DNA of 38,517 bases from NCBI GenBank assembly GCA_947453945.1, contig CANGJB010000025.1:1-38517 (forward strand), written 5' to 3'. The position numbers and the translations under genes are program-made. The notes beneath the pieces are model-generated. The model ran no database searches. It was not told the origin of the DNA and saw nothing but the letters and a program-made list of their open reading frames with translations. The DNA is from Sphingomonadaceae bacterium (lineage in GTDB: Bacteria; Pseudomonadota; Alphaproteobacteria; Sphingomonadales; Sphingomonadaceae). Positions 1 to 38,517 of the stretch are shown piece by piece (within the stretch, counting starts at the first letter, position 1; each line of letters begins with the position of its first letter).

Positions 1-570
1 GAGGAGGGGGAGGAGCGCGCGCGCACCCGCCTGCCCACGATGTCGCTCTCCGAGGAAGTCGTCGCCGATTACCAGACCCAGCGCCTCTCGTTGAAGGCGC
101 ACCCTATGGCCTTCCTGCGCGCAGAACTGGCCGAGCGCGGCTTCGTGCGCGCGGCGGACCTGCGCGACCGGAAGGTGCGTTCGATGGTGCGGGTGGCGGG
201 CGTGGTGCTGGTGCGCCAGCAGCCGGGCAGCGCCAAGGGCGTGTGCTTCATCACGCTGGAGGACGAGACGGGCGTGATCAACCTCGTGATCTGGCCCGAT
301 CTCAAGGAAAAGCAGCGCAGCGTGGTGATGGGCGCGCGGCTGATGGAAGTGCGGGGGCGTGTGGAATACGATGACGAGGTGATCCACGTGATCGCCCAGC
401 ACTTGACGGACGCGAGCGAGGGGCTGGCGCGGCTTTCCGACGACCCCCTCCAGCCGGCGATGGCCCGCGCCGATGAAGTGAACCGCCCGGTCTCCGGCCG
501 CGTCCCGCCGCCCGCGCGCAGCCATCCGCGCAATGTGCGGGTGATCCCGAAGTCGCGCGATTTTCATTGA
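1..570 (+). CDS. dnaE2: Error-prone DNA polymerase DnaE2 (ImuC), C-terminal part
   Basis: The reading frame is open from the first base, so only the last 189 codons of the gene are present. What remains starts with a segment resembling the DnaE2 signature LP.MSLSEEVVADY followed by LSLKAHPMAFLR, then an OB-fold-like domain (SMVRVAGVVLVRQQPGSAKG, ITLEDETGVINLVIW) and the basic tail ending PKSRDFH. These match the C-terminal end of the alphaproteobacterial DnaE2/ImuC family, a translesion polymerase that acts with ImuA and ImuB in SOS mutagenesis. The polymerase active site lies upstream of the window and cannot be checked. imuA/imuB would be expected just upstream. The family is normally LexA controlled, and lexA itself lies in this window at 13990-14682. 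Confidence 0.9.
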   Translation, partial: EEGEERARTRLPTMSLSEEVVADYQTQRLSLKAHPMAFLRAELAERGFVRAADLRDRKVRSMVRVAGVVLVRQQPGSAKGVCFITLEDETGVINLVIWPDLKEKQRSVVMGARLMEVRGRVEYDDEVIHVIAQHLTDASEGLARLSDDPLQPAMARADEVNRPVSGRVPPPARSHPRNVRVIPKSRDFH

Positions 571-619
571 GCGGTCGTTGCCACAATTGCGCCGCGAGGC
601 GGGGCTAGGCGCCCGTCTC

Positions 620-1111
620 ATGGATATCGTGAAACTCGGCCCGGACGATACGGCGCGATTCCTCGCGCTGCGGCAGATCATGTTTGACGCTGAGGCGATC
701 AGCTTTCGCGGCGCCGGCGCTGATGATGGTGCCATCGGCCTTGCCGCGTGGCGCGAACGGCTGGCGCGTGATCATGTCTATGCGGTGGTGCAGGGCGGTG
801 AATGGCTGGCGGTCGGCGGCCTGACGCGCGTCGCCGGGCAGAAGCTCGATCACAAGGGCCTAGTCTGGGGCATGTATGCTGTGCCCGCCGCGCGCGGCAC
901 GGGCGCTGCGGCGCGCATCCTGGAGCAGCTTGAGGCCAAGGCCCGTGATATCGGCCTGCGCCAATTGCAGCTCACTCCGATGGCCGACAACCCGCGCGCG
1001 CAGGCTCTCTACGAACGCCGCGGCTATGTGCTCTATGCCAAGGAACCGGACTCGGTGCGGCGCGGCGACGGCAGCTATGCGGACGAAGCGCTGATGTGGA
1101 AGCAGCTGTAG
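620..1111 (+). CDS. GNAT family N-acetyltransferase
   Basis: 163 residues. The central part shows the GNAT acetyl-CoA motif: a beta strand GMYAVP followed by the pyrophosphate-binding loop RGTGAA and helix, and later the conserved NPRAQALYERRGY segment (motif B). This is a single-domain acetyltransferase transferring an acetyl group from acetyl-CoA to an amine or amino group; the substrate cannot be told from sequence. A frame also opens at a TTG at 578, but the ATG at 620 (MDIVKLGPDDTARF) gives the usual GNAT start with the first beta strand right after the Met, so I chose it. It begins 49 bases after dnaE2 on the same strand. Confidence 0.85.
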   Translation: MDIVKLGPDDTARFLALRQIMFDAEAISFRGAGADDGAIGLAAWRERLARDHVYAVVQGGEWLAVGGLTRVAGQKLDHKGLVWGMYAVPAARGTGAAARILEQLEAKARDIGLRQLQLTPMADNPRAQALYERRGYVLYAKEPDSVRRGDGSYADEALMWKQL

Positions 1112-1149
1112 AGCTTCATCTTCTGGCTTGACCGTCGTACAAACCCAGC

Positions 1150-1815
1150 ATGTTGCAATTGGAACGGGACGGAGCAGAGCATTGTCCGGGGGCGGCCTTG
1201 TCCGTGCTGCCGAGGTTGCTCGATGCATTGAATGACCTGCAAGTCGGCAGAGCAGGCGTCAGGCTTTCCCATGCCTGCGGTCTAGCTGATGTCCTGGCAT
1301 CGTGTGGAGCCATCGGTGCCATAGCTGCTCGCTTCTCCCGCATGGACGTCAAACCGGTCCGCGCCGTTCTCTTCAACAAGAGCGCAGAGCGAAACTGGGG
1401 GCTTGGATGGCATCAGGACCGGACGATCTGCGTGAAGGCACGCCATGATACACCCGGCTTCGGCCCATGGACGACCAAGGCAGGTCTGACCCATGTGGCG
1501 CCGCCCTTCAGGTATATCGAGCGAATGATCACGCTCCGCGTTCATCTTGATGACGTTACGATCCACAACGCGCCGCTGCTGGTTGCGCCGGGCTCGCACA
1601 AGCCGGGCTTCATTCCTGTCGGTCAAGTCGGGTCTGTCGTCGCTGCATGTGGCCGTGAAGCCTGCCTTGCCCGGTCTGGCGACATCTGGGCCTACGCAAC
1701 GCCCATCCTTCATGCGTCAGATCCAGCGCGCAAGCCAGCCCGTCGGCGGGTCCTGCAAATCGACTATTCGGCAGACGAACTGCCAGAGGGCCTCGACTGG
1801 CTCGGCGTCAACTGA
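1150..1815 (+). CDS. Phytanoyl-CoA dioxygenase (PhyH)-like 2-oxoglutarate/Fe(II) oxygenase
   Basis: 221 residues. The iron-binding facial triad of the PhyH family can be read: His88-x-Asp90 in GWHQD, and the distal His188 in ILHAS, followed about 11 residues later by Arg199/Arg200 in RRRVLQIDY, the usual 2-oxoglutarate contact. APGSHKPG (about 146-153) is the usual loop between them. The family hydroxylates small organic substrates using O2 and 2-oxoglutarate; the substrate here is unknown. No good Shine-Dalgarno sequence precedes the ATG. Base use looks less GC-biased than in the neighbours, which could mean a later arrival. Its stop codon directly abuts the stop of the convergent coiled-coil gene at 1816. 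Confidence 0.8.
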   Translation: MLQLERDGAEHCPGAALSVLPRLLDALNDLQVGRAGVRLSHACGLADVLASCGAIGAIAARFSRMDVKPVRAVLFNKSAERNWGLGWHQDRTICVKARHDTPGFGPWTTKAGLTHVAPPFRYIERMITLRVHLDDVTIHNAPLLVAPGSHKPGFIPVGQVGSVVAACGREACLARSGDIWAYATPILHASDPARKPARRRVLQIDYSADELPEGLDWLGVN

Positions 1816-4491
1816 TCAGGTCCGCAGCCGCTCGATCCCTTGTGCGAGCGCCACGTAAAGCTTGCCCATGTCGGACGAGAGCAGTGTGACGCCCAGCGCA
1901 TGGCCGTCGCGGGTCGAGAGCAGCTGGCGCAGCATCGCCTCGAAATCGTGGATGTAGCGGTTTACGTGGCCGTGGAACTCGGTGTCGGTCTCGTAGTGCT
2001 GCTGCACCGCGCGGGCCTCAGCACTGTCGAGCAGGCTCACCGCGCGGCGGGTGAAAATGCCGCGGTCGCCGCGCAAGTATGAAGCCCAGGCGGTTTCCGA
2101 AACGTCTGCCGAGAGCACCTTGGCAACGTCGATCGCGGTGGAATTGAGCGATTCCGTGATCAGCGCGGTGCGGCGCGCAAAGTCGTTGTCGACTTGCTCT
2201 TCGGCGCGTTCACGCGCGCGGGCGACACGGTTTTCGAGGTTGCCGGCAAGCTCGTCGACCTTGGCGAGCTGGTCGCGCATCTGGATCGCGGTCTCGCGGC
2301 TGGCGGCGGCCGCGCTGTCGATGGCTTCTTCCAGCCGGGCCACCAGTTCGGCGCCGCGCCCCTGCAGCACGCGCACGATCGCGCTTGAAAGCTGCCCGTC
2401 GATTTCCTGCGAAAGCGCCGAGCTGTCCTCCCGTGCTGCCGCGAGCAGGGTGCGCAGTTCGCCCAGCCGGGCTTCCTGCTCCGCAGATTGCGCTGCAAGG
2501 GTGGTCTGCATCCGGGCCATCTCGGATACCGCCGCCTTCAGGCTGCCGTGCGTGCCTTCCACGTCCTCGGAAAGGGTGCGTCCGGTATCGCCCGCTTCGC
2601 CTAGCGCTGTGCGCATGGCATCGACCCGGCTTTCGAACACGCCAAGCTCGTCCTTCGCGCTGCCGAGCGCCGCGGGCAGGGTCTTGCCGGCGTGCTCGCT
2701 GCCGGCCTGAATGAGCTCCAGCAGGCGGAAGGCCGCGTCGGTCAGAGTGCCGATATGTCCGTCGGTGCCATCAAGCGTCTGGCGCATGTCGACCAGACGC
2801 TGCGTCAGACCGGCAAGTGCCTGATCGATGGTGCTTGCCGTTGTATCGCCGGATTCGCCAGCGCTGCGCAGTATGCCGCTGAAGGCCGCGACTTGCGCTG
2901 CAATCGCATCGCACTGGCTGCCGAGCGCACGCGCTTCTTCAAGCTGGCGCTGGCGCTGCGCTTCAACCGCCTGATCGAGATCGGCAAGTTTGCGCGCTAG
3001 GGCGTCGGCTGCTTCCGCCCCGGCAGCGGCCATGGCACTGCGGCGCTCGCCAATCGCCTGGTCCAGATCAGCAATGCCCTGGCTGAGCGCAGCGCGCTGC
3101 TCGGCGGCGGCAACTTCCAGATTGGCACGGCGGCCGGCCAGCTGCTCGTCAAGCGTGGTCGCGTCCTCGGCAAGGCGGCGGGTGAGATCGGCGGCATTGG
3201 CCTCGAACGCGGCAAGCCGGTCTCTCGATGCGGAGATCAGGGCCTCGTGATCGGCGTCGAGCGCCTCGATGGCATGGCGCAGTGCTGCGAGCTCGGCTTC
3301 CGAGCGCTCGGCAAACTGGTTTCGCGCGGCGTCCTCGGCGCTGGTGAGCGAGCGGCTGAACGCCCCGCTTTCCGCACGCATGGCGGCAAAGCGCGCGCCG
3401 AGCGCGGCAAGCGTGTCTTCCTCAGTCCGGATAATCGCATCGCGCTGGCGGACGAGTTCCTCGCTCAAGGTGTCGGCCCGCGCACGGATCGCAGCGAGCG
3501 CGGCGATTTCCTCGGCACTGAGGCGCTGGCGATGCGCCTCGGCATTCTCTTCGAGCGCTGCAAACCGTTCCGTGCTGACGTGGGTGATGCGCGCGGCGCT
3601 CTCTTCGAACGAAGCCAGCGCGGCATCGACTGCTTCGCGCACCGTGGCAACCTGGCGCTCGCTGGCGAGGCCGAATTCGTTGAGCCGCTGGAAGCCTGCA
3701 ACAAGATCCTCAAGCTGCATGTGCGCAGTGCGGCCGGCATTGGCGATCGAGTTGGTCACGTCCTTCGCCGACGTGGCGATAACCGGGAGCTGACCACGCA
3801 GCTTTTCCATGTTTTCAAGCGCATGATCGGAAACAGTGCCGATGCGGTCAACCTGTTCGCCATTGCTGGCGATAAGCCCCTGCAGCTCTCCGGCGCTACC
3901 GCTGATCCGCTCCACCGCGATCCGGCCCAATGCTTCGAGATCGCGGCCCTGCGCGGCCAGAAAATCGCGCGCGAGGGCAAGTTCGGTGTTCACCGCGGTC
4001 AGCCGCTGCTCCAGACGCTGCGATTCGACGCCCAGCAGCTTGGCCACATTGCCGAATCGCGCGGCCTCGCGCCGGCTGTTGCGCCGCAGGACCAGCAAGG
4101 AGACCAGCACGACCAAGACCGGTGCCGACCACGCCGAGACGAGGCCTGTCCAGACGCCGAGCGGCTGCAGGTGCTGGAAGGCGGCAAGATTGCCCATGAT
4201 GAACGCGACGGTCCACGCCGCAATCAGCGCGCCGCCCACCGCGATACCAAGCCATTCTCGCTGAATCCGGGGCGCTTCTTCTTCGTCTTCGTCCCAGGTG
4301 GCTACGCTCTCATAGGCAGGAGCGGAGAGGGGCCAGCTGTTTTCGCCGGCGTCTTCGCCCTCGGTTGATGCATTGCCTTCCTCCAGCAGGGCATCGCCCG
4401 CAGGCAGCTTGCCCAGCCGTATGGCTGCAGCTTTCAGGGCGCCGTCTTCCGCGCCGCCCTCGATGGCGATGATCTTTCTTCCCCCCGACAT
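1816..4491 (-). CDS. Two-TM membrane-anchored coiled-coil protein, TipN-like architecture
   Basis: 891 residues. An acidic N-terminal segment (1-78) leads to two hydrophobic helices (about 80-100 and 112-136, separated by QHLQPLG), a basic stop LRRNSRREAAR, and then some 650 residues of Ala/Glu/Arg-rich helical coiled coil with repeated heptads. The last ~100 residues form a distinct conserved-looking domain (WASYLRGDRGIFTRRAVSLL, then HVNRYIHDFEAMLRQLL). Similar sphingomonad proteins are often labelled ATPase, but no Walker A or B motif is visible. The size and layout recall Caulobacter TipN (about 890 residues, two N-terminal TM helices, long coiled coil), a cell-pole marker; that identity is inference only. 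A perfect TTAA-N7-TTAA box lies between this gene and the divergent gene at 4562. Confidence 0.8.
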   Translation of the reverse strand: MSGGRKIIAIEGGAEDGALKAAAIRLGKLPAGDALLEEGNASTEGEDAGENSWPLSAPAYESVATWDEDEEEAPRIQREWLGIAVGGALIAAWTVAFIMGNLAAFQHLQPLGVWTGLVSAWSAPVLVVLVSLLVLRRNSRREAARFGNVAKLLGVESQRLEQRLTAVNTELALARDFLAAQGRDLEALGRIAVERISGSAGELQGLIASNGEQVDRIGTVSDHALENMEKLRGQLPVIATSAKDVTNSIANAGRTAHMQLEDLVAGFQRLNEFGLASERQVATVREAVDAALASFEESAARITHVSTERFAALEENAEAHRQRLSAEEIAALAAIRARADTLSEELVRQRDAIIRTEEDTLAALGARFAAMRAESGAFSRSLTSAEDAARNQFAERSEAELAALRHAIEALDADHEALISASRDRLAAFEANAADLTRRLAEDATTLDEQLAGRRANLEVAAAEQRAALSQGIADLDQAIGERRSAMAAAGAEAADALARKLADLDQAVEAQRQRQLEEARALGSQCDAIAAQVAAFSGILRSAGESGDTTASTIDQALAGLTQRLVDMRQTLDGTDGHIGTLTDAAFRLLELIQAGSEHAGKTLPAALGSAKDELGVFESRVDAMRTALGEAGDTGRTLSEDVEGTHGSLKAAVSEMARMQTTLAAQSAEQEARLGELRTLLAAAREDSSALSQEIDGQLSSAIVRVLQGRGAELVARLEEAIDSAAAASRETAIQMRDQLAKVDELAGNLENRVARARERAEEQVDNDFARRTALITESLNSTAIDVAKVLSADVSETAWASYLRGDRGIFTRRAVSLLDSAEARAVQQHYETDTEFHGHVNRYIHDFEAMLRQLLSTRDGHALGVTLLSSDMGKLYVALAQGIERLRT

Positions 4492-4523
4492 GTCGGTGTT
4501 CTTAACACACTTGCGGCCGCCGC

Positions 4524-4538
4524 TTAAAGCCAGCTTAA
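4524..4538. promoter_or_regulatory. CtrA-type binding box (TTAA-N7-TTAA)
   Basis: TTAA at 4524-4527, seven bases, TTAA at 4535-4538, an exact match to the alphaproteobacterial CtrA consensus. A further TTAA at 4543-4546 follows. It lies in the 70-base divergent gap, 33 bases upstream of the 4491 start and 24 bases upstream of the 4562 start, so it could control either gene. Binding is inferred from the match alone. Confidence 0.55.
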
Positions 4539-4561
4539 CCCATTAAGGGTAATTGCCGGGT

Positions 4562-4867
4562 ATGGCTTATCTTGGCGATGCGATAGATGCCCACCTCGCG
4601 GTTGCAAGCGGCGACGATGCAGCGCTGTTTCACGAGCTGCGCGCCGCCTTTGTCGAAAGCGCTAGGCGCCAGTTGGATCTGCTCGGCCGCGCGCGCTGCG
4701 ACGGAAACTGGGAAATGGCGGCGATGCGGCTCAAGAGCCTGGCCGCGACATTCCATGCCGAGGAACTCATCGAGCTGGCGGAGCGGGCCTTGCACGGCGC
4801 GCCGGGCGAGCCGGGCATCCTTCGCCGCATCGCCAGCGTGCTTGATTCCCTCGATACCACCGGCTGA
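4562..4867 (+). CDS. Hpt-like small helical protein lacking the phospho-acceptor histidine
   Basis: 101 residues from the ATG at 4562; a TTG three codons earlier is possible but less likely. The protein is entirely helical in character. The segment MRLKSLAATFHAEELIELAERAL (residues 55-77) has the spacing of an Hpt domain helix pair (H-x-L-K-G followed by ...L...A..LE), but Met55 stands where Hpt domains carry the phosphorylated His, and Ser59 where Gly is usual. If the relation holds this is a non-phosphorylatable Hpt-like adaptor. It is divergent from the coiled-coil gene and shares the CtrA-type box with it. The nearby pseudo-kinase at 7235 also lacks its His. Function is not known. Confidence 0.65.
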   Translation: MAYLGDAIDAHLAVASGDDAALFHELRAAFVESARRQLDLLGRARCDGNWEMAAMRLKSLAATFHAEELIELAERALHGAPGEPGILRRIASVLDSLDTTG

Positions 4868-4931
4868 AACGCCGCCGCGCTTGGCATAGCTGCTCGGCGG
4901 CCCTAGCATGGGTTAAAGGGAGGTCGCCGCC

Positions 4932-6176
4932 TTGCGGGTCGCATTGCTATCGTTGATGGACGCCGTTCCGGGTGAGCCACAGGGTCTTCGCGGCCTGCTG
5001 CCGATTGGCGGCCGCTCGATTCTGCGCCACCAGCTTGGCCTCTCGCTGGGGCTTGGCTGTTCACGCGTCGTCGTGCTGGCAGAAACCCTCACCAATGATC
5101 TGGTCGCGCTCCAGCACGCGGCGGAAGCCGGCGGCGCACGGTTTCATGTGATCGCCTCGGCGCGGGCGCTGGCCCAGCTGGTCGCGGCGGAGGATGAGCT
5201 GCTTGTGTTGGGCGAGGGGCTCCTCGCTATGCCCGAGGACGCGCTCCGCCTGCTGGGTGATGGGCCGGTTGTCCTCACATTACCGGTCGAGACCGGGCTC
5301 CCGCTCGGCTTTGAACGTATCGACATCAACAGTGCCGGGGCAGGTGCCATGCTGCTGCCGGGCAAGCTCATCGCCGCGCTGAGCGATCTGCCGGGCGACT
5401 GGAACCCGGGTTCGGCGCTACTGCGCATCGCTTCGCAGGCGCGCATCGTGCAGCGCGAATTGCCCGCCCTGCTGATGGATCAGGGGCGCTGGCGCCTTAT
5501 CCGCGACGAGGCCGAGGCGCACCGTGCGGAACCGGGCTGGGTTCGGCTGCATACGGCCAGCGCGCAAGTTCGCTCGCCCGGCTCGTGGATCGCTGCCGGG
5601 GTAGTGCGCTGGCTTGGCCCTGCGCTGCTGCATGCTGGAACGAGGCCCTATGTGATCGCGCTGGGCGCCTGCATCACCGCTTTGCTGGGCGCTGGCGCCG
5701 GGTGGTTTGGCTGGTGCGGGCCGGGCTTTGCGATGCTCGCGCTGGCCTGGGTGGTACATCAGGTTGCGGGCCTCCTTGCGCGGGTCGAGCGGGATTCGCT
5801 CATCGCATGGTCGGGGGGCGCGCCGCTCGACAGGCTGGCCGAATGGGTGCTCGATGGCATCTTTGTCGCGCTATGTGCCTGGCGCAGCGAGATTCCCAAG
5901 GTCGCCGGTGTGCCTTGGGGCATTGCCTGGTTTCCGCCCGTCGTGCTGTTTCTGCTGCTGCGGCTGCTACGGCGCCTCCAGCCGGACGAGGCCTGGACAT
6001 GGTGGCTGAGCGACCGGTTCATTACCGGCACTTTGCTGGCACTTGGCAGCATCCTGTTGCCGTTCGATTTCGTGCTGCGGGCCCTGGTGGTCTCGCTCAT
6101 GGTTGCGGGCCTGATCTTTGCGCGGCGCGTAGAGGGGCCCGCAGGCGGGATGCGGGCTGGCGGAAAATTGGCATGA
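4932..6176 (+). CDS. Nucleotidyltransferase-like / CDP-alcohol phosphatidyltransferase-like membrane fusion, motif eroded
   Basis: 414 residues, starting at TTG; a strong AAAGGGAGG ribosome site ends 8 bases before it, which decides the start. Residues 1-200 look like a sugar-nucleotide transferase fold (PIGGRSILRHQLGL at about 24-37, then alternating strands). Residues 236-400 carry about five hydrophobic helices. Between them, HQVAGLLAR (276-284) aligns with the D-x2-D-G-x2-A-R core of CDP-alcohol phosphatidyltransferases with both Asp replaced (His276, Ala279), and G296-x3-D300-x3-E304 with the second half, the last Asp replaced by Glu and the spacer three residues longer. Fusions of these two domains are known in inositol-phosphate phospholipid (DIPP) synthesis. 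Here the metal-binding Asp residues are mostly lost, so catalysis at the membrane domain is doubtful. Confidence 0.65.
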   Translation: MRVALLSLMDAVPGEPQGLRGLLPIGGRSILRHQLGLSLGLGCSRVVVLAETLTNDLVALQHAAEAGGARFHVIASARALAQLVAAEDELLVLGEGLLAMPEDALRLLGDGPVVLTLPVETGLPLGFERIDINSAGAGAMLLPGKLIAALSDLPGDWNPGSALLRIASQARIVQRELPALLMDQGRWRLIRDEAEAHRAEPGWVRLHTASAQVRSPGSWIAAGVVRWLGPALLHAGTRPYVIALGACITALLGAGAGWFGWCGPGFAMLALAWVVHQVAGLLARVERDSLIAWSGGAPLDRLAEWVLDGIFVALCAWRSEIPKVAGVPWGIAWFPPVVLFLLLRLLRRLQPDEAWTWWLSDRFITGTLLALGSILLPFDFVLRALVVSLMVAGLIFARRVEGPAGGMRAGGKLA

Positions 6177-6244
6177 ACAGGCGCCGGAATGGCTGTTTCC
6201 CGGCGCAAAAGGGCCTGCCTTGCCCCCGCTGGCTGCGCAACAGC

Positions 6245-6259
6245 CTAACGCCGAATTAA
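6245..6259. promoter_or_regulatory. Near-match CtrA-type box (CTAA-N7-TTAA)
   Basis: CTAA at 6245-6248, seven bases, TTAA at 6256-6259, one base off the consensus, 25 bases upstream of the 6285 start. A second TTTAA follows at about 6270. The match is imperfect and could be chance. Confidence 0.3.
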
Positions 6260-6284
6260 CCAGGCCCCTTTAAGGCTGGCGACG

Positions 6285-7238
6285 ATGGTGATTCCCGCAC
6301 CCCCGATAGCCGCAAGTGCCCAGCCGCTGGCCGATGAAATCGCCGCCGCGCGTGGCGCGGTTGCGCATGTCGTACCGATTCTGCGGCACCTCCTGCGCAG
6401 CGACGATACCTCGATCTTCAGCGACGAGATCGTGACGCGCGTGCGCGGCATGTTCCTTGATGTGGCGCGCCAGTTGGTTGTGGCGCTGGCCGAGGCCGCC
6501 GGCCATGCTGAGCCGGAAGGCTGGGCGCACGAAGCGGCTGGGGAACTGGCCCATGCGCTGGCTGAAAATCCCACATATCTTGAGCATTTCCATACTCTTG
6601 CGCTTGAATGGCAATGGACCGGGCGGCTTGAGCGCACCCGCGCGATTGATCCGGTGCTGCCGCCGCTGCTGCAGGCGCGCATGGCCGATCCCGATTCGCA
6701 GGTCTCGGCCGGCGCGATGAGCCTGCTCGCCGCACAGGCGCGTTTTTGCCAGAACCAACGGCGCATGCAGTTGCCGTTGGGGGAGCTTCCCGGCGATCTT
6801 CTCCACATCGCGCTGGTGACCATGCGCGCCCATGTCGGCATGGATGCGTCCGCCGATTCCTATGCGCTGATTGCCGAACGCACTGTGCGTGCCCAGATCG
6901 ACGAGGCGCGCGCGCGGTCGGCGCAGCTGCGCCGCATGCTCGATGCAATGGGCGATGACGTGCAAGCCGCGCTGGATGTCGATCAGGCCGGCATGGCCTT
7001 GTTCCTGACCGCGCTGGCACGCGGTTCGGGTCTCAGCCGCGAGGCTGCGACCATGGCAGCGATCGATAGCCAGCTGCCCCGCCTTATGTTGGCGCTGCGG
7101 GCCTGCGGCCTGGCCCCGGCTGCCCTCAGCGCCGCAGCACTGGCGCTCCATCCCGATGCCGAGCTGCCGTCTGGCTATGCGGACCTCTCGCCCGGTGCAG
7201 CCGCCGCGCTGCTGGCTGAGGCCGAGGTTGCCGCATGA
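6285..7238 (+). CDS. Helical protein of unknown function, coupled to pseudo-histidine kinase
   Basis: 317 residues, no signal peptide and no membrane segment. The sequence is almost wholly alpha-helical and Ala/Leu-rich, arranged as successive helix pairs (for example 140-200 and 200-300), reminiscent of HEAT-like or DUF2336-like helical repeats found in alphaproteobacterial signalling proteins. I cannot assign a family with confidence. Its stop overlaps the start of the kinase gene at 7235 (ATGA), so the two are translationally coupled and probably work together, perhaps as partner or regulator of that kinase (inference). A near-consensus CtrA box lies just upstream. Confidence 0.75.
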   Translation: MVIPAPPIAASAQPLADEIAAARGAVAHVVPILRHLLRSDDTSIFSDEIVTRVRGMFLDVARQLVVALAEAAGHAEPEGWAHEAAGELAHALAENPTYLEHFHTLALEWQWTGRLERTRAIDPVLPPLLQARMADPDSQVSAGAMSLLAAQARFCQNQRRMQLPLGELPGDLLHIALVTMRAHVGMDASADSYALIAERTVRAQIDEARARSAQLRRMLDAMGDDVQAALDVDQAGMALFLTALARGSGLSREAATMAAIDSQLPRLMLALRACGLAPAALSAAALALHPDAELPSGYADLSPGAAAALLAEAEVAA

Positions 7239-8629
7239 GCGCGCTGCGCGAACAGGGCTCGGCGCCGAATACGCCGGGCGGCATTATCCGGGCCCGCACA
7301 GACGGCGCCGACCAGCTTGTTGCAGCGGATGAGCCGCTCGCCGGTCTGCAGGTCCGTAATGGCGGAGCGTTGCCCGGTCCGGTTGCTGTCCCCGCGCTCC
7401 TCAGCCTGGTGCGCCGAGTTCGCCGTACCGGCCAGCCCGCCGCGCGCACGATCCTCACGGTAGACGAAGGGCGCACGGTTACCGCCCGGGCGCAGGTAAC
7501 CCCCGACGGCGATGGCACCGCGATCGAACTCAGCCAATGGCGCCGCTCGGATGAGACGGCCCCTGAGCCCCCCGTGCCCGAAGCGCTGCTGCATCATCTT
7601 GCCGAGGCCGAAATCCTGCTCGACGAAGCGCAGCGAGTGATTTCAGCCGAAGTCCGCGCGCCCGATCTCGCTCATTTCGCCGCTGCGCTGGAGGAAGGCC
7701 GAGGGCAATACTGGACCGATCTGGTGAAGATCGAACGGGTGAGCCATCTCATGACCGCGCGCAAAGGGCCGCTGCACTGGCGCCTGCTCGATGACGCGCC
7801 GTTTTCGGTCGAAGGCTCGCCGCGCAGCTGGCGCGCCCGGCTGGTGCCGCGCGTGCAGGGCGGGTTTTCGCTGCTGGCGATCCCTGCCTCGATCGATGCC
7901 CTGCCGATGAACTCCGAGCCGCAGGCCGAGGAAAGCAGCAGCCCCGGCTGGAACCGCCTTCTTGGGCGCGATCTGGCGCCCGCGCTGCGCCAGCCGATCA
8001 CCCGCATCATCGCCAATGCGGAAACCATCCGCACGCGCCTCGCCGGGCCGCTGGCTGATGAATATGCTGGCTACGCGCAAGACATCGCCGAGGCCGGACG
8101 CCATCTGATGAGCCTGATCGAGGATCTGGCGGATCTTGAAGCGGTCGAGGCGCCCGGCTTTGCGCCGGCGCCCGATCACATCGATCTGGCCGATTGTGCG
8201 CGGCGTGCAGCCGGCATCCTGTCGGTGCGCGCGCAGGAACGCAGCATCACTTTGCGCACCCCGGAGTCCGGCGCGCGCGTGCCCGCAATCGGCGAGTTTC
8301 GGCGCGTGCTGCAAGTGCTGCTCAATCTTGTAACCAACGCTATCCGCTACAGCCCGGAAGGTTCAGTCGTGACGCTGGAAACCGGCGAAAACGCGCAAGG
8401 CGCCTGGATTGCCGTCAAGGACGAGGGGCAGGGGCTCACCGCCGAGCAGGCGATCCGCGTATTCGACAAGTTCGAGCGCCTCGGCCGCAGCGGGGATGGC
8501 GGTACGGGGCTAGGGCTCTACATCTCGCGCCACCTTGCCCGGGCGATGGGCGGCGATCTGGTGGTGACGAGCGCGCCGGGCGAAGGCGCGCGCTTCCTGC
8601 TCAGCCTGCGGGCGGACCGCGGCGCCTGA
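7235..8629 (+). CDS. Histidine-kinase-like protein with Pro in place of the phospho-acceptor His
   Basis: 464 residues, no clear TM helix, so probably cytoplasmic. The C-terminal HATPase domain is complete: N box NLVTNA (Asn364, Asn368), G1 DEGQG (396-400), F-box-like FDKFERL, and GTGLGL (423-428). The preceding dimerisation helix DLAPALRQPITRI aligns with the usual SHELRTPLTAI, but Pro249 falls where the phosphorylated His should be. The N-terminal 200 residues are PAS-like in character (VRNGGALPGP, and a second segment near 175-215). An ATP-binding kinase without its own acceptor His could act as a scaffold, phosphatase or allosteric partner, as DivL (Tyr in place of His) does in Caulobacter. 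Overlaps the 6285 gene by 4 bases. Confidence 0.85.
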   Translation: MSALREQGSAPNTPGGIIRARTDGADQLVAADEPLAGLQVRNGGALPGPVAVPALLSLVRRVRRTGQPAARTILTVDEGRTVTARAQVTPDGDGTAIELSQWRRSDETAPEPPVPEALLHHLAEAEILLDEAQRVISAEVRAPDLAHFAAALEEGRGQYWTDLVKIERVSHLMTARKGPLHWRLLDDAPFSVEGSPRSWRARLVPRVQGGFSLLAIPASIDALPMNSEPQAEESSSPGWNRLLGRDLAPALRQPITRIIANAETIRTRLAGPLADEYAGYAQDIAEAGRHLMSLIEDLADLEAVEAPGFAPAPDHIDLADCARRAAGILSVRAQERSITLRTPESGARVPAIGEFRRVLQVLLNLVTNAIRYSPEGSVVTLETGENAQGAWIAVKDEGQGLTAEQAIRVFDKFERLGRSGDGGTGLGLYISRHLARAMGGDLVVTSAPGEGARFLLSLRADRGA

Positions 8630-8658
8630 GGTTTATCCCTGAAGCTTAACGGCGCCGC
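8619..8658. terminator. Possible bidirectional terminator hairpin between convergent genes
   Basis: GCGGCGCC at 8619-8626 pairs with GGCGCCGC at 8651-8658, with a 24-base loop spanning the 16-base gap between the convergent stops at 8629 and 8646. There is no U-tract on either side, so it is a weak call. Confidence 0.3.
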
Positions 8659-8837
8659 TGCGCCAGCATGAGCAGCCCGGCACCAGCAAGTGCCAGCACA
8701 CTGCCCCACATGATCCACACTTTCTGTGCCAGCATGAAGCTGGATGCCGGCCACATGATGAGGCCGGCCCCCTGGCCCATCCAGAGCAGGCCCATCAGCA
8801 GGGCGGCGATACCGAATACGCGCAGGATCAAGGTCAT
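8646..8837 (-). CDS. Small two-helix membrane protein
   Basis: 63 residues with two hydrophobic helices (about 5-27 and 36-58) and a basic C-terminus QRRR, so probably an inner-membrane hairpin protein. A GAAGGAA ribosome-binding sequence lies about 8 bases upstream of the ATG, which supports a real gene. It begins 34 bases downstream of gltA on the same strand and may be read from its transcript. I do not recognise a family with an assigned function. Confidence 0.65.
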   Translation of the reverse strand: MTLILRVFGIAALLMGLLWMGQGAGLIMWPASSFMLAQKVWIMWGSVLALAGAGLLMLAQRRR

Positions 8838-8871
8838 GCTTTCGTTCCTTCGTCTCGCCGCCCCTCAAGGG

Positions 8872-10158
8872 TCAGCGTTGGCTTACAGGCACGTAGTCGC
8901 GCTGCACCGGCCCGGTGTAGAGCTGGCGCGGACGGCCGATCTTCTGGCCGGGATCGCTGATCATTTCGTTCCATTGCGCCACCCAGCCCACGGTGCGGGC
9001 GAGAGCGAAGAGCGCGGTGAACATCGTGGTGGGGAAGCCGATCGCCGAAAGGATGATGCCCGAATAGAAGTCGACGTTCGGGAAGAGCTTCTTCTCGATG
9101 AAGTAGGGATCGGAAAGCGCCAGCTCTTCCAGCCGCAGCGCTGTCTCGAACAGCGGATCGGTCACTTTCAGGGAATCGAACACTTCGCGCACCGTCTTCT
9201 GCATCACCGTCGCGCGCGGATCGTAGTTCTTGTAGACGCGGTGGCCGAAGCCCATCAGGCGGAACGGATCGTTCTTGTCCTTGGCGCGTGCGATGTAGTG
9301 CGGGATGCGGTCGGGCGTGCCGATTTCCTTGAGCATGTTGAGCGCGGCTTCGTTCGCGCCGCCATGCGCCGGGCCCCACAGGCAGGCGATGCCCGCCGCG
9401 ATGCACGCGAAGGGATTGGCGCCCGAAGAACCGGCCAGACGCACGGTCGAGGTCGAGGCGTTCTGTTCGTGATCGGCGTGGAGGATGAAGATCCGGTCCA
9501 GCGCGCGCTCGACCACCGGGTTCACCTCGTATTCCTCGGCCGGCACGGCAAAGGTCATGCGCAGGAAGTTGCCGGTGTAGGACAGGTCATTGCGCGGATA
9601 GACGAAGGGTTGGCCGACCGAGTACTTGTAGGCCATCGCCGCGATGGTGGGCATCTTGGCGATCAGGCGGTGCGCGCTGATCTTGCGCTGTTCCGGGTCC
9701 GCAATGTCAGTCGAATCGTGGTAGAACGCCGAAAGCGCGCCGACCACGCCGCACATGATCGCCATCGGGTGCGCGTCGCGGCGGAAACCGCGGTAGAACA
9801 CCGAAAGCTGTTCGTGGACCATGGTGTGGCGGGTGATCGTGCGGCTGAACTGGGCCAGTTCGTCGGCGGAGGGCAGCTCGCCGTTGAGCAGCAGGTAGCT
9901 CACTTCCATGAAGCTCGAATGTTCGGCCAGCTGGCCGATGGGATAGCCGCGGTGAAGCAGCACGCCCTCATCACCATCGATGTAGGTCAGCGCGCTGTCG
10001 CAGCTGGCCGTGCTTGTGAAGCCGGGATCGTAAGTGAACTTGCCGGTCTCGGCATAGAGCTTGCGGATATCGATAACGTCGGGACCGATCGAGCCGCTCC
10101 TGATCGGCATGTTCGTGGTCTTGCTGCCATCGTTCAAGGTCGCCTGGTTGTCGCTCAC
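8872..10158 (-). CDS. gltA: Citrate synthase (type II)
   Basis: 428 residues. It condenses acetyl-CoA and oxaloacetate to citrate, the entry step of the TCA cycle. The catalytic residues are readable: His265 in [10 protein letters not shown], His306 in GFGHRVYK and Asp363 in PNVDFYSG. The N-terminal domain (about 1-60) before the helical core is typical of the hexameric, NADH-sensitive Gram-negative form. The start is GTG at 10158; a strong AGGAGGGT sequence at 10164-10171 lies 5 bases upstream and decides it. The gene follows gltX on the same strand with an 81-base gap. Confidence 0.97.
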
Positions 10159-10214
10159 GCTCTACCCTCCTGTTAGCACATCATAATGCGGCTCGAAGCC
10201 GGCTGATTTGGGTT

Positions 10215-10229
10215 CGGGCCTAGGGCCCG
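10215..10229 (-). terminator. GC hairpin downstream of gltX, no U-tract
   Basis: CGGGCC at 10215-10220 and GGCCCG at 10224-10229 form a perfect 6-bp stem with a 3-base loop just after the gltX stop and 57 bases before the gltA start. Without a U-run it may be a pause or processing site rather than a terminator. Confidence 0.3.
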
Positions 10230-10239
10230 CAAAGTTAGT

Positions 10240-11724
10240 TCAAGTGACCGCTTGGGCCTGCTCTGCGATCCGGGCGAGCGACTCGTCTCGGCCCAGCAGT
10301 ACAAGTACGTCGAAAATGCCCGGTGAGGTAGTAGTGCCGGTCAGCGCGGCGCGCAGCGGCTGCGCCAGCTTGCCGAGCCCGAGCCCGCGCTCCTCCGCCA
10401 TGGTCTTGAGCGCGGCCTCCAGCGGGGCGGCGGCCCATTCTTCGCCGGCCAGCTTTTCGGCTATCGCACCGAGCAGCGCGCGCGCTTCCTCCGTCAGCAA
10501 GCCGGCGGCTTTCTCGTCCAGCGCCAGCGGACGCTGCGCAAAGAGGAACCGTGCGCCTGATGCCAGCTCGCCCAGATCGGCCGCGCGCACCTTCAGCACC
10601 GGCATGGCGGTGGTGAGCAGCGCGAGCCCCGCTGCATCAAGGCCATCGATGCGCGGTGCGATCAGCGCGGCGAGGCGGGCATCGTCCGCCTCGCGGATGT
10701 AGTGCCCATTGAAATTCTGGAGTTTCTTGAGATCGAAGCGCGCCGCACCCTTGCCGACATCGCCAATCTCGAACCATTCCACGGCCTGCTCGCGGCTGAT
10801 GATTTCGTCATCGCCGTGCCCCCAGCCGAGGCGCAGCAGGTAGTTGAACACGGCTTCGGGCAGCAGGCCCAGCTCGTCGCGGTAGGCATCGACACCCAGC
10901 GCGCCGTGGCGCTTGGAAAGCTTCGCGCCGTCCGCACCGTGGATCAGCGGGATATGGGCATAGGCAGGATCTTCCCAGCCAGATCCTTCGACCGCCTGCA
11001 TCGCGTGGATCACCACCAGCTGGCGGAAAGCGTTGTTAATATGGTCATCGCCGCGGATCACGTGAGTTACACCCATGTCGTGATCATCGACTACCACGGC
11101 CAGCATATAAGTCGGTGTGCCGTCGCTCCGCAGGATCACGTAATCATCGATCTCCACGTTCTGGACCGTGATCGGACCCTGTACGAGATCGTCAATCGTT
11201 GTCGCACCCTCGCGCGGGGCCTTGATCCGCACCACCCACGGCTGGCCTTCGGGCCAGGTCGCGGGATCGGCCTCGCGCCATTCGCTTTCGATGCGGAAAG
11301 GGCGGCGCTCGGCCTGCGCGGCAGTGCGGCGGGCAGCAAGCTCTTCCTGCGTCAGATAGCAGCGATAGGCGTGGCCGGATTCGACCAGCTTGTGAGCCAC
11401 TTCGGCGTGGCGGTCCGACCGTGCGAACTGGAACACCGGTTCCTCGTCGCCGCCAAGGCCGAGCCAGTTCAACCCGTCGAAGATCGCCTCGATCGCCGGC
11501 TCAGTCGAGCGGGCGCGGTCGGTATCTTCGATGCGCAGAAGGTATGTGCCGCCGTGGTGGCGCGCGAAAAGCCAGTTGAACAGCGCGGTGCGCGCGCCGC
11601 CGATGTGGAGGTAGCCGGTGGGCGAGGGGGCAAACCGCGTGACCACGCCCTTGCGCCCCATGACAGATGCCGCAGCAGCTCCCGCGCCTGATCCTGCAGA
11701 AACGGTGTCACTGGCGCTTGCCAT
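10240..11724 (-). CDS. gltX: Glutamyl-tRNA synthetase
   Basis: 494 residues from the chosen start. It charges tRNA-Glu with glutamate (and tRNA-Gln in non-discriminating species, for later amidation). Class I motifs are visible: the HIGH-type LHIGG within [14 protein letters not shown] close to the N-terminus, and the KMSKS-type KLSKR before HGALGV. The rest shows the usual helical anticodon-binding C-terminal half. The ATG at 11724 (MASASDTV) gives a short N-terminal tail and has AGGAAGG 12 bases upstream; the ATG at 11661 ([10 protein letters not shown]) has no ribosome site, but would still give a complete enzyme of 473 residues. The gene is divergent from comEC with at most a few dozen bases between starts. 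Confidence 0.95.
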
Positions 11725-11752
11725 CTGGGGCGCTATCCTTCCTAAACTGGTC

Positions 11753-13993
11753 ATGCCGCCAACCTTGGCCCAACCTCTTGGTGAACCTTCGGCGCAGCGG
11801 TCACGCCTCTGGGACAAACTCGCCGCCTTGTCCAGCATGCACCGCACCATCGAAGCGTTCCTTGGCAGCCGGCCGTTCGAGCGCGGACCATGGCTTGCAG
11901 TGGGCTTCGGCGTTGGAATCGCTTGCTGGGCAGTGCTGCCCGGGCCTTGGCATTGGGCGGGCTTTCTCGCATTGTGCGGTGCGGCAGCGGCGGGCGGGCT
12001 GCTGATCGATGCCGAGGGTGATCTGGGCCATGTGCGCGCTGCGCTCATCGGCATGGCGCTGATGCTGGCGGCGGGGTGCATTTCCATCTGGGCCAAGTCC
12101 GCATTGGTGGGCGAACCGGGGATCGCCCGGCCGGAAGTCGTGTGGCTGCAGGGCCGGGTGCAAGATCGGCAGGTCGAAGGCGCACGCGACCGGGTGCGCC
12201 TGCTGATCCGGGCGCAAGTGGAAGGCCATGCCGAACCGCTGCAGGTGCGGATCAACCTGCCCGATGCGGGCGATCTGCCCGGCCTTGTGGAAGGGGCCGA
12301 CGTGCGGCTGCGGGCGCGCCTCATGCCGCCGGCTCCGCCCATGTTGCCAGGTTCCTATAATTTTGCCCGCACAGCCTGGTTCCAGGGCCTTGCCGCGACT
12401 GGCAATGTGATCGGCCCCGTCACCATTATCGCACCGGCCAAGGAGGGCTGGTCGCTCCGCCAATGGCAGCAGCGCCTTGCCGATCATGTCCGCGCGCAGC
12501 TCTCGGGCTCTCCCGGCACGATCGCGGCAGCCTTTGCCAGCGGAGACCGCGGCGCGATTGCCGAAACCGACGAGGAGGCGATGCGCGATGCCGGCCTCAC
12601 GCACTTGCTTTCGATCAGCGGCCTGCATGTGAGCGCGGTGATCGCGGGGGCCTATTTCCTCACGATCCGCTTGCTCGCATTGTTCCCCTTCATTGCGCTG
12701 CGCGTGCGCCTGCCGCTACTCGCCGCCGGAATGGGGGCAGGCGTGGGTGTGTTCTACACGGTGCTGACCGGCGCCGAAGTGCCGACGGTGCGTTCGGTGT
12801 CAGGCTCGCTGCTGGTGCTGGCCGCGCTGGCATTGGGGCGCGATCCGCTCTCGCTGCGATTGCTTGCCACGGCTGCGCTGTTTGTCATGCTGCTCTGGCC
12901 CGAATCCGTGATCGGGCCGAGCTTCCAGATGAGCTTTGCTTCGGTGATCGCGATTGTTGCCTTCAGCACGGCGGTGCCGGCCAAGGCGTTTCTTTCGCAC
13001 AGCCATGAAGGGCGGGTGACGCGACTGGGGCGGCACCTGGCGATGCTGCTGGCCACCGGCCTTGTGATCGAGCTTTCGCTCATGCCGATCAGCCTGTTCC
13101 ATTTCCACCGCGCCGGGATTTACGGCGCGGCGGCCAATGTCATCGCCATTCCGCTGACCACGGTGCTCACCATGCCGCTGATTGCGCTGGGGCTGGCGCT
13201 CGATCTTGTCGGGCTGGGCGCGCCGGCGTGGTGGGCTGTAGGCAAGTCGCTCGAATTGCTGCTGTGGCTGGCGCATATCGTTGCCGCCCAGCCCGGCGCT
13301 GTGACGATGATGCCGGGCATGAGCGCGGGCACGTTCGCGCTGTTTGTCGCCGGGCTGCTGTGGCTGGCGCTGTGGAGCGGGCGGGTGCGGCCCTGGGGTT
13401 TTGTGCCCATCGCGCTGGGCATGATCGCGCTGTTACTGACCCGCACGCCGGACGTGCTGGTTTCGGGCGACGGGCACCATGTCGGCATAACGGGCGAGGG
13501 GCCGGACTTGCTGGTGCTGCGGGCGGTGCGGGAGGAGAGCTATACGCGCACCGCGCTGCTGGAGAATGCAGGCATGACCGGGGACGCAGTGGCGCTGGAT
13601 GAATGGAAGGGGGCGCGCTGCAATCCGGATTTCTGCACGATTTCGCTGGTGCGCGGTGGGCGGCGATTTGATCTGCTGATGGCGCGGGGACGCGATCTGG
13701 TGCCTATCCCCGTGCTTGCCGCTGCCTGCGCGCGCGCCGATATCGTGGTGGCGGACCGGCGCCTGCCCGCGGCCTGCAAGCCGCGCTTGCTCAAAGCGGA
13801 TCGCGCGCTGCTTCGGCAGACTGGCGGGCTTGCGATTGATCTTGTTACCGGCAGGGTGCGGACCGTGGCGGAGACACAGGGGGAGCACGGCTGGTTCCGC
13901 CGCCCGCCACCCTATCAGCCGCGCCCCTATCAGCCGCGCCTGCGCGGGCCGGCTCCGGCTGCTACTGGAGAGCCGGAGCCAGCTAGCACTTAG
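11753..13993 (+). CDS. comEC: ComEC/Rec2 family DNA-uptake channel protein
   Basis: 746 residues from the ATG at 11753; a later ATG at 11837 ([15 protein letters not shown]) is also possible and neither has a clear ribosome site. Hydrophobic helices near the N-terminus, a DUF4131-like soluble segment, then the competence domain with its signature [16 protein letters not shown] and many further TM helices. The C-terminal segment contains a beta-lactamase-like remnant region ([20 protein letters not shown]). Known members form the inner-membrane channel for single-stranded DNA during transformation. The 3' end has a 15-bp tandem duplication (13910-13939) adding a Pro/Tyr-rich tail. Its stop overlaps the convergent lexA stop by three bases. 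Confidence 0.88.
13910..13939 (+). repeat. 15-bp tandem duplication inside comEC
   Basis: CCCTATCAGCCGCGC occurs twice in direct succession (13910-13924 and 13925-13939), in frame, encoding the repeated PYQPR near the C-terminus of ComEC. Confidence 0.85.
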
Positions 13994-14682
13994 TGATAGC
14001 GGCGCAGAAGACCTGCCAGCTTGCCCTGAACCTGCACTTCATGCGGCTGATAGAACTGCGGATCATAGGCAGCGTTGGCGGGATCCAGGCGGACCATGCC
14101 GCGTTCACGGCGGAGGTACTTGAGCGTCGCTTCTTCGCCGCGCACCAGCGCGACCACGATCTCACCATCCCGCGCGCTGTCGGTGCGGCGCACCAGCGCA
14201 TAATCGCCATCGAAAATGCCGGCATCGACCATCGAGTCGCCGGATACTTCGAGCGCATAGTGCTCACCCGAGCCGAGCAGCGCGGCGGGGACGGGGAGCA
14301 TTGAGGTGCCTTCCAGCGCTTCGATCGGAACGCCCGCGGCGATGCGGCCGTGGAGCGGGATCTCGATCACATCATTCGCGGGCTGGCGCGCCGGTGCCGG
14401 GCTGCGCAGCGGCGCGAGGGTCGAGGCCGTGCTGGCCGTGGCGCGCTGCGCCGCCTTGGCGCCGACCGCATCGCTTTCGCGGATGACTTCAAGCGCGCGT
14501 GCGCGGTTGGGCAGGCGGCGGATGAAGCCGCGTTCTTCCAAAGCGGAAATCAGCCGGTGCACGCCAGACTTCGATTTGAGATCGAGCGCTTCCTTCATTT
14601 CCTCGAACGAAGGGGAGATGCCGGAATCTTCAAGACGGGTCTGAATGAAGGTCAGCAGTTCATGCTGCTTGCGCGTAAGCAT
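13990..14682 (-). CDS. lexA: LexA repressor, SOS regulator
   Basis: 230 residues. The N-terminal winged helix is typical ([14 protein letters not shown], then [22 protein letters not shown] with the recognition helix). A longer-than-usual Ala/Pro linker (about 75-110) joins it to the autoprotease domain: cleavage site Ala-Gly in [10 protein letters not shown], nucleophile Ser in SGDSMVDAG, and general-base Lys in EATLKYL. RecA-stimulated self-cleavage relieves repression of DNA repair genes; dnaE2 at the left edge is a probable target. A GTTC-N7-GTTC operator lies 22 bases upstream of the start, so the gene is autoregulated. It is the last gene of the leftward run after moeA, with a 79-base gap and its own promoter. 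Confidence 0.97.
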
Positions 14683-14704
14683 TCTAGCGCACTCCCCAAG
14701 TGGT

Positions 14705-14719
14705 GAACGAATGCGGAAC
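14705..14719 (-). promoter_or_regulatory. LexA operator (SOS box)
   Basis: Exact GTTC-N7-GTTC on the minus strand (GAAC at 14705-14708 and 14716-14719 on the plus strand), the alphaproteobacterial LexA consensus, centred about 30 bases upstream of the lexA ATG. Confidence 0.88.
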
Positions 14720-14761
14720 GAATAAGCAACAGAATTTCACCCGTCAAGCATTTCCGCGCGT

Positions 14762-15976
14762 TTACAGCAGGTATACCGGAACAGACTGACCCGCCGGGGT
14801 CTCAGGCGCATGGGCCGGGCGCACCACCAGCGCGTTGGCGCGGGCGAGTGAGGAGAGCGCACCGGAATCCTGCAGGCCATCAAGCGAGACGGTGCCGCCA
14901 TCCCACACCGCGCGCAGGAATTCCATGCGGCCTCCGCCTGCTGGCATCGCCTCGCGCAGCACGGCGGGAATCGGGCGCGGCATTGGCTCGCCCGCGCCCA
15001 GCGCGGCGCGGATCAGGGGGAGGAGGAACAGGAAGCCGGTGACGAATGCGGCGGCGGGATTGCCCGGCAGGCCGAGGATCACTTGGGCGCCCCGGCGCGC
15101 GACGAGCAGCGGCTTGCCCGGCTTGATCGCGACGCGCCAGAAGGCGAGGTCCGCGCCGAGTTCGGCAAGCGCCGGGCGAACAAGATCGTGATCGCCGACC
15201 GATGCGCCGCCGCTGGTGACGATCACATCAGCATCGCGGGCAGCATCGAAGGCGGCCATCAGCGCTTCCAGCCGGTCTGGCACCGGGCCGATGCGCGTGA
15301 TCCGCACGGCGGGCTGGCTGGCGAGCGCGGCGAGCATCGCGCTGTTGCTGGCGGGAAGCTGGTGCACGGCAAGTGCAGCGCCGGGGGCGGCGAGTTCATC
15401 ACCGCCATCGATCACCGCGAGTTCGAGCGGGCGGTGGACCGGCAGCTGGGCGTGGCCGGCGGTGAGGGCGAGCGCAATCTGTGCAGCGCCGATGCGCGTG
15501 CCTGCGGGCATGAGGGCATCGCCGCTGCGGAAATCCATGCCTGCGCGGCGGATATGGCGGTGCGGGGGCGCTGGCGGGGTGCCGGTGAGGGTGAGCGCAT
15601 CGCCATCGCGCGCAGCGTCTTCCTGAATGAGCACCATGTCCGCGCCGTGGGGCACAAGCGCGCCGGTGCTGATACGCGCGGCCTCTCCGGCGCCGACGGT
15701 GCCGGCAAAGGGGCGGCCGGCAGCACTTTCACCGATCACGCGCCACGGTCCGGGCAGATCGGCGGCGCGCATGGCATAGCCGTCCATCGCGGAAACATCA
15801 GCTGCGGGCTGGGTACGCAGTGCGGCGAGCGGCTCTGCCAGATGGAAGCCGAGGCAATCGGCGGCGGCGCGGTGCTCGGAGGGCAGCACGGGGGCGATTC
15901 CCATCAGGCGGCGCTGCGCTTCCTCCAGCGGCAGAGGCGGATTGGGGCGGGCAGGTTCGGCCGTGGTCCCGGTCAC
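14762..15976 (-). CDS. moeA: Molybdopterin molybdotransferase MoeA
   Basis: 404 residues. It inserts molybdate into adenylylated molybdopterin to give molybdenum cofactor. Family signatures are present: [10 protein letters not shown] near residue 55, [11 protein letters not shown] with the MPT-binding loop, KPGKPLL and [10 protein letters not shown] in the central domain, and a C-terminal barrel ending VPVYLL. The frame extends upstream to 16219, but the GTG at 15976 overlaps the moaC stop (GTGA) and gives the normal length, so it is chosen. Translational coupling with moaC fits the shared pathway. Confidence 0.93.
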
Positions 15977-16443
15977 GGCGCGCGCCAATCGCCCGATTTG
16001 CCGCCGCGCTTTTCGATGAGGCGGATGCTGCCCATCACCATCGCCTTGTCGATGGCCTTGGCCATATCGTAGACCGTGAGCAGCGCGACCGAGACGGCGG
16101 TAAGTGCTTCCATTTCCACGCCGGTGCGCCCGGTGAGCGAGGCAGTGGCGCGCGCCTCCACCCCATCTTCCACGAAGGCGAATTCGACGCTGACCGCATC
16201 GAGCGCGAGGGGGTGGCACAGCGGGATCAGCTCTGCCGTGCGCTTGGCGGCCATGATCCCGGCGATGCGCGCCACGGCGAGGACATCGCCCTTGGGCGTG
16301 GTGCCATCACGCAGCGCGGCGAGCGTGGCAGGGGCCATGCTGATCCGGCCGAGTGCAATGGCGACGCGCTGCGTTTCGGCCTTGCCGCCAACATCGACCA
16401 TGCGCGCACGGCCCTGGGCATCGAGATGGGTGAGTTCGCTCAT
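15973..16443 (-). CDS. moaC: Cyclic pyranopterin monophosphate synthase MoaC
   Basis: 156 residues. It converts the MoaA product into cyclic pyranopterin monophosphate, the first steps of molybdenum cofactor synthesis. Visible family features: [12 protein letters not shown] near the N-terminus, [19 protein letters not shown] with the conserved Lys, LIPLCHPL with the conserved Cys-His, [17 protein letters not shown] and the C-terminal AIDKAMVMG...[11 protein letters not shown]. The ATG at 16443 ([10 protein letters not shown]) is preferred over a TTG at 16458. A 174-base gap separates it from the racemase gene; that gap holds a 9-bp tandem repeat. Confidence 0.95.
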
Positions 16444-16460
16444 GCGCGGAAAGTCCAACA

Positions 16461-16478
16461 GGTTGACACGGTTGACAC
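16461..16478 (+). repeat. Tandem GGTTGACAC repeat upstream of moaC
   Basis: GGTTGACAC is repeated exactly (16461-16469, 16470-16478), giving two TTGACA hexamers nine bases apart on the plus strand, 18 bases upstream of the moaC ATG. Read on the minus strand it is TGTCAACC twice. It could be an operator pair or a replication slip. The remainder of the 16444-16617 gap shows no gene I can support. Confidence 0.6.
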
Positions 16479-16617
16479 GGTCCTGAGCGAAAACTCGGGA
16501 GAGAGCCCGGCTAGGCGGCCAAGCGGCTCACGAATGAGGGAAAAGCGCAGTTTCATGGGGTTGTGATGCCACAAGGCCGGGCTGTAGGACAGATGGCAAT
16601 GCTGATAGCGTGCGGGC

Positions 16618-17310
16618 TCAGGCAAGCGCCAGCACGACGGCGGCTTCGGCATGAAGGCGCGTCGTGTCGAAGAGCGGGACCGGGCTGTCGTCCGGACCGA
16701 TCAGCAGCATGATCTCCGTGCAGCCGAGGATGATGGCGGTGGCGCCGCGTGCGGCGAGGCGGGCGATCACGGCGCGATAAGCGTCGCGCGAGGCGGGTTC
16801 GATGCGGCCTGCGACCAGTTCCTCGTAGATGACGCGGTGGACCTCGGCGCGGTCATCGTCGCCGGGGATCAGGACTTCGAGGCCGTGCTGCTCTTCAAGG
16901 CGCGCGCGGTAGAAAGCCTGTTCCATGGTGAAGGCAGTGCCGAGGAGGCCGACCCTGGTGTGGCCATCCGCTTTCAGCGCGTGTGCCGTGGGATCGATGA
17001 TGTGGAGAATGGGCAGGGCGCTCGCCGTGGCGATGGCGGGAGCGCATTTGTGCATGGTGTTGGTGCAGATGATAAGCGCTTCGGCGCCTGCGGCTTCAAG
17101 GCGGCGGGCGGCATCGACCATCAGGGCGTCCAGCGCGGGCCAATCGCCTGCGGCCTGCAGGGCTGCCACTTCGGCGAAGTTGAAGGACCAGAGCACGAGC
17201 TGCGCCGAAGCCGTGGAGCCGAGCTGCGCGCGCACGCCCTGATTGATCATGCGGTAGTATTCGGCCGAGCTTTCCCAGCTCATCCCGCCGATCAGGCCCA
17301 AAGTTCTCAT
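16618..17310 (-). CDS. Aspartate/glutamate racemase family protein
   Basis: 230 residues. The fold's two catalytic Cys are visible: ICTNTMHKC (about residue 80) and LGCTEI (about 193), together with the N-terminal LGLIGGMSWESS that marks the aspartate racemase/YgeA group. Such enzymes interconvert L- and D-amino acids without cofactor; Asp, Glu or broad-specificity activity cannot be separated here. The ATG at 17310 overlaps the upstream stop as ATGA, which argues for it over the ATG three codons earlier. Its place between trpC and moaC is unexpected for a trp run and may reflect transcription convenience only. Confidence 0.9.
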   Translation of the reverse strand: MRTLGLIGGMSWESSAEYYRMINQGVRAQLGSTASAQLVLWSFNFAEVAALQAAGDWPALDALMVDAARRLEAAGAEALIICTNTMHKCAPAIATASALPILHIIDPTAHALKADGHTRVGLLGTAFTMEQAFYRARLEEQHGLEVLIPGDDDRAEVHRVIYEELVAGRIEPASRDAYRAVIARLAARGATAIILGCTEIMLLIGPDDSPVPLFDTTRLHAEAAVVLALA

Positions 17311-17690
17311 CGCGGCCATGCCTTTGCGAGAGCGATCCCGGCGAGGTTTTGCGCGCGGGCAATGCGGCGCACGCGCACGCGCCTGAAGCTGGCGGCGCGC
17401 TGCGTGAAGCGCGCGAGATAGGGCGCGAAATCGGGCCGGGGTTTCAGCTTGCCGCTGGCCTGCGCGACGACGAAGGCGGAATCGCCGAGTAGCACGATGT
17501 CAGCCGCGCCAAGCTCGCCCGCCACATCCAGCGCATCGAGCAGGGCCTGCCATTCGGCCTGATCATTGGTGCCCTGGCCGATGGCGGGGCGGTGCCAGAC
17601 TTGCCCGCGCGCGGCGACGGCGGTTTCCATGCATCCGGGGTTGGGGCGGCAGCCGCCATCGAAGAACAGCTTGAGCGGGCTCTCAGCCAT
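17307..17690 (-). CDS. RNase H-like protein, C-terminal catalytic Asp missing
   Basis: 127 residues. It has the RNase HI fold landmarks: [11 protein letters not shown] with Asp11, the helix [12 protein letters not shown] with Glu46, and LLGDSAFVV with Asp70. The C-terminal [15 protein letters not shown] has the N-x-x-A-x-x-L-A helix pattern but no Asp where the fourth carboxylate normally sits (Gly118/Ile119). RNase HI cleaves RNA in RNA:DNA hybrids; with three of four carboxylates the activity is uncertain. It overlaps trpC by 8 bases and the racemase by 4, so it is embedded in the trp run. Confidence 0.8.
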
Positions 17691-18471
17691 TCAGAAGGGT
17701 GCGGGTGGCGGCGGCGACATCTTCGTGGCGCATCAGGCTTTCACCGACGAGGAACGCCTTGGCGCCGGCGGCGGCGAGCGTGAGCACATCCGCGTGGCCG
17801 CCGATGCCGCTTTCGGCGACAAGAAACGTGCCTTCGGGCGCGAGCGGTGCGAGGCGGGCCGTGGTGCCGAGATCGGTGACGAAGCGCTTGAGGTCGCGAT
17901 TGTTGACCCCGATGAGGCGCGACTTGAGGCGCGCGGCGCGCTCCATTTCGGCTTCGTTGTGGACTTCGACCAGCACATCCATGCCGTGTTCGCGCGCGGC
18001 GGCCTCGATTTCGGCCATCTGGCCATCATCGAGGGCGGCGACGATGATCAGGATCGCATCGGCCCCGATGGCGCGCGCTTCGGCGCATTGCCACGGATCG
18101 ACCATGAAGTCCTTGCGCAGCACCGGCAGATTGCAGGCGGCGCGGGCAGCGACGAGATAGTCCTCGTGGCCCTGAAAGTAGGGCGCGTCGGTGAGGATCG
18201 AAAGGCAGGTGGCGCCGCCCGCTTCATAGGCGCGGGCATGGGCCGGGGGATCGAAATCGGCGCGGATCAGGCCCTTGGAGGGGCTGGCCTTCTTGATTTC
18301 TGCGATCAGCGCGAACCCTGTTTCGGCGCGCTGGCGCAGGGCCGCCTCGAAGCCGCGCGGGGCAGTCTGCGCAGCAGCGCGCGCGGCGAGATCGGCGAGG
18401 GTGGACGCAGCCTTGCGGGCGGCGACTTCCTCGCGCTTCGTGTCGCAGATCGTTGTGAGCGTGTCGGTCAT
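17683..18471 (-). CDS. trpC: Indole-3-glycerol phosphate synthase
   Basis: 262 residues, a single-function TrpC without the TrpF fusion seen in enterics. It closes the indole ring from CdRP in tryptophan synthesis. TIM-barrel signatures are all present: [13 protein letters not shown] (first catalytic Lys), [11 protein letters not shown] (second Lys), [16 protein letters not shown] and VAESGI. Starts with ATGA overlap on trpD and overlaps the RNase H-like gene downstream. Confidence 0.97.
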
Positions 18472-19459
18472 GTGAGGGCCGCGATCCAGCAGTTGAGCAG
18501 GGCGTTGGCAAGCCCTTTATCGATGGCTTCCGCCGCTTCCTCTACCCCTTCGTGCCAATCGGCGGCCTCGCCCGCCACGATCAGCGCGGCGGCGGCGTTG
18601 AGGAGCACGGCGTCGCGGTAGGGGCCGGGTTCGCCTTGGAGGAGTGCGCGCAGGGCTGCGGCGTTGTAGGCCGCGTCGCCGCCGCGCAGGGCATCGACGG
18701 GGGCAGTGGCAAGCCCAGCGTCTGCCGCTGAGGCCCGGCGCATCAGGACGGCGCCGTCCTTCACTTCGGCCAGCTCGTTGCCGCCGGCGAGGCTGAGTTC
18801 ATCGAGGCCTTCATCGCCCGAGACGACGAGGCTGTGATCGGTGCCGAGGCGCCGGATCGCTTCGGCATAGATGGGCACATAGGCGGGGCGGGCGATACCG
18901 ACGAGCTGGCGGCGCACGCTGGCGGGATTGGCGAGCGGGCCCATGAGGTTGAAGATCGTGCGGCGGCCGATGGCTTTGCGGATCGGCATGATCCGGCCCA
19001 TCGCCGGATGATGGCGGGCGGCGAAGAGGAAGCAGATGCCAAGGTCGCCCAGCGTGAGCTCGGCGGTTTCGGCGGCACGGTCCAGATTGAGGCCGAGGGC
19101 TTCCAATGTGTCTGCCGCGCCCGCCTTGCTGCTGGCGGCGCGGTTGCCGTGCTTGGCCACGGGGACGCCGCACGCCGCGACGACGAGGCTGACAGCGGTG
19201 GAGACATTGAGTGTGTGGTGCCCGTCTCCGCCGGTGCCGCAGACGTCGATGGCACCCTCGGGGGCGGTGATGGGGATCATGCGCGCGCGCATGGCGCGGG
19301 CGGCGCCGGCGATTTCCGAAGCGGTCTCGCCGCGTTCGGAAAGAGCGACGAGGAAGGGGGCGATGCTCTCGTCCGGCACGGTGCCATCGAGGATCGCGGC
19401 GAACGCGGCCTCGGCCTCCGCTTCATCCAGCGGCGCGGCGGTGACTTCGGGAAGCGAGG

Positions 19460-19463
<4 letters not shown>
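18468..19463 (-). CDS. trpD: Anthranilate phosphoribosyltransferase
   Basis: 331 residues from the ATG at 19463, which overlaps the trpG stop (ATGA); an upstream in-frame ATG at 19502 would lie inside trpG. It transfers phosphoribose from PRPP to anthranilate. Visible family motifs: [17 protein letters not shown] (PRPP-binding glycine loop), [15 protein letters not shown], and [16 protein letters not shown]. No fusion to the glutaminase domain. Confidence 0.97.
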
Positions 19464-20056
<593 letters not shown>

Positions 20057-20068
20057 GGGCTGGGAACC

Positions 20069-21622
20069 TTACTGGCCGAAGCGGGGTTCGGATGCGACGC
20101 GCAGGGCCTCGCGCGCGGCGGCGAAGAGCGCACCCGACTTGGCTTCGCATTCGCGCTGTTCGTATTCGGGGATGCTATCAGCGACGATGCCGGCGCCCGC
20201 TTGCACGTGGAGCACGCCGTCCTTGAGCACGCCGGTGCGCAGGACGATGCAGCTGTCGACCGAGCCGTCCGGGGCGAAATAGCCGACGCCGCCGGCATAG
20301 GCGCCGCGCGTTTCGGGTTCGAGTTCGGCGATCACTTCGCAGGCGCGCACCTTGGGAGCGCCGCTGACGGTGCCTGCGGGGAAGCCTGCGAAGAGCGCAT
20401 CGACCGAATCGGCGCGGCTCGTATCGAGCTGGCCCACTACGTTCGAGACGATGTGCATCACGTGGCTGTAGCGCTCGATGGTGTAGCTCTCGGTCACCTT
20501 CACCGAACCGGCGGTGGCGACGCGGCCGACATCGTTGCGCCCCAGATCGAGCAGCATGAGATGCTCGGCGCGTTCCTTGGGATCAGCCAGCAAGCTCGCG
20601 GCGTTGTCGCGGTCCTCGGCCTCGGTTGCCCCGCGCGGACGGGTGCCCGCGATGGGTCGGATTGTCACTTCGCCGTCGCGGATGCGCACGAGGATCTCTG
20701 GGCTGGAGCCGATGAGGGCGAAACCGGGCAGATCGAGGAAATAGAGGAACGGCGAGGGGTTGATGCGGCGCAGCGCGCGGTAGAGCGCGGCCGGCGGCAG
20801 CGGGAAGGGCACGGTGAAACGCTGGGCGAGCACGACCTGGAAGATATCGCCCGCCTCGATATAGTCCTTCGCGCGGCTGACCATGCGGGCATAATCGGCG
20901 GGGGACATGACCGGGGTCCGCTCACCCGGTTCAGCGGCTTCGAGGCGCGGATCGGCGGGCACGGGATGGGCAAGGCGCGCGAGCGCGGCATCGATCCGGT
21001 CGGCAGCCTGAGCGACGAGCTGGGCTGGCTCGCCGGCAGAAGGCCAGACCGGGGCGACCGCGATCAGCTCGTCCGACAAGCGATCGAACACCAGCACGAC
21101 GCTGGGCCGAACGAACAGCATATCGGGAAGCTCAAGCGGACTTGAGGGTGCGCGGGGGAGCTTTTCGACGAGGCCGATGGTCTCGTATCCGAAATAGCCG
21201 ACAAGGCAGGCGAGCGACTTGGGCAGGCCATCGGGCACATCGATGCGGCATTCGCCCACCAGCGCGCGCAAGGCAGCGAGCGCGGGATCGGCCAGCGTGG
21301 TGAAAGCCGCGCGGTCGGTCTGCCAGGCGCGGTTGATGACGGCCTCACTGCCCTCGGCGCGGAACACGAGATCGGGATCGAGCCCGAGCAGGCTGTAGCG
21401 CCCGCGCACTTCGCCGCCTTCCACCGATTCGAGCAGGAAATCGCCGCGCCCCGGCTCCATCAGCTTGAGCGCTGCGCCGACCGGCGTTTCGGTATCGGCG
21501 ATCAGCTTGCGCCAGACGAGCGCGGGCTTGCCGGCAGCCAGCGCCGCCGCCGCCGCCGCTCCGCCATCGGGCAGCAAGCCGGTGATGCCGGCTTCCGCTT
21601 CCAGAGTTGTAGCCGCAGCCAC
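20069..21622 (-). CDS. trpE: Anthranilate synthase component I
   Basis: 517 residues. It converts chorismate and ammonia to anthranilate. The C-terminal chorismate-binding domain shows IRPIAGTRPRGATEAED, LLDLGRNDVGRVA, ERYSHVMHIVSNV, FPAGTVSGAPKVRA and the GGVGYFAPDGSVDSCI end. In the N-terminal part SLLGLDPDLVF lies near the feedback site, but an intact tryptophan-binding motif (LLES) is also seen in DFLLESVEGG. The start is GTG at 21622, four bases after the ppiD stop, so it is probably co-transcribed with ppiD. No leader peptide for attenuation is possible in that gap. Confidence 0.96.
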   Translation of the reverse strand: MAAATTLEAEAGITGLLPDGGAAAAAALAAGKPALVWRKLIADTETPVGAALKLMEPGRGDFLLESVEGGEVRGRYSLLGLDPDLVFRAEGSEAVINRAWQTDRAAFTTLADPALAALRALVGECRIDVPDGLPKSLACLVGYFGYETIGLVEKLPRAPSSPLELPDMLFVRPSVVLVFDRLSDELIAVAPVWPSAGEPAQLVAQAADRIDAALARLAHPVPADPRLEAAEPGERTPVMSPADYARMVSRAKDYIEAGDIFQVVLAQRFTVPFPLPPAALYRALRRINPSPFLYFLDLPGFALIGSSPEILVRIRDGEVTIRPIAGTRPRGATEAEDRDNAASLLADPKERAEHLMLLDLGRNDVGRVATAGSVKVTESYTIERYSHVMHIVSNVVGQLDTSRADSVDALFAGFPAGTVSGAPKVRACEVIAELEPETRGAYAGGVGYFAPDGSVDSCIVLRTGVLKDGVLHVQAGAGIVADSIPEYEQRECEAKSGALFAAAREALRVASEPRFGQ

Positions 21623-21626
21623 GGCC

Positions 21627-23567
21627 TTACTGGCCGCCGGTGAGCTGCGTGCGCAGCGCCGAGATGGCGACCTCGTTGCGCTTCACGCCCACGGCTTCGC
21701 GCACCGCGGTGCGCAACTGATCGACATATTCGCGGCCGGCAAGCTGGCCCAGTTCGACCCGGGCGCGGGCGAGGAACGGATCGTCCGCCTTGACTTCGCC
21801 GGGGGTGATCTTCGCCAGCGACACGATGAGGAAGCCCGCCTGGTTCGGCGCTTCGAGCTTCTTGGCCGTGCCTTGTGCCATTTCGAACATCAGCTGGAGC
21901 GTGGCCGGAATTTTGGGCTGCATCGCATTGAGCTGCTGGCGCGGCATGGAGACCGGCTGCGCAGGCGGTACGGCGACGCCCAGCGTTTTGATCGCTTCGG
22001 CCAGCGGCACTTTCCTGGCCAACGCTGCCATCAGCTTGTCAGTCGCCGCCTTGGCTGCGGCATAGCCGCGCGTGGTGTTGAGATCAGCGAGGACCTTCTC
22101 GCGCACTTCGGCAAGCGGGGGCGGGGCGGCCGAGGTGATCTGGCCTACATCGAACATGACATAGCGCTCGCCCGCCTTGAGTTCGGCAACTTGCGGCTGG
22201 CCTTCGCGCTCCATGCCGAACGCGGTCTGGACCAGCGGGGTGACATCGGCATTGGGCTTGATATCGGTCCGTCCGGGAACGGTGCCATCGGCCTGCAGCG
22301 GATCGGTGGTGATCACGGAGAGACCGCTGGCCTTGGCGACATCGGCAAGGCCAGTGCCGCTGCTGAAGGCATCATCGAACTTGGCCGAAAGATCTGCGAG
22401 CGCGGCCTTGCGATTTTCCGCGGTGATCGCGGCGACGATTTCTGCGCGCGCCTGATCGAGCGACTTGCCGGGGTTCTGTGTCACGCTGTCCAGCCGGATG
22501 ACATGCCAGCCGAGCGCGCCCTTGGCGGGCTGGGCCAGCTGGCCGCGTGCTGCGCCAAAGACGGCGGCGGCAACTGCGGAGGAAGCCTCGCTTTCGAGCT
22601 TGGCGCGGGTTTCGGCCGGGATCTTGCTGGCAGAGAGGCCCTTGGCAGCGGCGGCTGCCTCGATCGACTTGCCGCCCGCAATCTCTGCAGCGAGCGCCTT
22701 GGCGGCAGGCTCGGTCGGCACGATCACTTGCGTGAAGGCGCGCGTCTCGGTCGGGGCATAGGCTGCGGCATTGAGCTTGTAGCGCGCGGCCACGTCCGCC
22801 TCGCTCGGTGCGGGAACGGACTTGACCGAGGCTTCGTCAAAGATCGCATAGCGGATCGTGCGACGTTCCGGGCGAAGGTAGCGCGCGGCGTTGGCCTTGT
22901 AGAACGCGGCAATTTCGGCGTCGGTCGGCGCAGTCTTGGGTGCGAACGCGGTTGACGGAATAAGCTGGATCGAACCTTCGCGCGTTTCCTTCAGCACGGC
23001 GGTGTAGCGCATCGCCATGCTTTGCGGCATCATCACGCCCACGCCTGCCGGGATGAGCACTTGCCGCGCCATCAGCCCTTTGGCGACATCATCACGCAGC
23101 AGTGCCTCGGAAACGCCTTTCTGGCTGAGCAGCGCCTTGTAAACCGACTGGCTGAATTTGCCGTCAGCGCCCTGAAAGGCGGGCATCTTGGCAATTTCGC
23201 TGTCGATCAGCCGGTTGCTCACGCCCATGCCCACCGCGCTTTCGCGGGCCCATTCCATCACCGCGGCGCGGTCGATCAGGCTGTCGATCACTTGTTCCAT
23301 GGCGCCTTGCGCGATGAAATCCTTCATCGTGGCCGTCGGGCTCTGCTCACGCGCGTTTTCGAGCGCGTTGCTCATGGCCTTTTGCACGTCGGTGGTGGCG
23401 ATATGGGCCGAGCCCACCGTGATCGCGCGATCGGCATTGCCGCTGCCGCCGAACTTCGCCCCGGAGATATCCGCGCCTGCGAACGAGAGTGCAATGAGCC
23501 CGAGGAACACCAGCGCAAATGCAACGCCGATACGGGACTTGGTCAAGGAACGGATAAAGCCGAGCAT
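21627..23567 (-). CDS. ppiD: PpiD/SurA-type periplasmic folding chaperone, peptidyl-prolyl isomerase
   Basis: 646 residues. A short cytoplasmic basic start, one TM helix (about 13-33, VAFALVFLGLIALSFAG), then a SurA-like N-terminal domain with MEQVIDSLIDRAAVMEWA and a central parvulin region (TRAFTQVIVPTEPAAKALA... GQLAQPAKGALGWHVIRL). PpiD is an inner-membrane anchored chaperone helping newly secreted proteins at the SecYEG exit. The gene is the first of the leftward run and divergent from tpiA with 214 bases between, so the promoter for the trp run probably lies at 23568-23781. Confidence 0.88.
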   Translation of the reverse strand: MLGFIRSLTKSRIGVAFALVFLGLIALSFAGADISGAKFGGSGNADRAITVGSAHIATTDVQKAMSNALENAREQSPTATMKDFIAQGAMEQVIDSLIDRAAVMEWARESAVGMGVSNRLIDSEIAKMPAFQGADGKFSQSVYKALLSQKGVSEALLRDDVAKGLMARQVLIPAGVGVMMPQSMAMRYTAVLKETREGSIQLIPSTAFAPKTAPTDAEIAAFYKANAARYLRPERRTIRYAIFDEASVKSVPAPSEADVAARYKLNAAAYAPTETRAFTQVIVPTEPAAKALAAEIAGGKSIEAAAAAKGLSASKIPAETRAKLESEASSAVAAAVFGAARGQLAQPAKGALGWHVIRLDSVTQNPGKSLDQARAEIVAAITAENRKAALADLSAKFDDAFSSGTGLADVAKASGLSVITTDPLQADGTVPGRTDIKPNADVTPLVQTAFGMEREGQPQVAELKAGERYVMFDVGQITSAAPPPLAEVREKVLADLNTTRGYAAAKAATDKLMAALARKVPLAEAIKTLGVAVPPAQPVSMPRQQLNAMQPKIPATLQLMFEMAQGTAKKLEAPNQAGFLIVSLAKITPGEVKADDPFLARARVELGQLAGREYVDQLRTAVREAVGVKRNEVAISALRTQLTGGQ

Positions 23568-23781
23568 CGGAGCCTGTCGCTAGCAGTGAACGGGGCGGAT
23601 GAATTCCTTGGGGCATTAGGGGGCAATGCGCATTCCCGCAATGGCCTGCACTTCGCAATGGACCAGTCCCTGACGGAAGTTAGTCACCGGCATAGCGCGG
23701 TTAGCGCTTTGCAAACGTGGCTGTGGTTTGATAGCGGCCCGGAATGAAGAGGAATCACCCCGTGCAAATGTCCGAGATCGT

Positions 23782-24546
23782 ATGAGCCAGCGTCCCTATA
23801 TTGTTGGCAACTGGAAGATGAACGGCAGCCGGGTCATGCTCGCCGAAGCGCGGGCGATTGACCGGGCCGCGCAGCGCTATCCCGATGTGGAAATCGCCCT
23901 GGCGCCGCCCTTTCCGTTTCTGGGCTCGCTGCGCGAGGCGGTGAGCGTGATTGGCGTGGGCGGGCAGGATTGCCACAGCGCGGCCAAGGGCGCGCACACC
24001 GGCGACGTTTCGGCCCTGATGCTGGCCGATATCGGCGCTGATTTCGTCATTCTGGGCCACAGCGAGCGCCGCCGCGATCACGGCGAGAGCGACGCGCTGG
24101 TGCGGGCCAAGGCGGAAGCCGCGCTGGCAGCCGGGCTTTCGGTGATCATCTGCGTGGGCGAAACGCTGGAAGAGCGCGACGCCGGCAAGGCCGAAGCGGT
24201 CGTTTCGGCACAAGTCGAAGGCTCGGTCCCGCATGGCGAGACGGCGGCGGTTGCCGCCAGCCGGCTGGCGCTGGCCTATGAACCGGTCTGGGCCATCGGC
24301 ACGGGCCGTGTTGCCGCGGTGGCAGACGTGATCGCCATGCACGCGGCCGTGCGCGCGCGGCTGGCCGCAATCTTCGGAGAGGAAGCGGAGAAGATCCGCA
24401 TTCTCTACGGCGGTTCAGTCAATGGCGAGAACGCAGCCGGCCTGATGGGCGCACCCGGTGTGGGCGGCGCGCTGGTCGGCGGGGCAAGCCTGACGGCAGA
24501 CGCCTTCCTGCCGATCGTGGCAGCAGCCTCGCAGCCGGAAGGCTGA
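23782..24546 (+). CDS. tpiA: Triosephosphate isomerase
   Basis: 254 residues, interconverts glyceraldehyde 3-phosphate and DHAP. Catalytic residues are present: Lys12 in GNWKMNG, His93 in LGHSERR and Glu167 in AYEPVWAIGTG; the phosphate loop YGGSVNG and GALVGGASL follow. The frame opens at 23728 but the ATG at 23782 gives the standard start, MSQRPYIVGNWKMNG. Confidence 0.97.
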   Translation: MSQRPYIVGNWKMNGSRVMLAEARAIDRAAQRYPDVEIALAPPFPFLGSLREAVSVIGVGGQDCHSAAKGAHTGDVSALMLADIGADFVILGHSERRRDHGESDALVRAKAEAALAAGLSVIICVGETLEERDAGKAEAVVSAQVEGSVPHGETAAVAASRLALAYEPVWAIGTGRVAAVADVIAMHAAVRARLAAIFGEEAEKIRILYGGSVNGENAAGLMGAPGVGGALVGGASLTADAFLPIVAAASQPEG

Positions 24547-24651
24547 ACCGGCACCGCAATTGGGGCCTGCAGCGGGCGGGGCGGCTTTAGCGCCCTTGCG
24601 CGCGGCCCCCTCGCGCCCTAGATGCGGCGCATTCTTTTCAGGCGAACCGCG

Positions 24652-25089
24652 ATGTCTCTCTTCATCTTTCTTACTGTGGTCCAGGCGCTGGTCGCGGCCG
24701 CGCTTGTCGGCGTGATCCTTATCCAGAAGTCGGAAGGCGGCGGCCTCGGTGTCGGCGGCAGCCCGGCGGGCTTCATGTCGGCACGCGGCGCAGCGGATTT
24801 CCTCACCCGCGCCACTACCGTTCTGGCAGCTGCTTTCGTCGGTCTCAGCATCGTGCTGGCGGCACTGGCCGTGGGCACGACCTCGGGCCGCGAGATCGAC
24901 ACCTCGCTGCAGCGCACCGCGCCTGCGGTTCCGGCCGATCCGCTGGCGCCGCCACAAGGCGCTCCGGCAGCCGGCCCGGCGCCTGCCCAGCCTGAGCCTG
25001 CGGCTCCTGCCCCTGCTGCTCCTGCCAAGGCCGCTCCGGCCAAGAACGCGGCGAGCACCGATCCGCTTGCGGGCAGCGCCAAGCAGTAA
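24652..25089 (+). CDS. secG: Protein translocase subunit SecG
   Basis: 145 residues. It begins with the first TM helix (FIFLTVVQALVAAALVGVIL), the cytoplasmic loop KSEGGGLGVGGS that identifies SecG, then SARGAADFLTRATTVLAAAFVGLS with the second helix, and an Ala/Pro-rich C-terminal tail. SecG assists SecYEG protein export. The ATG at 24652 is preferred over one ten codons upstream. The tail is longer than in E. coli, as usual for alphaproteobacteria. 105 bases after tpiA. Confidence 0.93.
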   Translation: MSLFIFLTVVQALVAAALVGVILIQKSEGGGLGVGGSPAGFMSARGAADFLTRATTVLAAAFVGLSIVLAALAVGTTSGREIDTSLQRTAPAVPADPLAPPQGAPAAGPAPAQPEPAAPAPAAPAKAAPAKNAASTDPLAGSAKQ

Positions 25090-25090
25090 T

Positions 25091-25126
25091 CACCCAGCGC
25101 CGGTTTTTCCGGCGTGAATTCAGGGT
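25091..25126 (+). terminator. Possible terminator hairpin after secG
   Basis: CGCCGG at 25098-25103 and CCGGCG at 25109-25114 form a perfect stem around TTTTT; flanking CACCC (25091-25095) and GGGTG can extend it. The U-tract is in the loop, not after the stem, so termination is uncertain. The remaining bases up to 25246 show nothing further. Confidence 0.4.
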
Positions 25127-25246
25127 GTTCGTGTCCGTCAACCGGCGGCGGCGGGCACCTGTTCGTTTTCGCTTGTGGATTGCGCGCCGGAATCCGGCCG
25201 CGACCGCTTGCGTATCCAGAGCTTCTGACGGTAAGGCCCACCTCCC

Positions 25247-26878
25247 ATGGCGCGGTTCATTTTCATCACCGGCGGCGTGGTCTCCTCGCTCGGCAAGGGC
25301 CTCATGGCAGCAAGCCTCGCGGCGCTGCTGCAGGCGCGCGGTTTTCGTGTGCGGATCCGCAAGTTCGATCCCTATCTCAACGTCGATCCGGGCACGATGA
25401 GCCCCTATCAGCACGGCGAGGTCTTCGTGACCGACGACGGCGCGGAAACCGATCTCGACCTTGGCCATTACGAACGCTTCACCGGCGTTTCGGCGCGCCA
25501 GTCTGACAACATCACATCGGGCCGCATCTACCGCGACATCATCGCCAAGGAACGCCGCGGCGATTATCTGGGCGCGACGGTGCAGGTGATCCCGCATGTG
25601 ACCGATGCTATCAAGCACTTCGCGCGCGACGAAACCGACGACCTCGATTTCGTGCTCTGCGAGATCGGCGGCACGGTGGGCGATATCGAGAGCTTGCCGT
25701 TCATCGAGGCGATCCGCCAGCTGCGCAACGAGATGGGGCGCGAGGCGACCTGCTTCGTCCACGTGACGCTGGTGCCCTATATCGCGGCAGCGGGCGAGCT
25801 GAAGACCAAGCCGACGCAGCACTCCGTGCGCGAGCTAACGGGCCTTGGCATCCAGCCCGATATCCTGCTGTGCCGCTGCGAAAAGCCGCTGCCCGAGAAC
25901 GAGCGCGCCAAGATCGCGCTGTTCTGCAACGTGCGCAAGGAAGCGGTGATCCCCGCTCTCGATGCGCGGAGCATCTATTCGGTGCCACTGCAGTATCACG
26001 GCGAGGGGCTGGATTCGGAAGTGCTGCGCCACTTCGGCCTTTCCAGCCCGGCGCCCGATCTGGCGCGCTGGACCGATATCGTCGACCGCCACCAGAACCC
26101 CGAAGGCGAAGTGACCATCGGGGTGGTGGGCAAGTATGTCGGCCTGCAGGATGCCTACAAGTCCTTGAACGAGGCGCTGGTCCATGGCGGCATGGCCAAC
26201 CGCGTGAAGGTCAACATCCGCTGGATCGACGCCGAGATCTTCGAGAAGGACGACGACGAGATCGCCGCGCATCTGGAGCCCATGCACGGCATTCTGGTGC
26301 CCGGCGGGTTCGGCGAGCGCGGCACTGAAGGCAAGATCGCCAGCGTGCGCTTTGCGCGTGAGCGCGGGGTGCCGTTCTTCGGCATCTGCCTCGGCATGCA
26401 GATGGCCTGCATCGAAGGCGCGCGCAATCTGGCCGGGATCGAAGGCGCAAGCTCGACCGAGTTTGGCCCGTCCGAGGAACCGGTGGTGGGCATCATCACC
26501 GAGTGGATGACGTCCGAAGGCCTTGAGACGCGCGCGGCAGGCGGTGATCTTGGTGGCACGATGCGGCTGGGTGCCTATCCGGCGAAGCTTTCGGGCAACA
26601 GCCATGTCGCGCAGATCTATGATGCCGAAGCGATCAGCGAGCGGCACCGGCACCGGTATGAAGTAAACGTCGCCTATCGTGAGCGGCTGGAGAGCGGCGG
26701 CCTCGTGTTTTCCGGCATGTCGCCCGATGGGCTGCTGCCCGAGATCGTGGAGCGGCCCGAGCATCCGTGGTTCATCGGCGTGCAGTTCCACCCCGAGCTC
26801 AAGAGCCGCCCGTTCGAGCCGCACCCGTTGTTCCGCAGCTTCATCACCGCTGCCGTGAAGCAGGCCCGACTGGTCTAG
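25247..26878 (+). CDS. pyrG: CTP synthase
   Basis: 543 residues, converts UTP to CTP with glutamine and ATP. The amidoligase domain starts at once ([15 protein letters not shown], the P-loop) with [23 protein letters not shown]. The C-terminal class I glutaminase domain shows the nucleophile in GICLGMQMA and the His-Glu pair in [18 protein letters not shown] feeds membrane lipids and nucleic acids. The gene stands alone downstream of secG, a common arrangement in sphingomonads. Confidence 0.98.
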
Positions 26879-26908
26879 GGTCTTGATCCGGCCGGCTGCG
26901 CTGATGCG

Positions 26909-26938
26909 AAAAGGGGCGGCCCCGCAAAGGACCGCCCC
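26909..26938 (-). terminator. Rho-independent terminator for the small heat-shock gene
   Basis: On the minus strand GGGGCGG pairs with CCGCCCC (plus-strand positions 26913-26919 and 26932-26938), followed directly by TTTT. It lies 22 bases beyond the Hsp20 stop at 26961. The stem may also end pyrG read-through on the other strand. Confidence 0.75.
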
Positions 26939-26960
26939 TCGCTGGAGATGACGGGATCGG

Positions 26961-27425
26961 TTACGCGGCTGCGCTGGTGTCGCCCTCAACCACGGTGAGC
27001 GGCTGGGCGCTGCCGCCGATCAGCACCTTCTTGGGCTTCATCGCCTCAGGCACTTCGCGCAGGAGATCGATGACAAGCAGCCCATCGGCCAGATCGGCGC
27101 TTTCGACGCGGACGAAATCGGCAAGTTCGAACCGGCGCTCGAAGGCGCGGTTGGCGATGCCGACGTGGAGGAAATGTCCGTCCTGCGCTTCGGTGCGCTG
27201 ACCCTTCACGACCAGCAGGTTCTGCTGCGCGGTGATATCGAGATCATGCGGCTTGAACCCGGCGACGGCGAGTGTGATGCGGTATTCGTCTTCCCCGCGC
27301 CGTTCGATGTTGAAAGGGGGGTAGTTGTCGCCGGCACTGGCCCGGGCCTGGCGTTCGAGCAAATCGAACAGGCGGTCGAAGCCCACGGTCGAGCGGCGAT
27401 AGGGCGTGAAATCAAAACGTTCCAT
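26961..27425 (-). CDS. Small heat-shock protein, Hsp20/IbpA type
   Basis: 154 residues. The N-terminal MERFDFTPYRRSTVGFDRLFDLLE and YPPFNIERRGEDEYRITLAVAGF are typical of bacterial class A small heat-shock proteins. The alpha-crystallin domain continues to FVRVESADLADGLLVIDLLREVPE; the final conserved A-x-x-x-x-G-L-L motif is present, then a C-terminal KPKKVLIGG with the IXI-like extension. Such proteins hold unfolding proteins as ATP-independent chaperones. Its 5' leader folds over the ribosome site (see 27431-27450), and a sigma-32-like sequence lies further upstream. It has its own terminator. Confidence 0.93.
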   Translation of the reverse strand: MERFDFTPYRRSTVGFDRLFDLLERQARASAGDNYPPFNIERRGEDEYRITLAVAGFKPHDLDITAQQNLLVVKGQRTEAQDGHFLHVGIANRAFERRFELADFVRVESADLADGLLVIDLLREVPEAMKPKKVLIGGSAQPLTVVEGDTSAAA

Positions 27426-27430
27426 GTTTG

Positions 27431-27450
27431 CAATCCTCGAGATTGAGCAA
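27431..27450 (-). promoter_or_regulatory. ROSE-like RNA thermometer in the hsp20 leader
   Basis: The ribosome site GAGGA (27434-27438) lies 8 bases before the hsp20 ATG. It can be hidden in two ways: CAAUCU-CGA-GGAUUG (27431-27445), six base pairs including one G-U; or UUGCUC-AAUCUC-GAGGAU (27433-27450), whose U-U and G-G mismatches are the pattern known from ROSE elements. Leaders of this kind control rhizobial and other small heat-shock genes. A CTTGAA sequence at 27557-27562 with a poor -10 could be a sigma-32 promoter. Melting behaviour is inferred. Confidence 0.55.
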
Positions 27451-27570
27451 TCTGCATTGGGACTGGACCCGAATTGGCGCCCAGCCGTTTACTTGTGGTC
27501 ACGCCCGGCTTGCGGCGCATGACACGATGACTGATGTGTGTTAGCGATTTTGCGATTTCAAGAGGTACCC

Positions 27571-27861
27571 ATGAGCGAACCTGCCACCCCTTCCGCTGGC
27601 CCCGCCGCAACTGTCGAGATCTACACCAAGTGGGGCTGCCCTTATTGCAGCCGTGCGCTGGCGCTGCTGGGCCGCAAGGGCGCCAGCGTCACCGAGTATG
27701 ACATCACGATGGGCGGGCCCAAGCGCGCAGAGATGCTGGAACGCGCGCCCGGCGTGAGCACGGTGCCGCAGATCTTCATCAATGGCACCCATGTCGGCGG
27801 TTCTGACGATCTGGCCGCGCTGGAAGCGGCTGGCAAGCTCGACCCAATGCTGGCGGCATGA
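27571..27861 (+). CDS. grxC: Glutaredoxin 3
   Basis: 96 residues. Dithiol active site CPYC in TKWGCPYCSRAL, cis-Pro region GVSTVPQIFINGTHVGGSDDL, all typical of GrxC, which reduces disulfides with glutathione. The ATG at 27571 has AGAGG 5 bases upstream. The stop overlaps the next start (ATGA), coupling it to the nitrilase gene; together with DUF1178 this trio is a common alphaproteobacterial operon. Confidence 0.95.
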   Translation: MSEPATPSAGPAATVEIYTKWGCPYCSRALALLGRKGASVTEYDITMGGPKRAEMLERAPGVSTVPQIFINGTHVGGSDDLAALEAAGKLDPMLAA

Positions 27862-28718
27862 AGGCCGGGCGCGTGCGTATCGCGCTTTTGCAGATGACGA
27901 CGGGCATCGATCCGGCTGCAAATGCCGCCGCGATGGCCCGCGCCGCACACGAAGCGGCGGGTGAGGGGGCGGCGATGCTGTTTACCCCCGAAATGTCGGG
28001 CCTGCTCGATCGCGACAGGGCACGCGGGAGCCGTCATGTGGTGCCGGAGGATGAAAACCCGGTGCTGGCGGCAGTGCGCGAAGCAGCGGCCAAAGCTGGG
28101 ATCTGGGTCCATATCGGCAGCCTTGCGGTGACCGCCGGGGAAGGCGCGCGCTGGGCCAACCGCGCTTTCGTGATCACGCCATCGGGCGAAATCGCCGCGC
28201 GCTACGACAAGATCCACATGTTCGATGTTAATCTGGCGAGCGGCGAGACCTGGCGCGAATCCGCCGCTTATCAGCCGGGCGAAAGCGTGGTGACGGTGGA
28301 GACGCCGCTCGGCCGGCTGGGGCTGGCGATCTGCTATGATGTGCGCTTTCCCGCCTTGTTCGAGGAACTGGGCCGCAGGCAGTGCGATGCCATCGCCATT
28401 CCCGCTGCCTTCACCGTACCCACAGGCCGCGCGCACTGGAATCTGATGCAGCGCGCCCGCGCGGTCGAGGCGAGCGCCTTTGTCATCGCCGCAGCGCAAG
28501 TGGGCCGCCACGAGGACGGGCGCCAGACCTATGGGCACAGCCTGGTGATCGATCCCTGGGGCGATGTGCTGCTCGATATGGGCAATGAGGCCGGGCCTGA
28601 GGCCGGACCCCGGGGCGCGCTGGGCTATGCCGAGATCGACCTTGCCCGCATTGCCGAGGTGCGCGCGCAAGTTCCCAGCCTTGCCAACCGCCGCCCGATT
28701 CCTACATCTGGCACATGA
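27858..28718 (+). CDS. Nitrilase-superfamily amidohydrolase, NIT1-like
   Basis: 286 residues. The Glu-Lys-Cys triad is visible: Glu45 in FTPEMSGL, Lys118 in RYDKIHMFDV and Cys159 in LAICYDVRFP. The close match to the KIHLFDV / CYDxRFPxL pattern suggests the NIT1 group, which hydrolyses deaminated glutathione or similar omega-amides. Its coupling to grxC, a glutathione-dependent enzyme, agrees with a glutathione-repair role (inference). Overlaps the following gene by four bases (ATGA). Confidence 0.9.
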   Translation: MKAGRVRIALLQMTTGIDPAANAAAMARAAHEAAGEGAAMLFTPEMSGLLDRDRARGSRHVVPEDENPVLAAVREAAAKAGIWVHIGSLAVTAGEGARWANRAFVITPSGEIAARYDKIHMFDVNLASGETWRESAAYQPGESVVTVETPLGRLGLAICYDVRFPALFEELGRRQCDAIAIPAAFTVPTGRAHWNLMQRARAVEASAFVIAAAQVGRHEDGRQTYGHSLVIDPWGDVLLDMGNEAGPEAGPRGALGYAEIDLARIAEVRAQVPSLANRRPIPTSGT

Positions 28719-29200
28719 TTGTTTTCGATCTTGAATGCCGTGCTGGCGGACACCGGTTTGAAGGGTGGTTCGCCAGCTCGGAGGATTTTGCCGGCCAGCA
28801 GGCGCGCGGGCTGGTGACGTGCCCCACCTGCGGCGCGCCGGAAGTGGACAAGGCGCTTTCCGCGCCGCGACTGTCGCGCAAGGGCAACCAGCTTCCCGCC
28901 GCCATCCCCGCGCCGGCGCCCTCAGCCGAGCAGCCGATGCAGGCGGCCGCCGCGCCCCTCCCGCCCGAGGCGGCGGCGATGCTGAAAGCGGTGGCGGCAG
29001 TTCAGGCCGAAATGCTCAAGACATCGACCTGGGTTGGCGAAAGCTTTGCCGACGATGCGCGGGCCATGCACTATGGCGAGAAGGACGCGGCAATGATCCA
29101 TGGCCGCGCAAGCCCCAGGGAAGTGCAGAGCCTGATCGAGGAAGGCGTGCCCGTGGCGCCGGTGCTCGTGCCTGTGGTGCCCCCCGGCGAGGTCAACTGA
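28715..29200 (+). CDS. DUF1178 family protein
   Basis: 161 residues. N-terminal IVFDLECRAGGHRFEGWFAS and a Cys pair in CPTCGAPEVDKALSAP, then a low-complexity Ala/Pro linker and a helical C-terminal part with EVQSLIEEGVPVAPV. This is the layout of DUF1178, whose function is unknown; the Cys residues could bind zinc. It is the last gene of the grxC-nitrilase operon. Confidence 0.88.
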   Translation: MIVFDLECRAGGHRFEGWFASSEDFAGQQARGLVTCPTCGAPEVDKALSAPRLSRKGNQLPAAIPAPAPSAEQPMQAAAAPLPPEAAAMLKAVAAVQAEMLKTSTWVGESFADDARAMHYGEKDAAMIHGRASPREVQSLIEEGVPVAPVLVPVVPPGEVN

Positions 29201-29279
29201 TCGCCCGACGGCAGATTGCGGGGCATTGGCAGGGCGCGATTGCCAGACAGCGGCCTGCCGCTTAAAGGGCAGAGCGGTG

Positions 29280-29356
29280 GCGCCCGTAGCTCAGCCGGAT
29301 AGAGCACCAGATTCCTAATCTGGGGGCCGTGGGTTCGAATCCCGCCGGGCGCACCA
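29280..29356 (+). tRNA. tRNA-Arg (CCT)
   Basis: A full cloverleaf: acceptor GCGCCCG pairs with CGGGCGC, discriminator A and encoded CCA at 29354-29356. D arm GCTC...GAGC, anticodon stem CCAGA/TCTGG around loop TTCCTAA (anticodon CCT), T loop TTCGAAT between GTGGG and CCCGC. Reads rare AGG codons. Confidence 0.96.
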
Positions 29357-29369
29357 CCCTTGCCGGCGA

Positions 29370-30245
29370 TCACACGCCGATGCGGTCCCTTAGATACGTG
29401 AGATACTGGCGCATCGCGTCCATCGCCTCGTCGTTGATGGCAAGGAGATCGCGGCGCCGGTCGAGCGGATCGGGCCAGCGGCGGATCAGGCCCATATCGA
29501 CCAGGCTGCGGATCTGGCGCAGCGCCGTGCTCATCGGCACGCCGGCTGCCTGGCAGACGCTGGAGACCGGCACGGTTTTCTGTTCGAGCCGGGCCGAAGT
29601 CAGATCGAGGAGAATGTCCCACATCGGATCGGAGAAAAGCGCCGCATCCAGAAACTGCCCGCGCTGCTCGCGCATCCGCACCAGCTTGCGGGTGATCTTG
29701 AGCAATTCGGCATCATCAATCGGGGGGAGCGATGCCGCGCTGGCCAAGGGGCCGGCCTCGCTCATGGTGCCTTGCAGGCTCGCGCTCAGCGCGGCGATCG
29801 ATCGTTCGCCGCACAGACGCAGCCACTTGCGCATCGCGCGGCGCAGCGCCGCTGCAAGATCCTCGCGCGAGACCGGCTTGGTGAGAAAATCCGCCGCCTC
29901 GTTGCGCATGGCTGCGACTGCGACGTCGATGCTGCCGAAACCTGTGATCACCAGAGTTACCAGCGGGCGCTGCGAGGCGAAGCGGGAGGCCAGTTCATCA
30001 AGCAGCGAAAGCCCGGTCATGCCAGGCATCTGCACATCGGTCACGACAATGCCGATCGTATCGTCTTCCGCGATCATGCGCAGCGCCGTGGCCGCATCAA
30101 GCGCATAGTTGCAAAGGTAACCCAGGAGATGCGCAGCCTCGACAACCTCTTCAGCTGTCGCCAGATCGTCATCGACAACGAGAATGCGGCATTGCGCCCT
30201 ATCTCGCTCTGAGGCCCCTCGGTCCGTAGTCCCTTTCGCGTTCAT
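29370..30245 (-). CDS. Response regulator with MarR-like winged-helix output
   Basis: 291 residues from the ATG at 30245 (MNAKGTTDRGA); an upstream ATG at 30335 is also open but would run through the divergent promoter region and the 27-bp palindrome. The receiver is complete: acidic cluster Asp25-27, phospho-acceptor Asp70 in VVTDVQMPGMTG, Thr101 and Lys123 in FLTKPVSRED. After a helical linker, residues 200-290 form a MarR/winged-helix domain (VPVSSVCQAAGVPMSTALRQIRSLVDMGLIRRW, with the wing in [10 protein letters not shown]). It is divergent from the H-NOX operon and is a candidate for the protein that binds the shared palindrome. The gene ends 14 bases after tRNA-Arg. Confidence 0.88.
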   Translation of the reverse strand: MNAKGTTDRGASERDRAQCRILVVDDDLATAEEVVEAAHLLGYLCNYALDAATALRMIAEDDTIGIVVTDVQMPGMTGLSLLDELASRFASQRPLVTLVITGFGSIDVAVAAMRNEAADFLTKPVSREDLAAALRRAMRKWLRLCGERSIAALSASLQGTMSEAGPLASAASLPPIDDAELLKITRKLVRMREQRGQFLDAALFSDPMWDILLDLTSARLEQKTVPVSSVCQAAGVPMSTALRQIRSLVDMGLIRRWPDPLDRRRDLLAINDEAMDAMRQYLTYLRDRIGV

Positions 30246-30346
30246 GATCCGGTATGTTTCTCGCTCTTCATGGGAAATTACATCCGCTTTGGACCATGTT
30301 TCCCCCAAAGCCGCGCATGTCGGATGCAATCGCATCGATCAACGCC

Positions 30347-30373
30347 TGATTGGTGCCATAGTGGCACCGATCA
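30347..30373. promoter_or_regulatory. 27-bp near-perfect palindrome, putative operator in the H-NOX divergent region
   Basis: Arms TGAT-T-GGTGCCA (30347-30358) and TGGCACC-G-ATCA (30362-30373) flank TAG; only one of twelve arm positions breaks the symmetry. It lies between the starts of the regulator (30245) and the HisKA mini-gene (30490). Two related copies occur at 36508-36553. The binding protein is unknown; the winged-helix regulator and the LuxR-type regulator are candidates. Confidence 0.65.
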
Positions 30374-30489
30374 GCATCGATAGCGCTACTGTAAATGCCT
30401 AGGGATACCGTTAAGCTATCGTCTATGCTTAGTATTCCATGAGAGTGTGGGAGCGAGGCGAGGCTGACCATCTCATAGTGAGGAAAATC

Positions 30490-30735
30490 ATGGCAGTGGA
30501 ATGCGACACAAACGTTCAGGAGTACCTGCACGAACTGCGCCAGCCACTCAATGTCATCGGGCTCGCGACCGGAAATCTGCGCTCGGCACTGTGTCCCGGG
30601 CTGGGCAAGGAGCAGGCCGATTATCTCATCGCCAAGCTGGACAGGATCGACGAGCAGGTCGCGCGCATCGCATCGCTGGCCGATCAGCTGACGGGGGATG
30701 GGGGCCCCTTGTTTTTCGCCGCGCCTGCAGTCTGA
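30490..30735 (+). CDS. Stand-alone HisKA-like (DHp) mini-protein
   Basis: 81 residues. YLHELRQPLNVIGLATGNL (His14) reads as an H-box helix of a HisKA dimerisation domain, and KEQADYLIAKLDRIDEQVARIASLADQL as its second helix; the protein then ends with no ATPase domain. It could be a phosphotransfer or dimerising partner for the hybrid kinase two genes downstream, whose ATP site is eroded, or a recipient of phosphate from the second hybrid kinase (inference). The ATG at 30490 has GAGGA 5-9 bases upstream. First gene of the H-NOX operon, 16 bases before the H-NOX gene. Confidence 0.75.
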   Translation: MAVECDTNVQEYLHELRQPLNVIGLATGNLRSALCPGLGKEQADYLIAKLDRIDEQVARIASLADQLTGDGGPLFFAAPAV

Positions 30736-30751
30736 CGCCCGGCGCTGATCC

Positions 30752-31294
30752 ATGTATGGAATGGCTCATCGCGCGCTGCGCCAGATGATGGTTGATCGCC
30801 TCGGCCCCGCTGTCTGGGCGAGGATCGAGCGTGAGACGAGCACCGGCCCTGCCGATCTCATCAGCCTGTGCGTCTATGATGATTCCAAGACCCTCGCCCT
30901 CATCTCTGCCTCGGCCACGCACCTTGGCCTGCCGGTGGACGAGGCGCTGCGCGACTTCGGCCGCTACTGGGTGCGCTATGCCGAACTGAGCTCGTTCGGG
31001 CCGATCATGGATTTCACTGGGCAGGATCTGGTCACTTTCATCAACAATCTTGACCGGATGCACCGCTCGGTCGTGCTCGCCATGCCCGATGCAAGGGTTC
31101 CCTCATTCACTTTGCTGGATGAGACCGATGGCAGGCTGCTGGTGCGCTATCGCTCAGACCGGACCGGGCTCGAGACATTCGTGATCGGCCTGCTGGAGGG
31201 CCTGATGGACCGGCTTGGTGAGGCAGGGGAGGTGGGCGTGGCCTCCCGCGAAGGCAATGCGATCGACTTCGCGATCCGGCTCGACAGGAACTGA
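30752..31294 (+). CDS. H-NOX heme nitric-oxide/oxygen-binding sensor
   Basis: 180 residues. Begins MYGMAHRALRQMM, as H-NOX proteins do; the proximal heme ligand His104 lies in NNLDRMHRSV and the heme-propionate motif Y-x-S-x-R is intact (Tyr133, Ser135, Arg137). FGRYWVRY (69-76) is the other family landmark. Bacterial H-NOX proteins bind NO (and in some cases O2) and control an adjacent kinase or cyclase. Distal-pocket Tyr typical of O2 binders cannot be judged here. It is followed 6 bases later by the hybrid kinase. A further reading of the operon is that gas binding adjusts that kinase and the HisKA mini-protein. Confidence 0.92.
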   Translation: MYGMAHRALRQMMVDRLGPAVWARIERETSTGPADLISLCVYDDSKTLALISASATHLGLPVDEALRDFGRYWVRYAELSSFGPIMDFTGQDLVTFINNLDRMHRSVVLAMPDARVPSFTLLDETDGRLLVRYRSDRTGLETFVIGLLEGLMDRLGEAGEVGVASREGNAIDFAIRLDRN

Positions 31295-31300
31295 GCGGTC

Positions 31301-32902
31301 ATGAAGGCTGCCGTCACCCTCCGTGAATCGCAGCTCGGCGCGCTCTTCAGAGCCTTCATCGAGGTCGACCACAACCTCGTGGTGCGCACCGCCGGTCCGT
31401 TCTTTGCCAGCCGGCAGACCGAGGTCGTCCCCGGGGTGCAATTGGCCGAACTCTTCTCGCTGCGCCACGACCGCGAGGACAACAAAACGTACTCGCCGAA
31501 ACGTGTCATTGGCGAGATGGCGGATACCCCGGAGCGACTGGAGCTGTTCTGCAAGAGCAAGAATATCCGGCTGGCCGGGATCGTGTTTTCCATTGAGGGG
31601 GGCTTTCTGCTCGCGCTCAATATCGTGCCGGAGGACTTCATCATCGAAGACCAGGGCCTCACGATTTCGGACTTCTCGCAGATCGATTCTTCGGTTCCGG
31701 CGCTTACGCTCATCGGGATGCAGCGCGCCTTGCTGGCCGAGGCGCGGCAGGCCGCGATCGATCTTGCCAAGGCACAGGCGGATGCGGTCGAACTACTCGA
31801 TCGGACCGAGCGCATCGGGCGTTATATCGTCCACGACCTTACCAACTACCTTTCGATCATCCGGCTCAATGTTGCCAATCTTGCGCGCTCTGGCGGCAGC
31901 GCCGAGACCAGCCGGAGCGCGATCGAGGCAGCGACGCGCCACGTGAGCGATCTGGTGATTTCGCTCGAGCGGCTGACCGGGCACCGCGATGTGGAAGTGC
32001 AGCCCATCGCGGTCGATCATACCATCCGGGCGAACCTGGCATTCCTTGAGGCATCGCTGCCGCCCGATTTCACGCTCAATTTCATCGGCAGCGTGCCGCA
32101 GGCCGCAGTCCGGGTCGGGCGGACCGAGTTGATCATCATGCTCACCAACGTGATCGTCGATGCGCGCGGCGCCATGGCAGATGGCGGAGCCATCACCATC
32201 ACCACCTTCCGCAGCGCGCACGGACCGGCGGTCCGGCTGGGCGAGCGGGGCGAATGGGTTGTCATCAAGATCATTCACGACGGCCCGGGGATCGACCCGG
32301 CAGCCGTTCCGAACTTGCACGATCCGGAGCCGGTGATCTGGCCGGACAGCCCGGACTTTGTCTTGCGAGCGGTGCAGACCTGGGCCCGCGCGGCCGGGGG
32401 AGATGCGCGGGTCACCTCGATGCCCGGCGCGGGAACCGACATCTGCATTCATTTGCCGATCTGCAACGATGCCGAAGTGCCCGATCATGCCGCTGCATCG
32501 ATCGTGGGCCTTGCGCCGCCGCGCACTGGCGCGATGGCGCGGGTGCTTGTGGTGGAGGACGAGATTCACGCGCTTGACGCCATTGTGGAGATCCTGCGCA
32601 TGGAAGGCTATGCCGCGACGCCGGCCTCCAATGCCGCACAGGCGCTTGAGGCGCTGGCCGCCGCCGAGTTCGACATCCTGCTGACGGATGTCATCATGCC
32701 CGAGACGAGCGGCGTCGATCTTGCGCACGCGGTGGAGGCGCGCCATCCCCGCATCGGGATTGTGCTGATGAGTGGCTACTTTCCCGATGAAAGCCTGCTG
32801 CAGCCGCACTGGCGCATGTTGCGCAAGCCGCTCGACCTCAGCCTGCTTATGCAGACGCTGGCGGCAGCCCATGCCGCGCAGGCGCCGGTTCGCAGCGCTT
32901 AG
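31301..32902 (+). CDS. HNOBA-type hybrid sensor kinase with eroded ATP site and C-terminal receiver
   Basis: 533 residues, no TM helix. Residues 8-130 resemble the HNOBA (H-NOX-associated) domain, with VDHNLVVRTAGPFFASR and LAELFSLRH. A coiled-coil helix (143-175) leads into an H box with His178 (IVHDLTNYLSI). The ATPase domain is irregular: the N box reads N283-x3-D287 (Asp where the Mg-binding Asn should be), DGPG is present at 327-330, and the GTGLGL lid is absent, replaced by LHDPEPVIWPDSPDFV. The C-terminal receiver (412-525) has Glu419-Asp420, Asp463 in LTDVIMPET, and Lys509, so it can accept phosphate. It likely transmits the H-NOX signal; whether it autophosphorylates is doubtful. Confidence 0.88.
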   Translation: MKAAVTLRESQLGALFRAFIEVDHNLVVRTAGPFFASRQTEVVPGVQLAELFSLRHDREDNKTYSPKRVIGEMADTPERLELFCKSKNIRLAGIVFSIEGGFLLALNIVPEDFIIEDQGLTISDFSQIDSSVPALTLIGMQRALLAEARQAAIDLAKAQADAVELLDRTERIGRYIVHDLTNYLSIIRLNVANLARSGGSAETSRSAIEAATRHVSDLVISLERLTGHRDVEVQPIAVDHTIRANLAFLEASLPPDFTLNFIGSVPQAAVRVGRTELIIMLTNVIVDARGAMADGGAITITTFRSAHGPAVRLGERGEWVVIKIIHDGPGIDPAAVPNLHDPEPVIWPDSPDFVLRAVQTWARAAGGDARVTSMPGAGTDICIHLPICNDAEVPDHAAASIVGLAPPRTGAMARVLVVEDEIHALDAIVEILRMEGYAATPASNAAQALEALAAAEFDILLTDVIMPETSGVDLAHAVEARHPRIGIVLMSGYFPDESLLQPHWRMLRKPLDLSLLMQTLAAAHAAQAPVRSA

Positions 32903-32911
32903 GCCCTGACC

Positions 32912-35149
32912 CTAGGCCGCGGGCCGATGGGCCTGCACGGATGCCAGCTGGCCAATCAGGGTCTCTACTGAAAACGGCTTTTCCAGCAGCGGCCAGCGCA
33001 GCCGCGAATTTGCGCGGCGCGCGGCATTGCCCGACATCAGGATGATCCGCATGTCCGGGTTGTCTGCGGCGGCCTGCCGGGCCAGCGCGGTGCCATCCTC
33101 GCCGTTGCCGAGAAGGAGATCGCAGATCAGCACATCGAAGCGGCTGTGGCTGAGGGTTTCCAGCGCTTCGCGTGCTGACGTGCATCCGGTTGCGCCATGG
33201 CCGGCGATACTCAGGGTCTCTACCATACCGCTCAGCAAATCAGGCTCGTTATCCACCACGAGCACCTGCAGCGCAGCGGGCCTCGGTGCGGGAAGGGCAG
33301 CGGCAGGGCGGTGCGTGGCATCCGGTGCGGCAGCGGTCGATGCAGGCAGCACGATCTGGACAGTCGTGCCTTGTGCACCGCTGCTGAGGACACGCGCGGT
33401 GCCGCCATGGTGTGAGGCAAACCCGAGCACGGCTGCCAGCCCTAGGCCCGTCCCCCGTGCCGGCCCCTTGGTCGAGAAGAACGGCTCGAAGGCCTGCTCG
33501 CGCACGTCTTCGGACATGCCGGTGCCGGTATCAGAAACCTCGATGATTACCAGCGTCTTGGCTTTCAAGTCAGCCGCCAGATCGGCGCGGGCAGGGCAGC
33601 TCTCATCCGCTTCGCTGCGCCAGGTGCGGATTGTGAGGACACCGTGATCGCCCATCGCATCGCGCGCATTGATGGCGAGATTGACCAGCGCGTTGTTGAA
33701 CCCGGCCGGATCGATTTCGACCGGCAAGGCTTCGTCCGAAAGCACGGCCTGCACATCGATGCCCGGCCCGACTGCTGCGCGGATCAGCGCGATCAGGCGG
33801 GAGGTGAGGCCGTTGATTTCGGCAAGCTGGGGGATGCCACGCGGATGGCGGGCAATGCCCAGCAGCGAACGGGTGATATCCACCCCGCGTAGCGCTGCCT
33901 GCGCGATCAGGGCGAACCGGTCATGCACCGCCGCCTCGCTTTCGGCCTCGCGTCCGCCGATCTCTGCGTGGGTCGCAATGATGCCAAGGATATTGTTGAA
34001 ATCATGCGATAGCTCGCCGGAGATGTGGCCTATCAATTCCATCTTGCGGCTGCTCACAAGCTCTGCCTTGGCCTCGATCATCACCAATCCCTGCGCAAGG
34101 CTGATGGACATTTCCTCGAGGATGCGGATCTCGTCATCGGCAAAAGCGCCCAGCTCATCGGAATAGAGCGTGAGCGAGCCGAAGGCCTCTCCATCGCGAA
34201 GCAGCGGAAACGCGGCAATGGCCGCAAACCCCTGGCTGAGCGCGGCCTCGCGCCAAGGCGCCATCTCGGGATCGTTTGCGACCGACGGCACCACGCAGAC
34301 CCGGCCTTCGCGCACCGCCCGGGCTGTGGGGCCAAGGCCGAGCACGGGATCGTCCGGGCGGATATCGAGCGCGCCGATATAGTCCGCATGGCCCGATGCG
34401 TGGGCCGTCACGCGGATCCGGGCAATCGGCCCATGTTCGCGCAGGCCGATCCAGGCTGCGGCATAGCCGCCCGCCTCGGTCAGGCTTTGGCAAACCAAGT
34501 TGTGCAGTTCGGACCGCGACTGGGCGCGCGAGATTGCGGCGTTCACCAGCGCAAGCGCGCGCAAGGCGCGGCGATTGCGCACGATGCTATCGTGATTGCG
34601 CAGATCCTCGGTCACATCCGTGGCAAAGCCGACCCAGTATCCGGAGCGCCCACCCTTGAGATGGTGCGGATAGAAACGAGTGCGCACTGTGCGTTCCTCA
34701 TCTTCTGCCGTCATCATCCGGAACTGGGTGGTAAACACCTCGAGCTGCGCCTGACCGGCGCGTATCTCGCGTCGGACGCGCTGGCGATCATCGGGATGAA
34801 CGATTTCGAGGCGCGATTCCGCCGCCTGCATCGGGGTCAGTTTCTCGTGTCCCCAGATCCGCTCGTAGGCGGAGGTGACAAACAAGGTCTGGCCTGAAGG
34901 GTATTCCTCGATCCAGATGACCTGGTCGATCGAATTGGCCGCGATGCGCGCCAGATCTAGATAGCCCTGAAGCTGTGCGCGCTCGGCAAGGAGGCGGCCC
35001 ACAGACCAGAGGAGGGCGGCAACCACCACGAGCCCGATGGTCGCTGCAGGCCGAGCACCAGAACTCTGCAGTTCGAACCCGGCCAGTACCGCAGCAAAGG
35101 CAGCAGCAGCTGTCGGCCAAATCTGCGCTGTCACGCGCTCCTGCGCCAT
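32912..35149 (-). CDS. Complete hybrid histidine kinase (TM-PAS-GAF-HisKA-HATPase-REC)
   Basis: 745 residues. Two hydrophobic segments in the first 52 residues, a PAS domain (about 68-185, IWIEEYPSGQTLFVTSAYERIWG with a PAC end), a GAF-like domain (about 195-360), phospho-acceptor His382 in ELSHDFNNILGI, ATP-binding N box NLAINARDAM (490-499), G1 DTGTGM (540-545), FFSTK, GTGLGL (566-571), and a C-terminal receiver with Asp677 in LICDLLLG and Lys724. All phosphorelay residues are intact, in contrast to the kinase at 31301. It converges on that gene with only 9 bases between stops. A perfect CtrA-type box and a large stem-loop lie in its upstream gap. Confidence 0.93.
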   Translation of the reverse strand: MAQERVTAQIWPTAAAAFAAVLAGFELQSSGARPAATIGLVVVAALLWSVGRLLAERAQLQGYLDLARIAANSIDQVIWIEEYPSGQTLFVTSAYERIWGHEKLTPMQAAESRLEIVHPDDRQRVRREIRAGQAQLEVFTTQFRMMTAEDEERTVRTRFYPHHLKGGRSGYWVGFATDVTEDLRNHDSIVRNRRALRALALVNAAISRAQSRSELHNLVCQSLTEAGGYAAAWIGLREHGPIARIRVTAHASGHADYIGALDIRPDDPVLGLGPTARAVREGRVCVVPSVANDPEMAPWREAALSQGFAAIAAFPLLRDGEAFGSLTLYSDELGAFADDEIRILEEMSISLAQGLVMIEAKAELVSSRKMELIGHISGELSHDFNNILGIIATHAEIGGREAESEAAVHDRFALIAQAALRGVDITRSLLGIARHPRGIPQLAEINGLTSRLIALIRAAVGPGIDVQAVLSDEALPVEIDPAGFNNALVNLAINARDAMGDHGVLTIRTWRSEADESCPARADLAADLKAKTLVIIEVSDTGTGMSEDVREQAFEPFFSTKGPARGTGLGLAAVLGFASHHGGTARVLSSGAQGTTVQIVLPASTAAAPDATHRPAAALPAPRPAALQVLVVDNEPDLLSGMVETLSIAGHGATGCTSAREALETLSHSRFDVLICDLLLGNGEDGTALARQAAADNPDMRIILMSGNAARRANSRLRWPLLEKPFSVETLIGQLASVQAHRPAA

Positions 35150-35298
35150 TGCCCCCGCGTTCCTCTTTGCCGTTCGCCCGATCGGCTTGTTGTCAGGGAA
35201 TCCGGATCGCCCGCCTGTGGACTTTCCTTACCCTTGCGTAACGCCTCTGAACACTTGGATAGGCGTGTCAGAAGTGATCCGCAAACATTTGATATAAC

Positions 35299-35313
35299 TT
35301 AACCAAATATTAA
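35299..35313. promoter_or_regulatory. CtrA-type binding box (TTAA-N7-TTAA)
   Basis: TTAA at 35299-35302, seven bases, TTAA at 35310-35313, exact consensus. It is 150 bases upstream of the hybrid kinase start. A TTATAT sequence adjoins it on the minus strand. Confidence 0.5.
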
Positions 35314-35320
35314 GCATGGG

Positions 35321-35354
35321 GCCGGAGCAGGCAGGGAAAATCGCCTACTCCGGC
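35321..35354. other. Long GC stem-loop, possible structured RNA
   Basis: GCCGGAGCAGGC (35321-35332) pairs with GCCTACTCCGGC (35343-35354) with one mismatch in twelve, around a 10-base A-rich loop. No U-tract follows on either strand, so a simple terminator is unlikely. It could lie in the kinase leader or in a small RNA. Confidence 0.4.
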
Positions 35355-35572
35355 ACCCAGGTCATGGCCTGAGCAAATGATTGCCCGCTCGCAACGGAAG
35401 CAATGCGCCGAATATCTCCCCCGAAAGGTCAGTATCCGTTGTCAGGTCGGGACGGAGACAAGTCGCACCGGGCATTGTTCATGTCCGGGCGCCGCTCTTC
35501 TGATGTTGGCGCGCAATCATCATGGACAATCGCGGGCAATCTTGTGGACGTTTTAGTTGTGGCCCGAGGGGC

Positions 35573-35800
35573 TCAAGTGGAGAAATCGCGCATTTCCGCA
35601 AGATATGCCTCGTTAACCTCTTTTGCCGTACGCCATGAAGTCGTGCCGGTGCGCGTGATGATGCTCGCGCAGAACCGGCAGCGACTGTAAAGGAACAGGC
35701 CGTTAGTCTTGATGGCCGGGGCTGGCACATGCAGGTCGAAGGCGTAGCATACGGCTTTGCTCGCACTTCGCCCCGCCGCCTCCGCAAGGCGTTCAAGCAT
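35573..35800 (-). CDS. Possible small protein overlapping the LuxR-type regulator
   Basis: 75 residues. Its ATG lies inside the last codons of the regulator at 35793, with an 8-base overlap that would allow translational coupling. The composition is balanced (MLERLAEAAGRSASKAV, and CRFC near residue 48) unlike shadow frames, which are Arg/Pro-rich. I recognise no family. A competing plus-strand frame at 35403-35690 looks less like a protein. Confidence 0.35.
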   Translation of the reverse strand: MLERLAEAAGRSASKAVCYAFDLHVPAPAIKTNGLFLYSRCRFCASIITRTGTTSWRTAKEVNEAYLAEMRDFST

Positions 35801-36434
35801 ACGTCCGGTTCACGCCGAAATCGTCATGGGTCGGATGAAACTCGCCCGAACTCAGCGCAATCACGATCGCTTGCGCGGTATTGCGCACGCTGAGCTTCGA
35901 GAGAACGTTGCGGCGGTGGATATCGACAGTGCGCGGGCTGATCGAAAGCCGCACCGCGATCCGTTCCGTGGTGCAGCCGTTGATCACATCACCCAACACC
36001 TGACGTTCGCGCGCGGTGAGCGTGGCAACCCTTTCCTTGGCGCGCCCGCCCATGACTTTGGCGGGCTGGTTGCGGCGGCAGTCTTCCGCGGCCAAGTTGA
36101 TCGCGCGCTCCAGCAGCGCCGGTTCGGCAGGCCAGACCACGAAGTCGGAGGCGCCGTCACGAACTGCGGTGACAGCTTTTCCAAATCCGGCGTTGCAGGA
36201 GAACTCCACTTTGGCCGAAACCGGGGCGCGATCGGACCGGTATTTGTCAATCAAGGTGCGGCTCGGCGATTCATGCCGGTAAAAAAACACCACTGATCCA
36301 TCGATCTTGGCCGGAAGTTCTTCGATATCGTTGAATACAACGCAGTGAACACCAAGGGCGCTCAGTGAGTTTGATATTTCAGCCCGCAGGTGAACGCTGT
36401 CTTCGATGACATAAACTGACGTTTTTTCGTCCAT
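35793..36434 (-). CDS. LuxR/FixJ-type regulator with a pseudo-receiver
   Basis: 213 residues. The output domain is a normal LuxR HTH (LTARERQVLGDVINGCTTERIA, SPRTVDIHRRNVLSKLSVRN). The N-terminal domain follows the FixJ receiver pattern, with Glu11-Asp12 in VYVIEDS, but the third strand SVVFFYRHES has Tyr52 where the phospho-acceptor Asp should lie, and the usual Lys-Pro is Trp101-Pro102 (DFVVWPAE). It is therefore unlikely to be switched by phosphorylation and may respond to another signal or partner. Two copies of the GGTGCCAT motif lie 74-120 bases upstream of its start, and a 10-bp palindrome CCTGTACAGG at 36444-36453. Confidence 0.85.
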   Translation of the reverse strand: MDEKTSVYVIEDSVHLRAEISNSLSALGVHCVVFNDIEELPAKIDGSVVFFYRHESPSRTLIDKYRSDRAPVSAKVEFSCNAGFGKAVTAVRDGASDFVVWPAEPALLERAINLAAEDCRRNQPAKVMGGRAKERVATLTARERQVLGDVINGCTTERIAVRLSISPRTVDIHRRNVLSKLSVRNTAQAIVIALSSGEFHPTHDDFGVNRTYA

Positions 36435-36740
36435 TTTTACGGGCCTGTACAGGAGTTTGCTAGTCCTGCTTGCCTAATTGACTCTGTCAGCCTCCACTAA
36501 TCGTAACGGTGCCATAGCGGCGATGTCATGGGTGAATTGGTGCCATTGCGGCCAAAACCACCATTCCGGCTTTAGTTTGGATATATCCGCCAGGTAAGCA
36601 AAAATGGCTATAATTTCGGGTTCGGTGCATCCGCGCCAGTTCGAGGGCGAGCACGGCCATCCCATTGCACTGGCTTGCCGGAGTGGGGGCTGTGGCGGCG
36701 CCGAATCGCTGCTGAGAAGCCGAGGCAACTTGCAGCGGTG
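36435..36740. other. 306-base gap between the LuxR-type regulator and tRNA-Arg (TCT)
   Basis: Contains the CCTGTACAGG palindrome (36444-36453) and the paired GGTGCCAT motifs (36508-36553), so it looks like a regulatory region for the regulator. Frames here on either strand lack protein-like composition. Confidence 0.6.
36508..36553. promoter_or_regulatory. Two copies of the GGTGCCAT-type operator half-site
   Basis: GGTGCCATAGCGGC (36508-36521) and GGTGCCATTGCGGCC (36539-36553) match the left arm and centre of the palindrome at 30347-30373. Their starts are 31 bases apart, close to three helical turns, which favours binding on one DNA face. Confidence 0.5.
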
Positions 36741-36817
36741 TGGCGCGCCCTGCAGGATTCGAACCTGCGGCCACCGGCTTAGAAGGCCGGTGCTCTATCC
36801 AGCTGAGCTAAGGGCGC
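36741..36817 (-). tRNA. tRNA-Arg (TCT)
   Basis: Minus-strand cloverleaf: acceptor GCGCCCT pairs with AGGGCGC, discriminator G and encoded CCA (36741-36743). Anticodon stem CCGGC/GCCGG around CTTCTAA gives anticodon TCT; T loop TTCGAAT. Reads AGA codons. Confidence 0.96.
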
Positions 36818-36879
36818 GCAACCAGCGTGCCTCATAAGGCCGCTTTGCGCGCCGCGCAAATCGCGTTAGCACTCCCGCG

Positions 36880-37668
36880 ATGAACAGCCCGCACATTCCC
36901 CGCATCGAAGGCAGCGCCGGCGCCCGCCGCCATTTCCGCTATTTCGACTACCTGATGGCGGCGTTCGTCGCGATCCTGTTGCTGTCGAACCTGATCGGGG
37001 CGGCCAAGCTCGCCACCATGTGGGGCTACACCTTCGGCGCGGGCATCCTGTTTTTCCCGGTGTCGTATGTGCTGGGTGACGTGCTGACCGAAGTCTACGG
37101 CTATGCCCACGCGCGGCGCTGTGTGTGGGTGGGCTTCTTCGCGCTGCTGTTCATGGCGTTCATGAGCTTTGTAGTCGTGGCCATGCCGCCGGCGGCCGGC
37201 TGGGGCTGCGCCTCCAGCGGGGACCCGCGCTTTGCCGAAATCGTGGCGAAGACCTCGGCAGGCGCAGTCTGCCAGACGACCTACGATTCGGTGTTCGGCA
37301 GCACGTGGCGCATCGTGCTCGCCTCGGTCACTGCCTTCTGGGCTGGCGAGTTCGTCAATTCCTTCGTGCTCGCGCGGATGAAGGTGTGGACCGGGGGCAA
37401 GTATCTGTTCACCCGCACTTGGGGTTCGACCATCTTCGGCCAGGCGGTCGACAGTGCCTTGTTCTATCCCATCGCCTTCCTCGGCACCTGGGAAACGGCG
37501 GACGTGATCCACGTGATGGTCACCAACTGGGCGCTCAAGGTGATCTGGGAGATCGTGCTTACCCCGGCGACGTATGCCGTCGTCAGCTTCCTCAAGCGCA
37601 AGGAAGGCGTCGACGTGTTCGACACCGACATCAGCTTTTCGCCCTTCGCAGTGGCCGAGGACGCCTGA
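36880..37668 (+). CDS. yhhQ: Queuosine precursor transporter, YhhQ/VUT family
   Basis: 262 residues, six or so TM helices. Family landmarks: SNLIGAAKLATMWGYTFGAGILFFPVSYVLGDVLTEVYGY near residues 40-85, FWAGEFVNSFVLARMK, and TIFGQAVDSALFYPIAFLG. YhhQ imports queuosine precursors such as preQ0/preQ1 for tRNA modification. No preQ1 riboswitch is visible in the 62 bases upstream, which instead contain a TTTGCGC/GCGCAAA hairpin (36844-36860). Its last base starts the next gene (TGATG). Confidence 0.92.
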   Translation: MNSPHIPRIEGSAGARRHFRYFDYLMAAFVAILLLSNLIGAAKLATMWGYTFGAGILFFPVSYVLGDVLTEVYGYAHARRCVWVGFFALLFMAFMSFVVVAMPPAAGWGCASSGDPRFAEIVAKTSAGAVCQTTYDSVFGSTWRIVLASVTAFWAGEFVNSFVLARMKVWTGGKYLFTRTWGSTIFGQAVDSALFYPIAFLGTWETADVIHVMVTNWALKVIWEIVLTPATYAVVSFLKRKEGVDVFDTDISFSPFAVAEDA

Positions 37669-38066
37669 TGATCTACATCGTCCTCAACGGCGGCGCGATC
37701 CTTGCGGCGACGCTGGCGGGGCTGGTGCTGGGGACGATCTGGCAAGTGCTGGCGGACCGCCGGCAGATCAGCGCGCCGGGCTGGGCCGGGAGCCTGGCTT
37801 TCGCCTTCGTGGCCGAGGCTTGGCTTTGTGCGATTCTTGCGGGCGCCCTGATCCTAGCGCCGCCTAAGGGCAGCGTGTGGACGATGACGATCGGCAGCGC
37901 GGTGGTCATCTGGTTGGGCTTTGTGGTGCCGAGCCTTGCCGCCTCCTATCGCATGCGCGCCTTGCCTGGGCGGGCAGCGCTGGTCGATTGCGGCTACTGG
38001 CTGGTGGTGATGCTGGCGCAGGCTGTGGTGCTGCGGCTGATCGGGCTGGTGCCGCCGCCGGTCTAG
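37668..38066 (+). CDS. Small four-helix membrane protein, coupled to yhhQ
   Basis: 132 residues, mostly hydrophobic with about four TM helices (MIYIVLNGGAILAATLAGLVLG at the start, AGSLAFAFVAEAWLCAILAGALIL, WTMTIGSAVVIWLGFVV, and GYWLVVMLAQAVVLRLIGL). It resembles DUF1761-type proteins only loosely. The ATG at 37668 shares one base with the yhhQ stop (TGATG), so the two are co-translated and perhaps act together at the membrane. Confidence 0.75.
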   Translation: MIYIVLNGGAILAATLAGLVLGTIWQVLADRRQISAPGWAGSLAFAFVAEAWLCAILAGALILAPPKGSVWTMTIGSAVVIWLGFVVPSLAASYRMRALPGRAALVDCGYWLVVMLAQAVVLRLIGLVPPPV

Positions 38067-38131
38067 AACGAGCATGACCCTCCCCGGGGGTGCGGGAAGG
38101 GCCATGTGGACGGGGCGGGGGCTGGCCTTGA

Positions 38132-38353
38132 TCAATCGGCGATCAGGCCGATGGCGAGGTAGATCAGGATCAGCGAGCCGAAGCCGACCAGTGTGCCGAT
38201 CACCCAGGCCACGCGCACCAGCGTGACATCGAGGCCGAAGTAGTCGGCGATCCCGGCGCTGACGCCCATGATCTTGCCGCGCTGCTTGTTGAGACGGAAA
38301 CCCTGATGGGCGGGCGAGTGGACGCCGTGGTCCTCGAAGCGCAGGTCGCTCAT
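38132..38353 (-). CDS. PspC domain membrane protein
   Basis: 73 residues. FRLNKQRGKIMGVSAGIADYFGLDVTLVRV is the PspC motif, followed by two short hydrophobic stretches (AWVIGTLVGFGSLILIYLAIGLIAD). In enterics PspC takes part in the phage-shock response to membrane stress; here it is a short stand-alone form. Its ATG overlaps the stop of the small gene at 38350 (ATGA), so the two form an operon. Confidence 0.9.
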   Translation of the reverse strand: MSDLRFEDHGVHSPAHQGFRLNKQRGKIMGVSAGIADYFGLDVTLVRVAWVIGTLVGFGSLILIYLAIGLIAD

Positions 38354-38502
38354 GCGCTGTACACCGAGTTGGCAGCGGCGGGGGCCGTGTGCAGCGGGCT
38401 CTGCGTGGGGGCATTCACCGTGCCGCCGACGAGGGCGAAGGTGAGGGCGATGGCGGCAGCAGCGCTGATCATCGGAGCGGTGAAGTTGCGGATCGTGGTC
38501 AT
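38350..38502 (-). CDS. Short signal-peptide-like protein upstream of pspC
   Basis: 50 residues, MTTIRNFTAPMISAAAAIALTFALVGGTVNA then a short polar tail ending NSVYSA. The N-terminal basic residue followed by a hydrophobic run and a small-residue cleavage-like site (VNA) suggests export, or a single TM helix. AAAGGA lies 7 bases before the ATG, and the stop overlaps the pspC start (ATGA). I recognise no family. Confidence 0.6.
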   Translation of the reverse strand: MTTIRNFTAPMISAAAAIALTFALVGGTVNAPTQSPLHTAPAAANSVYSA

Positions 38503-38517
38503 GGTCTGGTCCTTTCC

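What the first reader, a model, noticed from the sequence alone, without database searches (positions are those of the whole stretch)
30490..32902. H-NOX operon built around a stand-alone HisKA mini-protein
A 81-residue protein that is essentially one HisKA dimerisation/phospho-acceptor domain (His14) precedes an intact H-NOX sensor and an HNOBA-type hybrid kinase. Typical H-NOX loci pair the sensor with a full kinase or cyclase; a free DHp domain in the same operon would allow a split kinase or relay in which acceptor and ATP domain are on different proteins.
Basis: partly seen in the sequence, partly recalled or inferred. Interest (0 to 1): 0.75.

Follow-up and report, generated by a model that had tools for sequence, protein, structure and literature searches.

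The report
Free-standing phospho-acceptor in nitric-oxide-sensor operon
In Novosphingobium bacteria an operon for a predicted nitric-oxide sensor carries an 81-residue protein that is little more than a predicted phospho-accepting domain, next to a kinase-like protein that has lost its ATP-binding motifs, so the signal likely comes from a second kinase encoded next door and likely passes through the small protein to a gene regulator.

Summary
Window 30490-30735 encodes an 81-residue HisKA/DHp protein (Pfam E 7.7e-6; 26.3 bits, cut-off 26.9), followed on the same strand by H-NOX and a receiver-bearing kinase. In the window's genus, 16 of 16 genomes with this H-NOX type have the mini (195 searched); in the family sample, 8 of 9 loci. 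The acceptor His is kept at 26 of 27 compiled mini loci and in 177 of 178 distinct homologue clusters.

Seven Novosphingobium loci, one clade, share this; 18 of 18 other assessable loci keep the motifs. The pseudokinase keeps its DHp active site and receiver under purifying selection. The same 7 of 195 genus genomes, and no others at E<=1e-150, carry a second hybrid kinase with intact motifs, convergent to the operon, whose own receiver acid pair is Asp-Asn (7 of 7).

Best reading: the mini is a minimal DHp-type phosphotransferase between receiver domains (CckA-ChpT-CtrA logic without ChpT's second domain). Six genus genomes with an H-NOX-less mini have it beside receiver genes. Phosphotransfer is untested, and the pseudokinase swap is a single event. 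New variant of a known kind.

The parts
29370..30335 (-). Response regulator: REC domain plus MarR-like winged helix; divergent from the mini gene (conserved start probably near 30245)
   Evidence: Pfam Response_reg 67.4 bits, MarR 20.6 bits under its cut-off; orthologue in the stretch held at 24 of 27 compiled loci
30352..30368 (.). Palindrome GGTGCCA-N3-TGGCACC in the divergent promoter region, putative operator
   Evidence: 0 mismatches in the window; aligned in 7 of 7 pseudokinase-clade loci, with one arm base changed in L105
30490..30735 (+). Mini-DHp, 81 aa, one HisKA domain
   Evidence: HisKA E 7.7e-6; AlphaFold2 helical hairpin 2-37/40-69, mean pLDDT 84; best Foldseek hits are histidine-kinase DHp regions, none at E<=0.001
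30529..30531 (+). Codon of His14, predicted phospho-acceptor (box HELRQPLN)
   Evidence: CAC; His at 26 of 27 compiled loci and in 177 of 178 homologue clusters
30752..31294 (+). H-NOX haem sensor, 180 aa
   Evidence: PF07700 E 3.7e-35; proximal His and YxSxR present
31301..32902 (+). HNOBA-like / DHp / degenerate CA / REC protein, a predicted pseudo-histidine kinase
   Evidence: HATPase_c and Response_reg hits; motif table; the seven form one group with 100/100 support
31832..31834 (+). Codon of His178 in the pseudokinase DHp (HDLTN), retained
   Evidence: His178, Asp179, Asn182 invariant in 23 of 23 aligned kinases; numbering checked
32006..32476 (+). Degenerate CA domain: Asp287 at the N-box Asn, His326 at the G1 Asp, G2 GLGL lost, lid changed
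   Evidence: dN/dS 0.30 against 0.14 for the CA of HK2
32537..32860 (+). Receiver domain of the pseudokinase, acid pair, acceptor Asp463, Lys509 and LMSGY intact
   Evidence: dN/dS 0.13
32912..35149 (-). HK2: second hybrid kinase, PAS-GAF-HisKA-HATPase-REC, catalytic motifs intact, receiver acid pair Asp-Asn
   Evidence: Pfam (its HisKA hit is weak, E 0.098); motifs in 7 of 7; E<=1e-150 orthologue in 7 of 195 genus genomes

Best explanation
The 81-residue protein is a free-standing DHp domain that likely works as a minimal histidine phosphotransferase, predicted to take phosphate on His14 from the receiver domain of a neighbouring hybrid kinase and to hand it to the receiver of the divergent winged-helix response regulator, in a relay predicted to be gated by nitric oxide through H-NOX. 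Shown here: the domain, its conservation, the gene order, and the neighbours' motifs. At the compiled loci outside the window's clade the neighbouring HNOBA-like hybrid kinase has complete ATP motifs wherever they could be read (18 of 18) and could feed the relay itself. In the clade of the window that protein has lost its ATP motifs but keeps its DHp active site (H178, D179, N182) and an intact receiver, and a second hybrid kinase with intact catalytic motifs (HK2) is encoded convergently beside it. There HK2 would supply the phosphate, while the H-NOX-bound pseudokinase would act as receiver, phosphatase or allosteric gate (inferred). Phosphorylation of His14, the direction of flow and the NO response are all untested.
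For: HisKA match and DHp-like predicted fold. Mini in 16 of 16 genus genomes that carry this H-NOX type and at 8 of 9 such loci in the family sample. His at 26 of 27 compiled loci and in 177 of 178 distinct clusters, acid at His+1 in 173 of 178; 58 of 58 in the window-type set. The kinases bear a C-terminal REC with LMSG[Y/F] in 25 of 25 assessable rows, similar to the FxSGY motif that PMC9981736 finds in CckA-type intermediary receivers (sections 11 and 18 read). The kinase profile's nearest solved structure is CckA (5idj). Six of 195 genus genomes have a stand-alone mini without this H-NOX type, and all 6 lie beside receiver genes. Pseudokinase: 7 of 7 HK2-bearing loci have lost N, G1 and G2 against 0 of 18 assessable others; 22 of 22 clusters at >=67% identity, the window's own included, have lost N and G2; its DHp (dN/dS 0.08) and REC (0.13) stay constrained. 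HK2 in the same 7 of 195 and no others at E<=1e-150, catalytic motifs intact in 7 of 7, Asn at the second position of its receiver acid pair in 7 of 7. The published H-NOX relay HqsK-LuxU is His-Asp-His (PMC6759604 passages).
Against: No phosphotransfer was measured. The acceptor is Gln at one locus (L101) and in one cluster (P0039); His+1 is Ala at L033 and L152 and in 5 of 178 clusters. Of the 6 H-NOX-less minis, one has Asp for His (G478), one Ser at His+1 (G453) and one is frameshifted (G547). No null was computed for 'beside receiver genes', and two-component genes are common. ChpT contacts its receiver partly through its CA-like domain (PMC9981736 passage), which the mini lacks. PMC9981736 itself calls the significance of the FxSGY-type motif unresolved. 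The pseudokinase-HK2 association is one clade, hence one evolutionary event. Five of the 22 pseudokinase clusters keep the first G1 Asp, 3 of them the full D-x-G-x-G, so loss of ATP binding is inferred from motifs. One related H-NOX locus (L051) has no mini. The response regulator was not found in the stretch held at 3 of 27 loci.
Confidence: 0.55

Rival explanations
1. Split kinase: the mini's His14 is phosphorylated directly in trans by the CA domain of HK2 (or, in relatives, of the HNOBA-like kinase).
For: Acceptor and ATP domains lie on different proteins in this clade; split HisKA/HATPase arrangements are described (PMC3591291 passages).
Against: 18 of 18 assessable relatives without HK2 have a kinase with complete motifs and its own His beside the mini, so nothing needs to be split there; H-NOX-less minis lie next to receivers.
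Confidence: 0.15
2. Receiver phosphatase or sink: the mini is a DHp that binds and dephosphorylates the response regulator or kinase receiver; phosphorylation of His14 is secondary.
For: Two His-to-Gln forms keep the rest of the sequence (L101, P0039); Gln at His+4 is invariant in 178 of 178 clusters.
Against: His is kept in 177 of 178; the phosphatase motif quoted in PMC3591291, HE/DxxN/T, is not met because His+4 is Gln. The pseudokinase, by contrast, does keep HDxxN.
Confidence: 0.15
3. Dimerisation partner or inhibitor: the mini pairs with the DHp of a full kinase and controls it sterically.
For: It is a predicted DHp hairpin; Foldseek lists the RetS-GacS DHp complex 7n0e among its weak hits.
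Against: In one local pairwise alignment, similarity to the window kinase's DHp is confined to 18 residues around the H-box; such a role gives no reason for near-invariant His and acid.
Confidence: 0.1
4. Relic: the mini is a leftover of a decayed full kinase with no function.
For: L051 carries a full-length HK with the box HELNQPLN near H-NOX; one genus copy is frameshifted (L222).
Against: dN/dS 0.19 in the six-locus set, 84 of 120 listed homologues are exactly 78 aa, 253 homologues, and present in 16 of 16 genus genomes with this H-NOX type.
Confidence: 0.05

Closest known systems
CckA-ChpT-CtrA phosphorelay with pseudokinase DivL (Caulobacter and relatives)
   Same: Hybrid kinase with C-terminal receiver, HK-derived dimeric DHp phosphotransferase, DNA-binding response regulator, and a pseudo-HK that controls the active kinase; the window kinase profile is nearest CckA in the PDB.
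   Different: ChpT has a degenerate CA domain and the mini has none; the pseudokinase here lies in an H-NOX operon and keeps its His and a receiver (for ChpT and DivL: PMC9430884, PMC9981736, PMC3433190 passages).
H-NOX/HqsK-LuxU-LuxO of Vibrio
   Same: H-NOX with a hybrid kinase and a separate phosphotransfer protein, His-Asp-His flow to LuxU and on to LuxO (PMC6759604 passages).
   Different: LuxU is an Hpt protein shared with quorum sensing, with a distant locus number; here the transfer candidate is a DHp in the operon, and in the window the kinase is motif-degenerate.
PhyT of Sphingomonas melonis
   Same: Phosphotransferase between receivers in a sphingomonad, which its authors suspect evolved from a histidine kinase (PMC5898713 abstract and discussion).
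   Different: PhyT is membrane-bound and thought to have a degenerate catalytic domain; the mini is DHp only; a different pathway.
Split kinases CheA3/CheA4 and HisKA proteins lacking HATPase
   Same: Acceptor and ATP functions on separate proteins; 1556 of 42417 HisKA proteins lacked HATPase in that paper's census (PMC3591291 passages).
   Different: No direct cross-phosphorylation is shown here, and relatives outside the window's clade keep a kinase with complete motifs beside the mini.

Membership tests
HisKA / DHp domain | Profile match with conserved His and adjacent acid | tested here: met
   E 7.7e-6, 26.3 bits, 0.6 bit under the cut-off; 27 of 29 homologues match at E<=1; His-Glu in the window
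HisKA / DHp domain | Two-helix antiparallel hairpin | tested here: met
   Predicted model H2-37/H40-69, pLDDT 84; top Foldseek hits are HK DHp regions, but best E 0.11 and none at E<=0.001
ChpT/Spo0B-type HK-derived phosphotransferase | C-terminal degenerate CA-like domain | tested here: not met
   The protein ends after the hairpin; HisKA is the only significant domain
ChpT/Spo0B-type HK-derived phosphotransferase | Phosphotransfer between receivers via His, no autophosphorylation | not testable with these tools
   Needs biochemistry
Canonical Hpt domain | Hpt profile / monomeric four-helix bundle | tested here: not met
   No Hpt hit up to E 10 nor listed for 29 homologues up to E 1
H-NOX | Proximal haem His and Y-x-S-x-R | tested here: met
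   H104, Y133, S135, R137 invariant in 6 of 6; PF07700
H-NOX-associated hybrid histidine kinase | Same operon as H-NOX, DHp and receiver | tested here: met
H-NOX-associated hybrid histidine kinase | ATP-binding motifs (N, G1, G2) | tested here: not met
   Lost in the window and 6 relatives, so filed as a predicted pseudokinase
Split histidine kinase | CA of one protein phosphorylates acceptor on another | not testable with these tools
   Only the motif distribution is shown
Pseudo-histidine kinase controlling an active kinase (DivL-like) | Degenerate HK that binds and regulates an active HK | tested here: inconclusive
   Degenerate, and paired in the genome with HK2; binding untested

The most novel reading that the evidence does not exclude
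One histidine kinase's jobs have been dealt out over three proteins: HK2 keeps the ATP chemistry while its receiver is compromised, the H-NOX-bound pseudokinase keeps sensing and an intact receiver, and the 81-residue DHp is the smallest possible phosphotransferase joining them to the regulator. Comparison of intact-kinase and pseudokinase loci shows catalysis being handed from one kinase to a newly recruited neighbour while the mini-DHp stays constant.
Probability: 0.3. Interest if true: 0.8.

Novelty: new variant of a known kind. Interest (0 to 1): 0.62.

Why it matters
If right, a bare DHp hairpin with no CA-like domain suffices as a phosphotransferase in nature, and a nitric-oxide pathway offers a natural before-and-after experiment: sister loci with a complete kinase and loci where it became a pseudokinase beside a recruited kinase, with the same small protein, sensor and regulator. 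That makes it directly testable how phosphorelays re-route and what pseudo-histidine kinases are kept for.

Tried and rejected
Split kinase as the general role: rejected as first choice because 18 of 18 assessable relatives without HK2 keep complete kinase motifs.

Regulon of the response regulator: a scan of 7 genomes for the palindrome with up to 3 mismatches found exact or one-mismatch sites only at this locus. A recurring 3-mismatch site in 5 of 7 genomes was read in four of them and lies just downstream of a ruvB-like gene (name recalled), so it does not look like a promoter. A half-site scan of 12 genomes hit 11; 17 loci were read and most hits look intragenic, i.e. chance. One lead remained, upstream of a gene that looks CsgG-like (my recall of the family, no search run).

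HNOBA assignment: only weak. Whole-kinase model: mean pLDDT 74, pTM 0.39, so used only to say that the CA still resembles histidine-kinase CA domains.

Origin of the mini: L051 suggests truncation of a full kinase, but the DHp is too short for a tree; not pursued.

Limits of the counts. The 27 loci were compiled because they have the mini beside this H-NOX type, so '27 of 27' gene order is by selection; the unselected figures are 16 of 16 (genus) and 8 of 9 (family sample). The named-genome scan used patterns from six H-NOX sequences of mini loci. Two of its 18 loci (L108, L109, not sphingomonads) have no mini and were dropped. One split H-NOX gene (G211) was not fetched. Frames were taken stop to stop; L092's regulator frame was mis-picked, so regulator dN/dS rests on 10 of 15 pairs and is not used. 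L146 was found later and is not in the dN/dS set. L104 and L152 have truncated kinases and were left out of kinase counts. HK2 was sought genome-wide only in the genus, with 5 candidates scored per genome; elsewhere only in the flank held, which at L106 is 535 bases. The tree holds 4 of 7 HK2 rows and warns of long branches.
Full report
What is there. The window encodes, on the + strand, an 81-residue protein (30490-30735), an H-NOX protein (30752-31294) and a 533-residue DHp-CA-REC protein (31301-32902), spaced by 16 and 6 bases; a REC-winged-helix response regulator (29370-30335) is divergent and a second hybrid kinase, HK2 (32912-35149), is convergent. The small protein matches Pfam HisKA at E 7.7e-6 and 26.3 bits, 0.6 bit under the curated cut-off; 27 of 29 aligned homologues match at E<=1. 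Its predicted structure is a helical hairpin with mean pLDDT 84; the best solved-structure matches are DHp regions of FixL-type chimeras, CpxA and GacS, but none reaches E<=0.001 (best 0.11), as can be expected of a short hairpin. H-NOX has its haem-ligating His and Y-x-S-x-R in 6 of 6 aligned sequences; that these bind haem and NO is family knowledge, not tested here.

Where it occurs. In a sample of 397 genomes of the family, 59 have an H-NOX of any type. Sixty regions around the H-NOX places were fetched and compared with the window's proteins. Nine loci, the window's included, carry the window's H-NOX type (tblastn identity 43% or more), and 8 of the 9 have the mini directly upstream; L051 does not, and has a full-length kinase with a similar box nearby. 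A scan of named genomes gave 18 loci; 16, all titled as sphingomonads, have the mini: Novosphingobium sediminis, N. sp. NDB2Meth1 and MAGs of Novosphingobium and other sphingomonads; the other two (a planctomycete MAG and Flavobacterium stagni) do not. Within the window's genus, 16 of 195 genomes have this H-NOX type (E<=1e-60) and all 16 have the mini. The genus is taken as Novosphingobium because same-genus contigs match named Novosphingobium records by length. In a sample of 385 genomes of the class, the matches to the mini profile in the 24 other genomes lie in frames of 488 aa or more, presumably full kinases (E<=1e-6).

Is His14 kept? At 26 of 27 compiled loci; L101 has Gln. In the protein collection, 178 distinct clusters were readable from two searches (120 of 253 hits listed, and 58 of 58): His 177, Gln 1; next residue Glu or Asp 173, Ala 5; His+4 Gln 178. 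In the window-type set His is 58 of 58. So the acceptor is almost but not absolutely constant.

The kinase beside it is degenerate. At all 18 other assessable loci these motifs are present (L104 and L152 are truncated and left out). Twenty-two clusters at 67% identity or more, the window's own included, show the same loss of N and G2; in five of them the first G1 Asp survives, three with the full D-x-G-x-G. The seven form one group with 100/100 support and a long stem (29-row tree, which warns of long branches), so this is taken as one event. It is not simple decay: over six loci and 15 pairs, mean dN/dS is 0.30 for the degenerate CA, 0.08 for its DHp, 0.13 for its receiver, 0.19 for the mini and 0.12 for H-NOX, against 0.14 for HK2's CA. 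His178, Asp179, Asn182 and the receiver's Asp420, Asp463 and Lys509 are invariant in 23 of 23 aligned kinases.

A second kinase appears in the same genomes. HK2 (E<=1e-150) is found in 7 of 195 genus genomes, the same seven as the pseudokinase (five candidates were scored per genome; G523 has a second copy at a contig end with the tail of another pseudokinase). Outside the genus it was sought only in the flanks held, 3.1 to 3.4 kb after the kinase except at L106 (535 bases) and the truncated L104. HK2 keeps His, N-box, G1, lid Phe-box and GTGLGL in 7 of 7 loci, while its receiver has Asp-Asn in place of the usual acidic pair and SGN in place of SGY in 7 of 7; its acceptor Asp and Lys are kept. 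The pseudokinase's receiver is intact. That the second acid is the main Mg ligand is recalled from CheY.

How it probably works. Hybrid kinases with a C-terminal receiver generally need a phosphotransferase to reach a regulator. PMC9981736 (abstract, passages, sections 11 and 18) describes this for CckA-ChpT-CtrA and reports an FxSGY motif in such intermediary receivers, while calling its significance unresolved and noting a hybrid-kinase receiver (ShkA) without it. The kinases here have LMSG[Y/F] in 25 of 25 assessable rows and are nearest CckA in the PDB. The mini is the obvious candidate for that step. Further support comes from 6 of 195 genus genomes that have a stand-alone mini without this H-NOX type: all six lie beside receiver genes (two single-domain receivers at L175 and L222; one at L219 and L220; a regulator of the same type at L221; the start of such a regulator and a kinase at L223). 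No null was computed for that neighbourhood. Three of the six keep His and acid (L175, L219, L223); L220 has Ser after His, L221 has Asp for His, and L222 is frameshifted. In the window's clade, ATP chemistry would come from HK2. Published parallels: HqsK to LuxU in Vibrio (PMC6759604 passages), PhyT in Sphingomonas (PMC5898713 abstract and discussion), DivL as a pseudokinase over CckA (PMC9430884 passages), ChpT structure (PMC3433190 passages) and split kinases (PMC3591291 abstract and passages).

Novelty. Nine searches of the open-access library were made. Among the papers listed, none has a title or abstract start describing this arrangement. The three most direct were H-NOX with sphingomonad or Novosphingobium terms (12 of 742 listed), pseudokinase with H-NOX (0 papers), and stand-alone HisKA or DHp phrases (1 paper, on cyanobacteria, not read). 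Subscription papers are not covered. Bare HisKA proteins (PMC3591291) and H-NOX-hybrid kinase relays are known; the in-operon mini-DHp and the pseudokinase-plus-HK2 derivative appear to be new variants.

Noticed in passing
window 30352-30368: Perfect palindrome GGTGCCA-N3-TGGCACC between regulator and mini, aligned in 7 of 7 pseudokinase-clade loci (one arm base changed in L105); a related half-site TGGCANCGAT lies upstream of the mini at five further loci (L098, L099, L107, L150, L151). Putative operator for autoregulation.
   Followed up: partly
G000:C29:22647-23123 (L001, L091): The same genome has a second, different-type H-NOX gene, near a peroxiredoxin-like gene (name recalled) and without a mini.
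   Followed up: no
L175 and L222, around 5000-7100: Stand-alone mini homologues beside two single-domain receivers and a TonB-receptor-like gene (name recalled) in genomes without this H-NOX type; the L222 copy is frameshifted.
   Followed up: partly
L223 (G558:C72): Start of a regulator, mini and an HNOBA-like kinase with intact motifs, with no H-NOX between mini and kinase; the contig is only 3934 bases.
   Followed up: partly
L033, L040, L041, L044 upstream of the mini: A second gene resembles only the C-terminal winged-helix part of the response regulator.
   Followed up: no
L100 about 3720: The H-NOX frame of this MAG appears interrupted by a stop although tblastn runs through.
   Followed up: no
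L196 about 4502 (G000:C24:19501): Two TGGCAGYGAT half-sites in tandem upstream of a gene that looks CsgG-like (family recalled, not searched); a possible biofilm-related target.
   Followed up: partly
window 26898-29361 and 36741-36817: The block sits between a nitrilase-like/DUF1178-like pair (names recalled) with tRNA-Arg(CCT) on one side and tRNA-Arg(TCT) on the other; the left flank aligns at 80-83% over 1.6-2.5 kb in 5 of 6 pseudokinase-clade relatives, and over only 64 bases in L094.
   Followed up: partly
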